Source: Candidatus Palauibacter rhopaloidicola | GTDB lineage: Bacteria; Gemmatimonadota; Gemmatimonadetes; Palauibacterales; Palauibacteraceae | Direction of reading: 5' to 3' | Assembly (NCBI GenBank): GCA_026914155.1 | Contig: JAPPGH010000017.1 | Location: 1 to 64,000, forward strand | DNA length: 64,000 nt | Shown: positions 1 through 64,000 of the stretch, one piece after another | Numbering within the stretch: position 1 is the first letter of the stretch | Layout of the letters: the number at the start of each line of letters is the position of its first letter | Made by a program: the position numbers and the translations under genes | Notes under the pieces: generated by a model | Seen by the model: only the letters and a program-made list of their open reading frames with translations | What the model was told of the DNA's origin: nothing | Databases searched by the model: none

Positions 1-1252
1 GCCGCGAGGCAGGTCTCTACAACGAAAAACGGCTTCCGCTTGACATGGATACTACGACCCCGTCTTCACCTGGTGGAACGAGGACCCGTACGCCCGCGCG
101 AAGGCGGCCCTCGAGGGTTACGCGACCTTCCTGCGCGAGTCGGTGATCGGCTACCGGGCGGGCGAGGACGAACCCATCGTCGGCGACCCGATCGGGGCGG
201 AAGGTCTCGCCGCGGACCTGCGCCACGAGATGATCCCCTACACGCCCGAGGAGCTCATCGCGATCGCCGAGCGGGAGTACGCCTGGTGCGAGGCGCGGAT
301 GATCGAGGCGTCGCGCGAACTCGGGTACGGGGACGATTGGCGGGCGGCGCTGGAGTACGTGAAGACGCTGCACCGCGCCCCCGGCGACCAGCCGCAGATG
401 ATCCGGGAACTCGCCGACGAGGCGCTCGCCTTCGTCACCGAGCGCGACCTCATCACCGTCCCCCCGCTCGCCGACGAGATCTGGCGCATCGAGATGATGT
501 CTCCGGAGCGCCAGAAGGTGTCGCCCTTCTTCCTCGGCGGGGAGGTGATCCAGGTCTCCTTCCCCACCGACGGGATGGAGCACGAGTACAAGCTCATGAG
601 CATGCGGGGGAACAACGAACACTTCTCCCGCGCGACCGTGCACCACGAACTCATCCCCGGACACCACCTGCAGGGGTTCATGACGAGTCGCTTCAACTCG
701 CACCGCGGTGCGTTCTCGACGCCGTTCTGGGGCGAGGGGTGGGCGCTCTACTGGGAGATGCTGCTCTGGGACCTCGGCTTCCCGTCGACCCCCGAGGACC
801 GGATCGGGATGCTGTTCTGGCGCATGCATCGCACGGCCCGGATCATCTTCTCCCTCTCCTTCCACCTCGAACGCATGACCCCGCAGGAGGCGATCGACTT
901 CCTCGTCGAGCGGGTGGGGCACGAGCGCGCGAACGCCGAGGCGGAGGTGCGCCGAAGCTTCAACGGCTCCTACTCGCCGCTTTACCAGGTCGCTTACATG
1001 ATCGGCGGGCTGCAGTTTCGGTCCCTCCACGAACAACTCGTGCAGTCGGGGGAGATGACGAACCGCGCCTTCCACGACGCGATCCTCCGGGGCGGCCGGA
1101 TGCCGGTCGAGATGGTGCGCGCGCGCCTGCTCGACGAGGCGCCGCCGAAGGACTTCGAGTCGGAGTGGCACTTCGAGGGCGACCCGCTCCGCCGCATAAC
1201 GTCGGAGGAGTCGGCCTCGCCCGGCCCGACCTCGCGGCGCCAGACCCCGTAG
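1..1252 (+). CDS. DUF885-family zinc-peptidase-like protein, cut by window start and apparently frameshifted
   Basis: This is the C-terminal part of a DUF885 protein, a family thought to be metal-dependent peptidases, often exported. The signature is HHELIPGHH near positions 640-666, an HExxH-like zinc motif, followed by GEGWALYWEM at about 730-760. The open frame reads back only to a TGA at 41-43, but family-like residues (HGYYDPVFTWW) start directly after that stop. Upstream of it, a different frame (from position 3) reads REAGLYNEKRLPLD. One missing C near 43-45 would join them as LPLD-HGYYDP. I therefore read this as one gene with a single-base deletion, either real or a sequencing error. 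An internal ATG at 143 would lose conserved sequence. The true N-terminus is outside the window. Confidence 0.75.
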
Positions 1253-1301
1253 CGGCTGAACACGCAGGAGACCGCGTACCGACGCGCTGAAAGGACGACA
1301 C

Positions 1302-3248
1302 ATGGCTCGCGACCCGCATACGACGGCGATTCCCGGCATCCTCCTCGCTCTGAGCGCCGCGGTCGGCGGCGGGGGCGAGCTTCAGGCGCAGAATGGTGGC
1401 GACGGCGGCGCGCTCTCGATCGACCAGCTCCTGTCCATCGAGTCCGTCGTCGGGGGCGCGCCCGCCTGGTCGCCGGACGGTTCGGCGATCCTGTTCGAGT
1501 CGGGGCTCACCGGCGGGCTCATGACACTGCCCCCCGAGGGCGGTTTCCCCACGCGGGTGCCGGTGGACATGGGCGGATCCGGCCACTTTCTCACGTCGCA
1601 GATGCCGGCCTGGTCCCCCACCGGGACGTGGATCTCGTACGTGTCGGACAAGAGCGGTGCCCCGGAGATCTGGCTCTGGTCGACCCGTGACGGAGCCGAC
1701 CTCCAACTCACGGAGCTCGGGGCGCGGATCAACTCGATGAGCTGGTCCCCGGACGAGCGCTCGATCGTCTTCGCCGGCGACCGCTACGGGAACTACGACA
1801 TCTGGAAGGTGGATGTCGCCACGCGCCGCGTGGACCGCCTCACCGAGGACAAGCGCTACGAGGTCTTCCCCACCTGGACGCCCGATTCCCGCCACATCCT
1901 CTACGTCCGCCTCGACGATGCGTGGGAGGACCATGACGTGATCGAGGTCGACGCCATGGGCGGCAGCCCGCGCACGGTGATCGAGGACCGCGACTTCTTC
2001 GACTACGGGGCGGGCGCGACCTTCGGCTACCCGAGCGTTTCCCCGGACGGAGGCTCGATCCTCTTCCGCTCGCAGCGGAACGGCTGGATCAACTACTGGC
2101 TCGCGCCGTGGGATGGGGGAGATCCGCGCCCGATCGCGCCGGCCGAGGCCGACCAGAGCGCGGCCGCGTGGTCTCCCGACGGGCGCTGGATCGCCTACAC
2201 GGAGAACCACAACGGACACCACGACCTGCGCGTGGTGTCGGCGGACGGGGGCGAGCCGCGGGTGCTCGTGTCACCGAAGGCCGGCGTCGCGTCGAGCCCC
2301 TCGTGGTCTCCCGATGGCCAGGCGATCGCCTACCTCCAGGAGGACCTGCTGAGCCCGCGCGACCTCCACGTGGTCTCGCTCGAGGACGGGAGCAGCCGGC
2401 AACTCACCTCCTCCATGCCAGCCGGCAACTACGGCGCCCGGCTCGTCGCGCCGGAGAAGATCCGCTATGAGAGCACGGACGGATACTCGATCCCGGCCTA
2501 CCTCTACCGGCCTCCGGGCGCGGCGTCCGGGGACGGCCTTCCCGGCGTGATGTGGATCCACGGAGGTCCCACGTCGCAGTTCCACGACACCTTCCAGCAG
2601 CACGTGCAGTTCTTCGTCCAGCGCGGGTACGTCGTACTCCTGCCCAACATCCGCGGGAGTTCCGGTTACGGGAAGGACTTCGCCGACGCGAACAACGGCT
2701 GCTGGGGGCACTGCGACCTGGAGGACGTTGTCGCGGGCGCCGACTACCTGCGGGCGCTCCCGGAGGTCGACCCCGAACGGATCGGGATCACGGGGACGAG
2801 CTACGGCGGCGTGATGAGCATGTACGCCGTGGCCTTCGCCCCGGATGCCTTCCGCGCGGCGATCCCGGGCTCCGGCTACACGGACTGGGTCCACTTCTAC
2901 CACGGCGAGAACGAACTCCGGCACATCAAGCTGCTCGACCACGAACTCGGGCCCTTCGAGACGAGCGAGCACGTGTGGAGCCACAGTTCCTCGATCTCGC
3001 ACGTCGCCGACGTCTCCACGCCCATCCTCCTCGTGCACGGCGTGGGCCGCTATCCGGGCTCCGACCAGTCCGAAATCTTCGCGCGGGCGCTGGAGAACTA
3101 CTACAAGCCCTTCCAGTACAAGACGTACCCCAACGAGAACTACTACGTGTACGGGAAGGCGAACCGCCGCCAGATGCTCCTCGACATGCTCGACTTCTTC
3201 GAGCAGTTCCTGAGGGACGAGGCGGGGACCGACGGCGGGGGTCAATGA
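1302..3248 (+). CDS. S9-family prolyl-oligopeptidase-like protein with degenerate triad
   Basis: 648 aa with an N-terminal signal peptide ending near ...GELQAQ. The first two thirds carry TolB/PD40-type propeller repeats (several SPDG/WSPD motifs). The C-terminal third is an alpha/beta-hydrolase of the S9 type, with HGGP (oxyanion region) and nucleophile motif GTSYGG (Ser500). The rest of the triad looks altered. The usual HGxxD is HGVGRYPGSD, and the usual YPxExH is YPNENY, so Tyr614 sits where the catalytic His belongs. The protein may use other residues or be a non-peptidase binding protein. It follows the DUF885 gene by 49 bases, so the two may be co-expressed as an exported peptidase set. 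Confidence 0.88.
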   Translation: MARDPHTTAIPGILLALSAAVGGGGELQAQNGGDGGALSIDQLLSIESVVGGAPAWSPDGSAILFESGLTGGLMTLPPEGGFPTRVPVDMGGSGHFLTSQMPAWSPTGTWISYVSDKSGAPEIWLWSTRDGADLQLTELGARINSMSWSPDERSIVFAGDRYGNYDIWKVDVATRRVDRLTEDKRYEVFPTWTPDSRHILYVRLDDAWEDHDVIEVDAMGGSPRTVIEDRDFFDYGAGATFGYPSVSPDGGSILFRSQRNGWINYWLAPWDGGDPRPIAPAEADQSAAAWSPDGRWIAYTENHNGHHDLRVVSADGGEPRVLVSPKAGVASSPSWSPDGQAIAYLQEDLLSPRDLHVVSLEDGSSRQLTSSMPAGNYGARLVAPEKIRYESTDGYSIPAYLYRPPGAASGDGLPGVMWIHGGPTSQFHDTFQQHVQFFVQRGYVVLLPNIRGSSGYGKDFADANNGCWGHCDLEDVVAGADYLRALPEVDPERIGITGTSYGGVMSMYAVAFAPDAFRAAIPGSGYTDWVHFYHGENELRHIKLLDHELGPFETSEHVWSHSSSISHVADVSTPILLVHGVGRYPGSDQSEIFARALENYYKPFQYKTYPNENYYVYGKANRRQMLLDMLDFFEQFLRDEAGTDGGGQ

Positions 3249-3288
3249 ATCAGCGTCGAGAGGGAAATGCTGCCTGGTGGGGATCGAC

Positions 3289-4326
3289 ATGAGGCTCCGC
3301 CGACCGCTGACGTCACGGCCGAACCGGTTTCGCATCCCTGCCGTGCTTTCCGTAGCGTTGGTGTTTCTGTCCCTCGGCTGCGGGTTGGGAAGCACCGCGC
3401 CCAGGCCTCGCAGCAATCGCGCGCCGGAGATCGCAGCCGAGATTCCGCAGATCATCCTGAGGGGGTGGACCCCGGAGTATGCGCTCGCAGTCTCTCCGTA
3501 TTTCAGCGATCCCGATGGCGACTCGCTCACTTTCTCCGCCACGTCGGAGTCCACCGTGCGGCCGGGAGCGCCGGACTCACTGCGGGTCTCCGGCAACTTC
3601 CTCGAACTCAGCCAAGGGATGATGAGGCCCGCCTCCGAGGTGGTGGTCACAGCCACCGACGCAGAGGGTCGCACGGCCCAACAGACCTTCGGCGTTGTGG
3701 TCACGAGTCTGAGACCCGGCCCCCCTACCCCGTACCGGCCGGTGTCCACTGCAGCGATCCCGCCCACGACGCTACGGCCGGGAGAAACCACCCGGATGGC
3801 CTTGGGCGACTTCTTCGACGTTCGCCCGCGCACAACCTACGGAGTCACCTCCTCATCCGGGTCCACAGTGCGCGCCCAGGTGTCGGGCGACACACTGATC
3901 CTCGAGGGAAGACGTCCGGGGCCAGCGCGGATTCGCGTGGTGGCCACGCACGAAGCCGGTTATTTCGCAGAACAGACGTTCAATGCTGCGGTGGTTCCTC
4001 CTGAGGCCCCGTCCAACGCGTGGCCGTTCCTTCCGAAGCCCGTCAGGGCGAGGCTCGTCCCGGTGCGATCAAGAGTCAGCTTTGATGTGTCCACCCTCTT
4101 TCAGGACCCGGACGAAGACGTGTTGTTCTTTTCGGCGGCGTCGGCAGAGCCCGAAAAGGTCGCGGTGTCACTATCCGGAGCCCGTCTAACGCTTCTGGCG
4201 AAGGATGGGATTCTCTGGGTTCTCGATGGAGGATCTCGGATCACGGTGACCGCCACGGATGCCGGAGGCCTGTTCGCGGTAGGCGAATTCGAAGTCGTAT
4301 TGCTGCCGGCTCTCGATGCTCGCTAG
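3289..4326 (+). CDS. Lipoprotein with three Ig/cadherin-like repeats
   Basis: 345 aa. The signal peptide ends in lipobox LSLGC, so it is predicted to be membrane-anchored. Three degenerate repeats of about 90-100 residues follow. Each opens with PEI/AAIP, has an [16 protein letters not shown]-type segment and ends in VTATDAxG, the pattern of dystroglycan-type cadherin-like or putative Ig domains. ATG 3289 is preferred over GTG 3277 because a GGTGGGG sequence lies 6-7 bases upstream. The gene resembles the repeat lipoprotein at 5016-6329 on the other strand, so the two are probably paralogues flanking the cyclophilin gene. The specific function is unknown; such domains usually mediate adhesion or protein contact. 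Confidence 0.75.
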   Translation: MRLRRPLTSRPNRFRIPAVLSVALVFLSLGCGLGSTAPRPRSNRAPEIAAEIPQIILRGWTPEYALAVSPYFSDPDGDSLTFSATSESTVRPGAPDSLRVSGNFLELSQGMMRPASEVVVTATDAEGRTAQQTFGVVVTSLRPGPPTPYRPVSTAAIPPTTLRPGETTRMALGDFFDVRPRTTYGVTSSSGSTVRAQVSGDTLILEGRRPGPARIRVVATHEAGYFAEQTFNAAVVPPEAPSNAWPFLPKPVRARLVPVRSRVSFDVSTLFQDPDEDVLFFSAASAEPEKVAVSLSGARLTLLAKDGILWVLDGGSRITVTATDAGGLFAVGEFEVVLLPALDAR

Positions 4327-5008
4327 AGCCGCCGCACCGTGCTTCCGTGCTCTCTTGAGAAGCGTTCCGTTGGTCGCGCTGGTCCTGACAGGGTGTTCGG
4401 GCGTCGAGAGGGCTCCCTCCTCGGGGTCCGCAGAGGACGAGCATCAGCAGGCAGTCAGCGCGCGCGCGGCCGCCGCGGTCGGCCCCGTGGAGGTGGTTGT
4501 CGAGACGAGCCAGGGAGAGTTCGTCATCGCCGTGCACCGCGAGTGGGCGCCGCTGGGGGCCGAGCGGTTCCTCACCCTCGTCGAAACCGGCTACTACTAC
4601 GACGCCCGCTTCCACCGCGTCGTTCCGGATTTCATCGTCCAGTGGGGACTGGCCGGCGACCCCGCTTTCACCGCCGAGTGGATGAACGCCTACATCCCCG
4701 ACGATCCCGTCGTCGCCTCCAACACGCGCGGCCGCATCGCCTTCGCCTTCACCGACCCCGGAACGCGCGCCACCCAGGTGTATATCAACCTCGTGGACAA
4801 CGTGCGGCTCGACTCGACCGGATTCGCACCCTTCGGCGAGGTCATCAGCGGGATGGAGGTCGTGGATGCGCTCTACTCCGGCTACGGAGAGGACTCCGGC
4901 GGCGGCCTGCGGCGGGGCGACCAGACCCGGATCGTCGCCCAGGGCAACCTCCACCTCGACCGCGAGTACCCCCTCCTCGACCGCCTCCTCCGCGCCACAC
5001 GCCGCTGA
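4316..5008 (+). CDS. Cyclophilin-type peptidyl-prolyl isomerase lipoprotein
   Basis: 230 aa. Lipobox LVLTGC gives a lipid-anchored exported protein. The cyclophilin fold is recognisable: an N-terminal TSQGEFVIAVHREWAPLGAERF, the catalytic-Arg segment FHRVVPDFIVQWG, and a C-terminal FAPFGEVISGMEVVDAL. It should catalyse cis-trans isomerisation of prolyl bonds in proteins outside the inner membrane. The start codon lies inside the preceding gene (11-base overlap), which implies translational coupling. The stop is 7 bases from the convergent stop of the minus-strand repeat lipoprotein. Confidence 0.9.
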   Translation: MLARAAAPCFRALLRSVPLVALVLTGCSGVERAPSSGSAEDEHQQAVSARAAAAVGPVEVVVETSQGEFVIAVHREWAPLGAERFLTLVETGYYYDARFHRVVPDFIVQWGLAGDPAFTAEWMNAYIPDDPVVASNTRGRIAFAFTDPGTRATQVYINLVDNVRLDSTGFAPFGEVISGMEVVDALYSGYGEDSGGGLRRGDQTRIVAQGNLHLDREYPLLDRLLRATRR

Positions 5009-5015
5009 CGCTCCG

Positions 5016-6329
5016 TCAGCGCAGTCGTCGTGCGACCCGCCTCCGGCTGGTTGCACGATTTCCGCTGTCCGCCGAGTTGACGGTGACGCCGACCTCCTGA
5101 GACGCCTCGAGGCCGTCAGGATCGCGCGCCGTTACCGTCACGGTCGTCGACCCCGCCGCGACGCCCGTGATCCTCACCGTGCTGCGCGGAGTTTCGACCG
5201 TGGCGATGCTCTCGTCCGCGCTGACGGCACTGTAGGTCAACCGGTCGCCGTCCGGGTCGTCAAAGTACGGAAAGACGTTAAACCACACGGTATCTCCTAC
5301 ATCGACGGTCTGGTCGGGGATCTCGTCCGTCACTTCCGGTGGCCGGTTGGGCTGGATCACCGTGACCCGGGTTTGCTGGCGCGCCTCCTCGCCTGCCGGG
5401 TCGCGCGCCGTGACCGTGATGGAGGTGCCTCCTTCGCTCAGTCCCACGATCGACATCAGGCTGCCGGACATCGATGCCGAGGCTCGGTGGTCGAAAAACA
5501 CATCGGCCTCGTACGTCAGCGCGTCGCCGTCAGGGTCGGAAAAGTAGGGTGACACGTCCACCCGGACGGTATCCCCCACGTCCACCGTCTGTTCCGGAAT
5601 CGATCCGACCGCTTCGGGCGGGTGGTTGGAGGGGGTCACCGTAACCCGGGTTCGCTGGCGCGCCTCGTCGCCTGCCGGGTCGCGCGCCGTGACCGTGATG
5701 GAGGTGCTTCCTTCGCTGAGTCCCACGATCGACATCAGGCTGCCGGACATCGATGCCGAGGCCCGGTCGTCGAAGAACACGTCGGCCTCGTACGCCAGCG
5801 CGTCGCCGTCCGCGTCGGAGAAGTAGGGGGACACGTCCACCCGGACGGTATCCCCCACGTCCACCGTCTGCTCCGGAATCGATCCGACCGCTTCGGGCGG
5901 CCGGTTTTGCACCGTGAAACGGAGTCGCTGCTGGGCCTCGAGCCCGCCGGGGTCGCGTGCCGTAACGACGACGTCAGTGGTCCCGTACGCCACTCCGATG
6001 ATGGTGGCCACGCTGCCGGATACCGAGACCCTGGCGATTCCCTGGTCGGTCGCCCGGGCCCTGTATTCGAGAGGATCGTCGTTCGGGTCCGTGAAGTACG
6101 TGGACAAATCCAGCGTCACGGTCTGGCCGACGCCGATGAAAAAAATGGTAGTCTGTGACACGCGCCTGGGCGCGTTCGGATTCGGAGCCGGTCCATCCGG
6201 AATCAGCGGGTCAAAAATCTCAAGCACTTCTACCGCCTCGGTGCATCCCACGGAAATCCCCGTGAACAAAGTGCCGAGCGCGGCAAACGCGTAGACGTGG
6301 ATTCGGCGGACGGCGGCGGCTCGCCTCAC
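5016..6329 (-). CDS. Lipoprotein with four tandem Ig/cadherin-like repeats
   Basis: 437 aa with lipobox GISVGC. Four repeats of about 93 residues each carry [15 protein letters not shown], SPYFSDxDGD and TVTARDPxG motifs, as in putative-Ig or dystroglycan-type cadherin-like domains. The second and third repeats are nearly identical even at DNA level (offset 279 bp), so the duplication is recent or homogenised. The start codon overlaps the rph stop by 4 bases (ATGA), so the gene is the second member of an rph operon even though its product is extracytoplasmic. It is likely a surface adhesion or scaffold protein; no ligand can be inferred. Confidence 0.8.
5344..5869 (-). repeat. Near-identical 279-bp tandem duplication inside the Ig-repeat gene
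   Basis: Segments at about 5344-5590 and 5623-5869 match at roughly nine bases in ten. The offset is exactly 279 bp, which is 93 codons or one Ig-like domain. The flanking repeats are much more diverged. In-frame expansion or contraction by recombination is likely here. Confidence 0.85.
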
Positions 6330-7081
6330 ACAGCGCCTCCCCTACGATATGTCGTCCGAGGCGGTCTCCCGCCCGCGAAAGCGGATTCCTGCAGGCCGAC
6401 CAATTCGTCGGCACCGGCGGCGCCCAGGCGGAGGAGGTCGTCGAGTTCGTCGCGGGTGAAGGGGGCTCCTTCGGCTGTTCCCTGAACCTCGACGAGGCGT
6501 CCGTCCTCGAGGTAGACGAAGTTGAAGTCGACGTCGGCGGCGGCGTCCTCCACGTACTCCAGGTCGAGTCTCGCCTCACCGTCCACTATCCCGGCGCTGA
6601 TTGCGGCGACCCATTGGCGGAGCGGGCTGGCTTCGAGCGCGCCGTCCGAGACCAGCCGCTGGAACGCCATTTCGAGGGCCACGCACGCGCCCGTGATCGA
6701 GGCGGTGCGGGTGCCGCCGTCAGCGACGAGGACGTCGCAGTCCACGGTCACCGTCCGCTCGCCCAGCGCTGCCAGGTCGACGGCCGCCCGCAGCGAGCGG
6801 CCGATGAGGCGCTGGATCTCCTGGGTGCGACCCCGGGCTCCCCGGCGCTCGCGGCGGGTTCGTTCGGTCGTGGCCCGGGGCAGCATGGCGTACTCGCCCG
6901 TAACCCAGCCGCCCCGGCCTTCCCGCCACGGCGGGACCTGCTCCTCCACCGAGGCCGTGCAAAGCACGCGCGTCATCCCCATCGTGATTGTGCACGACCC
7001 CTCGGCGAAGGGGGCGGTTCCCGTCTCCAGGGTCGTGGGTCGCAGGGCGTCCAGCGCCCGCCCGTGTGGACGTGCCGGCAT
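6326..7081 (-). CDS. rph: Ribonuclease PH
   Basis: 251 aa, the usual length for RNase PH. This phosphorolytic 3'-5' exoribonuclease trims tRNA 3' ends. Visible family blocks are [46 protein letters not shown], the [20 protein letters not shown] block, [20 protein letters not shown], and [12 protein letters not shown] near the C-terminus. A GGAGG stands 6 bases before the ATG. It leads a two-gene unit with the downstream repeat lipoprotein (4-base overlap), an unusual partner for an RNA-processing enzyme. Confidence 0.96.
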
Positions 7082-7318
7082 GGGGCAGCCTCCGTCGACG
7101 GTCGAAAAGGAAGGGGACTACATACATGAGTTGACGGGCGAATCAGAACATCCGGTGAATGCTCCCTGCCGTCCACGTAAGTCCCTTCCCCGGTCGGCGC
7201 GGTACTCATTTAGTCTGGGTTCGTGCGCGCGACGGGGACAGATACAGACTAGATGAATAATACGTATATCGGATGGCACACGGACATATGCGATTGGGAC
7301 GAGTTCGAGGAGGAACCG

Positions 7319-8989
7319 ATGAACGTCGAACGCGTTGAGAGTATGCCGGCCGCGACCGCGCTGCGATGGTTGATCCCCGCAGCGTGTCTGGCGCTGGCGG
7401 GTGCGGCGGCGGCCTGCGCGCCGGGCGACGCTCCCGAAGCGGAGGCGGAGATCGTCCCGACGAGCGTGCTGTTCACCGGGGCGACCGTCATCGACGGGTC
7501 CGGCGAGCCATCGTTCGTGGCCGACGTGGCGGTGGAGGGCGACCGGATCACCTTCGTCGGCGATGCCTCGGCGGCGGATCTCGCTTTGCGCGACACGATC
7601 GCGCTGGACGGCCTGCTGCTCACGCCCGGCTTCATCGACATGCACAGCCACATCACGGTCATCACCGTCGGAGAACCGTACGGGCTCCCCGCTACCGAGT
7701 TCCTCACGCAGGGGATCACGACCGGCATCATCGGCGTCGACGGCGCGAGCAGCACCGACCTCGCCGCGCTCTACGGCGACCTCGAAGCATCTGGCGTCGG
7801 GAAGAACCTCATCTCCTACATCGGGCACGGTTCCGTTCGGGAGGCGGTGATGGGGATGGACGACCGTGCCCCAACCGCCGCAGAACTCGATGAGATGAAG
7901 GCCCTCGTCAGACAGGGAATGGAGGACGGCGCCTTCGGGCTCTCCACCGGTCTCTTCTACACGCCCGGGTACTACGCGGAGGCCGACGAGGTGATCGAAC
8001 TCGGACGGGTCGCGGCGGAATACCCGATCGGCGGCGAGCACGCCCCGGTCTACGACACGCACGACCGGGATCTCGGCGCGGCATACCAGGGGATCGGCTA
8101 CCACGATTCGATTCGCGAGGCGATCCACATCGGGGCGGAGTCGGGGCTCCGCACCATCTTCAGCCACTTCAACGCCCAGGGGGCCGCCCTCTACGGACGG
8201 GCCTCGGAGGGCGCCGCGATCATCGATTCGGCGCGCGCGGCGGGACTCGAGGTGGCGGGCGCGCAGCACGTCTACACGTCCACGATGTCGAGCCTGCGCG
8301 CCTACACGATCCCGCGCTGGGCGCAGGCCGGCGGGCCGGAGCAGATGGTGCGCCGCTTCCAGCATCCCGACACGGCACGGGTCCTCGACGTGCAGACGAT
8401 GGAGATGCTCGAGATCCGCGGTGGGCCGGAGCAGATCGTGTTCGCCGACGCGAGGCCCGAGTTCAACGGCAAGACGCTGGCCGACGTGGCGGCCGAACGA
8501 GGGCTGCCCGTCCCCGAGGCCGTGCGCGAGATCATGTCCGGGTCGAACCCGTGGGTGATGAACCGCGACCTCTACGACGTCGAGAACACGCGCTATCTCG
8601 CGACGATGCCGTGGATGATGACGTGCACGGACGGCGCCACGCCCGCACCGGGCGCGGAGATCGTGCATCCTCGCGTGTACGGGGGTTTCCCGAAGAAGAT
8701 CAAGGACTTCGTGGACCGGGACGGCGCGATCGGACTCCCGTTCGCGATCCGGAGCATGTCGGGCCTCGCCGCGGACTTCCTGAGGCTGGACGATCGCGGC
8801 TACATCCGCGAAGGTCTGGTCGCGGACATCGCCGTCATCGACCTCGACCGGTTCACGGACCGGGCGACGTACGACGACCCGCACCAACTCTCGGAGGGCG
8901 TCGTGCACGTGCTCGTGAACGGCCGCTTCGCGATCCGCGACGATGAGGTGACCGGCGAACTCGCCGGCCGTCCCCTGCGGCGCCCCTGA
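7319..8989 (+). CDS. D-aminoacylase/N-acyl-D-amino-acid-deacylase-type amidohydrolase lipoprotein
   Basis: 556 aa from ATG 7319, chosen because GAGGAGG ends 5 bases upstream; an in-frame ATG at 7253 would put an acidic leader before the signal peptide. The signal sequence ends in AAAAC, probably a lipobox. The metal-binding motif GFIDMHSH (His109, His111) opens the amidohydrolase barrel. GLSTGLFYTPGYYAEADEV and GEHAPVYDTH are typical of D-aminoacylase/N-acyl-D-glutamate deacylase enzymes, and TCTDGATP supplies the late Asp. It should hydrolyse amide bonds of N-acyl or D-amino-acid compounds in the periplasm. The next gene, a CocE hydrolase, follows in the same direction. Confidence 0.88.
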   Translation: MNVERVESMPAATALRWLIPAACLALAGAAAACAPGDAPEAEAEIVPTSVLFTGATVIDGSGEPSFVADVAVEGDRITFVGDASAADLALRDTIALDGLLLTPGFIDMHSHITVITVGEPYGLPATEFLTQGITTGIIGVDGASSTDLAALYGDLEASGVGKNLISYIGHGSVREAVMGMDDRAPTAAELDEMKALVRQGMEDGAFGLSTGLFYTPGYYAEADEVIELGRVAAEYPIGGEHAPVYDTHDRDLGAAYQGIGYHDSIREAIHIGAESGLRTIFSHFNAQGAALYGRASEGAAIIDSARAAGLEVAGAQHVYTSTMSSLRAYTIPRWAQAGGPEQMVRRFQHPDTARVLDVQTMEMLEIRGGPEQIVFADARPEFNGKTLADVAAERGLPVPEAVREIMSGSNPWVMNRDLYDVENTRYLATMPWMMTCTDGATPAPGAEIVHPRVYGGFPKKIKDFVDRDGAIGLPFAIRSMSGLAADFLRLDDRGYIREGLVADIAVIDLDRFTDRATYDDPHQLSEGVVHVLVNGRFAIRDDEVTGELAGRPLRRP

Positions 8990-9058
8990 AAGCCAAGCGC
9001 CGCCGACCACCACCCACTGACCGACCGCCACCCACTGACCAGATCGGAAAGCCAACCC

Positions 9059-10915
9059 ATGAATTCATCGCGCTTCGCCACGCCCGCCGCGGCCCTTCTC
9101 GCGCTCATCCTGCTTCCGGCGGCGGTCGCCGCGCAGGCAGGGCACCTGATCGAGGACGGGCAGGCGCAGATCGTCCCCGCCTTCGCGGATTCGTCCGCCT
9201 GGATCCGGCATGAACTGTGGGTCGAGACCGAGTTCGACTCCGACGGCGACGGCCGGCCGGACCGCGTGCACCTGGATGTGACGCGTCCGGCGCAGACCGA
9301 TGGCGAGGGGCTCAGGGTGCCGGTCATCTACGAGACGAGCCCCTACTACTCGGGCGTCGCCGGAATCGACTTCGCGCACTTCTGGGACCTGCGCCAGGAG
9401 GTGGGCGGCGAAGCCCCGCCACGCGATCCGTTCCCGGCCACGATCGAGCACATCCCGAGCCAGCCCCGGATCTCGAACTCGCACGTCGCGACCTGGGTGC
9501 CGCGGGGGTTCGCGGTGGTCCACTCGCAATCGCCCGGGACAGGCCAGTCGCAGGGCTGCCCGACCGTCGGCGGCGCGAACGAATCGTTGGCGCCCAAGGC
9601 GGTCATCGACTGGCTCAACGGCCGGGCGCGCGGCTTCGCGAGCGTGGACGGGGACGAGGCAGTCGAGGCCTACTGGGCGACCGGGAGGGTCGGGATGACG
9701 GGCACCTCCTACAACGGTACGCTCCCCCTGGCCGCCGCCACGACGGGCGTGGAGGGGCTCGAGGCGATCATCCCCATCGCGCCGAACACGTCCTACTACC
9801 ACTACTACCGCTCCAACGGGCTGGTGCGGTCGCCGGGCGGCTATCCCGGCGAGGACGTCGACGTCCTGTTCGACTTCATCTTCAGCGGCTTCCCGGAGGT
9901 CCGCGACTACTGCCTCGCCAACGTGCGCGACGAGATGACGGCGCGGCTGGACCGCGTCACGGGCGACTACAACGACTTCTGGGCGGGCCGCGACTACCTG
10001 AACCACATCGACGGCGTGCAGGCGGCCACGCTCATGAGCCACGCCTTCAACGACTGGAACGTCATGCCCGAGCACAGCCACCGCATCTCGATGGCGCTCG
10101 GGGAGCGGGGCGTGCCGCTGCAGATCTACTACCACCAGGGCGGACACGGCGGGGCGCCGCCGCTCGAACTCATGAACCGGTGGTTCACCCGCTACGTGGT
10201 CGGCGTCGAGAACGGCGTGGTGGAAGACCCGGCGGCGTGGATCGTGCGGGAGGGAGACGACCGCGCGGACCCCACGCCCTACGCGAGCTATCCGCACCCC
10301 GAGGCCGACGCCGTGACGCTCCGGCCCGGCGGTGACGGACACTGGACCGGCACGCTCTCCCTCGACGATGCGGACGCCGGCACCGGTGCGATCATCGACA
10401 ACTTCACGCTTACCGGCGATCAGTTGGCCGCGGCGGAGTGGTCGAACCACCGCCTGTTGTACGCGACGCCGGAACTGCGCGAGGACGTGCACCTGTCGGG
10501 CGTGGCGACCGTCCGCATGCGGATGTCGGCGGACGCGACCGCGGCCAACCTGTCCGTGTGGCTGGTGTCGCTGCCGTGGATCGAGGGCGGAGAGATCAAC
10601 GACAACATCATCACCAAGGGATGGGCCGACCCCGCCAACGCGGACGCCGAGGACATCGCCTCCCCCCGCACCGGCACACCGCTCACGCCGGGAGAGTACG
10701 TCGACCTCGAGTTCGCGCTCCAGCCCGACGATCAGGTCATCCCGGTCGGAGCCCGCATCGGCCTGATGATCTTCTCCAGCGACAAGTTCTTCACGCTGCA
10801 CCCCGACCCCGGCACGACGCTCACCGTCGACCTGGGCGAGACCCGTCTCTCGTTACCCGTCGTGGGAGGCAGCGCGGCCCTGCGGCGCGCCCTGGGTGTC
10901 CCCGCCTCCGAGTAG
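9059..10915 (+). CDS. CocE/NonD (S15-like) hydrolase, exported
   Basis: 618 aa with a signal peptide ending ...AVAAQA. The alpha/beta-hydrolase core has nucleophile motif GTSYNG (Ser217), an Asp in the AFNDWNV segment and a His in YHQGGHGG. The C-terminal 200 residues are the jelly-roll domain of X-Pro dipeptidyl-peptidases and cocaine esterases (VRMRMSADATAANLSVWL..., YVDLEFALQP). It should be an exported acyl or peptide hydrolase; the substrate is unknown. It is one of three members of this family in the window (with 51538-53262 and 58256-60205), which are quite different from one another. Confidence 0.9.
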   Translation: MNSSRFATPAAALLALILLPAAVAAQAGHLIEDGQAQIVPAFADSSAWIRHELWVETEFDSDGDGRPDRVHLDVTRPAQTDGEGLRVPVIYETSPYYSGVAGIDFAHFWDLRQEVGGEAPPRDPFPATIEHIPSQPRISNSHVATWVPRGFAVVHSQSPGTGQSQGCPTVGGANESLAPKAVIDWLNGRARGFASVDGDEAVEAYWATGRVGMTGTSYNGTLPLAAATTGVEGLEAIIPIAPNTSYYHYYRSNGLVRSPGGYPGEDVDVLFDFIFSGFPEVRDYCLANVRDEMTARLDRVTGDYNDFWAGRDYLNHIDGVQAATLMSHAFNDWNVMPEHSHRISMALGERGVPLQIYYHQGGHGGAPPLELMNRWFTRYVVGVENGVVEDPAAWIVREGDDRADPTPYASYPHPEADAVTLRPGGDGHWTGTLSLDDADAGTGAIIDNFTLTGDQLAAAEWSNHRLLYATPELREDVHLSGVATVRMRMSADATAANLSVWLVSLPWIEGGEINDNIITKGWADPANADAEDIASPRTGTPLTPGEYVDLEFALQPDDQVIPVGARIGLMIFSSDKFFTLHPDPGTTLTVDLGETRLSLPVVGGSAALRRALGVPASE

Positions 10916-11022
10916 TGCCCGGCGGATACAACCCTCTGCAGAAACGGCGCCTCTTACAGAACGAGGCCGCCATGCGGCGGACAGCGGTCGACATCGCCGA
11001 TGTCTCAACCGGAACGGGAACC

Positions 11023-12228
11023 ATGCGCCCTTGCGGAAGCTTCCTTACCGCCGGAGTCCTCGGTTGCGCGGCCATCGCCTGTGGCGGCGCTCACCCCGAG
11101 CCCGAAGATCAACCCCCGAACGCGGTGCTGGTCTCCGATTCAGCGGGCATCACGAACATCGCCCTGGGCCGGGTGGAGGAGCTGTCGGTACCCCGCCTGG
11201 AGGCGGACCTCCTCTTCTCCACCCGGGAACTCGGGGTCGAACTGTTCTGGGTCGGTGACGCCCTTCTGCTCGGGAACGGCGGCCTTGCGCTCGCCAACAC
11301 CGGTTCGGGCGAGGTGCTGCTCTTCTCCGCCGACGGTTCGCTCACGGCCCGGGTCGGGGGGCAGGGCGAGGGACCGGGCGAGTTCAGCGATGTCACGACG
11401 CTCCTCGGGACGGACGGGGGGTTCCTGGCCTACGACGCCAGACTGGCCCGTCTCAACGAGTTCCTGGAGAGTGGGGAATTCCTTGCGTCGTCGCCTCTCT
11501 CCGCCCAGAGCGCCATCGTGAGCCTGAAGCCGCTGGCGAGAGACGCCGCGGGGAACATGCTCGCCGTCCTGGGAGAACAGCGGTACTTCCTGCCGGAGGG
11601 GATGAAGAGGGACACGACCCCCCTGCTGTCGTTCAAGGATCTTGAGACCGACCCGGACACGCTGGGCGTGTTGCCCGCCACGGAGTGGAGCTATGGCGGC
11701 ATTCCCGGTGGCGGGTTCACCCGCACCGAACCCGCGTTCGGGCGGGACATCATCGCCCGCGGATTCAGGGACCGGGCCCTGATCGGCGACACCGACGAGC
11801 TGAGCCTCTCCGTGCACGCGGCGGACGGGAGTCTGACGCGTCGGATCCGTGGCTCGGCTGGCGGGTGGGCCGTTACGGCCGAAGAAATCGGCACGTGGAG
11901 AGCGGAGCGGCTCGCGCGCAGGGGTCCGGACGCCCCCGACTGGTTCATGGATTTCGTCGAGAACGCACCCTACCGGGAGACGCACCCCGCCTTCCACTCA
12001 GCCGTCCTGGGTCCCGACGAGATGGTCTGGATCGGGCTTGTGACCCGCCCCGGCGAGGAGACTCGCCGCTGGCTCATCCTCGGCCCCGACGGACAGCCGC
12101 GGGGATGGCTGGATCTTCCCGCGGAAGCGAGCGTGCTGGCCGTCGACGCCGACCGCTTCGTCCTCCTCCAGCGCGACGCCCTCGACGAGGAGGACGTGAG
12201 GCTCTACGATCTGCGCCTCCTGCCGTAA
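11023..12228 (+). CDS. 6-bladed beta-propeller lipoprotein
   Basis: 401 aa from ATG 11023. The in-frame ATG at 10972 would add two Asp residues to the signal region, so the later start is preferred. The leader ends VLGC or AIAC (lipobox). The VGGQGEGPGEF motif followed by short blade strands is typical of the 6-bladed propeller lipoproteins common in Gemmatimonadota and Bacteroidota. It is related in pattern to the gene at 45490-46677 (VGEGPGEY). The function is unknown; such proteins are thought to bind ligands or partners at the cell surface. BioY follows 10 bases after the stop. Confidence 0.75.
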   Translation: MRPCGSFLTAGVLGCAAIACGGAHPEPEDQPPNAVLVSDSAGITNIALGRVEELSVPRLEADLLFSTRELGVELFWVGDALLLGNGGLALANTGSGEVLLFSADGSLTARVGGQGEGPGEFSDVTTLLGTDGGFLAYDARLARLNEFLESGEFLASSPLSAQSAIVSLKPLARDAAGNMLAVLGEQRYFLPEGMKRDTTPLLSFKDLETDPDTLGVLPATEWSYGGIPGGGFTRTEPAFGRDIIARGFRDRALIGDTDELSLSVHAADGSLTRRIRGSAGGWAVTAEEIGTWRAERLARRGPDAPDWFMDFVENAPYRETHPAFHSAVLGPDEMVWIGLVTRPGEETRRWLILGPDGQPRGWLDLPAEASVLAVDADRFVLLQRDALDEEDVRLYDLRLLP

Positions 12229-12238
12229 GTCGCTCGCC

Positions 12239-12739
12239 GTGGCGCTGTTCGCGCTGCTCACCGCGCTCGGGGCGCATGTGGCGGTTCCGCTCGGAATCAC
12301 CCCGGTGCCGATGACGCTGCAGACCCTGTTCGTGCTCCTCGCCGGTGCGCTGCTGGGCCCGGTGGCGGGGGCAAGCTCCCAACTGCTCTACCTGGGTCTC
12401 GGCGTCGCCGGCGTTCCTGTCTTCGCGATGGGTGCGGCGGGCCTGCCCTGGATCTTCGGTCCGACCGGCGGCTACCTGATGGCCTTCCCGGTTGCTGCGG
12501 CGTTGGTGGGGTGGATCTCGGGCTCCGAGGGACGCGCCCTGCGCACCGCGATTGCGCTGGTCGTCGGCTCCTCGGTCATCTTCGTCATGGGTGCGGGCTG
12601 GCTCTCGGTCGTCACCGATCTCGGCCCCGGCGCCCTCTTCGCTGTCGGCGTGCAGCCGTTCCTGGTCGGCGCCGTCGTGAAGGCGGGCATCTGCTGCGCG
12701 GCGACGCGCCGGATCGGGGCGAGAGGTCGGCGGCGCTGA
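12239..12739 (+). CDS. bioY: Biotin transporter BioY
   Basis: 166 aa and strongly hydrophobic, with about six membrane segments. The family blocks are PVPMTLQTLFVLLAGALLGPVAGASSQLLYLGLG, then GLPWIFGPTGGYLMAFP. BioY is the substrate-binding membrane component (S unit) of biotin uptake and can work alone or with an ECF module. The GTG start lies 10 bases after the upstream stop, and no earlier start exists in the open frame, so the N-terminus is slightly shorter than usual and translation may be coupled. No ECF ATPase or BioN is nearby. Confidence 0.93.
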   Translation: MALFALLTALGAHVAVPLGITPVPMTLQTLFVLLAGALLGPVAGASSQLLYLGLGVAGVPVFAMGAAGLPWIFGPTGGYLMAFPVAAALVGWISGSEGRALRTAIALVVGSSVIFVMGAGWLSVVTDLGPGALFAVGVQPFLVGAVVKAGICCAATRRIGARGRRR

Positions 12740-12843
12740 TACGCGTCCCGCCACCCCAGAGGATCGGCGAGGTCGGGCGTCGCGCTCGAATCGCGAGCGA
12801 TGCCGGTTCACTCTCTGAGTTTGCCGGAGGTGCTGTAGAAATC

Positions 12844-13347
12844 ATGGGACGCAAGATCCTGATGCAGGCACTGCTGGCGGCGGGCATGTTGCTCAGCGCA
12901 CCGCCCGTAGCGGCGCAGGTGGGCCTTCAGGCCGGCGGATTGGTGTCGTGGCTCTACGAGTACAATGGGCCGAGGGCCGGGTTCTACGGAGGCGTACACT
13001 ACGACCTGCACGACCGCGTTCGGGTCGGCGTGCTCTACGTCAACAAGGGACGGGAGGACTTCGGGATCCACAGCATCGAGGCGCCCATCACCTACAGGCA
13101 GCCGGTCGGCGAGATCGGGCATGTGTTCGTCGGCGTGGCGCCCAGCTACGACGACCACGGCCACCGCATGTCCGACCCATTCGAGATCAGCGCGCTGTTC
13201 GGTCTGGCCATCGATGTGCTGCCTTCCGCTGCCCGGCGCATCCAGCTCGAGGCGGCATTCAGCCAAGGACTCATCGGTGCCCAGCACGATACGACCTGGG
13301 TACCGAGAAGCTACAAGACGGTCAGGGTCGGTCTGAACATCCGCTAA
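12844..13347 (+). CDS. Small outer-membrane beta-barrel-like protein
   Basis: 167 aa. A clear signal peptide ends APPVAAQ. The rest alternates aromatic and polar residues in strand-like blocks (GFYGGVHYDLHDRVRVGVLY, IGHVFVGVAPSY, FEISALFGLAIDV, KTVRVGLNIR), as in porin-like/OMP_b-brl families. GGAGG lies about 14 bases before ATG 12844, a long spacing, so the start is not certain. A strong hairpin follows 15 bases after the stop. No specific function is inferable. Confidence 0.65.
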   Translation: MGRKILMQALLAAGMLLSAPPVAAQVGLQAGGLVSWLYEYNGPRAGFYGGVHYDLHDRVRVGVLYVNKGREDFGIHSIEAPITYRQPVGEIGHVFVGVAPSYDDHGHRMSDPFEISALFGLAIDVLPSAARRIQLEAAFSQGLIGAQHDTTWVPRSYKTVRVGLNIR

Positions 13348-13362
13348 CCTTCAACCGCTGCA

Positions 13363-13400
13363 ACCATGGGCCGGGCCCGTAGGATGTCCCGGCCCATGGT
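13363..13400 (+). terminator. 13-bp perfect hairpin downstream of barrel gene
   Basis: The arms ACCATGGGCCGGG and CCCGGCCCATGGT are perfectly complementary with a 12-base loop, beginning 15 bases after the stop at 13347. No U-run follows, so it may act as a transcript-end stabiliser or factor-assisted terminator rather than a classical intrinsic terminator. Confidence 0.6.
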
Positions 13401-13522
13401 GACAGCGGGACAGTGCCGCGAAACCCTTCAGGATTGTATTCGTAAGCTTGATTCCGTATGCCTGTTCGGCAGATTTCATGCTGGACAGCTCCTCGGTAAC
13501 GGATGTCACCACGCGGCGAAGC

Positions 13523-14233
13523 ATGAGGACCCACCATACAAGGCACGTCACGCGCGCCAGGCGCGTTGCACTCTTCGGTTTGCTCGCGGTCGTGCAGGCG
13601 TGTGCCAGCGCGGGGTCCGGCGGCCGTCCATCCGAGTCGCCGCCCCGCCCGGACGCGGTCCGTCCGGATGCCGCGCGCGTGGCCGAACTCGAGGCGATCT
13701 ACCGGGCGCGCGCGGAAGCTGCCCTTGAGGGCGCGCACGAGGCGGACATCCGCTTCATGACGCACATGATCCCGCATCACGCGCAGGCACTGGTCATGGC
13801 GGGCTTCGCTCCGGGTGCCGGCGCGAGTCCCTCGATCCGGACGCTGTGCGGGAGGATCATCAACGCGCAGACCGATGAGATCACCGTAATGAGCCGCTGG
13901 CTCTCGGAGCGCGGGCTGCCCGTGCCGGACACCGGCGACATGCGGGGCCACGGGGACGGGGCCATGCTCATGGCCGGGATGCTGACCCGCGAGCAACTCG
14001 CGGAACTCGAAGCCGCGCGCGGCCCCGACTTCGACCGCCTCTTCCTCCGATACATGATCCAGCACCACAAGGGCGCCGTCACCATGGTTCGGGAGTTGTT
14101 CGCCACCGATGGTGCGGCGCAGGACGACTTCGTGTTCAAACTGGCCTCCGACATCCACGTCGATCAGGCCACGGAAATCGCCCGGATGGAGCTGATGCTC
14201 GAGGCGCTCGCCGCGCCGGAGCCGGGCGGCTGA
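13523..14233 (+). CDS. DUF305-domain lipoprotein
   Basis: 236 aa from ATG 13523; a longer frame starts at 13448, but ATG 13523 gives a proper basic n-region and lipobox VVQAC. Two DUF305 signatures are visible: RFMTHMIPHHAQAL (about residue 80) and RYMIQHHKGAVTM (about residue 180). These paired M-x2-H-H motifs form the ferritin-like helical fold of DUF305 and may bind a metal, often near copper-handling genes. It stands 33 bases before the LVIVD-repeat lipoprotein gene, and this pairing suggests they act together. Confidence 0.88.
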   Translation: MRTHHTRHVTRARRVALFGLLAVVQACASAGSGGRPSESPPRPDAVRPDAARVAELEAIYRARAEAALEGAHEADIRFMTHMIPHHAQALVMAGFAPGAGASPSIRTLCGRIINAQTDEITVMSRWLSERGLPVPDTGDMRGHGDGAMLMAGMLTREQLAELEAARGPDFDRLFLRYMIQHHKGAVTMVRELFATDGAAQDDFVFKLASDIHVDQATEIARMELMLEALAAPEPGG

Positions 14234-14266
14234 TTCATGCAGTTTACCCCAATCGAAGGATCCGAC

Positions 14267-16309
14267 ATGTCCGCTGTGACGAAGGAACGCGACGACACTC
14301 GATCTGCCCCGCGCCTCGCGACGCTGCTCGCCGGCGCGATCGCTCTCGCGGGGTTAACCGCCTGCTCCTCCTACCGGTCGGCGCCGACCGGCATGGCCGC
14401 CGCACCCGCCGCCCCGGCCGCCGCGCCCACGGGCCTGCAGGTCAATCCGCCGGCGCCGGACCCGCGTGTCGGGCTCGCGCCGGGCATGTTCGATGCGGGT
14501 GAGGCGATCTGGAACCTCAGCCTCGTGTCCGCCACGCCCCCGCCGGATGCGTTCGTGGGCAAAACGAACTCCGACCTCGCCTTCTCCGGTCCCTACGCGA
14601 TCCAGGGGAACTACGACGGCATCCAGATCTGGGACATCTCGGACCCCACCAATCCGCAGACCGTCGTGACCTATGTCTGTCCCGCGTCCCAGAGCGATGT
14701 CTCGGTGTACGAGAACCTCCTCTTCGTGTCCGGCGAGGGGTTCGGCGGGCGACTGGACTGCGGTGACGAGGGCGTCGAGGAAGCCGTGAGCCACGACCGG
14801 CTGCGCGGCATCCGCATCTTCGACATCTCCGACATCACGGCGCCGGAGTATGTCGCCAACGTCCAGACCTGCCGCGGCTCGCATACGCACACGCTGCTGG
14901 AACATCCTGGGGACGACGAGAATGTCTACGTCTACGTGTCCGGTTCCGCCCCGGTGCGTCCGGCGGAGGAACTCCCCGGCTGCTCGGGCGCGCCGCCGTC
15001 CGAGGACCCGAACTCCGCCCTCTTCCGCATCGAAGTCATCCGCGTCCCGCTGGCCGACCCGGCGAGCGCCGAGATCGTGAGTTCGCCGCGCATCTTCGAG
15101 GACCTGGTCGCGCCGCCGACGCACGGCCCGGCCCCAGACGACCTCGCCGCGCTCGAGGAGGCCCGCGCTCGCGGCGCCTTCATCATCGAGGTGCAGGGGC
15201 AGGAGATGGTGCTGCCTGAACCGGCCGCCCAGGGGATGCTTGGGCAGATGGTAGCCCAGCGCGGCGGCGAGGGTCCGCCGACCGCAGCCGACAGCGCGGC
15301 GCTGCGCGAAGCGCTGCCCACGATCATCGCGCAGATGATGGGACAGCAGGGCGGGGAGGGCGATGGCCCGGAGCCCGGACCGACGCAGTGCCATGACATC
15401 ACTGTCTACCCGGCCATCGGCCTCGCCGGCGGGGCGTGTGAGGGCTACGGCATGCTCCTCGACATCTCTGATCCGGAGAACCCGAGGCGCCTCTCCGCGG
15501 TGGCCGATTCCAACTTCTCCTACTGGCACTCGGCGACCTTCAACAACGACGGCACCGCCATCCTGTTCACGGACGAGTGGGGCGGCGGCGGCGCGCCGAA
15601 GTGCCGGGCCTCTGATCCGATGGAGTGGGGTGCGAACGCGATCTTCACCATCGAGGGCACGGAGATGGAGTTCCAGAGCTACTTCAAGCTCCCGGCTCCG
15701 CAGACGCCCGAGGAGAACTGCGTGGCCCACAACGGTTCGCTGATCCCGATCCCGGGCCGCGACATCATGATCCAGGGCTGGTACCAGGGCGGGATCTCGC
15801 TCCTCGACTGGACCGACACCGCGAACCCCGTCGAGATCGCCTACTTCGACCGCGGCCCGGTGAACCCCGACCGCATGCAGATGGGCGGCAGCTGGTCCGT
15901 CTACTGGTACAACGGTGCCATCGTCAACTCCGAGATCGCCCGTGGGCTCGACATCCTCGAACTGGTCCCGAGCGAGGCGCTCACGCAGAACGAGATCGAC
16001 GCCGCCAACTCCGTGCAGTTGACGCACCTGAACTCGCAGGGTCAGCCCATCTTCGAGTGGCCCGCGACGTTCGCGCTCGCGAGGGCCTACCTGGACCAGT
16101 TGGAGCGGCACGGCGGGCTCGCCGCCGCCAGGGTCGACCGTCTCCGCGCCGGACTGGCCGAGGCCGAGGAGATGACGGGATCCGCCCGCGCCGACGCGCT
16201 CCGCTCGTTGGCCGACGGCGTATCGCGTGGGGCCGCGGGGGCGGGCGACGCCGCGAAGGTCCGCATGCTGGGCGATGCGCTAAGGGCCCTCGCGGGCGCG
16301 GGGATGTAG
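14267..16309 (+). CDS. LVIVD-repeat beta-propeller lipoprotein
   Basis: 680 aa from ATG 14267, which has GAAGGA 6 bases upstream; ATG 14237 would precede the signal by ten extra residues. The lipobox is GLTACS. Several LVIVD-type blades are seen (GIQIWDISDPTNPQ, GIRIFDISDITAPE, GMLLDISDPENPRR, ISLLDWTDTANPV). An insert of about residues 250-370 is rich in Ala, Glu and Gly. The C-terminal 100 residues are helical and Ala-rich. Biochemical function is unknown. It probably forms an operon with the DUF305 gene just upstream. Confidence 0.82.
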   Translation: MSAVTKERDDTRSAPRLATLLAGAIALAGLTACSSYRSAPTGMAAAPAAPAAAPTGLQVNPPAPDPRVGLAPGMFDAGEAIWNLSLVSATPPPDAFVGKTNSDLAFSGPYAIQGNYDGIQIWDISDPTNPQTVVTYVCPASQSDVSVYENLLFVSGEGFGGRLDCGDEGVEEAVSHDRLRGIRIFDISDITAPEYVANVQTCRGSHTHTLLEHPGDDENVYVYVSGSAPVRPAEELPGCSGAPPSEDPNSALFRIEVIRVPLADPASAEIVSSPRIFEDLVAPPTHGPAPDDLAALEEARARGAFIIEVQGQEMVLPEPAAQGMLGQMVAQRGGEGPPTAADSAALREALPTIIAQMMGQQGGEGDGPEPGPTQCHDITVYPAIGLAGGACEGYGMLLDISDPENPRRLSAVADSNFSYWHSATFNNDGTAILFTDEWGGGGAPKCRASDPMEWGANAIFTIEGTEMEFQSYFKLPAPQTPEENCVAHNGSLIPIPGRDIMIQGWYQGGISLLDWTDTANPVEIAYFDRGPVNPDRMQMGGSWSVYWYNGAIVNSEIARGLDILELVPSEALTQNEIDAANSVQLTHLNSQGQPIFEWPATFALARAYLDQLERHGGLAAARVDRLRAGLAEAEEMTGSARADALRSLADGVSRGAAGAGDAAKVRMLGDALRALAGAGM

Positions 16310-16342
16310 GGACTCCGGGGTCGTCCGCAGCCCGTCCCGGGG

Positions 16343-16705
16343 ATGCCCACATTGATCGAAGCCCCGGCCGTCATCGAGGCGGCCGGGAGCAAGCCCAAGC
16401 GGATCGAGGAGTACGCCGGCCGCGTCCGGACGGGACACGAGGGCGTCAGCGTGGCGCGCATGGTGGCGCCGTCCGGCTGGGTCGAACCGGGTCAACGTCC
16501 CGAATTCGAGGAGATCACCGTCGTCCTGAGCGGATCACTGCGCGTGGAGCACGAGAGCGGCGTCATCGACGTGAATGCCGGCCAGGCCGTCGTCACCCGC
16601 CCCGGCGAATGGGTCCGCTACAGCACGCCGGGCCCCGAGGGAGCCGAGTACATCGCCGTCTGCCTCCCCGCCTTCTCCCCCGACACCGTCCACCGCGACC
16701 CCTAG
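16343..16705 (+). CDS. Single-domain cupin protein
   Basis: 120 aa, cytoplasmic. The cupin barrel is recognisable: PGQRPEFEEITVVLSGSLRVEHESGVIDVNAGQAVVTRPGEWVRYSTPG. The first cupin motif has Glu residues but lacks the usual pair of His, so metal binding may differ. The start is 33 bases after the LVIVD gene. It may bind a small molecule or act as an epimerase-like protein; no substrate can be named. It faces the minus-strand antitoxin gene. Confidence 0.8.
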   Translation: MPTLIEAPAVIEAAGSKPKRIEEYAGRVRTGHEGVSVARMVAPSGWVEPGQRPEFEEITVVLSGSLRVEHESGVIDVNAGQAVVTRPGEWVRYSTPGPEGAEYIAVCLPAFSPDTVHRDP

Positions 16706-16723
16706 ACTGAGAGCCGGCGTTTT

Positions 16724-17044
16724 CTATTCCGGATCGGCGATGCCGGACAACTCGACGGGCGGTCGGTCGGGGAAGCTCGCGACCAGCGCGAGCGTGCCTC
16801 CCATGGCCTCGACGGTTCTGCGCAGAGTCGAGAGGAGGAGGTCGCTACGCTGTTCCATGCGCGATATGCCTTCCTGGCCGATACCGAGTTCGCGCGCCAA
16901 ACTGACCTGAGTGAGCCGCCGGGCCTCGCGCAGCTCGCGCAGCGTCATCTCCTCCGCGATGAGTTCAGCGGCGCGCGCCTCCACCCGTTGCCGCCGCTGC
17001 GTATCGAGTCCCTCGATGACGTCGTTCACGTTCAATGCCATCAT
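16724..17044 (-). CDS. HigA-type XRE antitoxin/regulator with degraded toxin partner
   Basis: 106 aa. The helix-turn-helix is TLRELREARRLTQVSLARELGIGQEGISRME at about residues 33-64, the arrangement of HigA/XRE antitoxins. It starts at ATG 17044, with a strong GGAGG just upstream, and the stop of the toxin remnant overlaps this start (ATGA). HigBA modules have toxin first and antitoxin second, as here. Because the toxin has lost its core, this protein is probably an orphan DNA-binding antitoxin that may still repress its promoter or act on related toxins elsewhere. Confidence 0.85.
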   Translation of the reverse strand: MMALNVNDVIEGLDTQRRQRVEARAAELIAEEMTLRELREARRLTQVSLARELGIGQEGISRMEQRSDLLLSTLRRTVEAMGGTLALVASFPDRPPVELSGIADPE

Positions 17045-17239
17045 GATCCTCCTTCCATCGCGAGCCACGCCAAGTGCCGCTCGAAGCGCTGATCCGCCTT
17101 GCGGATGAGCGCCCGGTAAAACGCCTTGGAACTGCCGCCCGCCTTCCTGCACCTCCACCTGCAGCGCTCGGAACTCCGGCGCGAATTCATCGGCGATTTC
17201 GACCGTCCAGTCCACCAAGCAACATGTCATCCACGACAT
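17041..17239 (-). pseudogene. HigB-type toxin remnant with internal deletion and frameshift
   Basis: The 5' part reads WTVEIADEFAPEFRALQVEVQ, the usual N-terminus of phage-derived Gp49-like/HigB toxins. In the next frame the 3' part reads KAGGSSKAFYRALIRKAD then QRFERHLAWLAMEGGS and stops over the antitoxin ATG; this is the usual C-terminus of the same family. About 50-60 central residues, including the RNase core, are missing and the frame is broken at the joint. Read straight through, the first frame runs falsely into the antitoxin. The toxin is therefore inactive. Confidence 0.85.
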
Positions 17240-17265
17240 ATGTACCGCAAGTCATGGCACGCGGC

Positions 17266-18114
17266 TCACGTTCCAAGCCCCTCCCAGCGGACGTCGGGTA
17301 CGGACTCGAATCGTTTCGCCATCACCTCGAGGGCCTCGGGGTTGTCGTCCACGAGGATGAAATCTCGGCCCAGTTCGTGGGCGGCCATGCCGGTTGTGCC
17401 GCTGCCGGCGAAGAAGTCGAGCACGAGGTCGCCGGGGTTCGAGGAGGCCGTGATGATGCGGCGGAGGATGCCGAGCGGCTTCTGGGTCGGGTAGCCCGTC
17501 CGTTCGGCGCCGCTCGTGGGGACGATCGTGTGCCACCAGGTGTCGGTGGGCAGCTTGCCGCGCGCCGCCTTCTCCGGTCCCACCAGCCCCGGGGCCATGT
17601 ACGGAATGCGTTCGATCTCGTCCACGTTGAAGACGTAGTTCGACAGGTCCTTCACGTAGAACAGGATGTTGTCGTGCTTCGCCGGCCACCGCGTCTTCGG
17701 TCGCGCCCCGTAGTCGTACGCCCAGATGATCTCGTTCAGGAGATTCTCCGGGCCGAACAGGTCGTCCAGGAAGAGGCGGCAGTGGTGCACTTCCCGGTAG
17801 TCGACGTGGAGGTAGAACGACCCGTGCGGAGCGAGAACGCGGTACGCCTCGACGAGCCGGGGCCCGAGGAACGCGAGGTAGTCGTCGAACCGGTCCGCGA
17901 AATGCCGGCTGCCGACGACGGTCGTCTCGTAGCGCTCGCCCTGGAAGCCCGTCCGGTCGCCTTCTCCGCCCGGTGCCGGGCGTCGGGTTCGGATCCGGGT
18001 TCGCCGCTGTGTGCGGCCGGTGTTGAAGGGTGGGTCGACGTAGATGAGATCCGCCTGTCCATCAGGCAGGCCCCGGAGCACGTCGAGGTTGTCCGCAAGG
18101 ATAATCCTGGGCAT
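17266..18114 (-). CDS. Orphan beta-class N6-adenine DNA methyltransferase
   Basis: 282 aa. Motif IV, YVDPPFNTG (Asp27-Phe30), is N-terminal. The S-adenosylmethionine motif FAGSGTTG is near residue 235. This order defines the beta class, and DPPF points to N6-adenine methylation. Between them are the target-recognition region and a YPTQKPLGILRRII block typical of the class. No restriction endonuclease gene is adjacent, so it is an orphan enzyme that may have an epigenetic role. It is next to the HigBA remnant. A 16-base perfect palindrome lies in its putative promoter (18183-18198). Confidence 0.92.
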   Translation of the reverse strand: MPRIILADNLDVLRGLPDGQADLIYVDPPFNTGRTQRRTRIRTRRPAPGGEGDRTGFQGERYETTVVGSRHFADRFDDYLAFLGPRLVEAYRVLAPHGSFYLHVDYREVHHCRLFLDDLFGPENLLNEIIWAYDYGARPKTRWPAKHDNILFYVKDLSNYVFNVDEIERIPYMAPGLVGPEKAARGKLPTDTWWHTIVPTSGAERTGYPTQKPLGILRRIITASSNPGDLVLDFFAGSGTTGMAAHELGRDFILVDDNPEALEVMAKRFESVPDVRWEGLGT

Positions 18115-18173
18115 CGCATCTCCCGTCGCGGTGAAGCCGATACGCGGCGGCGAGGGTCAGGGCTCCCGAAGCT

Positions 18174-18203
18174 AGTGTAGTGTCGCAGAATTCTGCGAGT
18201 CAC
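18174..18203 (-). promoter_or_regulatory. Putative methyltransferase promoter with palindromic operator
   Basis: On the minus strand, GTGACT (18203-18198) and TACACT (18179-18174) could be -35 and -10 boxes with an 18-base spacer. The perfect palindrome TCGCAGAATTCTGCGA (18183-18198) fills the spacer, the usual position of a repressor site. The start codon is 60 bases downstream. Confidence 0.5.
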
Positions 18204-18387
18204 CGAGAGTGCCGTGACACGGGCTCAACGCGGCGAACGAAGTGACGCCCATTGCCGGCTCGCCGTCTGGATACCACGATCAACCCCCGTTGGATCGTTC
18301 GCTCGAATCGCGGCCTGACCGCCTCTGGGCCGCGTCGTTGACAACGTTGGATACGCGCCTCGACACGGCGCCGCACCGGAGACGCCA

Positions 18388-19650
18388 ATGGAATACGATC
18401 CCACCCTCCCCTGGTACCGACGCCTTCACTGGCAGGTGCTGGCCGCCATGGTTCTGGGCCTTGCCACGGGCTGGGCCTTCGGGGCGCCAGCGGCCGAGTA
18501 CATCGGCTGGATCGGCCAGTTGTTCATGAAGCTGCTCCGGATGATCATCGTGCCACTCGTGCTCACCTCGATCGTGTCCGGGGTCGCCTCGGTGGGTGGG
18601 GGGAGGGCGATCGGCCGCCTGTTCGGCAAGACGATGGGCTACTACGTCGTCTCCAGCATGCTGGCGGCGCTGACCGGCCTCCTGATGGTGAACCTCATCC
18701 GGCCGGGCGTGAACGCCGACATGGGCGCGGCGGCACAGCAGGATGTGCCCGAACTCGACACGCCCGACTCTCCCGTCGATCTCATCCTCGACATCGTGCC
18801 GGACAACTTCATCGCGGCCGCCTCCGCCGGCGACATGCTGGCGATCATCTTCTTCTGCATCGTTTTCGGCGCCGCGATCACGGGACTGCCGGAGAAGCCC
18901 CGCGTGGTCGTTACCGACATCTTCAACGCCTTCTTCCAGGCGATGATGGCCCTCACGTCGGGGATCATAAAGTTCCTCCCCATCGGCGTCTTCGCGCTCA
19001 TCACGGCGATGGTGGGGGAGACCGGCTTCGACCGCTTCGCCGCGCTCGCCAAGTACTTCGCGACGATCGGGTCGGGGCTCACGATTCACCTCTTCATCAC
19101 AATGCCGCTCCTGCTCATCGTGCTGGGCCGCATCAAGCCGCTGGTCCACTTCGCGAACCTGCGGGAGCCGCTGCTGACCGCGTTCTCGACGAGTTCGTCG
19201 GGCGCCACGCTCCCGGTGACGATCAAGACGCTGCGCGAGAAGGTCGGCGTGTCGAACAAGGTCTCCTCGTTCGTGCTCCCGATGGGCGCCACGGTGAACA
19301 TGGACGGCACGGCGATCTTCGAGTGCGCCGGCGCCCTCTTCATCGCGCAGGTGCTCGGGGTCGACCTCAGCATCGGACAGCAGGCGATCGTGGTCCTGAC
19401 CGCGCTCCTCGCCTCGATCGGGGCGGCGGCGGTGCCGTCGGCCGGCGTGGTCGTGATCTTCATCGTCCTCAACGCGATCGGCCTCGGCGACAACCCGGAG
19501 GCGATCACGATCGTGGGCGCGATGCTCGCCATCGACCGGCCGCTCGACATGTACCGCACCGCGGTCAACGTGTTCAGCGACTCGTGCGGCGCCGCGATCA
19601 TCGCCCGTTCCGAAGGGGAGGAGGGCGTAGACACCGAAGTCCGCCACTGA
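18388..19650 (+). CDS. Dicarboxylate/glutamate:cation symporter (DAACS family)
   Basis: 420 aa inner-membrane transporter of the GltP/DctA type. Visible family features are GQLFMKLLRMIIVPLVLTSIVSGVAS, the Ser-rich re-entrant loop SSSGATLP, the NMDGT motif in ATVNMDGTAIFECAGALFIAQ, and the second loop AAAVPSAG. The C-terminal RTAVNVFSDSCGAAIIARSEG follows. It couples uptake of glutamate, aspartate or C4-dicarboxylates to Na+ or H+ flow; the exact substrate cannot be set from sequence. It ends opposite the plug-like lipoprotein gene, with a hairpin between. Confidence 0.94.
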   Translation: MEYDPTLPWYRRLHWQVLAAMVLGLATGWAFGAPAAEYIGWIGQLFMKLLRMIIVPLVLTSIVSGVASVGGGRAIGRLFGKTMGYYVVSSMLAALTGLLMVNLIRPGVNADMGAAAQQDVPELDTPDSPVDLILDIVPDNFIAAASAGDMLAIIFFCIVFGAAITGLPEKPRVVVTDIFNAFFQAMMALTSGIIKFLPIGVFALITAMVGETGFDRFAALAKYFATIGSGLTIHLFITMPLLLIVLGRIKPLVHFANLREPLLTAFSTSSSGATLPVTIKTLREKVGVSNKVSSFVLPMGATVNMDGTAIFECAGALFIAQVLGVDLSIGQQAIVVLTALLASIGAAAVPSAGVVVIFIVLNAIGLGDNPEAITIVGAMLAIDRPLDMYRTAVNVFSDSCGAAIIARSEGEEGVDTEVRH

Positions 19651-19670
19651 CGGCGGGATGGGACCGACGC

Positions 19671-19695
19671 GGGGGCCGGGAGATGACCGGCCCCC
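19671..19695 (+). terminator. Hairpin between convergent genes
   Basis: Arms GGGGGCCGG and CCGGCCCCC form a 9-bp stem with a 7-base loop, located between the stops of the symporter (19650) and the minus-strand lipoprotein (19702). It can serve both directions; no strong U-run is present. Confidence 0.6.
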
Positions 19696-19701
19696 CGGTG
19701 G

Positions 19702-20130
19702 TCACCTCGGTTTCAGCCCGTTCAGAAGGCGCTTCGTCTGGATGTCGATCGCGCCGCCCCGGGCGCGCGGCCCGTAGAGCAGGATCGCGGCGCGCCCCTT
19801 CACGACCTCCACGTGATCGATGTCCAGGGCCTTGACGTCGGAGAGGGGGAAGTCCTCCGGTTGCTCGACCCCGTCGATCACGACCAGCGGCGGGATCGAG
19901 CGACAATCCGTGCTGATCGACGTCGGTTCGGTCGCGGGCGATTCTTCCGAAAGCTGTTCCACCGAAGTCTGTTCGGCGGGGACGGACAGCCGGGAGGGCT
20001 CTTCGACCCCGAAGTCCGGCGCGAATGGCGACTCCGCGCGGTCGCACCCGACGCTCGCCAGAACGCTCGCCATCATCAGGGCGGTAGCCGCCGGGTTCCC
20101 GCGTTCGAATCTGCTCTGACCGAAGAGCAT
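19702..20130 (-). CDS. Small lipoprotein with a TonB-receptor plug-like segment
   Basis: 142 aa from ATG 20130, chosen because AGGAGG stands 8 bases upstream; the frame opens earlier at 20169. The lipobox is LASVGC. A Ser/Glu-rich linker leads to PPLVVIDGVEQPEDFPLSDV, then KALDIDHVEVVKGRAAILLYGPRARGG and AIDIQTK. This matches the plug domain of SusC/TonB-dependent receptors (xPLVVIDGxP..., IExIEVLKGxxAxxxYGxRxANGVIxITTK), but there is no barrel. It could be a lipid-anchored plug-like partner or a decayed receptor fragment. The reading frame is intact with a good ribosome site, which favours a real protein. Confidence 0.7.
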   Translation of the reverse strand: MLFGQSRFERGNPAATALMMASVLASVGCDRAESPFAPDFGVEEPSRLSVPAEQTSVEQLSEESPATEPTSISTDCRSIPPLVVIDGVEQPEDFPLSDVKALDIDHVEVVKGRAAILLYGPRARGGAIDIQTKRLLNGLKPR

Positions 20131-20287
20131 GAGCGCTTCCTCCTGTGCGCCGTTCTTCCGAAGTCCCACGTGCTAAACGTCCGGTCTCCCCGCTCTGCGA
20201 CAGTTCGACGGGCTCCGCAGGCCGCGATTCGGCTTGCGCGCCGCCGATCCAGGATCGAACGTGACCACCTGCAAGGAGGTTCGGCGA

Positions 20288-21745
20288 ATGCCCGATCGCA
20301 GGGAGTTTCTGAGCTTGGCCGGCATCGGCGGCGGGGGTGCGCTGCTTGGGGCCTGCGCAGGCGGTGAAGCGGGGTTCGCGTCCGCCCGTGCGGGGAGCGA
20401 GGGGTTGGACGCGACGGCTCGCGCGTTGCTGGAAGAGTTGCGCGAGATCCCCATCGACGACACGCACTGCCACCCGATCACCTTCGACGACGCGCAGACG
20501 GATCCCGACGCGTTCATCGAGCGGCTGGCGCTCTCCGCCTTCCCCATGGACCGCTACTTCCCGGCCGGCGTCTACGGGCGCTGGCAGGCCGGCGATGCCT
20601 CGGAGCGCGCCACGCTCGACGCCGAGTTCGATGTCGCCGCCACGCGTGCCCGCGTCCTCGAACAGGCCGGCGAAACCGTATTCCTACGCTATCTCGTGAA
20701 GGAACTCGCCGCCTTCCTCGACTGCGAGGCGACCTTCGAGGCGGTGATCGAAGCCCGTAACGAGCGGGGCGGGGACTACGCGAGCTATCTCGGCGGCCTG
20801 TTCGCCGACGCGAACATCGAGAACGCGATGGTCGACACGGGCTACCGCGAGGGGATGGACCAGGCGGGCATCGACCGCTTCAAGGACGCGATCGCCCCCG
20901 CCCGCGGCCGCCACATCCTGCGCGTGGACACGATCCTCCGCGGCCTCATGGGCGAGGACCTCGACCTCGGGATCGACGAGATCGAGGCCGGGATGATGGC
21001 CGAGATCGAGGCGGGACTCGACGGCGACGGCAACCTCGGCGCCCCGTCGTACGGGATGAAGTCGTACCTGCTCCCGCGCCTGGGGCTGCTCAAGCCGCAC
21101 TTCGATCGAGAGGCGGCCCGCCGCTCATGGGACGCGTTCCGGGCGCGGCGCGCGCGCGGCGAGGTCCCGGCGGCGGACACCCGGGATCGCGACGAGTATT
21201 GGCAGTTGCAGGGCGAAGCGCTGATCTACCTCCACTCGCTCGCCCTCGAGGCGTGCTTGGAGCGCGACATGCCGATGCAGTTCCACGCCGGCGACGGCGA
21301 GGCCCCGCGCGGGATCATGCGCAACCAGGACCCGTTCCTCATGGAGGAGATGGTCCGCTTCGAGCGCGGCGGTGTGATGCGGATGCCGCAGGTCATCCTC
21401 ATCCACGCGGGCTACCCGCTGATCGGGCAGGCCGCGTGGCTCACGCACCTGTACGCGAACTGCCACTTCGAACTGTCGCTCGCCGCGCCGCTCATCCACC
21501 ACGGCATGCTGCGCATGTTCCTGGAGGTGATGGAGGTCGTCCCCCTCTCCAAGATCCTGTTCGGGAGCGACGCCTATCACCTGCCCGAGTTCTACTGGCT
21601 CGCGGCCAAGTGGGGCCGGCGCTTCCTGGCGCAGGCTCTCGGGATCTACGTCGACGCCGGAATCCTGACCCGCGACGAGGCCGTGGCGGCCGCGCGCATG
21701 ATCCTGCACGAAAACAACCGCCGCCTCTACCACCTCGATGACTGA
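20288..21745 (+). CDS. Amidohydrolase-family lipoprotein with twin-Arg-like leader
   Basis: 485 aa from ATG 20288, with AAGGAGG about 8 bases upstream. The leader is MPDRREFLSLAGIGGGG...LLGAC, combining a Tat-like RREFL motif with a lipobox. The metal motif is DDTHCHP near residue 50. QFHAGDG, ILIHAGYP and ILFGSDAY mark the barrel seen in amidohydrolase-2 and FluG/GSI-associated hydrolases. It likely hydrolyses or decarboxylates a small carboxylate outside the cytoplasm. It precedes a second amidohydrolase by 14 bases, so the two are probably one operon. Confidence 0.85.
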   Translation: MPDRREFLSLAGIGGGGALLGACAGGEAGFASARAGSEGLDATARALLEELREIPIDDTHCHPITFDDAQTDPDAFIERLALSAFPMDRYFPAGVYGRWQAGDASERATLDAEFDVAATRARVLEQAGETVFLRYLVKELAAFLDCEATFEAVIEARNERGGDYASYLGGLFADANIENAMVDTGYREGMDQAGIDRFKDAIAPARGRHILRVDTILRGLMGEDLDLGIDEIEAGMMAEIEAGLDGDGNLGAPSYGMKSYLLPRLGLLKPHFDREAARRSWDAFRARRARGEVPAADTRDRDEYWQLQGEALIYLHSLALEACLERDMPMQFHAGDGEAPRGIMRNQDPFLMEEMVRFERGGVMRMPQVILIHAGYPLIGQAAWLTHLYANCHFELSLAAPLIHHGMLRMFLEVMEVVPLSKILFGSDAYHLPEFYWLAAKWGRRFLAQALGIYVDAGILTRDEAVAAARMILHENNRRLYHLDD

Positions 21746-21759
21746 CCTCGGAGGACCCC

Positions 21760-23427
21760 ATGAAGACGACCGGCCGCGCGATTCGTAGCGCCCTGAGCGC
21801 CCTTTCGGCGCTGATCCTTCTGGCCACCGCGGCGGAGGCCGTGCAGCCGATGCAGATGATCGGGGCTCCGGACCGGGGCCCGGACGAGGGCGAGGGACCG
21901 TACGACCGCCTCATCATCCGCGGCGCCACCGTGATCGACGGCACGGGCGCCCCCCCGATCGGGCCGATGGACATCGTCATCGAGGGGAACCGCATCGTCG
22001 ACGTGGTCGGCGTCGGCGTCCCGCAGCGGCCCATCGACGAGGCGCGCCGCCCCGGGCTCACCGTGGAGGGCAACCCCGACGCGGTCGTGCACGAGATCGA
22101 CGCCACGGGCATGTACGTCCTGCCGGGGTTCGTCGACCTCCACCTCCACACCGGCGGCGTCCCCAAGGCGCCCGAGGCGGAGTACACGTACAAGCTGTGG
22201 ATGGCGCACGGCATCACGACCGGCCGCGGCGTCGCCTTCGGCCCCCACGACTGGTCGATCCGGGAGAAAGCCCGGAGCGCGGCGAACGAGATCGTGGCGC
22301 CCCGCATGTGGGTCTATCCCTTCACGGGAGCGGGCGGAGAGGGATGGAGCGGCCGCCTGATCGACACCCCGGAGGACGCGCGCGCCTGGGCCCGGTACGT
22401 GAAGGAGTCGGGCGGCGACGGGCTCAAGCTCAACTCGTTCCGCCCGGAGATCATGGAGGCGCTGCTCGACGAGGCGGCCCAGCTCGGCCTCGGGAGCACG
22501 GCCCATCTCGGCCAGATGGGCGTCGCGCAGATGAACGCGCTCGACGCCGCGCGCCTCGGTCTCGGCACCGTCACGCACTTCTACGGGCTGTTCGAGGCGC
22601 TGTACAGGGACCACGACGTCCAGCCGTGGCCCCCGGAGATGAACTACAACGACGAGCAGCACCGCTTCGGGCAGGTGCCCATGCAGTGGAACCTCATCCA
22701 CGAGCCCGGGAGCCCGGAGTGGAACACCTTCCTCGAGGAGATGCTCGCGCTCGACGTCACCCTCGACCCCACGATGACCGCCTACCAGGCGAGCTGGGAT
22801 ATCGACGACCAGATGTACGCGCCGTGGCACGGGACCTACACGCTGCCGACCCTGTGGGAGTTCTACGAGGCGAACCGCGAAGACCACGGCTCCTACTACT
22901 TCGACTGGACGACGTGGGAGGAGGTCGCGTGGCGCGACTTCCTCGAGGTGTGGCACGATCTGCTCAACGACTACAAGAACATGGGCGGCCGCGTCACCGC
23001 GAGTTCGGACGCCGGCTACATCTACAACCTCATGGGCTTCTCCACGATCCAGGAGATGGAACTTCTGCAGCACGCCGGGTTCCATCCGCTGGAGGTGATC
23101 CGCGCCGCGACCATGCACGCGGCCGAGACGCTGTTCAAGCCGACGGGCCGTCCGATCGAGTTCGGCGTCGTGCGGCGCGGCCTGCTGGCGGACCTCGTGA
23201 TCGTGGACGAGAACCCGATCCAGAACCTGAAGGTCCTGTACGGCACCGGCGCGCGGCGCCTGAACGACGAGACGGGCGAGGTGGAGACGGTCGGCGGCAT
23301 CCTGTACACGATCAAGGACGGCATCGTCTACGATGCGAAGCAACTCCTCGCCGACGTGGCCGAGATGGTCGAGCAACAGAAGCGCGCCATGACCACCGCC
23401 ACCGACTACGGAGATTCGGACAGATGA
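21760..23427 (+). CDS. Exported amidohydrolase
   Basis: 555 aa with a signal peptide (LILLATAAEA). The amidohydrolase start block is TVIDGTGAPPIGPMDIVIEGNRI. The metal motif is GFVDLHLHTGG near residue 130. STAHLGQMGVAQ, a late ASSDAGYIYN with Asp, and the C-terminal beta-domain RGLLADLVIVDENP complete the fold, which resembles imidazolonepropionase/dihydroorotase-like hydrolases. The ribosome site is GGAGG. The substrate is unknown. MsrA follows 16 bases after the stop. Confidence 0.85.
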   Translation: MKTTGRAIRSALSALSALILLATAAEAVQPMQMIGAPDRGPDEGEGPYDRLIIRGATVIDGTGAPPIGPMDIVIEGNRIVDVVGVGVPQRPIDEARRPGLTVEGNPDAVVHEIDATGMYVLPGFVDLHLHTGGVPKAPEAEYTYKLWMAHGITTGRGVAFGPHDWSIREKARSAANEIVAPRMWVYPFTGAGGEGWSGRLIDTPEDARAWARYVKESGGDGLKLNSFRPEIMEALLDEAAQLGLGSTAHLGQMGVAQMNALDAARLGLGTVTHFYGLFEALYRDHDVQPWPPEMNYNDEQHRFGQVPMQWNLIHEPGSPEWNTFLEEMLALDVTLDPTMTAYQASWDIDDQMYAPWHGTYTLPTLWEFYEANREDHGSYYFDWTTWEEVAWRDFLEVWHDLLNDYKNMGGRVTASSDAGYIYNLMGFSTIQEMELLQHAGFHPLEVIRAATMHAAETLFKPTGRPIEFGVVRRGLLADLVIVDENPIQNLKVLYGTGARRLNDETGEVETVGGILYTIKDGIVYDAKQLLADVAEMVEQQKRAMTTATDYGDSDR

Positions 23428-23443
23428 GTGAGAGAAGGGGGAG

Positions 23444-23998
23444 ATGAGCGAGATAAGGGAGACGGCGACGCTGGGCGGCGGGTGCTTCTGGTGCCTCGAG
23501 GCCGTGTATCAGCTTCTGGAAGGCGTACATGGCGTGAAGTCGGGGTACGCCGGCGGGCATGTCGAGAACCCCACCTACGAGCAGGTATGCACGGGTCGCA
23601 CGGGGCACGCCGAGGTGGTGCGGGTCACGTTCGATCCGGACACGGTCTCGTTCGACGACCTGCTGGATGTCTTCTTCACGATCCACGATCCGACGACGTT
23701 GAACCGGCAGGGCGCGGATGTAGGGACGCAGTACCGTTCGGCGATCTTCCACGAAAGCGAGGCGCAGAAGGACGCGGCCGAGCGGAAGATGGCCGAGATC
23801 ACCGCCGCGGGGATCTGGCCGAACCCGATCGTGACGGAGGTGGCGCCGCTGGAGACGTTCTACCCGGCGGAGGCGTACCACGACGACTACCTGAATCGGA
23901 ACCCGACCCAGCCGTACTGCCAGGCGGTGGTGGCACCGAAGGTGGCGAAGTTCCGCCGTCAGCACCTGCAGCGGCTGAAGCGCGGAGCGGGCGTCTGA
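23444..23998 (+). CDS. msrA: Peptide-methionine (S)-S-oxide reductase
   Basis: 184 aa, the normal MsrA length. Catalytic motif GGCFWC is near residue 13, followed by YAGGHVENPTYEQVCTGRTGHAEVV, then VGTQYRSAIF. It reduces methionine-S-sulfoxide in proteins or free, using thioredoxin. The catalytic residue is an ordinary Cys (TGC), not selenocysteine. No signal peptide is seen, so it is cytoplasmic. A GGGGGAG ribosome site lies in the 16-base gap after the amidohydrolase gene. Confidence 0.96.
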   Translation: MSEIRETATLGGGCFWCLEAVYQLLEGVHGVKSGYAGGHVENPTYEQVCTGRTGHAEVVRVTFDPDTVSFDDLLDVFFTIHDPTTLNRQGADVGTQYRSAIFHESEAQKDAAERKMAEITAAGIWPNPIVTEVAPLETFYPAEAYHDDYLNRNPTQPYCQAVVAPKVAKFRRQHLQRLKRGAGV

Positions 23999-24050
23999 CC
24001 GAGGCCGCTGCGCTGTCCGCGCGGCGCGGGTCTTCGCGGCGGGTCGCCGG

Positions 24051-24686
24051 GTGACGACGCCGGCGCACGCCGCCCTCAGCCTGATCGTGCTGGGCCGATC
24101 CGAACGCAACGCGCTGCCGGTCGCGCTGGGGGCGGTGGCCCCGGACCTCCCGATGCTCGTCTTCTACTTCTGGGAGCGGCTCGCGCGCGGCGTGTCGGAG
24201 GGCCGGATCTGGTCGGAGCGCTACTTCGACCCCGGCTGGCAGGTCGTGTTCGACATCCCGAGTTCGATCCCTCTGCTCGCGCTCACCCTGTGCATCCTCC
24301 TGGTGCTCATCGGCCGGCGCTCGACCGCCGGAGGCCTCCCGTCAGCCGGAGCGGATGCCGCCCCGCGGCCGGCGAGGCTCACCGCATGGGCCCTGTTCGT
24401 CGCGAGCATGATCCTCCACGCGCTCGGCGACCTGCCGCTGCACCGGGAGGACGCGCACCGCCACTTCTTCCCCTTCAGCGACTGGCGCTTCACCAGTCCG
24501 GTGTCGTACTGGGACCCGGACCACTACGGGGGATACGCGGCCATCGGCGAAGTGCTCCTCGTGCTGGCGGTCTCCGTCTTCCTCTTCCGGGCCTACCGGG
24601 GCCGGGGCCGCTGGATCGTCGCCGGCGTGGCCGGCATCTACGCGCTCTTCGTCGGCTTCGCCGTACTGGTGTGGTCCGGGTTGTGA
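24051..24686 (+). CDS. Multi-pass membrane protein, DUF457/YdjM-like
   Basis: 211 aa, GTG start. The N-terminal THAALSLIVLGR-like block with GAVAPDLPMLVFYF recalls the membrane-bound metal-dependent hydrolase family DUF457/YdjM. There are about five hydrophobic segments. ILHALGDLPLHREDAHRHFFPFSDWRF supplies several His and Asp residues that could bind a metal. The function is unproven. The stop overlaps the start of the P450 gene by 4 bases (GTGA), so the two are translationally coupled. Confidence 0.6.
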   Translation: MTTPAHAALSLIVLGRSERNALPVALGAVAPDLPMLVFYFWERLARGVSEGRIWSERYFDPGWQVVFDIPSSIPLLALTLCILLVLIGRRSTAGGLPSAGADAAPRPARLTAWALFVASMILHALGDLPLHREDAHRHFFPFSDWRFTSPVSYWDPDHYGGYAAIGEVLLVLAVSVFLFRAYRGRGRWIVAGVAGIYALFVGFAVLVWSGL

Positions 24687-25915
24687 CGGCCGATCGATTC
24701 CCGCTCGGGGCGCGCGTCCGTCTCGCGGATCTCGCGGTCGATCCCTACGCGATCTTCGCCGAACTGCGGGAGGCGGAGCCCGTCACCTGGGTGCCGGAGA
24801 TCGAGCGCTGGTTCCTCACTCGGCGCAACGACATCCTCGTCGTGCTCCGGGACCCCGACCTCTTCACCACGGATGCGCCCTCGACGATCCGCGACATGTT
24901 CGGCGTCCACATGATGACGACGGAGGGTCCGACGCAGATCCGCTACAAGCGGAAGTGTCTGCCCCCGTTCCACGCTTCCCGGATGAAGGCGGTTTCGCTG
25001 CCCCCCCTGGTGGCGGAGGTCAGGCGGCGCGTGGAAGCGATGCGGTCTGCGGCGAGGCCGGCTGACGACGGACGGGCCGGCCGATGGCAGGCCGGGGAGG
25101 TGCGGACGGGCGTGGCGCGGCCGGTCGCGCTCCATTCCGTGCTGTCCGTACTCGGCATTCCGTTGACCGAGACCGAGCGCGTGAACGAGTGGTACGAGCA
25201 CTTTGCTCGGGCGCTGGCGAACTTCGCGGGCGATCCGGACCTTCGCGCGGCCGGCAAGGGGGCGGCGGACGCGTTCGGGCGGGCGCTCGCACCGATCCTC
25301 GAGGAGCTCGAACGGGAGCCGGACGGCAGCCTCCTCTCCGACCTGGCGTGCGACCACGTCGACCCGCTCACGGCGGAGGAGATCCGCTCCAACGCGCTCA
25401 TCATCCTCTTCGGCGGGATCGAGACGACCGAGTCCATGATCGCGAACGCCCTGTGGGCGCTGCTCTCGCATCCCGAACAACTCCCGGCGGCGCGTGCGAG
25501 CGAGGCCGCCCTGGACCTGGCGATCGAGGAGACGCTGCGCTGGGAGCCCGCGGTGCAGTCCGCCGCACGCCACGCGACCCGCGACACCGAAATCCGCGGC
25601 GTCCGCATCGCGAAGGGCGAGGTCGTGCACTGCATGCTGGGCGCGGCCAACCGGGACCCCGCGCACTTCGAGCACCCCGACCGCTTCGACGCGACCCGCT
25701 GGAACGCCGGCGACCACCTGTCGTTCGCGGTGGGCCGCCACTTCTGCCTCGGCGCCCCGCTCGCCCGCCTCGAGACGCGCGTCGTGCTGGAGACGCTGTG
25801 GGATCGATGCCCCGGCCTCCGCCTCGACCCGGACCGCCCCGCGGCACCCTATGGCTACGAGTTCCGGAAGCCCGAGACCGTATGGGTGGAATGGACCGGA
25901 ACGAGTTCCCGCTAG
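24683..25915 (+). CDS. Cytochrome P450
   Basis: 410 aa from GTG 24683, which overlaps the upstream stop. All P450 landmarks are present: I-helix LFGGIETTES, K-helix EETLRWEP (ExxR), and heme loop FAVGRHFCLGAPLARLE with Cys355 as the axial thiolate. It is a soluble bacterial class-I type monooxygenase; electron partners (ferredoxin, reductase) are not adjacent. A poorly conserved stretch around residues 120-140 is Arg/Gly-rich. The substrate is unknown, and coupling to a membrane protein gene is the only context. Confidence 0.94.
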   Translation: MTADRFPLGARVRLADLAVDPYAIFAELREAEPVTWVPEIERWFLTRRNDILVVLRDPDLFTTDAPSTIRDMFGVHMMTTEGPTQIRYKRKCLPPFHASRMKAVSLPPLVAEVRRRVEAMRSAARPADDGRAGRWQAGEVRTGVARPVALHSVLSVLGIPLTETERVNEWYEHFARALANFAGDPDLRAAGKGAADAFGRALAPILEELEREPDGSLLSDLACDHVDPLTAEEIRSNALIILFGGIETTESMIANALWALLSHPEQLPAARASEAALDLAIEETLRWEPAVQSAARHATRDTEIRGVRIAKGEVVHCMLGAANRDPAHFEHPDRFDATRWNAGDHLSFAVGRHFCLGAPLARLETRVVLETLWDRCPGLRLDPDRPAAPYGYEFRKPETVWVEWTGTSSR

Positions 25916-25926
25916 AGCGAACGCGG

Positions 25927-25946
25927 GACGTTCCCGCGGGAACGTC
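25927..25946. repeat. Perfect 20-base palindrome between convergent genes (copy 1)
   Basis: GACGTTCCCGCGGGAACGTC lies between the P450 stop (25915) and the serine hydrolase stop (25965). The inner 18 bases recur exactly at 61868-61885, also between two convergent stops. It could be a bidirectional terminator hairpin or a protein-binding site. Confidence 0.75.
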
Positions 25947-25964
25947 TTCCGCGCAAAACGCCCG

Positions 25965-27077
25965 TCAGCAGTCGGCGCCGCAGTGGGCCGCGACGAGGCG
26001 GGTGAGGATGCCCATGTAGTCGCTCCACGGCGTCTGGGCGTCCGGGACCGTCTTGTGCGCGACGACCATCCCGACCGACGGGATGACGGTGATGAACTGG
26101 CCGTAGGCGCCACGCCCGCTGTACGCACCCTCGAATCCCTCCGGCACGGCGAGGCCGTCCCACACCCACCACATGTACCCATAGCCGAACTCGCCGCCTC
26201 GCAGCCCCTCCGGATTCATCTCTTCGGAGGGTGTGACGATGCTCGTGATGCGTTCGGCCCACCCGTCGGGAAGGATCCGCTGGTCTTCCCACATCCCGTC
26301 CCGGAGCATCACGTATCCGATCCGGGCCATATCTCGCGTGGAGAGGACCATGTGGTAGGCGAGGTTTCGGGAGCGCGTGTCGTCACCCGACTTGCGGTGG
26401 ATCGACCGGTCCCAGTCCTCGAACCCCAGCGGCACCGCGAGGTCGGTTTCGAGCGCGTCGTAGATGTTGCGGCCCGTGAGTTGCTCGAAGGCGGCCCCCG
26501 CCGCGTTGAAGTCCCAGTTGCTGTACAGGTAGTAGGTGCCGGGTTCCTGCGAACCGCGCGGCGGCGCGTCCGCGAGGTTGTCCCCCGCGTTCGACGCCGG
26601 GTGATAGACCCCCGAGCGGGCCGTGACGAGGTCGAGTACGCGGGCGCGCTTCTCGATCGGGAGCAGCCCCTGCACGTCGTCCATGCCGAGGTCTTCGAGG
26701 GTGAGCCCGAGGTCGATCGTGCCGTCCTCCACGTAGTTGCCGTACAGCATGGCGAGGATGCTCTTCCGCACCGAGGCGAGATAGCTCAGCGAGTCGACGG
26801 GTCCGTGCTCGAACAGCACCCGCCCCCCGACCACGGCCATCACGGCGGACGTGTTGATCCCCTCGACGTAGGGGTGGATCGCATCCAGCGCCTCGCCCGA
26901 GAACCCGGCGGCGGCCGGATCCGTGACCCGCTCCCAGGCAGCGCCCGGATAGACCGTCTCGGCCGCGCGCTCCGCGACCGGGGCCGGAGCGCACGCGAAC
27001 CCGGTTGCGAGGGCCAGAACCAGCGCCGCCAGCGCGACGCATCCTTTGACGCGGTCCTCATGTCGCACGATCATCAT
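25965..27077 (-). CDS. Beta-lactamase-family serine hydrolase lipoprotein
   Basis: 370 aa from ATG 27077 (ATG 27074 is adjacent and equally possible). The lipobox is TGFAC. The nucleophile motif is ASVRKS (Ser102-x-x-Lys105), followed by a YSN motif (YLYSNWDF), as in class C beta-lactamase/DD-peptidase-like esterases. FGYGYMWWV and a C-terminal SGRGAYGQFI region complete the fold. It should act in the periplasm as an esterase or peptidase. It is divergent from the oligopeptidase gene at 27200, with 122 bases between. The open frame extends upstream to 27221 but lacks a signal there. Confidence 0.88.
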   Translation of the reverse strand: MMIVRHEDRVKGCVALAALVLALATGFACAPAPVAERAAETVYPGAAWERVTDPAAAGFSGEALDAIHPYVEGINTSAVMAVVGGRVLFEHGPVDSLSYLASVRKSILAMLYGNYVEDGTIDLGLTLEDLGMDDVQGLLPIEKRARVLDLVTARSGVYHPASNAGDNLADAPPRGSQEPGTYYLYSNWDFNAAGAAFEQLTGRNIYDALETDLAVPLGFEDWDRSIHRKSGDDTRSRNLAYHMVLSTRDMARIGYVMLRDGMWEDQRILPDGWAERITSIVTPSEEMNPEGLRGGEFGYGYMWWVWDGLAVPEGFEGAYSGRGAYGQFITVIPSVGMVVAHKTVPDAQTPWSDYMGILTRLVAAHCGADC

Positions 27078-27199
27078 GTCCCGATTTCCGTCCTGGAGAA
27101 CTGGAAAGAAGAAAACAGTGAAACGCGCGCAGCACCGCCGCCAGAGTAACGGCAACAGACGCGGGCGATCAGGATCCGAGTGAAGCGAAGGAGTCGTCG

Positions 27200-29380
27200 A
27201 TGTCGCGAGCCAAGGCCGCATGCCATGACCGTTTCCCCCTCATCGCGGCGCTGATCGCCGTGAGCGTCCAGGCCGCCGGCTGCACCGGGGAGGGCGCCGA
27301 CCCCGCCGCCGAGTCCCCGGCCGACGCCGGGATCGCGCCCCCCGTTGCACGCGTGATCCCGGAGCAACTGGAGACGCACGGGCACACGCGGATCGACAAC
27401 TACTACTGGCTCAACCAGCGCGAAAATCCCGAGGTCATCGCGTACCTCGAGGCGGAGAACGGCTACACCGACGCGCTGATGGCCCACACCGAGGGTCTCC
27501 AGGCGGAGTTGTTCGAGGAGATCAAGGGCCGGATCCAGCAGACCGACCTCTCCGTGCCGGTGCGACGGGGCGACTTCTTCTACTACAGCCGCACCGAAGA
27601 AGGGCGGGACTACCCGATCCATGCCCGGAAGCGCGGGTCGCTGGACGCGGACGAGGAGGTCATCCTCGACGTCAACCCGCTCGCCGAGGGCCACGACTTC
27701 TACTCTGCCTTCCCCGCGGTCAGCTCCGACGGGAACCTGATGGCGTGGGCCGAGGACACCCGCGGGCGCCGCATCTACACCATCCGGATCCGGAACCTCG
27801 ACACCGGAGAGGACTACCCGGAGGCGATCGAGGGCGCTTCCGGCAACATGGTGTGGGCCGAGGACAACCGGACGCTCTTCTATACGCGCCGGGATCCCGG
27901 CACGCTGCGCTCGTACCAGGTCTACCGGCACCGCCTCGGCGCCGACCCCGCGGACGACGTGCTCGTGTACCAGGAGGACGACGAGGAGTTCAGCAGCGGC
28001 ATCCGCAAGACGAAGTCGAAGCAGTACCTCGTCATCTCCTCCTCCCACACCCTGGCGGACGAGCACCGTTTCCTCGACGCGGCGAACCCCGAGGGCGAGT
28101 TCACCCTCTTCCTTCCGCGCGAGCGCGGGCACGAGCACCGCTTCGACCACTTCGGGGACCACTTCTACATCCGGACGAACGTCGACGGGGCCGAGAACTT
28201 CAAGCTCATGCGGACCCCCGTCGACCGGACGGCGACGGACAACTGGGAGACGGTCGTCCCGCACCGGGGCGACGTCTTCCTGCAGGGGTTCGAGCTGTTC
28301 CGGAACTACCTCGTGCTCTCGGAGCGCGCGGGAGGGCTCACCCGCCTGCGCGTCCGCGCCTGGGAGGGAGAGGAGCACCAGATCGCGTTCGACGAGCCGG
28401 CCTACCTGGCCTCGCTGTCGGCCAACCCCGAGTTGGACACGAACATCCTTCGCTACGGGTACACGTCGCTCTCCGCGCCACGCTCGGTCTACGACTACGA
28501 CATGTCCACCCGCGAGCGCACGCTGCTCAAGGAGGACGAAGTGCTCGGCGGCTACGACCGGGCGGACTACGTGGTGGAGCGGCTGCACGCCCCCGCCCGC
28601 GACGGCGCCGTGGAGGTGCCGGTGTCCGTCGTCTACCGGCGCGGTCTCGAGAAGGACGGCGACAACCCGCTCCTTCTCTACGCCTACGGCTCCTACGGGG
28701 CGAGCATGGAGCCCACCTTCTCCTCCACCCGCCTCAGTCTCCTCGACCGCGGGTTCGTCTACGCGATCGCCCACATCCGCGGCGGGCAGGAACTGGGCCG
28801 GGCGTGGTACGAGGACGGGAAGATGTTCAACAAGAAGAACACCTTCACCGACTACGTGGACGTGGCCGATTTCCTCGTGTCGGAAGGCTACACGAGCCCC
28901 GAGAAGCTCTTCGCCCGCGGCGGGAGCGCCGGGGGTCTGCTCATGGGGGCGGTGGTGAACATGCGGCCGGATTTGTTCCGGGGCGTGGTCGCGCACGTGC
29001 CCTTCGTCGACGTCGTGACGACGATGCTCGACGAGTCGATCCCACTCACGACCTTCGAATGGGATGAGTGGGGCAATCCGGCGGACCTCGAATCCTACCG
29101 CTACATGCTCTCCTACTCGCCCTACGACCAGGTGGAGGCGAAGGACTACCCGAACCTGCTCGTCACGACGGGCCTCCACGACTCGCAGGTCCAGTACTGG
29201 GAGCCCGCGAAGTGGGTCGCGAAGCTGCGCGCGACGAAGACGGACGAGAACCGCCTGCTCCTCAAGACGCACATGGACGCCGGCCACGGCGGCGGCTCGG
29301 GCCGCGACCGCCAGTACGAGGAACTCGCCTTCGAATTCGCCTTCATCCTCGACCTGCTCGAAGAGACCGCCCCGCGCTAG
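27200..29380 (+). CDS. Oligopeptidase B-like S9A peptidase, lipoprotein
   Basis: 726 aa with lipobox QAAGC. The N-terminal YWLNQRENPEVIAYLEAENGY is typical of prolyl oligopeptidase/PtrB. A seven-blade propeller spans roughly residues 100-450. The catalytic domain has GSYGASMEPTF (oxyanion side), nucleophile motif GGSAGG (Ser576), Asp in TTGLHDSQVQYWEP and His in MDAGHGG, so the triad is complete. It should cut short peptides after basic or prolyl residues outside the cytoplasm. No close operon partner follows. Confidence 0.93.
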   Translation: MSRAKAACHDRFPLIAALIAVSVQAAGCTGEGADPAAESPADAGIAPPVARVIPEQLETHGHTRIDNYYWLNQRENPEVIAYLEAENGYTDALMAHTEGLQAELFEEIKGRIQQTDLSVPVRRGDFFYYSRTEEGRDYPIHARKRGSLDADEEVILDVNPLAEGHDFYSAFPAVSSDGNLMAWAEDTRGRRIYTIRIRNLDTGEDYPEAIEGASGNMVWAEDNRTLFYTRRDPGTLRSYQVYRHRLGADPADDVLVYQEDDEEFSSGIRKTKSKQYLVISSSHTLADEHRFLDAANPEGEFTLFLPRERGHEHRFDHFGDHFYIRTNVDGAENFKLMRTPVDRTATDNWETVVPHRGDVFLQGFELFRNYLVLSERAGGLTRLRVRAWEGEEHQIAFDEPAYLASLSANPELDTNILRYGYTSLSAPRSVYDYDMSTRERTLLKEDEVLGGYDRADYVVERLHAPARDGAVEVPVSVVYRRGLEKDGDNPLLLYAYGSYGASMEPTFSSTRLSLLDRGFVYAIAHIRGGQELGRAWYEDGKMFNKKNTFTDYVDVADFLVSEGYTSPEKLFARGGSAGGLLMGAVVNMRPDLFRGVVAHVPFVDVVTTMLDESIPLTTFEWDEWGNPADLESYRYMLSYSPYDQVEAKDYPNLLVTTGLHDSQVQYWEPAKWVAKLRATKTDENRLLLKTHMDAGHGGGSGRDRQYEELAFEFAFILDLLEETAPR

Positions 29381-29417
29381 GGCATGGCCGCTCGTGCCAG
29401 GGCGTGCCCCGCTCGCG

Positions 29418-30407
29418 CTACGGCATGGCCGCCTGGGCGCGGACCCATTCGACGGCTTCGCGGTGGGTGCCGAACCAGACGCCGGGCTTCGAGCGCATGT
29501 GCTCGATGAGTTCGCGCAGGATCACGATCCGTGAGCGGTGCCCGATGTAGTGCGGGTGCATGGTGAGGAGGAACATCGTCCCCTCCTCCCAGGCCACGTC
29601 GAACTCGTCCTTGTAAACCTCCAGCACCTCGCGCGGGTTGGAGTAGCGGTCGCCGAGGGGGTTGAAGAGCGGGGCGTCGTCCAGGATCCAGTCCACGGGG
29701 AGTTCGACGAGGCCCGTGGGCTCGCCGTTCTGGTTGATCTCGTAGGGTCGGTCGTCTGCCATGAGCGAGGAGTCATACAGGAAACCCATCTCGAGCAGCA
29801 GATCGAGCGTCGAGTCGCTGAAGTTCCACGACGGCGCGCGGTAGCCGACCGGGCGTTCGCCCATGAGTTCCGTCAGGCGGTCCACGGCCATGCGCAGCAG
29901 GCGCTCCTCCTCATCGCGCGGGAGCGTGGCGTTGCGCTCGTGGATCCAGCCGTGGACGCCGATCTCGTGGCGGCCCGACGCCTGGATCATGTCGACCTGG
30001 TGCGGCGCCAGGCTGAAGCTGAGGGCGGGCCCGAAGAACGAGGCGGCGATCCCGTACTCGTCGAGCAGGTCGATGATGCGGCCGAGGGCGACGCGCGAGC
30101 CGTATTCTCCCTGCGAGAGGCCTCCCACGTTGGTGTCGCCATTCCGCAGCCAGACCGTCTCGTTGTCCACGTCGAAGGAGAGCAGCACGGCCACCCGGCC
30201 GCCGTCCGGCCACGAGTCCGGATTGAGGTCGCGCCCGGCGCGTACCCGGTTGACGGCCTCGAACACGCGCTCTTCGGACCAGCGCCACGGCGGGTCGTCC
30301 GCCTCCTGCGCCGGATGGGCCGTCGCCGGAATCGCGGCAGCCACTGCCGCGCCGCAAAGGACGGCTGCGAGTCCGCGAGAGATCGAAGATCGTGTCGGGC
30401 CGGTCAT
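29418..30407 (-). CDS. Polysaccharide deacetylase (NodB-type), exported
   Basis: 329 aa with signal peptide ending ATAHPAQ. NodB motifs are visible: LSFDVDNE (Asp pair), HEIGVHGWIHE (metal His pair), GYRAPSWNFSD (motif 3), and a C-terminal LLTMHPHYIGHRSR carrying the late His. It removes acetyl or similar groups from a glycan, or acts on a related amide as in cyclic imidases. A GGAGG-type ribosome site precedes the ATG. It converges with the oligopeptidase gene and is divergent from pckA. Confidence 0.9.
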   Translation of the reverse strand: MTGPTRSSISRGLAAVLCGAAVAAAIPATAHPAQEADDPPWRWSEERVFEAVNRVRAGRDLNPDSWPDGGRVAVLLSFDVDNETVWLRNGDTNVGGLSQGEYGSRVALGRIIDLLDEYGIAASFFGPALSFSLAPHQVDMIQASGRHEIGVHGWIHERNATLPRDEEERLLRMAVDRLTELMGERPVGYRAPSWNFSDSTLDLLLEMGFLYDSSLMADDRPYEINQNGEPTGLVELPVDWILDDAPLFNPLGDRYSNPREVLEVYKDEFDVAWEEGTMFLLTMHPHYIGHRSRIVILRELIEHMRSKPGVWFGTHREAVEWVRAQAAMP

Positions 30408-30576
30408 GAGGGTTCCTCCGTTTCGGTAGTCATCTCAAGTCGGAAGGCTTATTTTAACAGATTGCTCGTGAATCGGACGGACGGCGCCGATTCCGTTCGG
30501 CGCTGAGAGCTGTCCCCGATTCGCGGGGCTCGTCGCCGTGGTGCCGGCCCTCCCCTGATTATGGCGACGACGACAC

Positions 30577-32184
30577 ATGACGACTACAACGGCCGCAATC
30601 GGCACCATGGACCTCAGCGCGCACGGGATCACCGTCACCCGCATAAAACGTAATCCCCCCGTGGGGGACATCTACGCCGACGCCCTGAGCGGGCGCGAAC
30701 CCGGCGCGGTCCGGGCGGCGAACGGAGCCCTCGTGGCTTTCTCGGGCGCCAAGACCGGCCGCTCTCCGAACGACAAGCACGTGGTGTGCGACCCGGAGAC
30801 CGAGCGGGACGTCTGGTGGGGCCCGGTCAACTTCCCTCTCAAGCGCGAGAGCTTTCGCCGGAATCGCGAACGCGCGCGGGCCTTCCTGAACGCGCAGGAT
30901 CTCCTCTACGTCATCGACGGTTTCGCGGGTTGGGACCCGGCTTACCGCCTCAACGTCCGGATCATCTGCAACCGCCCGTACCACGCCCTCTTCATGCACA
31001 ACATGCTCATCCGCCCCACGCGCGCCGAACTGGCGGAGTTCGGCGAGCCCGACTTCGTCGTCTACAACGCGGGCCAGGAGGCGGCGGACCCGTCGGTCGA
31101 GGGCGTCACCTCCCCGACGAGCGTCGATCTCTCCTTCGCCGACAACGAGGCCTGCATCCTCGGGACCGAGTACGCGGGGGAGATGAAGAAGGGCGTGTTC
31201 ACGATCATGAACTACCTCATGCCGAAGCGGGACGTGCTCTCGATGCACTGCTCGGCGACCACCGACCCGGAGACCGGGGCGTCGTCGCTCCTCTTCGGTC
31301 TCTCGGGGACGGGGAAGACGACGCTCTCGGCCGACCCGAACCGGCGGCTCATCGGCGACGACGAGCACTGCTGGACCGACGCGGGGATCTTCAACATCGA
31401 GGGCGGCTGCTACGCGAAGACGATCGACCTCTCCGAAGAAAAGGAGCCGGACATCTACCGGGCGCTGCGCTACGGCGCGGTGCTGGAGAACGTCGTGCTG
31501 CGGGACGACCGGAGCGTGGACTGGTCGGATTCGTCGATCACCCAGAACACGCGCGGCAGCTACCCGATCGAGTTCATCGACAACGCGCAGGTGCCGTGCG
31601 TGGCGGGTCACCCGACGGACGTGATCTTCCTGACGGCCGACGCGTTCGGCGTGCTGCCGCCGGTGAGCCGGTTGACGCCCGAGCAGGCCATGTACCACTT
31701 CATCAGCGGGTACACGGCGAAGGTCGCGGGGACGGAGGTCGGCGTCACCGACCCGGTGGCGACGTTCTCGCCCTGCTTCGGCGGCCCGTTCCTCGTGTGG
31801 CACCCGGCGAAGTACGCGCGTCTGCTCGCGGACCGCATGCAGGAGCACGGCGTGAAGGTGTGGCTCGTGAACACGGGCTGGAGCGGCGGGCCGTTCGGCG
31901 TCGGCGCGCGGATCGACCTGCCGCACACGCGCCGGATGGTCGACGCGATCCACGCGGGCGAACTCGACGGGGCGCCGACGGAGCCGGACCCGGTGTTCGG
32001 CGTCCATGTCGTGACGGACGTGCCGGGCGTGCCTGGCGAGATTCTGCGGCCGCGCGCGACGTGGCCCGATCCCGAGGCGTACGACGAGAAGGCCGCGCAC
32101 CTGGCTCGGCTCTTCAGAGAGAACTTCACGGAATACGAGGACGACTGTCCGCCGGAGGTGTGTGCGGCGGGCCCCGTGATCTAG
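30577..32184 (+). CDS. pckA: Phosphoenolpyruvate carboxykinase (ATP)
   Basis: 535 aa, the normal length for the ATP-dependent enzyme. Substrate-binding FSGAKTGRSPNDKHVV, the kinase-1 P-loop GLSGTGKTTLS (Lys247), and GDDEHCW with metal ligands are present, and the adenine-binding TSGYTAK-like segment reads FISGYTAKVAGTE. It converts oxaloacetate plus ATP to PEP, the entry step of gluconeogenesis, which fits a cell living on peptides and acids. It is divergent from the deacetylase gene across 169 bases. A TPR lipoprotein gene follows 13 bases after the stop. Confidence 0.97.
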   Translation: MTTTTAAIGTMDLSAHGITVTRIKRNPPVGDIYADALSGREPGAVRAANGALVAFSGAKTGRSPNDKHVVCDPETERDVWWGPVNFPLKRESFRRNRERARAFLNAQDLLYVIDGFAGWDPAYRLNVRIICNRPYHALFMHNMLIRPTRAELAEFGEPDFVVYNAGQEAADPSVEGVTSPTSVDLSFADNEACILGTEYAGEMKKGVFTIMNYLMPKRDVLSMHCSATTDPETGASSLLFGLSGTGKTTLSADPNRRLIGDDEHCWTDAGIFNIEGGCYAKTIDLSEEKEPDIYRALRYGAVLENVVLRDDRSVDWSDSSITQNTRGSYPIEFIDNAQVPCVAGHPTDVIFLTADAFGVLPPVSRLTPEQAMYHFISGYTAKVAGTEVGVTDPVATFSPCFGGPFLVWHPAKYARLLADRMQEHGVKVWLVNTGWSGGPFGVGARIDLPHTRRMVDAIHAGELDGAPTEPDPVFGVHVVTDVPGVPGEILRPRATWPDPEAYDEKAAHLARLFRENFTEYEDDCPPEVCAAGPVI

Positions 32185-32197
32185 AGGAGGAAGCCCG

Positions 32198-33832
32198 ATG
32201 CGGCGACGCGATCTGATGTTGGCGGTGGGTCTGGCGGCGATGGTGGCCGGGTGTACGAGCGGGCAGCGGGAGGCGCCGCGGATGGCGGGCGCCGCCATGG
32301 CCGGCGCCGCGCAGGCCGGAAACGGCGACGGGAACTCGACGCCGCTGTATGGGAACCTGGGGCCGCACGATCGCCCGGTCACCACGCAGTCGGAGAAGGC
32401 GCAGGCCTACTTTGACGAGGGCCTCCTCTTCATGTACGCCTTCGGCACCTCGATCGCCGAGGAGTCGTTCCGCGCCTCGCAGGCGGAGGACCCGGAGTGC
32501 GCCTCCTGCTACTGGGGCGAGGCCTGGTCGCTGGCCCCGTACCTGAACGGCGGCATGTCGCCCGGCAACGAGCGCTCGGCTCACGCCGCCATGCAGAAGG
32601 CGCAGGAGCACAAGGCGGGCGCGACCGAGGTCGAGCGGGCGCTGATCGACGCCTTCGCCGTGCGCTTCGAGGCCGACCCCGAGCGCTCGCGCCGCCGCAT
32701 GCTCGACACGCTGTACGCACGGGAGATGGACAAGGTCGCGGCGCGCTACCCGGACGACCTGGACGTGCTCACGCTGCAGGCCGAAGCCTGGATGCTGCTG
32801 CGGCCCCGGCGCGGCGACGTGGATCTCGAGGCGAAGGATGTGAAGAAGATCCGCCCCATCCTCGAGACCGTCCTGGCGCGCGACATCCGTCACCCCGGCG
32901 CGTGTCACCTCTACATCCACCTCGTGGAGGCCTCCCAGGATCCGGGTCTGGCCGAAGCGTGTTCCGACCACCTCGGCAGCCAGATCGCCGTGAGCCACAT
33001 CCACCACATGCCGACGCACATCTACATGAACATCGGTCGCTGGGGCGACGCGGTGCGCGGCAACCAGCAGGCGTGGCACGCGGACCAGAAGGCCGCGCAC
33101 GGCGGACCTCCCGGCGTCTATCCCTCGCACAACCTGCACATGCTGCTCAACGCCGCCGTGATGGACGGGCAGAGCGCCGTCGCGATCCAGGCGGCGAAGG
33201 ATTTGTCGGGGCACCGCGGGCCGTGGGGGGCCTACATCCCGCTCACCTACGCCGCGTTCGGCCGCTGGAGCGAGATCCTGGCGGGCGACGGGCCGAAGTC
33301 GGATCAACCCATGGAACTCGTCGCGTGGAGCTTCTCGCGCGGCCTGGCCTACCTCCGCATGGGGCACGTCGACGTCGCGCAGGACCACCTCGAGGAGATC
33401 GACGAGGCGCTCGAGGATGCCGATCCCTCCGCCACCTTCCGTTACAGCCCGCTCGCGGACATCGTCGCGCTGCCGCGCTCGATCCTCGCCGGAGAGATCC
33501 TGAACGCGCAGGGGAAGGCGGAGGACGCCGTCGCGGTGCTGAAGCACGGCATCGAGAAGGAGGACGGACTCATCTACTCGGAGCCGCGGGCGTGGCACAT
33601 GCCGGTCCGCCATACGCTCGGCGCGATCCTGCTCGAAAACGACCGGGCGGCGGAGGCGGAACAGGTGTACCGCGGCGCGCTCGAGGATCTGCCCAATCAG
33701 GGCTGGGCGTACTTCGGGCTCATGCAGGCGCTCGATGCGCAGAAGAAGACGGCCCAGGCGCAGGAGGCGCGGCGGGAGTTCGACCGCTACTGGGTCCGCG
33801 CCGACACCTGGCTGCGCTCGTCGAGATTCTGA
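32198..33832 (+). CDS. TPR-repeat lipoprotein
   Basis: 544 aa. The lipobox is MVAGC, with a strong GAGGAGG ribosome site. Paired-helix tetratricopeptide-like repeats are seen in the first 180 residues (AQAYFDEGLLFMYAFGTSIAEESFRAS) and near the C-terminus (GKAEDAVAVLKHGIEKED, AEQVYRGALEDLPNQGWAYFGL). The middle contains HPGACHLYIHLVEAS and HHMPTHIYMNIGRW, His-rich helices found in a family of uncharacterised TPR proteins. It is probably a periplasmic scaffold. It may share a transcript with pckA, but no functional link is clear. Confidence 0.85.
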   Translation: MRRRDLMLAVGLAAMVAGCTSGQREAPRMAGAAMAGAAQAGNGDGNSTPLYGNLGPHDRPVTTQSEKAQAYFDEGLLFMYAFGTSIAEESFRASQAEDPECASCYWGEAWSLAPYLNGGMSPGNERSAHAAMQKAQEHKAGATEVERALIDAFAVRFEADPERSRRRMLDTLYAREMDKVAARYPDDLDVLTLQAEAWMLLRPRRGDVDLEAKDVKKIRPILETVLARDIRHPGACHLYIHLVEASQDPGLAEACSDHLGSQIAVSHIHHMPTHIYMNIGRWGDAVRGNQQAWHADQKAAHGGPPGVYPSHNLHMLLNAAVMDGQSAVAIQAAKDLSGHRGPWGAYIPLTYAAFGRWSEILAGDGPKSDQPMELVAWSFSRGLAYLRMGHVDVAQDHLEEIDEALEDADPSATFRYSPLADIVALPRSILAGEILNAQGKAEDAVAVLKHGIEKEDGLIYSEPRAWHMPVRHTLGAILLENDRAAEAEQVYRGALEDLPNQGWAYFGLMQALDAQKKTAQAQEARREFDRYWVRADTWLRSSRF

Positions 33833-33875
33833 CGCCGTCGCGAACGGCTTCCGCGCGAGACCGGGCCGAACTCCC

Positions 33876-34757
33876 GTGATCGACTTCTCACCGCCCGAGA
33901 GTCCGCACCGGGTCAGCTACGACGGCGACTTCGACATCTCCCGGGCGGTGACGGTGCCGCCGCCCGACGCGCCGTCCGAGCGCGAGATGAGAAAGGAACT
34001 GAAGCGCACGGTGCGCAGGATCTCGCGGCTCCAGCGGCGTCTCCACGCGCACCGCCACTACGCCGTGCTGCTGGTCTTCCAGGCGATGGACGCGGCCGGC
34101 AAGGACTCGACGCTGCGGGCCGTCATGACGGGCGTGAACCCCGCCGGCTTCCGGATCAACGCCTTCGAGGCGCCGTCCAACGAGGAGGCGAGGCACGACT
34201 TCCTGTGGCGCACGACGCGTCGGCTTCCCGAGAAGGGCCGGATCGGGATCTTCAACCGCAGCTACTACGAGGAAGTGCTCATCGTGCGGGTCCATCCCGA
34301 GTTCCTCGACCGGCAGAAGCTCCCGCGGAAATTGCCGATCATGGAGCGGTGTGAGGAACGGTACGAGTCGATTCGCGACCACGAGGCGCACTTGGCGCGG
34401 AACGGGACCGTGATCCTGAAGTTCTGGCTCAACATCTCGAAGGAAGAGCAGGCCCGCCGCTTCCTGCGCCGCATCGACCGTCCCGACAAGAACTGGAAGT
34501 TCAATCGCGCCGACATCGAGGAACGGCAGCACTGGGACGACTACATGGCCGCCTACGAGGACGCGATCAACGCGACGGCCCGCCCGTGGGCGCCGTGGTA
34601 CGCGATCCCCGCCGATTCGAAGCCCTGGATGCGGCTCCTCGACGCCCGCTTGGTGCGCGACCAGCTCGCCACCCTCGACCTCACAGATCCCGCACTACCC
34701 GAAGACGAGCGCGCCGAACTCCAGGGCTACCGCGCCGATCTCACCGCCGAACTCTGA
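33876..34757 (+). CDS. Polyphosphate kinase 2 family protein
   Basis: 293 aa from GTG 33876. Walker A is VFQAMDAAGKDSTLRAVM (Lys76). GIFNRSYYEEVLIVRVHPE (Walker B region) and the lid FLRRIDRPDKNWKF are typical of PPK2. It transfers phosphate between polyphosphate and nucleotides; whether AMP, ADP or GDP is preferred cannot be read here. The open frame extends upstream, but the family N-terminus begins near this GTG. The nucleotidyltransferase gene begins 23 bases after the stop. Confidence 0.93.
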   Translation: MIDFSPPESPHRVSYDGDFDISRAVTVPPPDAPSEREMRKELKRTVRRISRLQRRLHAHRHYAVLLVFQAMDAAGKDSTLRAVMTGVNPAGFRINAFEAPSNEEARHDFLWRTTRRLPEKGRIGIFNRSYYEEVLIVRVHPEFLDRQKLPRKLPIMERCEERYESIRDHEAHLARNGTVILKFWLNISKEEQARRFLRRIDRPDKNWKFNRADIEERQHWDDYMAAYEDAINATARPWAPWYAIPADSKPWMRLLDARLVRDQLATLDLTDPALPEDERAELQGYRADLTAEL

Positions 34758-34780
34758 TCGTGGTTCGCACCTACAACCAC

Positions 34781-35593
34781 ATGCCGACCCGCCATCGCGC
34801 CTTTCTCGAGCGCGCGGTTGAGGCTGTACCCGGGATCGACGGCATCGTCGGCCTCGCGGCGGGCGGCTCGTTCATCGCGGGGGAGATCGACGAGTTTTCG
34901 GATCTCGACCTCGTGCTCGCGGTGGAACCGGCGGCCTGGCCGGAGATCCTCGACCGGGGGCAGGCGGTCGCCGCCGAACTCGACCCGTCGTTTCTGGCCG
35001 GCTTCACCGGGGAACACGTCGGCGAACCTCGCCTGCTCGTGTGCCTCTACGGTCCTCCCCTCCTGCACGTGGACCTGAAGTTCGTGTCGCTCGACGACGT
35101 GCACGAGCGGATCGAAGATCCGGTGATCCTGTGGGAGGTCGACGGCTGCCTGACGGCCGCGTTCGCCCGTGCCGCACCGCGCTACCCGGCCGCGGATCCG
35201 GACTGGATCGAGGATCGCTTCTGGATCTGGGCGCACTACCTCGCGGACAAGATCGAGCGCGGCGAGATCTTCGAGGCGCTCGACGGACTCACGTTGCTTC
35301 GGGTCGCCGTGCTGGGACCGCTGGCGTTCCTCGGAGCCGGCGTCGAGGCGACCGGCGTGCGCCGGATCGAGGACCGGCTCCCCGCCTTCGCGACCGACCT
35401 CGAACGGACGGTTGGCGGCGTTGACGCCGCGGCGTGCGTGGCCGCGCTCGAAGCGGCGATCGAACTCTACACTGGGTTGCGGGCGGCCGGCGGCGAGGGA
35501 AGCGAAGGCGAAACGAGCCCTATCGAACGCGAAGTCCGGGCGTACGTCGCGGGGCTTCCCGCCCGGCTTGGCCTCGGCGGGTCCCGCATCTGA
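34781..35593 (+). CDS. MNT-type nucleotidyltransferase-domain protein
   Basis: 270 aa from ATG 34781; GTG 34760 is a possible earlier start. The N-terminal LAAGGSFIAGEIDEFSDLDLVLAV is the GGS-x-DxD signature of pol-beta-like nucleotidyltransferases. PPLLHVDLKFVSLDD supplies the third acidic residue. The C-terminal half is helical and resembles aminoglycoside-adenylyltransferase-like proteins. It probably transfers a nucleotide to a small molecule or protein; the target is unknown. It lies directly behind PPK2, likely in one transcript. Confidence 0.8.
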   Translation: MPTRHRAFLERAVEAVPGIDGIVGLAAGGSFIAGEIDEFSDLDLVLAVEPAAWPEILDRGQAVAAELDPSFLAGFTGEHVGEPRLLVCLYGPPLLHVDLKFVSLDDVHERIEDPVILWEVDGCLTAAFARAAPRYPAADPDWIEDRFWIWAHYLADKIERGEIFEALDGLTLLRVAVLGPLAFLGAGVEATGVRRIEDRLPAFATDLERTVGGVDAAACVAALEAAIELYTGLRAAGGEGSEGETSPIEREVRAYVAGLPARLGLGGSRI

Positions 35594-35690
35594 CCGCTCC
35601 CGGGCCGCGCCGCGGCCGGACGTCTGTTCCGGGATCGGCTGCGCCAACATTTTGCGACCCTTAGCCGATCTCGCGCACCGGGAGGCGTTC

Positions 35691-36827
35691 ATGGCCGGCA
35701 GACAACATCGACTTGAGCACCCGTACGCCGGAGCGGTCCGCCGCCGGAGCGCGCTTCCACCCACCCTCCTCGCGGGAATCTGGCTTTGTGTCGGTTGCGC
35801 GCCGGATAGCGGCGCAGGAACGGGCGGCGATGACGGCGGCGGGGAGGAGGGCGACGCGGCGACGACGGAAGCCGTCCACTTCGCGTTCACGGAGGTCGTG
35901 CCGGGGGTCTATCACGCGCGCGGGGCGAGCGACCTCGTCGTGGGATCGAACGCCGGCGTGGTCGTGAACGAGGCGGACGTGCTCCTCGTCGATTCCCACA
36001 TTTCGCCCGCGGCGGCGAGCGCCCTCATCGAGGACCTGCGCTCGATCACCGACAACCCCGTGCGCTACGCCGCGAACACGCACTGGCACTTCGATCACGC
36101 GCACGGCAACCAGGTGTATCCGCCGGAGGTCGAGATCATCAGCCACGAGGCGACGCGGGCGGCGATCGCGGCGGGACGCTCGAATTCGGGCCGCTCCTAC
36201 GAACTCTTCGTGGGATCGATCCCGGGGCGGATCGAGCAGATGGAAGCGACGCTCGACACGATGACGGACGCGGCGGCGCGTGCGGAGCTGGAGGCCACGC
36301 TCGAACGTCAGCGGACCTACTACGCCCAGTTGCAGGAGGTCGTCCCGACGCCCCCCAACACGACGCTCTCGGAGCGGCTCACGCTCCATAAGGGCGGACG
36401 CGAGATCCAGTTCCACTTCTTCGGGCGCGCCCACACGGAGGGCGACGTCATCGTCTACCTCCCGGATGACCGCGTGATCATCACCGGAGACATGCTCACG
36501 GCCGGTCTCCCCTACATGGGCGACGGGTACGTCAACGAGTGGGTCGAGACGCTCGACCGGCTGAAGGCGCTCGACTTCGACTGGATCATCCCCGGCCACG
36601 GCGAGCCGTACCGGGAGCGGGAGCGGATCGACCACCTGCAGGCCTACATGCAGGACCTGTGGGACCAGTCCGTCGCGCTCCACGGTCAGGGGGTGAGCGC
36701 CGAGGACGCGGCGGCGCGCATCGACCTTACGGCACACGCCGACAACTTCGGCGGCATCGCGAGTCCGGGCGCGAACCCGGTCGCGGTGCTGCGGATCTTC
36801 GAGTTGCTCGACGGCACCGCAAACTGA
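35691..36827 (+). CDS. MBL-fold metallohydrolase, lipoprotein
   Basis: 378 aa from ATG 35691, with GGAGG 6 bases upstream. The lipobox is LCVGC after a long basic n-region. The zinc motif is NTHWHFDH (His131, His133, Asp135, His136). GRAHTEGDVIVYLPDDRVIITGDM supplies the bridging Asp, and PGHGEP the last His. It resembles periplasmic cyclase/glyoxalase-like metallo-beta-lactamase proteins of the subclass B3/QuiP type. The function is likely hydrolysis of an ester or lactam. An exported SDR gene follows 13 bases later. Confidence 0.9.
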   Translation: MAGRQHRLEHPYAGAVRRRSALPPTLLAGIWLCVGCAPDSGAGTGGDDGGGEEGDAATTEAVHFAFTEVVPGVYHARGASDLVVGSNAGVVVNEADVLLVDSHISPAAASALIEDLRSITDNPVRYAANTHWHFDHAHGNQVYPPEVEIISHEATRAAIAAGRSNSGRSYELFVGSIPGRIEQMEATLDTMTDAAARAELEATLERQRTYYAQLQEVVPTPPNTTLSERLTLHKGGREIQFHFFGRAHTEGDVIVYLPDDRVIITGDMLTAGLPYMGDGYVNEWVETLDRLKALDFDWIIPGHGEPYRERERIDHLQAYMQDLWDQSVALHGQGVSAEDAAARIDLTAHADNFGGIASPGANPVAVLRIFELLDGTAN

Positions 36828-36840
36828 GAGGAGTTTTCTG

Positions 36841-37989
36841 ATGTCCACAGATTCGAACCGGCGCGATTTTCTGAAGGTCACGGCTGCGGCGGGCGCCGCC
36901 CTCGGGCTCGGCGTCCCCGGCGCGGCCCGCGCCCTCTCGCCCCGGCCGTCCGCGAACCGGGCGCCCGCGGGGCAGGCCCGCACGCTGCTCATCCTGGGCG
37001 GGACCGGCTTCATCGGCCCCTACCAGGTTCGATCGGCGCTCGCACAGGGGCTGGAGGTGACGATCTTCAACCGCGGCAACCGCCCCGGCATGTTCGAGGG
37101 CGTCGAGGAACTCGTCGGGGACCGGAACGGGGACTTCGAGTCGCTGCGGGGCCGGACGTGGGACGTCGTCGTCGACAACTCCACGGCCCGTCCCGACTGG
37201 GTGACGAGCATCGGGGAGTTCCTGCGCGACTCGGTCGGGTACTTTTACTACGTCTCCTCTCGATCCGCGTACGCGGACCACTCCACCGTGCCGATGACGT
37301 CCGCCGTGCCCTCCTACACCTACGAGACGGCCGGCGTGGACCGCGCGACCGCCGACATCACGCGCCTTCCCTACGGTCTCGCGAAGGCGGAGTCCGAGCG
37401 CGAGGCGATGCGGATCTTCCCCGACCGCTACGGGATCTTCAGGCCCGGCCTCATCATCGGACCCGACGATCCCACCGACCGCTTCACGTACTGGCCTGTG
37501 CGGATCCACCGGGGCGGCGAGGTGCTGTCTCCCGGCGACGGGACGGACCCGGTACAGATCATCGACGTGCGCGACCTCGGCGACTTCATGGCGCTGTCCT
37601 CGGACCGCGGACACACGGGCATCTTCAACCTCGTCGGTCCCGCCACGCCGCGGCCGATGTCCGAACTCCTGTACGGCATCCGCGCCGTGACGACCGCCGA
37701 GACGACGTTCACGTGGGTCCCGCGCGAGTTCCTCGCCGAGCGCGGCGTGCGACCCTACGCCGAGATGCCGGTGTGGCGGCCACCGACGCCGGGGTCGGAA
37801 GGGTTCGCGCGCTTCGACCTCTCCAACGAAGTCGCGCACGGGATGACGTTCCGCTCGCTGGCGGATACGACGCAGGCGACGCTGGACTTCCACTTCTCCC
37901 GTACACCCGAGCGCCAGGCGGAGATGCGGCCGGGGCTCGCCGCGGAGCGGGAGGCGGAGATCCTGCGGGAGTGGCACGCGTCGCGCTGA
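36841..37989 (+). CDS. Tat-exported NAD-dependent epimerase/dehydratase-like protein
   Basis: 382 aa. The leader MSTDSNRRDFLKVTAAAGAA is a clear twin-arginine signal, with GAGAGGAG as ribosome site. The mature part starts with the Rossmann motif LLILGGTGFIGPY (GGTGFIG), followed by STARPDW and SSRSAYADHS, and PYGLAKAESERE in the place of the YxxxK active site. It resembles extended SDR/isoflavone-reductase-like epimerases. Tat export of such an enzyme implies folding with its cofactor before transport. It probably pairs with the MBL lipoprotein just upstream. Confidence 0.85.
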   Translation: MSTDSNRRDFLKVTAAAGAALGLGVPGAARALSPRPSANRAPAGQARTLLILGGTGFIGPYQVRSALAQGLEVTIFNRGNRPGMFEGVEELVGDRNGDFESLRGRTWDVVVDNSTARPDWVTSIGEFLRDSVGYFYYVSSRSAYADHSTVPMTSAVPSYTYETAGVDRATADITRLPYGLAKAESEREAMRIFPDRYGIFRPGLIIGPDDPTDRFTYWPVRIHRGGEVLSPGDGTDPVQIIDVRDLGDFMALSSDRGHTGIFNLVGPATPRPMSELLYGIRAVTTAETTFTWVPREFLAERGVRPYAEMPVWRPPTPGSEGFARFDLSNEVAHGMTFRSLADTTQATLDFHFSRTPERQAEMRPGLAAEREAEILREWHASR

Positions 37990-38137
37990 CGGGAGGCCGC
38001 CGCGCTGACGGCAGGCCGCTGCGGCGACCGCTCTTGCCGCCCGCCGTGACGACGGCAACTGTGGTCGGCGCACGCACGCGGATGGTGCGCGGGACGGGGC
38101 GGAGGTGGGGCGCGAGACCGACGGAAGCGGAGGCGAC

Positions 38138-39370
38138 GTGAACGACCGAGACGAAAGCTCCGGACTCACGCGGCGAGCTCTGATCGCCGGAGCCGCGGCG
38201 GCCGCCGGCGGCGCCATCACGGCCGGCGCAACGCGCGGACTGGTCCAGGAGGCGCCGGATCCGACGAAGGTGCCGGGCGCCCGTCCCGTCACGGTCGGGT
38301 CCCGTTCGCCGCACGAGACGCCGGAGAAGCTCCTGTCCGGCTCCATGGGCGGCTCCTCGCGCACGCCGCTCCAAGACCTGCACGGGATCATGACCCCGGC
38401 GGATCTTCACTTCGAGCGGCACCACCACGGGATCCCCTACATCGATCCCGCGACCTACCGCCTCCTCATCCACGGCATGGTCGACCGGCCCACGCTGTTC
38501 ACGCTGGATGACCTGAAGCGCTTCCCGCAGGTCTCGAAGCTGCTCTTCATCGAGTGTTCCGGGAACGGTGGCGGCGCCTACGCCCCGTCGCCCAGCCCGC
38601 AGCACACGCCGCAGTCGGTGGACGGCCTGCTGAGCACGAGCGAGTGGTCCGGCGTCGCGCTTTCCACGCTGTTCGAGGAGGTGGGTGCGCACGCGGAGGC
38701 GACCTGGTTCCTCGCGGAGGGGTCGGACGCGGCGGTCATGGGCCGTAGCATCCCGATGGAGAAGGCGTGGGACGACGCGATGATCGCCTACGCCCAGAAC
38801 GGCGAGGCGATCCGGCCCGAGCAGGGCTACCCCGCGCGGGTGTTCCTGCCCGGGTGGGAGGGCAACGCGAGCGTGAAATGGATCCGGCGCATCGAACTCT
38901 CCGACCGGCCCGGCATGTACCGCGACGAGACGTCCAAGTACACGGATCCGCTCCCGGACGGGACGGCGCGGCAGTTCTCCTTCGTCATGGATGCGAAGTC
39001 GATCATCACGTGTCCCACCTACCCGCGGCGCCTGCCGGGGCCCGGATTCGTCGAGATCTCGGGCTACGCCTGGACCGGCCGGGGCCTGATCGAGCGCGTG
39101 GAGGTGAGCACGGACGGCGGCGACTCGTGGCACGACGCGGTGCTCCAGGAGCCCGTGCTGCCGAAGTGTACGACGCGGTTCCGCCACGGCTGGGAGTGGG
39201 ACGGCGGCCCGGCGCACCTGCTGAGCCGCGCGACCGACGAGACGGGCTACACGCAGCCGGTCCGGCAGCAGGTGCTCGACGCGCGCGGGCCCGGCACCCG
39301 CTACCACTCCAACGCGATTCGCGGGTGGCGCGTGGCGAGCGACGGCTCGATCGAGTTCGCGCCGGTATGA
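38138..39370 (+). CDS. Sulfite dehydrogenase-like molybdopterin oxidoreductase (SoxC/SorA type)
   Basis: 410 aa from GTG 38138, which has GGAGG 4 bases upstream; GTG 38105 is an alternative. The leader LTRRALIAGAAAAAGG is Tat-like, fitting a molybdopterin enzyme. FIECSGNGGGAYA holds the molybdenum-ligand Cys140. EGSDAAVMGRSIPMEKA, YPARVFLPGWEGNASVKWIRRIEL and a C-terminal Mo-co dimerisation domain (VEISGYAWTGRGLIERVEVSTDGGDSW) match SoxC. It oxidises sulfite or a related sulfur species in the periplasm and passes electrons to the cytochrome c encoded next (ATGA overlap). Confidence 0.9.
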   Translation: MNDRDESSGLTRRALIAGAAAAAGGAITAGATRGLVQEAPDPTKVPGARPVTVGSRSPHETPEKLLSGSMGGSSRTPLQDLHGIMTPADLHFERHHHGIPYIDPATYRLLIHGMVDRPTLFTLDDLKRFPQVSKLLFIECSGNGGGAYAPSPSPQHTPQSVDGLLSTSEWSGVALSTLFEEVGAHAEATWFLAEGSDAAVMGRSIPMEKAWDDAMIAYAQNGEAIRPEQGYPARVFLPGWEGNASVKWIRRIELSDRPGMYRDETSKYTDPLPDGTARQFSFVMDAKSIITCPTYPRRLPGPGFVEISGYAWTGRGLIERVEVSTDGGDSWHDAVLQEPVLPKCTTRFRHGWEWDGGPAHLLSRATDETGYTQPVRQQVLDARGPGTRYHSNAIRGWRVASDGSIEFAPV

Positions 39371-40041
39371 GCCGCGCCAATGCGGTCTCGCGGCTGGTGG
39401 TGGTGGCGGCCGTCGTGCCGGCGCTGGCGGCCTGCGGTGCGGACGACTCCGCGGGCGGCGTGGAGGCCGGCAACGCCGTACCCGGCGCGGCTACGGTCGT
39501 GACGACCGATCCGGGCGACGGGATGACCGGGCGGGCGGGCGCGGCCGAGCCCGTGTACGGCTTCGGGACGCCCGCGACGGCGTCGCAGATCGCGGCGTGG
39601 GACATCGACATCGGCCCCGACGGCGCCGGGCTGCCGCCCGGACAGGGCACCGTCGCGGAGGGACTGGAGGTGTGGGAGCGCCACCGCTGTGTTCTCTGCC
39701 ACGGACCCACGGGGCGCGAAGGGCCGAACGACCTCCTCACGGGCCGCATCCCCGGAGACGAGTTCCCGTTCGCGAACGACCGCAGCCTGCGCTCCACCGT
39801 CGGCAACTACTGGCCCTACGCGACGACGCTGTTCGACTACACCCGTCGCGCCATGCCCTTCGACCTCCCGGGTACGATGACGGACGAGGAGGTCTACGCC
39901 GTGGTCGGGGCCATGCTCTACTTCAACGACCTCCTGCCCGCGGACGCCGTCGTCGATTCCGCCACGGTCGTCGACACGCGCATGCCCGCCCGCGACCGCT
40001 TCGTCCGCGACAACCGAACCGGCGGCCCCACCATCCGCTGA
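39367..40041 (+). CDS. Monoheme cytochrome c lipoprotein, partner of the SoxC-like enzyme
   Basis: 224 aa. The start overlaps the SoxC-like stop by 4 bases. The lipobox is PALAAC. One heme motif, CVLCH, is near residue 110, with an axial Met candidate in RRAMPFDLPGTMTDEE. The C-terminal block resembles SoxD/SorB cytochromes (YAVVGAMLYFND). It should take electrons from the molybdenum enzyme and feed the respiratory chain. SoxD proper usually has two hemes; only one CxxCH is seen here, so SorB-like is the better description. Confidence 0.9.
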   Translation: MSRANAVSRLVVVAAVVPALAACGADDSAGGVEAGNAVPGAATVVTTDPGDGMTGRAGAAEPVYGFGTPATASQIAAWDIDIGPDGAGLPPGQGTVAEGLEVWERHRCVLCHGPTGREGPNDLLTGRIPGDEFPFANDRSLRSTVGNYWPYATTLFDYTRRAMPFDLPGTMTDEEVYAVVGAMLYFNDLLPADAVVDSATVVDTRMPARDRFVRDNRTGGPTIR

Positions 40042-40050
40042 CGGGCGCGG

Positions 40051-40338
40051 TTACACGATCTCGATGCGGAGCTGTCGCCCGAGCGCTTCGGCAGCCCCTA
40101 TCAGCGTAGCGAGTTGTATCCGATCGTTGTTGGGGTCCAGTACTCGGTCCAGTTGGCTGCGGCTCGTGTTCATCTCTTTTGCCATTTGATTCTTGCTGAG
40201 ACTCTCCGTAGCCATGGCCTCCTTCAATTGCCACGCGATGACACGCTTGACGGCCGCCGCCGTCGTCTCCTCCAGCGTCCCTTGCTCGCGCAGATAGTCC
40301 TCGAAGGAAGTACCGACGCTTCCTCTTTCCTCAACCAT
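40051..40338 (-). CDS. Small XRE-type helix-turn-helix regulator
   Basis: 95 aa. The HTH is ESLSKNQMAKEMNTSRSQLDRVLDPNN at about residues 45-71, then an amphipathic C-terminus (LIGAAEALGRQLRIEIV). It is antitoxin-like in size, but no toxin gene is found on either side. A perfect inverted repeat TGTACC-N6-GGTACA lies in its promoter, which suggests autoregulation. It is probably a single-gene repressor or an orphan antitoxin. Confidence 0.8.
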   Translation of the reverse strand: MVEERGSVGTSFEDYLREQGTLEETTAAAVKRVIAWQLKEAMATESLSKNQMAKEMNTSRSQLDRVLDPNNDRIQLATLIGAAEALGRQLRIEIV

Positions 40339-40384
40339 GAACGAACTCCCTTGCCCGCCTCCGAGCGATGTCGCTTATCGGATG

Positions 40385-40413
40385 CATGTACCTTATGTGG
40401 TACACTCCGTCAA
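40385..40413 (-). promoter_or_regulatory. Promoter with palindromic operator before XRE gene
   Basis: On the minus strand, TTGACG (40413-40408) and TACATG (40390-40385) are separated by 17 bases. The inverted repeat TGTACC-TTATGT-GGTACA (40387-40404) lies across the spacer and -10, where a bound regulator would block RNA polymerase. The start codon of the XRE gene is about 47 bases downstream of the -10. Confidence 0.6.
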
Positions 40414-40574
40414 GCGCGGACGTGAGGGACACGGTGGGCGATGCCTGGTCGCTTCAATCAACCTGCCGGGCCGGCATATACATGTGGAGCCGCATCGTCT
40501 TGCGCTGAGAGGGAGCGGTCGAACTCTTGAGGCAAACCCCGACCTCCAACGACTCCCGCCGGGACAATCCTCAC

Positions 40575-41396
40575 ATGAACGACCTGCTGAAACATGGAAA
40601 CTGGCGCTGCCCGAGTGCTGCGCACGGCCGGCGGCGCGCGCTTGCCTCGGCGCTCGTGAGTCTGCTGGCGGTCGTGGGCACCGCGCAGGCGCAGGACGGC
40701 ACGGTCGGTTCCGGCCAGGCGGGAAGCTACATCGGCGTATTTGCGGGGCCGGGCTCACTGGACGTCCGCATGACCGACATCGACGGCTTCACGGGGTCGA
40801 ACGGCGTCCCCGGCCAGGCGTTCGAGTACGGCGACACCGGACTCGCGACCGGTGTGATGGTGGGGCGATCCTTCCGCCTGGGGGGCGTGCAGCTCCTGTT
40901 CGAGGCGGACGGGGCGTTCAGCGGTCTGTCGGCGTCCCCCGGACAACTGGATCCGGCCGGCATGGACGAGACGGCGACCGCGGAGCTGCATTGGGTCGGG
41001 ACGGCGCGCATCGGCCTTCGGAGATCCCTCGGTCGCGTCGGCGCCTTCGTCGCCGGCGGCGTGTCGGTGGCCGGATTCTCCAACTCGTTCACCGATCTCG
41101 ACCCGGGAACGGACGATCGCCTGCAGTTGGACCCCGACGATTCCTTCGACGAGCGGCCGACGCGGGTCGGATGGGTCGCCGGGGTCGGCATCGAAATGCC
41201 GGTGGCGAGTGCCTGGACCCTCCGACTCGAAGGCCTCTACAACGATTTCGGCGAAACCGTCCACCAGGCGGAGAACCGGCTTGACGTCAACGCGGGGGTC
41301 TGCGGATCGGCCGGGCTCCCGAGCCCCTGCCGCTACGGCTTCGACGAGCGGCTCGCTCTCCTCCGGCTGGTCCTCGTGCGCCGCCTCGGCCGCTGA
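40575..41396 (+). CDS. Outer-membrane beta-barrel protein
   Basis: 273 aa from ATG 40575. Signal peptide SALVSLLAVVGTAQAQ is clear. The mature part has GSYIGVFAGPGSLDVRMTD, then repeated amphipathic strands (TGVMVGRSFRLGGVQLLFEADGAF, TARIGLRRSLGRVGAFVAGGVSVAG) and WTLRLEGLYNDFGE. This is an opacity/Omp25-like barrel of about eight strands. It does not end in Phe, unlike many barrels. A possible Cys pair is in GVCGSAGLPSPCRYG. The function is unknown. Confidence 0.75.
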   Translation: MNDLLKHGNWRCPSAAHGRRRALASALVSLLAVVGTAQAQDGTVGSGQAGSYIGVFAGPGSLDVRMTDIDGFTGSNGVPGQAFEYGDTGLATGVMVGRSFRLGGVQLLFEADGAFSGLSASPGQLDPAGMDETATAELHWVGTARIGLRRSLGRVGAFVAGGVSVAGFSNSFTDLDPGTDDRLQLDPDDSFDERPTRVGWVAGVGIEMPVASAWTLRLEGLYNDFGETVHQAENRLDVNAGVCGSAGLPSPCRYGFDERLALLRLVLVRRLGR

Positions 41397-41438
41397 TCGC
41401 CCCACGGCCCCGAGGCTCCCGCCCGACCCGCCGACGCG

Positions 41439-43160
41439 TCAGCCGCTGATCTCGTGCGCCTCGCCCGCGCCGCGCGGCAGGCGGATCCGCTCCACCAGCC
41501 GCTGCGCCTCGGCCGGGGGCGCCGGCGTGAACCGGGACACGACGGTCGCCACCGCGAAGTTCACCGCCATTCCCAGCGCCCCGATCCCCTCGGGTGAGAT
41601 CCCGAACCACCAGTTTTCCGCCACGTTCGCGGCCGGGTTCACGAACTTGAAGTAGACGATGTAGGCGGCCGTGAGCGTGATCCCGCACAGCATGCCCGCG
41701 ATCGCGCCCTCGCGGTTGAGCCGCTTCGAGAAGATGCCGAGGATGATGACGGGGAAGAAGGACGACGCCGCGAGCCCGAACGCGAAGGCGACGACCTCCG
41801 CCACGAAACCGGGCGGATTGATCCCCAGATACCCCGCTACCATGACGGCCAGTCCGGCGCTGAACCGCGCCGCGATGAGTTCGCCCCGTTCGCTGATGTC
41901 CGGCCGCCAGTTGCGCTTGAGCAGGTCGTGGCTGATCGCCGCCGAGAGTACGAGCAGGAGTCCGGCCGCCGTCGAAAGCGCCGCCGCCAGCCCGCCCGCC
42001 GCCACGAGTCCCACCACCCAGTTCGGCAGCCGCGCGATCTCCGGGTTGGCGAGCACCATGATGTCGCGGTCGATCGTGAGTTCGTTCCGGACGGGCGCCC
42101 CTGCCGCGTCCACGGCCTCCGGTCCCACGTACTGGATGAGACCGTCCCCGTTGTGGTCCTCGTACGAGATCAACCCCGTCGTCTCCCACTTCGTGAACCA
42201 CTCCGGCATCTCCGCGTACGGCTGGTCCGTCACCGTGTTGAGCAGGTTCGTCCTCGCGAACACCGCCACCGCCGGCGCCGCCGTGTACAGGAGCGCGATG
42301 AACACGAGCGCCCAGCCCACGCTGATCCGCGCGTCCCGCACCCGCGGCACCGTGTAGAAGCGGATGATGACATGCGGCAGCCCCGCCGTCCCCACCATGA
42401 GCGCGGCTGTGATCGCGAACACGTCGAGCGTCGATTTCGTCCCATCCGTGTACGCGGTGAAGCCCAGTTCCTCGTGCAGTCCGTTCAGCCGGTCGAGCAG
42501 GAACGTTCCCGTCTCCTGGTCCGCCGCGCCGAGCCCGATCTGCGGAATCGGGATGCCCGTGACCAGCATCGACAGGAAGATCGCGGGCACCATGTACGCG
42601 AAGATCAGCACGCAGTACTGCGCCACCTGCGTGTAGGTGATCCCCTTCATCCCGCCGAGCACCGCGTAGAAGAAGACGATCCCCATCCCGATGACCACGC
42701 CCCAGACGATGTCGATCTCCAGGAAGCGGCTGAACACGATCCCCACCCCGCGCATCTGGCCCGCCACGTAGGTGAAGGAGACGAAGATCGCGCAGATCAC
42801 GGCCACGACCCGCGCCGTCTGCGAGTAGTAGCGCTCGCCCACGAAGTCGGGGACCGTGAACGCGCCGAACTTCCGCAGATACGGGGCGAGGAGCAGCGCC
42901 AGGAGCACGTAGCCCCCCGTCCAGCCCATGAGGTAGACCGAGCCGTCGTATCCCAGGAAGGAGATGATCCCGGCCATCGAGATGAAGGAGGCAGCCGACA
43001 TCCAGTCCGCCGCCGTCGCCATCCCGTTGGCCAGCGGATGGACCCCCTTGCCCGCCACGTAGAACTCGCTCGTGGAGTGGGCCCGCGACCAGATCGCGAT
43101 CCCGATGTAGAGCGCGAACGAAAGCCCGACCAGCGTCGCCGTCCACTGGAGAACGGTCAT
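41439..43160 (-). CDS. Sodium:solute symporter, large subunit type (ActP-like)
   Basis: 573 aa with about 13 membrane segments. STSEFYVAGKGVHPLANGMATAADWMSAASFISMAG is the SSF opening block; GGMKGITYTQVAQYCVLIFAYMVPA, GTAGLPHVIIRFYTVPRVRDAR and GGLAAALSTAAGLLLVLSAAISHDL follow. A loop near residues 315-365 is hydrophilic. It overlaps the DUF4212 gene by 4 bases and so belongs to the class with a separate small subunit. It probably imports acetate or another short organic acid with Na+. Confidence 0.93.
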   Translation of the reverse strand: MTVLQWTATLVGLSFALYIGIAIWSRAHSTSEFYVAGKGVHPLANGMATAADWMSAASFISMAGIISFLGYDGSVYLMGWTGGYVLLALLLAPYLRKFGAFTVPDFVGERYYSQTARVVAVICAIFVSFTYVAGQMRGVGIVFSRFLEIDIVWGVVIGMGIVFFYAVLGGMKGITYTQVAQYCVLIFAYMVPAIFLSMLVTGIPIPQIGLGAADQETGTFLLDRLNGLHEELGFTAYTDGTKSTLDVFAITAALMVGTAGLPHVIIRFYTVPRVRDARISVGWALVFIALLYTAAPAVAVFARTNLLNTVTDQPYAEMPEWFTKWETTGLISYEDHNGDGLIQYVGPEAVDAAGAPVRNELTIDRDIMVLANPEIARLPNWVVGLVAAGGLAAALSTAAGLLLVLSAAISHDLLKRNWRPDISERGELIAARFSAGLAVMVAGYLGINPPGFVAEVVAFAFGLAASSFFPVIILGIFSKRLNREGAIAGMLCGITLTAAYIVYFKFVNPAANVAENWWFGISPEGIGALGMAVNFAVATVVSRFTPAPPAEAQRLVERIRLPRGAGEAHEISG

Positions 43161-43450
43161 GCCGCGCCCTCCTCGTCACGCTCGTCGACGTCGAACGCCC
43201 GGTCGAGCCGGTTCATGAGGAAGACGTAGACGAAGATGAGGACGACGAAGACGTAGATCGCGCCCTGCTGCGCGAACCAGAACCCGAGCGGGAAGCCGGT
43301 CCCCGGGATCCGGATCGTGTCGAGCGCGTCGGCGAACACGATCCCGGCGCCGTAGGACACCAGAGCCCAGATCGCGAGGAGAATCCCCACGTAACGGAGG
43401 TTGCGGCGCCAGTACGCCAGGTGATCGCGGCCTGCTGCGGATCGATTCAT
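43157..43450 (-). CDS. DUF4212 small subunit of sodium:solute symporter
   Basis: 97 aa with two membrane segments (YVGILLAIWALVSYGAGIVFAD and FWFAQQGAIYVFVVLIFVYVFLM), followed by a basic-acidic tail. The sequence YWRRNLRYVGILLAIWALVSYG is the DUF4212/symporter small-subunit signature. The stop overlaps the large-subunit start by 4 bases, so the two are made together. Confidence 0.95.
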   Translation of the reverse strand: MNRSAAGRDHLAYWRRNLRYVGILLAIWALVSYGAGIVFADALDTIRIPGTGFPLGFWFAQQGAIYVFVVLIFVYVFLMNRLDRAFDVDERDEEGAA

Positions 43451-43582
43451 GGGTCTCCCAGCGTGCGAGTCCGAATGGTGCCGGATTTGCCAAAGGCTGC
43501 CTCCGACTTCACTTCGGCGTCGCCCAAGGCTGCGGCCCGGCTGCGCGGCGCGCCAGTGTCACGCCTCGCGCCTCGCCCGCGG

Positions 43583-45292
43583 CTACCAGAACACGCCGAA
43601 GACGAGCCAGGCCGAAATCGCGGCGAGAACTCCCGTGTAGAGCGCCGGGTGGGCCAGCAACGGCACGCGTTCCCCGAAGGGGTGGAGGCGGATCGGACCG
43701 AGTTCGCCGGAACTCTTCGTCAGCCAGTCGCCGGCGCCCGGGGGCGACGCATCGCCGGCTTCCGGGGGGCACACATCGCCGCCGGCCGCTGCGGCACCCG
43801 CCGCCCCGCGCCAGCGCGGGTGGAGCGCCGCGAAGGCGCAGCCGGCGGCCGTGAACGCGACCGCCCACACGAACGCCTCCCATTGTCCGGTCAACCACGT
43901 CGGTAACCACGAGATGTCGACGACCTCGCGGTCCACGAAACCGATGACCCCGTACAGCCCGCCCGCCGCCAGTCCCGCCATCCCCACCCGCCGGTTCGTG
44001 CGCGTCACGGCGCCGACCAGGTAGACGATGAGGAGCGGCGTGACGAAGACGGAGGTGACGGAGCGGAAGGCGGCGAGCATCGTCGGCGCGCGCAGGATCA
44101 GCGGCAGGTAGGCGAAGCCCAGAACCAGGATCGCGACGGTCGCGATGCGTCCCACGCGGAGGTAGTGGGCGTCGTCGCGGTTCCGCGAGATGAAGCGCGC
44201 GTAGATGTCGCGCGTGAAGACGGCCGACATCGACGAACCCATCGAATCGAAGGTGCTCACCGCGGCGCTCACCACGCCGGCCACGACGAGCCCCTTGGCG
44301 CCGATCCCCAGATAGGTGGAGATCAGGTGCGGGTACATCTCGTCGGGCCGCGCGAAATCCGGGAACTGCGCCCGCCCGAAGAGTCCGAGCATGTCCGTGA
44401 CGAGCAGGATGACGAGGCTCACGCCGGCGCCCAGGACGCCGGCCATCTTCATGTCCCACAGCGAGCGGGCACCCATCATCCGCTGGGTGGACGTGTGGCT
44501 CACCGTCCACCAGCCGGAGGAGATGAGCATCCACGCGATGAAGATGACGACCGGCGACGTGGTCCCGTCCCGTCCCCGGAAGGCGCCCACGTGGGTCAGG
44601 TCCGCGGCGGTGAGTCCCGGCGCGAGCCCTTCGGCCGTCGTCCCCAGGCCCTCCAGTTGCGCGACCATCGCGTCCCAACCGCCCACGGCCTGCCAGACGG
44701 CGACGGACACCGCGAGACCTCCCGCCATCACGAGCACGCTCTGCAACACGTCCGTCGCGACGACGGCTCGCAACCCGCCCACGGCCGTATAGACTCCCGA
44801 CAGGACGACGAGCAGCGCGATGAGCGCCCAGGACAGTTCCGGTCTCAGTCCACCCACGCCCACCAGGGTGAGATGGACGGACCAGATCATGAGGCCCAGC
44901 ACGGAGGTCCGGTACTGGATCTGGATCAGCGCGCCGAGGACGCGCGTCCCCGGACCGAAGCGGTGCTCGAGGTACTCGGAGTTGGTGTACAGGCCGGCCC
45001 GGTAGATCGCGGGGACGATGACGAAGGTCGCGATCGTCACCCCGATGAGCCCGCCGAAGGTGTGCGCGGAGAGGAAATGCAGGCCTTCGCTCGCGATCGT
45101 CCCCGTGGCCGACACGAACTCCGAGTTGTCCATGTTGGTCGCGAAGAGGGACAGGCCGACCGCCCACCACGGCAGCGCCCGCGAACCCAGGAACCACTCG
45201 CCGCTCGTCGAGGTGCCGCGCGCGCGGCGCAGCCCGTAGGCGATGATCGCCCCGTTCAACCCGAGGACGATCAGCCAGTCCAGGGCGCTCAA
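43583..45292 (-). CDS. Second sodium:solute symporter (SGLT/SSF)
   Basis: 569 aa with about 13-14 membrane segments. The SSF blocks are GEWFLGSRALPWWAVGLSLFATNMDNSEFVSATG, VLSGVYTAVGGLRAVVATDVLQSVLVMAGG, and AWMLISSGWWTVSHTSTQRMMGA. A Gly/Ala-rich cytoplasmic insert near residues 490-525 is low complexity. It differs from the ActP-like transporter next door and resembles sugar/solute SSF members. It runs in the same direction as the DUF4212 gene, with 132 bases between. The substrate cannot be told. Confidence 0.9.
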   Translation of the reverse strand: MSALDWLIVLGLNGAIIAYGLRRARGTSTSGEWFLGSRALPWWAVGLSLFATNMDNSEFVSATGTIASEGLHFLSAHTFGGLIGVTIATFVIVPAIYRAGLYTNSEYLEHRFGPGTRVLGALIQIQYRTSVLGLMIWSVHLTLVGVGGLRPELSWALIALLVVLSGVYTAVGGLRAVVATDVLQSVLVMAGGLAVSVAVWQAVGGWDAMVAQLEGLGTTAEGLAPGLTAADLTHVGAFRGRDGTTSPVVIFIAWMLISSGWWTVSHTSTQRMMGARSLWDMKMAGVLGAGVSLVILLVTDMLGLFGRAQFPDFARPDEMYPHLISTYLGIGAKGLVVAGVVSAAVSTFDSMGSSMSAVFTRDIYARFISRNRDDAHYLRVGRIATVAILVLGFAYLPLILRAPTMLAAFRSVTSVFVTPLLIVYLVGAVTRTNRRVGMAGLAAGGLYGVIGFVDREVVDISWLPTWLTGQWEAFVWAVAFTAAGCAFAALHPRWRGAAGAAAAGGDVCPPEAGDASPPGAGDWLTKSSGELGPIRLHPFGERVPLLAHPALYTGVLAAISAWLVFGVFW

Positions 45293-45489
45293 GAGATGGT
45301 GACGCTCCCGTCGTGAGTTTGCCGTGACCGCTTCAGGCGAGCGCCACCGTAGCCGGCGCCCCGCCCGAACGTCAACGACGGCAGCCTCGCCATGCGGCGG
45401 CGCGTGGCGCCGGGCAACGAAGGCGCGAGTCCCGGCGTCGATATGTGAAACGTGCCGTTCGTTTCATGAGGGATGACGCAGAACAAGCT

Positions 45490-46677
45490 ATGCAAACCAC
45501 ATCGCGGAGGTCCGCCCTGTCGTCCGCCTTGCTCGCCTGTTCCCTCGGCGTGCTCGCCTGTGGCGGGGCGCGTGAAGAGGAGTCCTCGTCGTCCGCGCCG
45601 GAACCGCTCGGTCCCCCCGAGGCCGTTTTCCCCGAAGATTTCGGGTACATCCACGCGGTACGTGAGCTTCCGGACGGTGCCGTGCTGGTGCCCGACCCCG
45701 TTGGCGGGGCGCTCTACCGGGCGGCAATGGACGTGGGCGTGCGCACCATCGTGGGGGGCGTGGGCGAAGGTCCCGGAGAGTATCTTCAGCCCGACGCCGT
45801 ATGGCCGCTGCCGGGTGACTCCACCCTGCTGGTGGACCTTGGGAGGGCCCGCCTCGTTCGGCTGGGGCCGGATCTGGAATTCGGCAGGACGTATCCGGTC
45901 GCCATGCTCGCGGGCGACGGAGCGATGGTGGTGGCGGTCCCGCAGGGGGTCGATGCCCGAGGGAGCGTCTACGCGCCGGTTTCCGGTGGCTATCCGCCGC
46001 CCGACAGCGGCGCCATCGTCCGGATCGACCCGGTCGCCGCGTCGATCGACACGGTAGGGGGCTACAAGCTCCGCGAGGTCACGATCGAAGAATCGGCTGG
46101 CCGCATGCGGGCTTCCTTGATTCCGCTCTCCCCCGGCGATGCCTGGGGCGTGGCCGGCGATGGCGCGGTGGTCGTGGCTCGGTCGGAGGACTACGGCGTG
46201 GACTGGCTTGACCCCGGCGGCGCGGTCAAGCGCGGTGCCGGCATCGCCTATGACCTCGTCCCGATCACCGCCGCCGAGAAGCTCGCGTACCTGGACGACC
46301 GGCGCCGGCACGCCGGCATTGGTATGGAGATCATGACTTCCGCGGACGGCGCGACGGAGACGCGGTTCTATCGCGGCAGTTCCGGCCGCTCGGCAGGGCT
46401 CGGTCCCGACGACTACACCTGGCCCGACGTGAAGCCGGCCCCGGTCGCGGGAACGGTCCGCGTCGACCCGCTGGGGCGCGCGTGGGTACGCCGCCACACC
46501 CGCGCCGATGGCGGCAGCGTTTACGATCTTTTTGATCGCCAGGGGCGGCGGGTAAGAGTGCTGACAATGGATGGGCACCGTATCGTGGTCGGCTTCGGCT
46601 CCGAGTCCGTGTACATCGCCGCGTTCGACGCGCTGGACCGGGCTTATCTGGAGCGCTACGACCTGCCCCGGGATTGA
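45490..46677 (+). CDS. 6-bladed beta-propeller lipoprotein
   Basis: 395 aa from ATG 45490; ATG 45466 is an alternative that adds acidic residues before the signal. The lipobox is GVLAC. The motif VGEGPGEYLQPDAVWPLPGDSTLLVDLGRARLVRL is the blade signature shared with the gene at 11023-12228. DPLGRAWVRRH and DGHRIVVGFGSESVYIAAFD close the fold. The function is unknown; it is probably surface-exposed. It is divergent from the SSF gene. Confidence 0.75.
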   Translation: MQTTSRRSALSSALLACSLGVLACGGAREEESSSSAPEPLGPPEAVFPEDFGYIHAVRELPDGAVLVPDPVGGALYRAAMDVGVRTIVGGVGEGPGEYLQPDAVWPLPGDSTLLVDLGRARLVRLGPDLEFGRTYPVAMLAGDGAMVVAVPQGVDARGSVYAPVSGGYPPPDSGAIVRIDPVAASIDTVGGYKLREVTIEESAGRMRASLIPLSPGDAWGVAGDGAVVVARSEDYGVDWLDPGGAVKRGAGIAYDLVPITAAEKLAYLDDRRRHAGIGMEIMTSADGATETRFYRGSSGRSAGLGPDDYTWPDVKPAPVAGTVRVDPLGRAWVRRHTRADGGSVYDLFDRQGRRVRVLTMDGHRIVVGFGSESVYIAAFDALDRAYLERYDLPRD

Positions 46678-46688
46678 CCCGCCGGCCA

Positions 46689-46720
46689 GCCCTCCGCGGA
46701 CACGGGGATCCGCGGAGGGC
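46689..46720. terminator. 12-bp perfect hairpin between convergent genes
   Basis: Arms GCCCTCCGCGGA and TCCGCGGAGGGC are perfectly paired with an 8-base loop. The hairpin sits between the propeller stop (46677) and the metY stop (46738), and may end transcription in both directions. Confidence 0.7.
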
Positions 46721-46737
46721 CGGTAGCGGGCGGACTG

Positions 46738-48033
46738 CTATGCGGCGGCCGGTCGGGCCGACGACGCCACGGCCAGCGCGCGGTCGAGGTCCTCGATGAT
46801 GTCATCGATGTGCTCGATGCCCACGGAGAGCCGGATCGTCTCCGGACGCACGCCGACGCTGAGCTGCTCTTCCTCGGTGAGCTGCCGGTGCGTCGTGGAC
46901 GCCGGGTGGCACGCCAGCGACTTGGCATCCCCGATATTCACGAGCCGCTTGAACAGTTCGAGCGCGTCGTAGAACTTCACGCCCGCCTCGAAGCCGCCCT
47001 TCACCCCAAACGTCAGGATCCCCGAGGCCCGGCCGCCCAGGTACTTCCGGGCCAGCTCGTGGTACGGGTCGCCCGGCAGTCCGGCGTAACTCACCCACTC
47101 CACCGCCGGGTGGTCCTCCAGGTGCTTCGCCACGGCCAGCGCGTTCTCGGAGTGGCGCTCGATGCGGAGGTTCAGCGTCTGAATCCCCTGGATGATCTGG
47201 AAGGCGTTGAAGGGGGAGATCGCCGACCCCGTGTTGCGCAGCGGCACCGTGCGCGCCCGCCCGATGTACGCGGCCGGCCCCAGCGCCTCCGTGTAGACGA
47301 CGCCGTGGTAGCTGGGTTCCGGCGTGGTGAACTGCGGATAGCGGCTCGCGTGTTCCGTCCAGTCGAACTTCCCGGAATCGACGATCGCGCCGCCGAGAGA
47401 GTTGCCGTGGCCGCCGATGTACTTCGTCAGCGAGTGCACCACGATGTCGAACCCGTGATCGATCGGCTTGAGGAGCGCGGGCGTGGCAACCGTGTTGTCC
47501 ACGATGGTGGCGACTCCGTGGGCGTGCGCCACGTCGGCCACCGCCGCGAGGTCCACGATGTTGCCCGCCGGGTTCCCGATGCTCTCGACGAACACCGCCT
47601 TCGTGCGGTCATCGATCAGCTTGGCCAGGTCGTCCGGGCCGTCGCCTTCGGCGAAGCGCACCTCGATCCCCTGCTGCGGCAGCATGTGGGCGAAGAGCGT
47701 GTACGTGCCGCCGTACAACTGGGGCACCGAGACGATGTTGTCCCCCGCGGCGGCGAGGTTGAGGACCGAATAGTTGACCGCCGCGCTGCCGGAGGACAGC
47801 GCAAGCGTCGCCAGGCCGCGCTCGAGCTGGGCAAGCCGCTCCTCCAGCACCGCCTGCGTGGGGTTCATGATGCGGGAGTAGATGTTGCCCTCGACCTCGA
47901 GGTTGAAGAGGTCCGCGCCGTGTTGCGCGTCGTCGAACTCGTACGCCACGGTCTGGTACAGCGGCACCGCGACCGCGTGCGTGGTGGGCTCGGACTCGTA
48001 TCCGAGATGGATCGCTACAGTTTCGTCTCTCAT
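46738..48033 (-). CDS. metY: O-acetylhomoserine sulfhydrylase (MetY)
   Basis: 431 aa, the MetY length. Family blocks are [51 protein letters not shown]-like, and the PLP-lysine segment [13 protein letters not shown]. A MetY-type middle insert ([18 protein letters not shown]) separates it from cystathionine synthases. It makes homocysteine from O-acyl-homoserine and sulfide using PLP. It is third in the aspartokinase-asd-metY unit, 36 bases after asd, behind the minus-strand SAM riboswitch. Confidence 0.95.
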   Translation of the reverse strand: [431 protein letters not shown]

Positions 48034-48069
48034 TGGTCTTACCCTTTCTTGAGATCGATTGCGACTGGA

Positions 48070-49191
48070 TCAGGCCCGAACACCGGGCCGTGAACTTCCG
48101 TGTACCTCGCCGATTCGTATCGGTGCGGAACCCGGATCGGGGTGTCTCGCGCGTTGGCGGGCCTCTCGCGCGAGACACAACTCGGCATTGAGCAGACAGG
48201 CGCCGGCGGCACCCCGGATGCCGTTGTGGGCGACGACGGTCAGCGCCAGGTCGTGGGGCGGCGCGGTGCGAATCCTTCCGACGCTCGCCGCCATCCCTCC
48301 GGCCGCGCCGATGTCCAGGCGCGGCTGTGGACGGTCGGGCTCCGACCGTACGATGAGCGGCCGTTCGGGAAGCGAAGGCAGGCTCGGCAGGGACGGAGTG
48401 CCTCTGAACTCGGCGAGCGCCCTTGCGGCGTCCGCGGGACTCGCCGGCGAGGCGAACTTCAGGAACACGTTGGCGGTGTGCCCGTCGAGCACCGGAACTC
48501 GATTGACGCTCGCCGCCACGGCGATCGCCGTCCCCAGGATCTTGTTCAGTTCCGGCTCGATCTTCTCCTCTTCGCCGGGGATCCAGGGGATCGCGTTCCC
48601 CTCGATCTGAACGGAACCGACTCCTTCGAGGCCGGCGCCCGTCACCGCCTGCAGGGTGACGACCGTGGCGGCCTCGATCCCGAAGGCGTCCTGCAGGGGC
48701 GCCAGGGCGAGCGCCAGCCCCGCCACCACGCAGTTCGGGTTGGCGACGAGGCGGCCTCCCCGCTCCGACCACGGCTGCGTCGCCGTGAGAGTCAGCGCTT
48801 GCGGGTTGATCTCCGGCACCAGCAGCGGCACGTCGGCTCTCAGCCGGTGCGCCGAGGCGTTCGTGCTCACGATGTGGCCGGCTTCCGCGAGCGCGGGCTC
48901 GAGTTCGCGCGCCACACCCGACGGGAGCGCCGAGAGCACGACCCGGCACTCCGGCGGGTCCGTGGCGACACGGAGCGGCAGGTCGGCGGCCTCGGCGGGA
49001 GGATCTCCACCCAGGCTCCAGCGCACCGCGTCGCCGTACCTCTCGCCCGCACGCCTCCCGGACGCCGCGACGGAGGCGAGCCGCAGGGAGGGGTGTCCGT
49101 CCAGCATCCGGACGAGCCGCTGGCCGACGATCCCGGTCGCGCCCAGGACGGCCACGGGCACGCGTTCCTTCGACGGATGGGTTACGCGCAT
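48070..49191 (-). CDS. asd: Aspartate-semialdehyde dehydrogenase
   Basis: 373 aa from ATG 49191, inside the end of the aspartokinase gene (10-base overlap). The N-terminal VPVAVLGATGIVGQRLVRMLDGHP is the NADP Rossmann motif, and NPNCVVAGLALALAPLQDAFG holds the catalytic Cys (NCVV). GNAIPWIPGEEEKIEPELNKILG and NRVPVLDGHTANVFLKF are the C-terminal blocks. It reduces aspartyl phosphate to aspartate semialdehyde in the Met/Thr/Lys pathway. The sequence resembles the archaeal/fungal Asd branch more than the E. coli one. Confidence 0.95.
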   Translation of the reverse strand: MRVTHPSKERVPVAVLGATGIVGQRLVRMLDGHPSLRLASVAASGRRAGERYGDAVRWSLGGDPPAEAADLPLRVATDPPECRVVLSALPSGVARELEPALAEAGHIVSTNASAHRLRADVPLLVPEINPQALTLTATQPWSERGGRLVANPNCVVAGLALALAPLQDAFGIEAATVVTLQAVTGAGLEGVGSVQIEGNAIPWIPGEEEKIEPELNKILGTAIAVAASVNRVPVLDGHTANVFLKFASPASPADAARALAEFRGTPSLPSLPSLPERPLIVRSEPDRPQPRLDIGAAGGMAASVGRIRTAPPHDLALTVVAHNGIRGAAGACLLNAELCLAREARQRARHPDPGSAPIRIGEVHGSSRPGVRA

Positions 49192-49961
49192 CGGGCGCCC
49201 TCCTCCCGGCCGTGGCCGGTGTCGGGCGGCGGGTCGTTCCTGCCGACCCAGGTGCCCGTACCGCCGGGAGCCGCGACCCTGAAGACGACTCGGTGCCGCT
49301 CGGCGAAGCTCAGCGCCCGGTCCTGCACGACGCCGGCGCCCGTTCGCCGGGCCTCGCTCCACGATGTCCGGCGGATCGGCCGGACGTGCGGGAACCGCTT
49401 CGGGTCGGCCGGGAAGATCCCATCCACGTCCTTCACGAGGCGGACCTCCGCCGCGCCTAGCGCATGGGCGAGGAAGAGCGCGGTAAGGTCCGAGCCTCCG
49501 CGCCCGAGCAGCGACGTGATGCCCGTGGCGTCGACGCCCACGAATCCGGGGAGGACGATCACGTCGTGCGTGGCCAGGGCCGTCTCGATCGCGTGCGCGT
49601 CCACGCCCACCGGTTCGGCGGCGCGCAGCGGCCCCCGCGTGCGGATCGGCAAGCGCGAGAACGACATTCCCACCGCACGCACGCGCGCCGTCACCAGGGC
49701 GAGGTGCAGCAGAGCGACGGAGGCTTCCTCCCCGGTCGCCAGCAACGATCCGATGAGATCGTCCGGAACCGACGGCGACACTTCGCGGGCGGCAGAGAGA
49801 AGATCGTCGGTGGTATCGCCCATGGCCGACACGACGGCGACGACTTTCGCGCCGCCGGCGACTTCGGCCCGGATCTCCTCGACCGCCAACCGGTATGCGG
49901 CCGGACGCGCCAGCACGGACGAACCGAATTTGAGTACGTGAACGCGGCGAACTTCGCGCAA
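49182..49961 (-). CDS. Short aspartokinase lacking ACT domains
   Basis: 259 aa from TTG 49961, which has GGGGAGG 7-8 bases upstream; the frame is open to 50042 but without a ribosome site. The kinase domain is seen from VLKFGSSVLA (KFGxS motif) through VSAMGDTTDDLL, TGEEASVALL and GRGGSDLTALFLAHALGAAEVRLVKDVDGI to the C-terminus. It ends after the catalytic domain; there is no ACT pair, so no allosteric site for lysine or threonine is visible. It phosphorylates aspartate. Placed before asd and metY under a SAM riboswitch, it looks dedicated to methionine. Confidence 0.88.
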   Translation of the reverse strand: MREVRRVHVLKFGSSVLARPAAYRLAVEEIRAEVAGGAKVVAVVSAMGDTTDDLLSAAREVSPSVPDDLIGSLLATGEEASVALLHLALVTARVRAVGMSFSRLPIRTRGPLRAAEPVGVDAHAIETALATHDVIVLPGFVGVDATGITSLLGRGGSDLTALFLAHALGAAEVRLVKDVDGIFPADPKRFPHVRPIRRTSWSEARRTGAGVVQDRALSFAERHRVVFRVAAPGGTGTWVGRNDPPPDTGHGREEGARCA

Positions 49962-50059
49962 TGAAACGCCTCCCCCGAGTCTCGATTCACACTCAGCGGA
50001 CTCCGGAGAAGCGACGCCCTGGGAACTGCAGCTGCCGTGCAATGAAGCGCGGCGGGCGA

Positions 50060-50172
50060 CTCATCTACCAACGGATTACATCCGTCGCAGGAGTTGGCAC
50101 ATCAGTGGAAGAGCCACCTTCCACAGGTTGCCCCGGTGTCTTCGGGCCTGTCCCTCGACCGGTCTCGATGAG
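50060..50172 (-). promoter_or_regulatory. SAM-I (S-box) riboswitch, aspartokinase-asd-metY operon
   Basis: Read on the minus strand, the aptamer begins CTCATCGAGA (50172) and ends ..GATGAG (50060), which pair as P1. The conserved core is visible: GAGGGACAGGCC, CCGGGGCAACC and GTGCCAACTCC, the S-box consensus. The aptamer is about 113 bases. The start codon lies about 100 bases downstream. With SAM bound the operon should be turned down. The expression platform is not obvious from inspection. Confidence 0.93.
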
Positions 50173-50185
50173 CGTTGAGGCGCGG

Positions 50186-50214
50186 AGGCTACAGGGTCGT
50201 GGGCCGCGCGTCAA
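50186..50214 (-). promoter_or_regulatory. Promoter of the aspartokinase-asd-metY operon
   Basis: Minus strand TTGACG (50214-50209), a 17-base spacer, then TAGCCT (50191-50186). Transcription would start about 50179, just before the aptamer P1 strand. It is mirrored by the plus-strand promoter, with only 9 bases between the two -35 boxes. Confidence 0.75.
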
Positions 50215-50223
50215 GTTTTTTTC

Positions 50224-50252
50224 TTGACCCCGGGCGCCGGACCCATTAGGGT
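50224..50252 (+). promoter_or_regulatory. Promoter of metX
   Basis: TTGACC (50224-50229), a 17-base spacer, then TAGGGT (50247-50252). The predicted start, near 50259, is just before the metX S-box aptamer. The two -35 boxes face away from a T7 tract within GTCAAG-T7-CTTGAC, an inverted repeat. Confidence 0.75.
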
Positions 50253-50261
50253 CGGCCGCTA

Positions 50262-50383
50262 CTCATCGAGACCGGCTGAGGGACGGGCCCTTTGAAGCCG
50301 GGGCAACCGGGGCGCGCGCGGTCGCGCGCATGCCCAGCGGTGCCAACTCCTGCGGACCCCCGAACACGGGTCCGAGAGATGAG
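50262..50383 (+). promoter_or_regulatory. SAM-I (S-box) riboswitch upstream of metX
   Basis: CTCATCGAGACCGG starts the aptamer and GATGAG (50378-50383) closes P1. Between them are GAGGGACGGGCCC, TGAAGCCGGGGCAACC and GGTGCCAACTCC, the conserved S-box core. Downstream, GGAGTTGGC (50416-50424) is perfectly complementary to the aptamer segment GCCAACTCC (50342-50350). The same stretch also forms part of a hairpin (50419-50450) that ends 2 bases before the ribosome site. This suggests translational or transcriptional switching by alternative pairing. Confidence 0.94.
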
Positions 50384-50418
50384 CGTCGGACCCGCGCGGG
50401 TCGGTCGGCCGCTCTGGA

Positions 50419-50450
50419 GTTGGCGTCGCGAACCACAGACGCGAGCCAAC
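50419..50450 (+). promoter_or_regulatory. Expression-platform hairpin abutting the metX ribosome site
   Basis: GTTGGC-G-TCGCG pairs with CGCGA-GCCAAC (one bulged G, 9-base loop), giving an 11-bp stem that ends at 50450. The Shine-Dalgarno GGAG is at 50453-50456 and the TTG start at 50464. There is no U-run, so a classical intrinsic terminator is unlikely. The left arm also pairs with the aptamer, making the two folds exclusive. Confidence 0.65.
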
Positions 50451-50463
50451 ACGGAGAAGCCGA

Positions 50464-51528
50464 TTGAACGCCGTACTGCCGGAGGCCCGAAGGGGCGCCG
50501 TCGCGATGCCGGCGGAGTGGCGTCCGGAACTGATGACCGGGACCGACGCCCGCTTCCGCGTGCGCTACGAACTCGCCGGGAGCGATGGCGCCCCGCTGCT
50601 CGTCGCGATGGGGGGCATCTCCGCCGACCGCCACATCTGCGCCAACGTCGTGGACCCCGCGCCCGGCTGGTGGCGGAAGCTGGCGGGCCCGGGTCTGGCT
50701 ATCGACACGAATCGCTGGCGGCTGCTCGCGATCGACTTCCTCGGATCTCCCGGGACGTTCGAGTCGACGGGGTCCGCCGACGCCTCGAAGGGCCCTTCAC
50801 CGGGCCGGATTCATCTCACGCCGGGCGACCAGGCGGACGCCGTGGCGGTCGCGCTGCGCCACCTCGGAGTCGAACGCGCCCACCGCATGCTGGGCGCCTC
50901 GTACGGCGGCATGGTCGCGCTGGCCATGGGAATCCGCCATCCCGCCCGTGTCGACGGCGTCGTCCTGATCGGCGCGGCGCACCGCGGCCATCCCCAGGCC
51001 ATCGGCATACACGCGGTGCAACGCTGGATCGTGGAGTTCGCGCTCCGGCACGGTCGGGGGAGCGAGGGAGTGGCCCTCGCCAGGGCGCTGGCTTTCACGA
51101 CCTACAAGTCGGCGGAAGGGCTCGACGCCCGCTTCCCGCACGACTGGGAGTGGGAGGATGGCGCCCCGGTCTATGCCGTCGGCCGCTACCTGGAGAAGCA
51201 GGGACGGGAGTTCGCGGACCGGTTCGAGGCGGAGACCTATCTGACGCTGTCGGCTTCGGTCGACCTGTGCGACCTGCGTCCGGAGGAACTCGGCGTCCCC
51301 GCCTGGCTCATCGGGTGGGAGGAGGACACGCTGGTCCCGCCCTGGCTGCTACGGGAGACCGCAAGCCGGATCGGCGCGCCTTCGCACCTGCGGATTCTGA
51401 ACTCCGACGCCGGACACGACGCCTTCCTGCTCCACGCGCCTGACTACCACGAAGCCCTTCGAACTTCGCTCTCGGCGCCGGCGCAGGGTGTGCCCCGGAC
51501 TGCCGGGCGTGCACGCGCGGCCGGTTGA
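50464..51528 (+). CDS. metX: Homoserine O-acyltransferase MetX-type
   Basis: 354 aa from TTG 50464 (GGAG 7 bases upstream); ATG 50506 is an alternative. The alpha/beta-hydrolase fold has MGGISADRH near the oxyanion hole, nucleophile motif LGASYGGMVAL (Ser146), Asp in GWEEDTLVPP and His in DAGHDAFLL. RVRYELAG and the VAVALRHLGVERAHRM segment are MetX-like. It acylates homoserine; acetyl or succinyl donor cannot be told by eye. It supplies the MetY substrate and is controlled by its own SAM riboswitch. Confidence 0.92.
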   Translation: MNAVLPEARRGAVAMPAEWRPELMTGTDARFRVRYELAGSDGAPLLVAMGGISADRHICANVVDPAPGWWRKLAGPGLAIDTNRWRLLAIDFLGSPGTFESTGSADASKGPSPGRIHLTPGDQADAVAVALRHLGVERAHRMLGASYGGMVALAMGIRHPARVDGVVLIGAAHRGHPQAIGIHAVQRWIVEFALRHGRGSEGVALARALAFTTYKSAEGLDARFPHDWEWEDGAPVYAVGRYLEKQGREFADRFEAETYLTLSASVDLCDLRPEELGVPAWLIGWEEDTLVPPWLLRETASRIGAPSHLRILNSDAGHDAFLLHAPDYHEALRTSLSAPAQGVPRTAGRARAAG

Positions 51529-51537
51529 CTCGCGCGT

Positions 51538-53262
51538 TCAGCCGGATGACGGGGCGCGGATCGGGAGCCGAACGTGCGAGGGATATGCCGCCGAGTGCAG
51601 GACCGTGTTGCGGGCCGTCCGCATGCGCGTGCCTGTCCCCACGTCTTCCCCCGTGTTGAGGTTGCGGCTGAAGCGGGGGAAGCAACTGCTCGTCACCTGA
51701 AGCCGGATCCGATGGCCGGCCCGGAACACGTGGCTCATCGGGTAGAGCCGGATCCGGAACCCGGTTGCCTCGTTCGGCTCCAGAAGCTCCGTCCGGTCCA
51801 ACCCGCCACGATACCGCGCACGCAGGATCCCCTCCGTGAGGACGAACGATCCTCCCGCCGGATCGACGTCCGTGATCCGCGCCACGAAGTCCGTGTCGCG
51901 TGCCGATGACTCGGCGTAGAGCACGACCTCGACCGGCCCCGTGACCTCGAGATCGCGCTCCAGCACCCGCGAGGTGTAGACGAGCACGTCGGGCCGCCGC
52001 TCGAGCGGCGCCTGCTCGACGGGACCGCCCCGCATCGGCGTCTGGGCGTGGGTCGTGATCAGCCGGGAAGAGAGATTGCCCCCGAGCGACGGCGCGGGCT
52101 CGCGCGGATCGTACTCGAAGCGGTCCGGCGGCTCGTCCCCCGGCGGCTCCGGGTCGAGCCAGGCGTCGTCGTCCCGGTTCGCGCGCCCGTGGCTGTGCAG
52201 GTACCAGGCCGCCTCCTCCGTCCCCGGCGGCGGCCACTCCGCGCCCTCCTGCCACCGGTTGGCGCCCGTCGTGAACCAGCGCAGCGGCGAAGCCTCGCCG
52301 ATCCCGTCACCCACGCCGCGAAGCTGCCAGTCGAACCAGCGCCGCTCCTCCTCCCGCACGTCCACCCAGGCGTCCGGGCCGAAGTCGAGGTCGCCCACCG
52401 TCCTCGTCTCCGGGACTTCGTGCGACCACGGACCGATCAGCGTCCGGCTCTGCGCGCGGGCGCGGGGCGTCGCGGCTTCCGCCGTCATCCCCTCGTGGAT
52501 GCGGAGCGCCGACCCCGCATACGCGTCGTACCAGCCGCCTTGCTGAAACGCTGGCGCCGTGACGCGGCCGTATTGATCCGTGACCCTGAGGCGCCGCCAG
52601 TACTCGTCCCGCGTCGGGTGCTCCAGCCACTCGCGCCAGTACGGGATCTCCCGCCCGATCGCGCGCTCGTCCATCTCGATGATCGGCAGGTGGGCCCAGA
52701 ACTTCGGGTTCTGGAACAGGCGCGCGGCCTGCGGACCGGTCACGATCGCGAGGTTCGTCTCCCAGATCACGGCCGCGCCGAGCGAGAGGAGCAACTGGAA
52801 GGCGCCACCGAGGTAGTGACAGTCGCCGAAGTGGTCGTCGCAGATCACGTGCGACGCCATGCAGGTGAGGTGCGGGCTCCCGAGCGGCGCGCTGAGCCAC
52901 TGCGTGAGACCCCCGTAGCTGCGCCCCCACATCCCGATTTTCCCGTCGCACCACATCTGCCCCGCCAGCCACTCCAGGGTGTCGTACCCATCCTCGATCT
53001 CGGGGAGATACGCGTGGAACACGCCCTCGGACCCGAACCGGCCGCGACAGTCCTGGACCACGAACGCGTACCCGCGCTCCGCCCACCAGACGCCGCTCTC
53101 GATGAACACATCCCGGCCGCTCTCGTAGGGTGTCCGGGTCAGGATGGTCGGGAACGGACCTCCGGAAGCCGGCAGATAGACATCCGCCGAAAGCCGCACC
53201 CCGTCCCGCATCCGCCCCCGCCGCCCATGCAGCAACCGCACCTCCGGCAGCGCGTCGGGCAA
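51538..53262 (-). CDS. CocE/NonD hydrolase, no signal peptide
   Basis: 574 aa. MRDGVRLSADVYLPASGGPFPTILTRTPY opens the S15/CocE core; the nucleophile motif is GRSYGG (Ser115), with an Asp in GGWYDAYAG and a His in GPWSHE. The C-terminal jelly-roll begins near residue 330 and ends VTSSCFPRFSRNLNTGEDVGTGTRM, typical of this family. Unlike the copies at 9059 and 58256 it lacks a signal peptide, so it is likely cytoplasmic. It starts 7 bases downstream of the VapC-type toxin gene and may be transcribed with it. Confidence 0.9.
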   Translation of the reverse strand: MPDALPEVRLLHGRRGRMRDGVRLSADVYLPASGGPFPTILTRTPYESGRDVFIESGVWWAERGYAFVVQDCRGRFGSEGVFHAYLPEIEDGYDTLEWLAGQMWCDGKIGMWGRSYGGLTQWLSAPLGSPHLTCMASHVICDDHFGDCHYLGGAFQLLLSLGAAVIWETNLAIVTGPQAARLFQNPKFWAHLPIIEMDERAIGREIPYWREWLEHPTRDEYWRRLRVTDQYGRVTAPAFQQGGWYDAYAGSALRIHEGMTAEAATPRARAQSRTLIGPWSHEVPETRTVGDLDFGPDAWVDVREEERRWFDWQLRGVGDGIGEASPLRWFTTGANRWQEGAEWPPPGTEEAAWYLHSHGRANRDDDAWLDPEPPGDEPPDRFEYDPREPAPSLGGNLSSRLITTHAQTPMRGGPVEQAPLERRPDVLVYTSRVLERDLEVTGPVEVVLYAESSARDTDFVARITDVDPAGGSFVLTEGILRARYRGGLDRTELLEPNEATGFRIRLYPMSHVFRAGHRIRLQVTSSCFPRFSRNLNTGEDVGTGTRMRTARNTVLHSAAYPSHVRLPIRAPSSG

Positions 53263-53269
53263 GCCGTCC

Positions 53270-53692
53270 TCAGATCTCTGCCCAGGGATCCAGCACTTCG
53301 ATCCCGGTGCCCTCGAAATCCCTCACGTTTCGCGTCGCCAGGGCAGCGCCTCGGCAACGAGTGACGGCCGCGATCTGACAGTCGAATTGGCTGATCGGGC
53401 GTCCCGCGGTCCGTCGCTCGGCCGTGATCTCCGCGTACGCCCTCGCCGCGGAACCGTCGAACGGCAGCACGCGGTTCGTGAAGAAGTCCGCAAAGAACCG
53501 ATCCGCCGCATCCGCCAGATCCCGTCGGCGTCTGCCGGCCGGCAGGATGGCGATGCCGGTTCGAATCTCAGCTTCCGTGATCGCAGTAACGAAGAGATCT
53601 CGCCTCGCACGGGCGTCGACCCATGCAAGCACTTCAGGTTGCGGGACGCCGCGCATCAACTCGGAGACGACATTCGTGTCGAGGACGAACAT
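53270..53692 (-). CDS. VapC/FitB-type PIN-domain toxin
   Basis: 140 aa. PIN-domain acidic residues are visible: MFVLDTNVVSEL (Asp5), ITEAEIRTGI (Glu40/Glu42) and QFDCQIAAV (Asp104), followed by NVRDFEGTGIEVLDPW. This matches FitB-like ribonuclease toxins. The antitoxin gene ends 9 bases upstream, so the module is complete and in the usual order. All catalytic acidic residues are present, so the toxin is probably active. Confidence 0.92.
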   Translation of the reverse strand: MFVLDTNVVSELMRGVPQPEVLAWVDARARRDLFVTAITEAEIRTGIAILPAGRRRRDLADAADRFFADFFTNRVLPFDGSAARAYAEITAERRTAGRPISQFDCQIAAVTRCRGAALATRNVRDFEGTGIEVLDPWAEI

Positions 53693-53701
53693 CGGTGCGA
53701 C

Positions 53702-53947
53702 TCAGTCGAACCGTGGCGATTCGCGCATGGGCTCGCGGGGAGGAATCTCGAGCTCCACGCCACCCAGGGGCGCGAACAGCTCATGGATCGCAGTCCCCAG
53801 GCCCTTCGCGGGCATCTTCTCGTGGCCGACTGCCGTGCGGAGAATCACCCGCGCTTCCTCCTCCATGGAACGGTCGTTCTTCGCCGCCCTGACTCGAAGC
53901 CGGTGTTTCACCCCGTCGCCCAGATTCCGAATGGTGATGCTCGCCAC
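53702..53947 (-). CDS. FitA-type ribbon-helix-helix antitoxin
   Basis: 81 aa from GTG 53947. The N-terminal ASITIRNLGDGVKHRLRVRAAKNDRSMEEEARVILRTAV is the RHH DNA-binding pattern of FitA-like antitoxins. The C-terminal tail (AIHELFAPLGGVELEIPPREPMRESPRFD) would wrap the toxin. The open frame continues upstream to 54025, but that part is AT-richer promoter DNA. A promoter with a palindrome is seen at 53988-54016. Confidence 0.88.
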   Translation of the reverse strand: MASITIRNLGDGVKHRLRVRAAKNDRSMEEEARVILRTAVGHEKMPAKGLGTAIHELFAPLGGVELEIPPREPMRESPRFD

Positions 53948-53987
53948 GTCTCTACCGCCGTCCCGTTGAGGTTTCGCGCAAAGATAG

Positions 53988-54016
53988 AATTTATCGACTG
54001 ATCTCGTTGATATCAA
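53988..54016 (-). promoter_or_regulatory. Promoter and operator of the FitAB-type module
   Basis: Minus strand TTGATA (54016-54011), 17-base spacer, TAAATT (53993-53988). The palindrome TTGATATCAA (54007-54016) overlaps the -35 and is a natural site for the RHH antitoxin. This stretch is much more AT-rich than its surroundings. Confidence 0.65.
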
Positions 54017-54076
54017 TGCTATCATCCGAGGCAGAACCGCTCTTGCTGGAGAACGGACGACCAGCTTCGTAGGCGT

Positions 54077-54736
54077 CTACGAATCGGACGGGGGGATGGC
54101 GGCGACGACTTCGGCAGGTTCGCCTCGCACGGTGTAGTCGGGGTCGGCGGAGGCGTAGACGATGGTTCCCGAGCGGTCGATGACGAAGGTGGACGTGAGC
54201 GGGAGTTCCCACGACTCGTCGCCGTTGAAGCGGGCGAGGTCGATGCCGAGTCCGTCGCGGTACAGGGTTCGCAGGTCGCCGTCGACGGTGAACGTCAGGC
54301 CGTAGTCACGCGCCACGCCGAGCCCGAAGTCGAGCAGGACGTCGAACTCGATGCCGTCTTCCTCGATCCAGCCGCGAGCGAACTCCGGAAGTTGCGGGGA
54401 GAGCGTGACGAGACGGGCCCCCTTGGCCGTGATTTCGGGGAGAACCGACTGAAGAGCAGCCTGCTCCTCTCGGCAATAGGGTCACCAGCGCCCGCGGAAG
54501 AAGCTGAGCACCACGGGCCCGCGCTTGAGGAGCGTCGCGAGCCGGACCGTGGGGCCGGCGACGCTCGGCCGCGCAAACAAGGGCGCCCGGTCGCCCACTC
54601 CGGGGACTCGGTCGAGGATGCCGGACCTTCGCAGCGCCTCCGTGCCCGCGGCCATGACCGCCGTCGCGGCGGCGGGACGCACAGCCTCCTTCTCGACGCG
54701 GATCGCGGCGAGTCGCCGGTTGAGCGGCCCGCTCAC
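54077..54736 (-). CDS. Peroxiredoxin-like (AhpC/TSA) protein with in-frame UGA at the active-site Cys: candidate selenoprotein
   Basis: 219 aa if UGA is read as selenocysteine. It starts at GTG 54736, overlapping the carboxylesterase stop by 4 bases. Codon 85 (54484-54482) is TGA. The flanking residues FFRGRW-[U]-PYCREEQAAL match the family motif FFRGxWCPYCxxEL, with the TGA exactly at the first Cys. After the TGA the same frame continues to a normal TAG, with all family blocks: LVTLSPQLPEF, FDVLLDFGLGVARDYGL, FNGDESWELPLTSTFVIDRSGTIVYASADPDYTVRGEPAEVVAAI. A hairpin fitting bacterial SECIS rules begins 12 bases after the UGA. It should reduce peroxides or disulfides. The alternative is a TGC to TGA nonsense mutation or read error. 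Confidence 0.78.
54451..54469 (-). promoter_or_regulatory. Candidate bacterial SECIS element
   Basis: In the mRNA, GAGGAGCA-GGC-UGCUCUUC forms an 8-bp stem (one G-U pair) with triloop GGC. The loop starts 21 bases after the UGA, inside the 16-37 base range known for bacterial SECIS, and begins with the required G. The apex GCA-GGC-UGC closely resembles the E. coli fdhF apex GCA-GGUC-UGC. Confidence 0.65.
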
Positions 54737-56367
54737 GGCATCCCTGCGCGCAGGCGCCGTTCCCAGAAGTCGAGCTGGACGGTGCGAAGTTCGCTCCCCG
54801 CCTCGACCATCGGCCCCAGCACGAGATGGGCCTCGGAGTCGCGCGTGTAGGCCGGCCACGGAGGCAGCCCGGCGCCGTTCGGGTCGCCGTTCGCGGCGAA
54901 GTTGACCCAGTAGGAGGACATCGTCTGCGCCAACTGGCGGTCCAACGCTTCCCGTTCGCCGGGACCGACATTGCCGAAGGCGTACACGATCTCGGCCGCG
55001 TGGTACGACTTGAGATACTCCTTCGCGGGTCCGGGCGGCTCGTGCGTGAAGTAGTACAGCCAGGCGCCCGCGCCGGCGGCTTCCGACGCCCGCGCCCACG
55101 TCCGCATCTGGATGCCGAACAGGGCGTCGCCGCGGCTTCGCATGAAGGCATCGAAGATCTCGCCCTCCTCCTCCACGGGATAGGCGGCGTCGAAGCTCTC
55201 CGCCTCGTCGCCGACGCGGCCGGCCACCCACTCCCGCCACGCGTCGAGCGTCTCCGGCACGGATCTCGGGGACGAGAGAGAGGTCATCTCATCCGCGTTG
55301 AACCCGACGAGCACCGGGACGTTGTTGTGCGTGCCCTCGGTGAACGCCGTCGTCACGTCCGTCGGCAACACCCAGCCGTCCACGTTCTGCGCCGTCCTGA
55401 AGCCGCGTCCGGCCGGCCTGTCGAGCCCCGCCATCACGCTTGCGGCGGAGAGCCGCCGCATCTCCTCCAGGGTCTCCGCCCCGAGCGCGCCGAGGAACGC
55501 CGCTCCGATCTCCTCGGCGGAGCGTCCGCCCTCCGGCGCGTCCGAAAGGCGCATCATGGGACCGAACCGTCCTCCGCTCTGTCCGATGGCGCGGTGAAAG
55601 AGTCCCGCCGCCAGCGGCGTCGCCATCAGCGTGTTCACGCTCCACGAGCCGGCCGACTCGCCGAAGATCGTTACGCGCTCCGGGTCTCCGCCGAACCCCG
55701 CGATGTTGTCCCGTACCCACTCGAGCGCGGCGACCTGGTCGAGGACGCCGTAGTTGCCCGACGATCCGTGCTCGGACTCAGCGGTGAGGAGCGGGTGCGC
55801 GAGGTAGCCGAACGGTCCGAGCCGGTAGTTGATTGTGACGACGACGGCGCCCTTCTCCGCCAGCGCCGTCCCGTCGTAGATACCGGTGGAGCCGGACCCG
55901 CGCGTGAGCGCGCCCCCGTGGATCCACACCATGACCGGCCGCCGCTCCGAGGCGTCGGCGGCCCCGGTCCACACGTTCAGGTACAGGCAGTCCTCCGCCG
56001 TCGGGGCGGGAGGACCTCCGAAGAAGGAGCCGGCGCCGTAGGGGGTCTGCATGCACTCCGGACCGAAGCTCTGCGCCCGGAGCGTCCGCTGCCCCCACGC
56101 CTCGACCGGCTGGGGCGGCTTCCAGCGCCGGTCCCCCACGGGCGGAGCCGCGAACGGGATTCCCTTGTAGGAGCGGATTCCGTCGACGAGGGCGCCCTCG
56201 ACGTTCCCGCTGGCGGTCTCGACGCGGGTGTCCTGCGCGTTAAGCGCCGTCGCGAATCCGCCGCCGGCCACGGTGACGAGCAGGACGCGGGCCAACGCGC
56301 CGGCCAACGTGCGAGCCAATGTGCGAGCCAGTGCGCGGGCCGACTGAGTGCGGGAGTCACGACGCAT
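54733..56367 (-). CDS. Type B carboxylesterase, exported
   Basis: 544 aa from ATG 56367 (GGAGA upstream). The signal peptide is long and unusual, built from Ala-Arg-Leu repeats (ALARTLARTLAGALARVLL), ending TALNAQ. Family blocks are GIPFAAPPVGDRRW, EDCLYLNVW, VMVWIHGGALTRGSG and the nucleophile elbow FGESAGSWSV, with a Glu in VGFNADEMTS and a C-terminal His (SYHAAEIVYAFGN). It hydrolyses carboxylic esters in the periplasm. The peroxiredoxin-like gene starts over its stop. Confidence 0.93.
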   Translation of the reverse strand: MRRDSRTQSARALARTLARTLAGALARVLLVTVAGGGFATALNAQDTRVETASGNVEGALVDGIRSYKGIPFAAPPVGDRRWKPPQPVEAWGQRTLRAQSFGPECMQTPYGAGSFFGGPPAPTAEDCLYLNVWTGAADASERRPVMVWIHGGALTRGSGSTGIYDGTALAEKGAVVVTINYRLGPFGYLAHPLLTAESEHGSSGNYGVLDQVAALEWVRDNIAGFGGDPERVTIFGESAGSWSVNTLMATPLAAGLFHRAIGQSGGRFGPMMRLSDAPEGGRSAEEIGAAFLGALGAETLEEMRRLSAASVMAGLDRPAGRGFRTAQNVDGWVLPTDVTTAFTEGTHNNVPVLVGFNADEMTSLSSPRSVPETLDAWREWVAGRVGDEAESFDAAYPVEEEGEIFDAFMRSRGDALFGIQMRTWARASEAAGAGAWLYYFTHEPPGPAKEYLKSYHAAEIVYAFGNVGPGEREALDRQLAQTMSSYWVNFAANGDPNGAGLPPWPAYTRDSEAHLVLGPMVEAGSELRTVQLDFWERRLRAGMP

Positions 56368-56381
56368 GCGATTCTCCGGAG

Positions 56382-56723
56382 TCAGGAGGGAGGCGAGGAG
56401 CTGGCGGGGGGCGGCATCTCCCCGTCCCAGCGGAAGCGCTTGAGCGAGATGCGTCCCCACTTGTCGAATTCCACCCCTTCGTTCGCCAGCAACTGGTACT
56501 GGATCATCTCGGAGTACGAGTCGCCACGGGGGCTGATCTCGCCGCGCGCGTTGATCACCCGATGCCACGGGAGCGGCCGGTCGGAGGCATAGAGCGCGTA
56601 ACCCACGAGCCGGGCCTGTCCACCGAGTCCCGCGAGTTGCGCGACCTGCCCGTAGGTGGCGACGCGGCCGGCGGGAATCCGGGCGACGACGTTGCAGATC
56701 CGCTCGTGGAGGTCCGAAGCCAT
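56382..56723 (-). CDS. Alkyltransferase-like (ATL) protein, Cys replaced by Trp
   Basis: 113 aa, the length of ATL proteins. RIPAGRVATYGQVAQLAG and the active-site block LPWHRVINARGEIS match O6-alkylguanine-DNA alkyltransferase, but PCHRV has become PWHRV (Trp53), which defines ATLs. ATLs bind O6-alkylguanine and mark it for nucleotide excision repair without transferring the group. It is the first gene before the carboxylesterase (14-base gap), an unusual partner. Confidence 0.93.
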   Translation of the reverse strand: MASDLHERICNVVARIPAGRVATYGQVAQLAGLGGQARLVGYALYASDRPLPWHRVINARGEISPRGDSYSEMIQYQLLANEGVEFDKWGRISLKRFRWDGEMPPPASSSPPS

Positions 56724-56807
56724 GGCGCGAATCTTGGGGCGAAGGGGCCGATGGACAAATCCGGCAGTCCGTGGCGGATCTCCCGCGTTGGATTCTGCCG
56801 GCCGCGG

Positions 56808-58094
56808 TCAGCCCGCGGGTGGGCTCGCGACCTTCCCGGCGAAGAGGATGGTGCCTGAGAGGCGCTCCCGGATGAAGAACAGGAACGGACGGTCGGCCCG
56901 AACCACCTGACCGGCGCTCTCAACCACCGTGACCACGGTGGCGGCGGCTGCCTCGGTACCCTCTTCGTTGACCTCGACCCAGGACTTCTGCTTCACGCTG
57001 GAGATCCAAAGGCCTCCGGCCGGCGAGAGTCTTGTGAGATTGGCCCGGCCATCGAACGCGTCGACCATGCCAAGCGCGCTAAGATCGTCGTTCAACGTGC
57101 GCTCGTAGGCCATCCGAAAGCGCGGGAGGAAGAGCGTAACGTCGGTCTCGCGGAAGCTGTCGGCGATATCCTCCCATTGCGCCGCGTCGAGCGACGCAGC
57201 GAGTTCGTCCACGCTCACGCCCGGCGTTGGAAGGAGGACCGTCATCGAGAACGCGCTGCCCCCGTACGGCAGGTCCACGGCCTGGAATCGGTCGCTCTCC
57301 TGATAGGGCAGGTCCCTGCGCAGGGTCATGAGTGGCAAGGTCTGCGTGGATCCGTCGTCCAGATGGAAAGGCTCGGTTCGCGTGTCGGACGGATCGAACT
57401 GGAACGTCCACGGAGCCTTGAAGTAGATCGCGTTGATCAGATACATGACGACGTTGCCGGGAATTGCCGCGGGAACAATGTTTTCGATTCGGCCGTTCGT
57501 CGCGGCCTTGACCCAGTCGTTGATCCGGACGGACGCCGAAGGATTCGCGAAGTCGAGTTCCGCCACCTCGGCTTCGAAGCTCCGGCGCACGGCGGTCAGG
57601 AAGTCCGCATGCACCGGGAAGCCCTGCCGAGTCCACACCGAGTTTCCGACTGCCGTCTCGACGGCCGGGTCGAGGCCGACGAGGAGCTCCATCAGTGACG
57701 CGTAGGCGGTGTTGACCTCGTCCTCGGCGAGGGCCCCGAATCCCAGCACGTCACGCATCTGGCTCCAGGTCTCCCCCGCAGCCCCGTTCATGGTCATCCC
57801 AAGCGCCATGGACGCCGAGAAAGGCGACAGGAACAGATTGTCGCCGGGGTGGTTGGCCTGCGCGAGGAGGCGGAAGGCGAACCGGTTGCCCGCCCCGATG
57901 ATCTCGACTTCCGCGGCGCTCAAGGCACGCGGAAGCCGGGTGATCTCGTCCACGCCCCCGGACGGACCCGCGGGCGATTCCCCGCACCCCGCGGCGGCGA
58001 GCAGGAGAACGGTCCGCACGCCAATGAACCGGAAGCGGCGCGCGCCGGATCGCGCTCCAGGGCACCCGGATGCCGATGTTCTCGCCTCGGTCAT
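56808..58094 (-). CDS. Serpin-family lipoprotein
   Basis: 428 aa with lipobox AAAGC. Serpin landmarks are NLFLSPFSASMALGMTMNGAAGETWSQM, IYFKAPWTFQFDPSDT, and the hinge EVNEEGTEAAAATVV; RPFLFFIRERLSGTILFAGKV closes the C-terminus. The hinge is the inhibitory type (small residues P12-P9). Counting from Glu P17 puts Ser at P1 and Ala at P1', suggesting an elastase- or subtilisin-like target. It should trap serine or cysteine proteases at the cell surface. It is divergent from the CocE gene at 58256. Confidence 0.92.
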   Translation of the reverse strand: MTEARTSASGCPGARSGARRFRFIGVRTVLLLAAAGCGESPAGPSGGVDEITRLPRALSAAEVEIIGAGNRFAFRLLAQANHPGDNLFLSPFSASMALGMTMNGAAGETWSQMRDVLGFGALAEDEVNTAYASLMELLVGLDPAVETAVGNSVWTRQGFPVHADFLTAVRRSFEAEVAELDFANPSASVRINDWVKAATNGRIENIVPAAIPGNVVMYLINAIYFKAPWTFQFDPSDTRTEPFHLDDGSTQTLPLMTLRRDLPYQESDRFQAVDLPYGGSAFSMTVLLPTPGVSVDELAASLDAAQWEDIADSFRETDVTLFLPRFRMAYERTLNDDLSALGMVDAFDGRANLTRLSPAGGLWISSVKQKSWVEVNEEGTEAAAATVVTVVESAGQVVRADRPFLFFIRERLSGTILFAGKVASPPAG

Positions 58095-58255
58095 TGTCGC
58101 TGCTCATCGTTCGGTGACCGGTAGCCCGGCAGAGAGCCGGGGTCTGGAGATAAGACGATCCGACGCGCCCGGATGTGACGAACCGCGCGCTTGCGTCTGC
58201 GGATAACGAGCCGTTGAATCCGTTGGAAGTCGAACAGGAGGCGTTGCGAACAGCT

Positions 58256-60205
58256 ATGAACGATACGGGACATCATCGGATTCTGCGTGTCCGTCCGGCT
58301 GCGTCCATCATGGTCGCGCTGGCAGCCGGTTTCGCCGCCTGTTCCGGAGATGGAGACGCGCCTCCGGGCCCGGTCGCCGACGGCCGGAGCGCGGCGGGCG
58401 CCGGCGCCGCCCTCCATCGATTCGCGCCGGACCCGTCCAATCCCTACGAGGTCCCCGAGCCGGAGCACGAGGTGCGCGTCGAGACGGATCTCATGGTCCC
58501 GATGCGGGACGGGGTTCGCCTCGCGACGGACCTCTACCTGCCGGCCGAGCCCGCCGACCGGGGCGACCGCCTTCCCGTCGTCATGATCCGGCTGCCGTAC
58601 GACAAGGCATCCTACCGGGCCGGCGCGATCTCTCCGGCACAGTTCTTCGCGGGACACGGATACGCCGTCGTCGTCCAGGACGTGCGCGGCAAGTACGCGT
58701 CGGAAGGGCGTTATCTCCTGTCCGCAGCGGACCGGGAGGACGGCTACGACGCCGTCGAGTGGGCCTCGACACAGCCCTGGTCGAACGGGAAGGTCGGGAC
58801 CTTCGGCTGCTCCTACCTGGGGGAAAACCAGACGCAACTCATGACGCAGCGCCACCCCGCGCACGCCGCGGCCATCCCCCTCGCGGCCGGCGGGTCGATC
58901 GGGTCGGCGGGCGGACGGTACGGCTACTTCGGCATCTTCGAGGGGGGCGCCTTCGGGCTCTCCGCGAGTTTCGGCTGGTTCCGCGGCAACGGCCGGAAGC
59001 AGCCGGGCGGGGAGCCGCCGCCCCCGGTAGAGATGTTCGCCGCGCTCCGCGAACTTCCCACCATCGACCTCATGCGGAGATACGGTCCGCCCGACCGGGA
59101 CACGGACTGGGAAGAGGTCATGAGCACGCCGCTCGCCGACGAATGGTGGGACGAACTCGGATACCTGAGCGACGCCGACCGGTTCGACACGCCGGCGCTC
59201 CACGTGAACTCGTGGTACGACCTGGGTGCCAACGAGACGCTCCAGCAGTGGTGGATGATGCAGGACAACGCGGTGAGCGACCGGGGCGGCGCCCACCAGT
59301 ACGTCATCCTCTCTCCCACCAGCCACTGCATGTCCGAGAGGGCTACGGAACAAACGGTGGTCGGGGAGGTCGACTTCGGCGACGCCCGCCTGCCGTACGG
59401 CGCCCTCTATCTCGCCTGGTTCGACCACTGGCTGAAGGGCGTGGACAACGGGATCACCGACATCCCCCGGGTCCACTACTACGTGATGGGCCGGAACGAA
59501 TGGGCGTCCGCCGACACGTGGCCGCCCCCCGGGGCCGAGATGACGCGCCTCTATCTCCGCAGCGGAGGAAGCGCGAACACGAGACTCGGCGACGGCGTCC
59601 TCTCCGCCGAGGCCCCCGGCGAGGAGCCACCGGACCGGTTCGTCTACGATCCGGCGGACCCCGTCCCCTCCCGCGGCGGATCCGTCTGCTGCACCGGGAA
59701 CCCGGACGACCAGCCGGGCGCGTTCGACCAGTCGGACATCGAGGAACGCGAGGACGTCCTCGTGTACACCGGCGATCCGGTCGGCGAGGATGGCCTCGAG
59801 ATCGCGGGCCCGCTCGAGGGGTGGCTCTACGTGAGTTCGAGCGCTCCGGACACCGACTTCACCATGAAGCTGCTCGACGTCCATCCCGACGGACGGGCCA
59901 TCAACATCGTCGAAGGCATCATGAGGGCGCGCTACCGCGACGGGTACGAGGAACCCGCGATGATGGAGGAGGGACAGGTCTATCCGGTCCGGGTGGACCT
60001 CCATTCCGTGGCGCACTGGTTCGCGCCCGGCCACCGCGTGCGGGTCGAGGTCTCGAGTTCCAACTTCCCCCGCTTCGACCGCAACCTGAACACGGGCGGC
60101 AACAATTATGACGAGACGGAATGGGAGGTCGCGGAGAACATGATTCACCACGCCGGAGACCGGGCATCGCACATCGTCCTGCCCATCATGGAGAGGGACG
60201 GATGA
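58256..60205 (+). CDS. CocE/NonD hydrolase, lipoprotein
   Basis: 649 aa from ATG 58256; the GGAGG is 14 bases upstream, so the start is uncertain. The lipobox is GFAAC. The core has VPMRDGVRLATDLYLP, VVMIRLPYDKASYR, YAVVVQDVRGKYASEG, nucleophile motif FGCSYLGE (Ser186), an Asp in NSWYDLGANET and a His in SPTSHCMSE. The C-terminal jelly-roll ends SSSNFPRFDRNLNTGGNNY. It is the third CocE-type enzyme of the window. The next gene overlaps its stop (ATGA). Confidence 0.9.
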   Translation: MNDTGHHRILRVRPAASIMVALAAGFAACSGDGDAPPGPVADGRSAAGAGAALHRFAPDPSNPYEVPEPEHEVRVETDLMVPMRDGVRLATDLYLPAEPADRGDRLPVVMIRLPYDKASYRAGAISPAQFFAGHGYAVVVQDVRGKYASEGRYLLSAADREDGYDAVEWASTQPWSNGKVGTFGCSYLGENQTQLMTQRHPAHAAAIPLAAGGSIGSAGGRYGYFGIFEGGAFGLSASFGWFRGNGRKQPGGEPPPPVEMFAALRELPTIDLMRRYGPPDRDTDWEEVMSTPLADEWWDELGYLSDADRFDTPALHVNSWYDLGANETLQQWWMMQDNAVSDRGGAHQYVILSPTSHCMSERATEQTVVGEVDFGDARLPYGALYLAWFDHWLKGVDNGITDIPRVHYYVMGRNEWASADTWPPPGAEMTRLYLRSGGSANTRLGDGVLSAEAPGEEPPDRFVYDPADPVPSRGGSVCCTGNPDDQPGAFDQSDIEEREDVLVYTGDPVGEDGLEIAGPLEGWLYVSSSAPDTDFTMKLLDVHPDGRAINIVEGIMRARYRDGYEEPAMMEEGQVYPVRVDLHSVAHWFAPGHRVRVEVSSSNFPRFDRNLNTGGNNYDETEWEVAENMIHHAGDRASHIVLPIMERDG

Positions 60206-60669
60206 CCCGGTCCGGTTCGCCGCCCCCGGACCTTCGACCCGATCTGGACGAAGCGGTCGAGACCTGGTCCCGCATGAACGATCCCTCGATCCTGCGCAGC
60301 GTCGCCGCCGTCATCCTGGGGTTCGTCGTGCTGACGCTGGGCTCGGTTCTCACCGGCCGGCTGCTGCTGGCGCTTTTTGGCGTCGAACCGGAGATGGCTC
60401 CGGGCGGCGCGTTCATCTTCACAAGCCTGGGCGTGCGCCTCGCGGTCACCGTTCTGGCAGGCTTCCTCGCGGCCCTGGCCGCTCCGCGCGCCCCCCGGCT
60501 CCACGCCGGCGTCCTGGCGGCGATCCTCGTCTTCTTCAGCCTCGCCTCGCTCGCCGGCCTCTCGGCGTCCGGCGACCCGTACGGACCCGCATGGTACCCC
60601 ATCTCGATGCTCGTCATCGGCCCCGCCGGCGTCTTCCTCGGCGGTGCTCTCCGAGCCGGACGACGCTGA
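60202..60669 (+). CDS. Small four-segment membrane protein
   Basis: 155 aa. Four hydrophobic segments are seen after a short acidic N-terminus (SVAAVILGFVVLTLGSVLTG, FTSLGVRLAVTVLAGFLAALAA, VLAAILVFFSLASLAGLSA, ISMLVIGPAGVFLGGAL). No known domain is recognised. It overlaps the CocE gene by 4 bases and precedes the metB-like gene by 25 bases, so it is probably part of that transcript. Confidence 0.7.
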   Translation: MTRSGSPPPDLRPDLDEAVETWSRMNDPSILRSVAAVILGFVVLTLGSVLTGRLLLALFGVEPEMAPGGAFIFTSLGVRLAVTVLAGFLAALAAPRAPRLHAGVLAAILVFFSLASLAGLSASGDPYGPAWYPISMLVIGPAGVFLGGALRAGRR

Positions 60670-60694
60670 TCCGGTGCCCCCGGAAAGGTCGGAA

Positions 60695-61822
60695 ATGCGA
60701 ATCGAAACGCTGGCGGTGAAGACGGGCATGGAGCCGGACGGGGCGAGCCGGGCGATTGCGCCCCCGATCACGCTCTCGACCACCTTCGAGCGCGGGGAGG
60801 ACGGGTCGTACCCCGGGGGGTTCGACTACTCCCGCAGCGGAAACCCGAACCGGGCCCTGCTGGAGGCGGCGCTGGCCGCGCTGGAGGGCGGGCCGGAAGC
60901 CGTCGCGTTCCCCTCCGGGATGGCGGCCACGTTCGCCGTCATCTTCTCGCTCTCGCCGGGGGATCACGTCGTCGCGGCGGACGACGCGTACTACGGGACG
61001 GGCGTTCTCCTGCGGGATTCGTTCGCCGAGCGCGGCATCGAGGCGAGCTTCGTGGACATGACCGACCTCGACGCCGTCCGGGCGGCCATGCGGCCGAACA
61101 CCCGCCTCGTGTGGATGGAGACGCCGTCGAACCCGCTCATCCGCATCTCCGACGTCGAGGCGCTCGCCGGCATCGCGCGGGAAGGCGGGGCGGTCTCGTG
61201 CTGCGACAACACGTGGGCGACGCCGCTCCTGCAGCGACCGCTGGATCTCGGCGTCGATCTCGTCATGCACTCCACGACGAAGTACTTGGGCGGCCACAGC
61301 GACGTGACCGGCGGCGCGGTGATCGTGCGCGAGCCGGGCGGGACGCTCGAGGCGCTGCGGAAGATCCAGAAGGACGGCGGCCTCGTACCCTCGCCCTTCG
61401 ACGCCTGGCTCACGCGGCGCGGACTCGAATCCCTCGCCGCGCGCATGGCCATGCACTGCGCCAACGCCCTGGAGCTCGCCCGCTTCCTCGACGCCCACCC
61501 GCGCGTCGAGCGCGTCCACTATCCCGGCCTGGAGGACGATCCCGGGCACGCCCTCGCCGCCCGCCAGATGTCCGGCTTCGGCGGCATGCTGTCCTTCGAC
61601 GTCGCGGGCGGACGGGACGAGGCGTTCGCCGTCGCGGCCAACGTGAAGGTGATCGCCCGGGCCACGAGCCTCGGGGGGACGCACTCCCTCATCGAGCACC
61701 GGGCGTCCGTCGAAGGTCCGACGACCCGGGCCCCCGAGAACCTGCTCCGGATGTCCGTCGGCCTCGAACACCCCGACGACCTCAAGGAAGATCTGGACCG
61801 CGCCCTCGCCGCCACCGCCTGA
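60695..61822 (+). CDS. Cystathionine gamma-synthase/lyase family PLP enzyme
   Basis: 375 aa from ATG 60695. YSRSGNPNRALLEAALAALEGG, SGMAATFAVIF, the WMETPSNP block, CDNTWATP and the PLP-lysine segment VMHSTTKYLGGHSDVTGG are all typical of Cys/Met metabolism enzymes. SLGGTHSLIEHRAS then RMSVGLEHPDDLKEDL close the C-terminus. It may be MetB (cystathionine gamma-synthase) or a gamma-lyase; sequence alone does not separate these. It is not next to the other met genes and has no S-box. Confidence 0.9.
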   Translation: MRIETLAVKTGMEPDGASRAIAPPITLSTTFERGEDGSYPGGFDYSRSGNPNRALLEAALAALEGGPEAVAFPSGMAATFAVIFSLSPGDHVVAADDAYYGTGVLLRDSFAERGIEASFVDMTDLDAVRAAMRPNTRLVWMETPSNPLIRISDVEALAGIAREGGAVSCCDNTWATPLLQRPLDLGVDLVMHSTTKYLGGHSDVTGGAVIVREPGGTLEALRKIQKDGGLVPSPFDAWLTRRGLESLAARMAMHCANALELARFLDAHPRVERVHYPGLEDDPGHALAARQMSGFGGMLSFDVAGGRDEAFAVAANVKVIARATSLGGTHSLIEHRASVEGPTTRAPENLLRMSVGLEHPDDLKEDLDRALAATA

Positions 61823-61867
61823 CCTCCCCTCCATTGGGCTCGGCGGCCATGTCCCGCGGCCGCCGAA

Positions 61868-61885
61868 ACGTTCCCGCGGGAACGT
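61868..61885. repeat. Perfect 18-base palindrome between convergent genes (copy 2)
   Basis: ACGTTCCCGCGGGAACGT stands between the metB-like stop (61822) and the next minus-strand stop (61887). It is identical to the inner 18 bases of the copy at 25927-25946, which is also between convergent stops. Confidence 0.75.
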
Positions 61886-61886
61886 C

Positions 61887-64000
61887 TCATCTCTCGAGCG
61901 CGCGAATCCAGTCGGTCAAGACGCGCTCCCCGGCCGGGCGCAGCCCCGCTTGGCGACCTGATTCGAGGAGCGCTTCGACGAAGGTCTGTCCGTACCCCCG
62001 GCTGCACGTGAGGAGGACGGCGTCGTCCCGCCAGGTGACGATCTGGCAGGGGACGTGGAGGATCGGGCCCTGGGTCAGGAGCGGTCGGAGACGCGCCGGG
62101 TCGAAGAGGTCGAGATCGGTGACGCTCTCCAGTACCTCCTGAACGGAGTCTCCGAGCAGCGCGAGCCAGCAGTGGGAGTCGGTGGTGTCCGTGTAGTGCG
62201 GGCCGTCCGGCATGGCGGGTGCCGTGCCGGGGCCGACGTGCCAGATCGAGGCCTGGGTTCCGTTCATCCGGTTGATCATCAGCCCGTCGCGGATCGCGAC
62301 TTCTCCCGGCGTGCGCGGCACGTGGAGGCCGAACGGCTGCACGGTCCGGATGTCGCGGTACTGGACGTCCCAGCGCGCCCGGTGGCTGAGGTCGACGAGG
62401 CGGGCCTGGCGCAGGGCGTCGGCGGGGGCGCGGTCGGATTCGTAGTCGAGCACCACGTGCCAGCCGGCCCGGCGCTCGGTGCGGGCGGGCGCCGCGTCAA
62501 AGTGGACCGGAGACCGGCGATGGGCCGCGGGCGCCGGCTGCGATGAGGCCTCGCCCGACCGGGGCGGGCGCCCTTCGGGGGCGATCCGCAGGCGCGTGCC
62601 TTTCGGATCGTAGAAGTGGAGAGGCACCACGGTCGCGGTCGAACGCACGGTCCGCCCGTCCGGCGACTCGTACAGGTCGAGCGAACGGCCCCGCTCCGCC
62701 AGCCGGTCCTCGACGAGGGCGAGCCCGTACTGCCAGCCCAGCGTCTCGCTGTGCCGCGTCGTGCAGACGAAGCCGGCGATCCGGTCCCCGTCCACGACGA
62801 GCGCCCCGTCGTCAGGCGCGTGGGCGACGTGGTGAGCCGTCCCGGCGCCCTTGTCGCGGGCAGCGGGATCGTCGATCCGGAGTCCGACGAGCTTCAGCCG
62901 CCCGGACTGCGCCTCGCAGTGGCGCAGCGCAGCGGCGCCCACCTTGCCGGAGGCCGTGTCCTCGCGGTCCCAGAGCCAGCCCATGCCGATGTCGAGGAGG
63001 GTGACGCGCTGCTCGGACTCCGTCCCGATGATCACGTGTCCCTTCTCGGCCCGCAGGCAGTTCTGCGCTTCGAGCCCGAACGGGCGGATGCCGAACTCCG
63101 CCCCGGCCTCCCACAACAGGTCCCACACGTAGCGGGCGTAACTCGCACCCACGTGCAGTTCATAGGACAGCTCGCCCACGAACCCGAGCCGCAGGCACCG
63201 CGCGGCCACGCCGGCCCCGACCTCGATCTCCCGGCAGCCGAGGTACGGGAATGTTTCGTCGGACAGACCTGCGCCCGTGATCTTTCCCAGCACCCGCCGC
63301 GCGTTCGGCCCGGCCACGTTGATGGAGGCGAGGGCGTCGGTGAGGTTCACGAGGTTGTAGTCCCACCCGTCGTACCGCGTGTGGAAGCGGAGCCACTCGA
63401 CCGTGCCGCCCGCCCGGTTCGAACTCGTCGTGAAGTAGAACTCGTCCTCACCCGTCCGCACGACGACGCCGTCGTCGATGATGTTGCCGGTGTCGTTGCA
63501 CATCGCCGAATACGTGCAGCGGCCGGTCCGGGCCCGCGTCATGTCGGAGACGTAGACGCGCTGGAGCGCCCGCAGGGCGTCGGGTCCCCAGATCCGGAAC
63601 TTCCCCAGCGGCGAACTGTCGAGGAGGCCCAGGTTCTCGCGCACGTTGCGGATCTCCTCCAGGCACTCCCGGTCCTCGCTGAAGTAGCGCGCCCTGAGCC
63701 ACGGCCCCGCGCGGCGGAATACGGCGCCCCGCGCGGCCTGGTCGTCGTGGAGCGGGGTCCGCTTGTGGACGTCGTGGTTCGGGCCCGCGAGCGTCGCGAG
63801 GGAAGGGGGGATGACGGGCGGGCGCACCGTGGTGGCGGCGAAGCTGCCCACCGGCCGCCCCGCGATCTCGGCCATCGCCATGGCGAGGTCCTGGCCCGGC
63901 ACCCGGTACTGTCCCGGCCCGAGGCCGAAGTTGCCGTAGCGCTTCGCGAGTTCGGGCACGTCGAGGCCGTAGGCGGCGCACTGGGCCGCGTTCTTCCACG
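61887..64000 (-). CDS. Sarcosine oxidase alpha-like C-terminal part fused to a gamma-like domain (5' end outside)
   Basis: At least 704 residues with an open frame to the window edge. The upstream part resembles the end of the SoxA FAD region (VPELAKRYGNFGLGPGQYRVPGQD). The GcvT-like folate domain runs from about 63760 to 62700, with RTPLHDDQAARGAVF, ENLGLLDSSPLGKFRIWGPDA, SINVAGPNARRVLGKI, GFVGELSYELHVG and FGLEAQNCLRAEKGHVIIGTES. After a linker rich in Pro/Ala/Arg, the last 200 residues (RLVDLSHRARWDVQ..., HCWLALLGDSVQEVLES, VLLTCSRGYGQTFVEALLESG) look like SoxG, the gamma subunit. It should demethylate sarcosine or a related methylamine. Confidence 0.85.
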   Translation of the reverse strand, partial: WKNAAQCAAYGLDVPELAKRYGNFGLGPGQYRVPGQDLAMAMAEIAGRPVGSFAATTVRPPVIPPSLATLAGPNHDVHKRTPLHDDQAARGAVFRRAGPWLRARYFSEDRECLEEIRNVRENLGLLDSSPLGKFRIWGPDALRALQRVYVSDMTRARTGRCTYSAMCNDTGNIIDDGVVVRTGEDEFYFTTSSNRAGGTVEWLRFHTRYDGWDYNLVNLTDALASINVAGPNARRVLGKITGAGLSDETFPYLGCREIEVGAGVAARCLRLGFVGELSYELHVGASYARYVWDLLWEAGAEFGIRPFGLEAQNCLRAEKGHVIIGTESEQRVTLLDIGMGWLWDREDTASGKVGAAALRHCEAQSGRLKLVGLRIDDPAARDKGAGTAHHVAHAPDDGALVVDGDRIAGFVCTTRHSETLGWQYGLALVEDRLAERGRSLDLYESPDGRTVRSTATVVPLHFYDPKGTRLRIAPEGRPPRSGEASSQPAPAAHRRSPVHFDAAPARTERRAGWHVVLDYESDRAPADALRQARLVDLSHRARWDVQYRDIRTVQPFGLHVPRTPGEVAIRDGLMINRMNGTQASIWHVGPGTAPAMPDGPHYTDTTDSHCWLALLGDSVQEVLESVTDLDLFDPARLRPLLTQGPILHVPCQIVTWRDDAVLLTCSRGYGQTFVEALLESGRQAGLRPAGERVLTDWIRALER

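Follow-up and report, generated by a model that had tools for sequence, protein, structure and literature searches.

The window, a stretch of 64,000 nucleotides that derives from a Gemmatimonadota bacterium near Candidatus Palauibacter, carries on its minus strand a frame for a 219-residue AhpC-TSA protein with a single in-frame TGA (Table 1). When this TGA (54484-54482, followed by the codons CCC TAT TGC) is read as U, one open frame runs from a GTG start (54736-54734) through ...VVLSFFRGRWUPYCREEQ... to its TAG end, with RGRWUPYC as the context of the motif. The earlier note on this DNA had placed the TGA at the first Cys of a WCPYC motif and had predicted that gene callers would split the gene. 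Aligned homologues from other phyla do read TGC or TGT at that codon, and the frame does break into separate ORFs under the standard code, so that standard gene prediction could be expected to overlook the enzyme in this lineage. The best Pfam match of the protein is PF00578 (AhpC-TSA; residues 47-194, E 2.7e-24); it spans the UGA and, together with the UxxC motif, assigns the protein to the Prx-like UxxC group. An NCBIfam search of the protein gave six matches, none of them over its cut-off, and the SelL-related redox protein family NF040769, with 31.3 bits against a cut-off of 120, does not include it. Likewise, an Rfam search of 54300-54600 returned nothing over the gathering score, and its four weak matches, the best of them to an SAH riboswitch (19.4 bits versus 37), were set aside as chance.

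Table 1. Features of the Prx-like locus, in coordinates of the window
Feature	Coordinates	Strand	Evidence
Predicted Prx-like selenoprotein CDS, 219 residues, GTG start, TAG stop, one in-frame UGA	54077..54736	-	frame, Pfam, orthologues
UGA codon, putative Sec85, residue 1 of UPYC	54482..54484	-	codon alignment, phylum loci
TGC codon, Cys88, presumed resolving cysteine of UxxC	54473..54475	-	Cys codon in 97 of 98 loci
SECIS-like hairpin, 8 bp, GGC loop, loop 20 nt after UGA	54451..54469	-	folding, recoding, covariation
Carboxylesterase-like gene (sequence impression), upstream, same strand	54733..56568	-	ORF list, loci comparison

The carboxylesterase-like gene ends with a TGA (54735-54733) and overlaps the start of the Prx-like gene by four bases. 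This overlap, to which the earlier note had drawn attention, is real at the window locus but is not a general feature, being found in four of the 13 loci, window included, that have the upstream gene among L019-L037. Within flanks of up to about 1.5 kb, the carboxylesterase-like gene lies directly upstream in 13 of these 19 loci and in none of six others, and its absence from the remaining six and from all six others rules it out as an obligate partner. The two genes are possibly co-transcribed in the closest relatives. Elsewhere on the minus strand, two small adjoining ORFs downstream of the Prx-like gene (53270-54025) have the look of an antitoxin and a PIN-type toxin, and an ORF at 56808-58094 has that of a serpin-type protease inhibitor, all three being impressions from sequence.

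The codon aligned to the window TGA could be read in 98 of 99 loci, 19 from the family and 80 from wider relatives, counting the window itself as well as loci that stand in both collections; the locus left out (L036) lies on a contig that ends before residue 85. The alignment of homologues that had been proposed as a check yields TGA in 31 loci, TGC in 48 and TGT in 19, and all 67 homologues with TGC or TGT come from records titled as other phyla. Since the 80 wider loci are the best 80 of 204 relatives, and one of the two scan patterns contains a Cys codon, this sample is uneven. At the position of Cys88, the one locus without a Cys codon has GAT. Within the family, 33 of 35 genomes match the Prx-like protein at E <= 0.001. 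In the genus, 15 of the 17 genomes, the source genome among them, have a full-length orthologue with one TGA; of the other two, one (G029) has a copy that ends at a contig edge before the codon and one (G028) gives a weak match only. The TGA is also carried by the copies of two genomes from a second genus and by a truncated one in a third. Among the relatives with names, Candidatus Palauibacter denitrificans is 95% identical and Ca. P. poriticola 91%, which puts the window close to Palauibacter. Of 298 sampled genomes of the phylum, 36 gave matches at E <= 1e-40, and all 37 matches contain one TGA; the search profile was built from Sec forms only, and Cys forms could thus fall below this cut-off. 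The TGA stands at residue 85 in 29 of 29 fetched phylum loci (28 of 28 without the window), of which 16 repeat sequences of the earlier 98 loci and 13, comprising nine distinct sequences, do not. One might read the TGA as a nonsense mutation or a sequencing error in a pseudogene or an ordinary Cys enzyme, given that a single base parts TGA from TGC or TGT and that homologues in other phyla carry the latter codons, but its recurrence in these phylum loci and genus orthologues, and the high protein identity both before and after it, where the earlier note had already seen coding similarity, make such an accident extremely improbable.

The genome contains all four genes, selA, selB, selD and tRNA-Sec, for which a search had been suggested. 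Its assembly comprises 63 contigs and is 95.76% complete and 6.11% contaminated. The tRNA-Sec gene (79.7 bits, cut-off 47) is the sole one of 11 matches over the cut-off and bears a TCA anticodon according to ARAGORN; SelB (369.7 bits, cut-off 242.25) is encoded on the same contig, and SelA (500.7 bits, cut-off 267.9) and SelD (369.3 bits, cut-off 125, with one in-frame TGA) complete the set. The earlier note had regarded the absence of selB and tRNA-Sec as grounds for abandoning its reading; both are present. More generally, 33 of the 35 family genomes have SelB over the cut-off (the exceptions being G003 and G009), and 33 have tRNA-Sec (the exceptions being G009 and G022). The level of contamination counts against our interpretation; cleaner relatives, though, show the same picture.

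The SECIS-like hairpin, GAGGAGCA-GGC-UGCUCUUC, has a stability of -9.2 kcal/mol as computed with our own code. The bacterial SECIS model, as outlined in PMC13188914, has a loop of 3-9 nt, an upper stem of 4-16 bp, an MFE <= -7.5 and a G in loop positions 1-2, at 16-37 nt from the UGA. In our own implementation of this rule the window hairpin agrees with the model in every respect, which bears out the stem-loop with GGC apex at SECIS spacing that had been described before. Taken alone, the hairpin is weak evidence for Sec, as the recoding controls show, but it is conserved with paired changes. Under a strict rule demanding a contiguous stem, 227 of 5000 synonymous recodings pass, 129 of these matching the observed hairpin in stability, and 16 of 18 distinct Sec sequences pass versus one of 67 Cys sequences (60 nt each). 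A looser folded rule that allows bulges, applied to a later set of 27 distinct Sec and 67 Cys sequences (54 nt each), is passed by 18 Sec sequences, seven Cys sequences and 169 of 600 recodings, and hence discriminates poorly. The Sec sequences that fail, two of 18 under the strict rule and nine of 27 under the folded one, also count against our interpretation. The hairpin alone was consequently rejected as proof of Sec on the basis of the synonymous recodings.

A position-specific core, consisting of G first in the loop and four pairs below the closing pair, is found in all 27 distinct Sec sequences, a count that holds by construction because the core was defined after viewing all of them; the informative counts are those for the 67 Cys sequences, none of which has it, and for the recodings, where it appears in 607 of 20000. 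The Cys homologues are mostly from Acidobacteriota and their proteins differ in residues at the hairpin region too, so that the contrast between Sec and Cys forms is partly one of different residues there. The 3' arm includes an Ala codon that is GCT in every one of the 27 distinct Sec sequences; among the 67 Cys sequences, 59 encode Ala at this position but one has GCT. In nine window ORFs, GCT makes up 27 of the 565 Ala codons. In the covariation count, made on 18 of the 27 Sec sequences, 93.8% of the cells are paired and three pairs have changed on both sides. The covariation score (0.237, versus 0.029-0.068 for slid pairings) was reached by none of 500 shuffles, the number of pairs with two-sided changes by 34 and the number of pair types by 13. 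Across the window, 323 TGA codons are open on both sides (at least 40 open codons before and at least 30 after); seven of them are coding-like on both sides by thresholds of our own setting, 49 have a downstream hairpin that passes the rule, and only the one at 54484-54482 has both. The hairpin alone not being rare, it is conservation that carries the case for Sec.

Decoding of the UGA as some residue other than Sec, by general recoding or by plain read-through, likewise has very little to recommend it: read-through alone would also conserve the downstream frame, but the UGA falls exactly on the first Cys of the CxxC of homologues, the stem shows paired changes and the genome has the four Sec genes. 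General recoding was rejected on the evidence of one gene, the overlapping upstream gene, which stops at a TGA; UGA thus seems not to be generally recoded. The UGA at codon 85 almost certainly encodes Sec, and we infer that Sec is inserted there in the living cell. With the ribosome at this codon, SelB carrying Sec-tRNA(UCA) would bind the hairpin just downstream, and Sec would be incorporated in place of the end of translation. As a whole, including this proposed mode of decoding and a redox role for the product, the gene is very probably a selenoprotein of the Prx-like UxxC kind. The earlier observation is thereby confirmed, and its interpretation as a selenoprotein gene supported.

An AlphaFold model of the protein (pLDDT 96.1, pTM 0.92) places residue 85 directly before helix 86-97. 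The 27-row alignment behind it uses only part of the 80 loci; it is without L070, which has a stop in the upstream part of its match, and L069, dropped without need, and L060 was trimmed before its own stop. In the predicted thioredoxin/peroxiredoxin fold, Sec85 would immediately precede the helix after the central strand and lie one turn from Cys88. From this position Sec85 would most likely attack a disulfide or a hydroperoxide, Cys88 would resolve the intermediate to give a selenenylsulfide, and the enzyme would then be recycled by a thiol reductant of the cell. A thiol-disulfide or peroxide redox role of the UxxC type appears likely. The alternative that merits most attention accepts Sec and sees in the enzyme mainly a PrxQ/AhpE-type classical peroxidase rather than a thiol-disulfide oxidoreductase. 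It draws on PF00578 as the best Pfam match and on Foldseek, where the closest solved folds are the peroxiredoxins Bcp4, BcpB, Bcp1 and AhpE and the 50 nearest folds listed are peroxiredoxins (Bcp/PrxQ, AhpE and Prx6-like) and ResA, at 16-24% identity. ResA, however, a thiol-disulfide oxidoreductase, also ranks in the top ten by fold and comes first among the profile matches to solved structures, and the motif W-U-P-Y-C resembles the thioredoxin type. The canonical active site of peroxiredoxins is PxxxTxxC, classical members having a Thr three residues before the catalytic residue. The window protein departs from it, with Gly82 at -3 from Sec85, a residue invariant in the 27-row alignment, and this absence of the Thr weakens a classical peroxidase role. 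We therefore regard a chiefly classical peroxidase as a serious contender that is nonetheless the less probable of the two, and favor the UxxC redox role.

Selenocysteine is already known in this protein family, and the window gene is one of a familiar type. Prx-like UxxC selenoproteins were known by 2005, with 22 sequences, 21 of them UXXC, in the Sargasso Sea set (PMC1088965); the Global Ocean Sampling data gave 225 'Prx-like 1' sequences of pfam00578 with UxxC (PMC2398784), a table in PMC5029168 has a Prx-like row with the numbers 28 and 32, and a 2026 catalogue speaks of a 'Prx-like thiol:disulfide oxidoreductase' that is 'predicted with high confidence' (PMC13188914). Going by these sources as far as they describe the group, the window protein shares with it PF00578, Sec as first residue of UxxC, marine occurrence and many Cys homologues (PMC1088965, PMC2398784, PMC13188914), and it differs, in a comparison by description only, in its lineage, Gemmatimonadota related to Palauibacter. 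It appears to fit these published selenoproteins, which are themselves predicted, and its enzymatic role is one that we infer. The Cys-containing WCPYC/WCPFC homologues of the AhpC-TSA family (mostly Acidobacteriota and Pseudomonadota) are 34-51% identical to it, but have TGC or TGT in place of the TGA and, in all 67 cases, a region without the hairpin core. Classical Sec peroxiredoxins, as characterized in the catalogue (PMC13188914), likewise combine PF00578 with Sec at the catalytic position; their motif is TxxU, as opposed to UxxC with Gly at -3 in the window protein. A literature search on Gemmatimonadota and Palauibacter, judged by title and start of abstract, found no study on the selenoproteins of the phylum, and in the accessible part of a paper on Palauibacterales (PMC10469786) the string 'selen' occurs once, in an author name.

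Within the Gemmatimonadota, the Sec genes are accompanied by at least one selenoprotein gene with good support, and the few Cys forms in the phylum sample offer a testable case of Sec retention. According to PMC10469786, members of the Palauibacterales are mainly salt-related and facultatively aerobic. In the Gemmatimonadota one might expect Sec to be lost easily. A stronger proposal is that the enzyme became fixed as a selenoprotein in this phylum, through an old change from Cys to Sec and a hairpin kept across several families with no return to Cys. A quick tree of 94 sequences, with long branches, contains a branch with an SH-aLRT of 100 that separates 24 Gemmatimonadota Sec sequences from the rest, and Sec may have had a single origin; on the same tree the Sec label needs three changes, L034, L035 and L037 falling outside the main Sec clade. 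The Sec sequences being related, their agreement is not independent. Among 11 fetched loci from the weaker, stop-free matches in the family (L038-L048), one in another genus (L038; genome G015, C12:50331-50855, minus strand) has TGC at the aligned codon, in WCPFC; it is about 30% identical to the window protein and either an orthologue or a paralogue. Another (L048) has TGC in WCIPC, and the other nine, of other Prx types, have Ser or Thr codons there. The occurrence of the WCPFC form within the family lowers the odds of fixation, which we consider rather unlikely.

The source genome holds further candidates. A second Prx-like gene (L133; C6:203313-203711, minus strand), whose product has a lipoprotein-like N-terminus, carries an in-frame TGA within FFYRGHWUPYC and the hairpin GCAGCUC-GGA-GAGCUGC 21 nt after it; matches of this type with one TGA are found in 15 of the 17 genus genomes, the place of the TGA having been examined in the source genome only. 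In a Prx-family gene (L139; C57:225462-225857, minus strand) the in-frame TGA lies in RTRGUTVQM, a TxxU motif like that of classical Sec peroxiredoxins; no hairpin there passed the strict rule, and a 6-bp stem with an 8-nt loop is predicted. The SelD gene itself (L016; C7:90616-91542, minus strand) has its in-frame TGA in HGAGUACK, and a hairpin with -15.7 kcal/mol comes after it.
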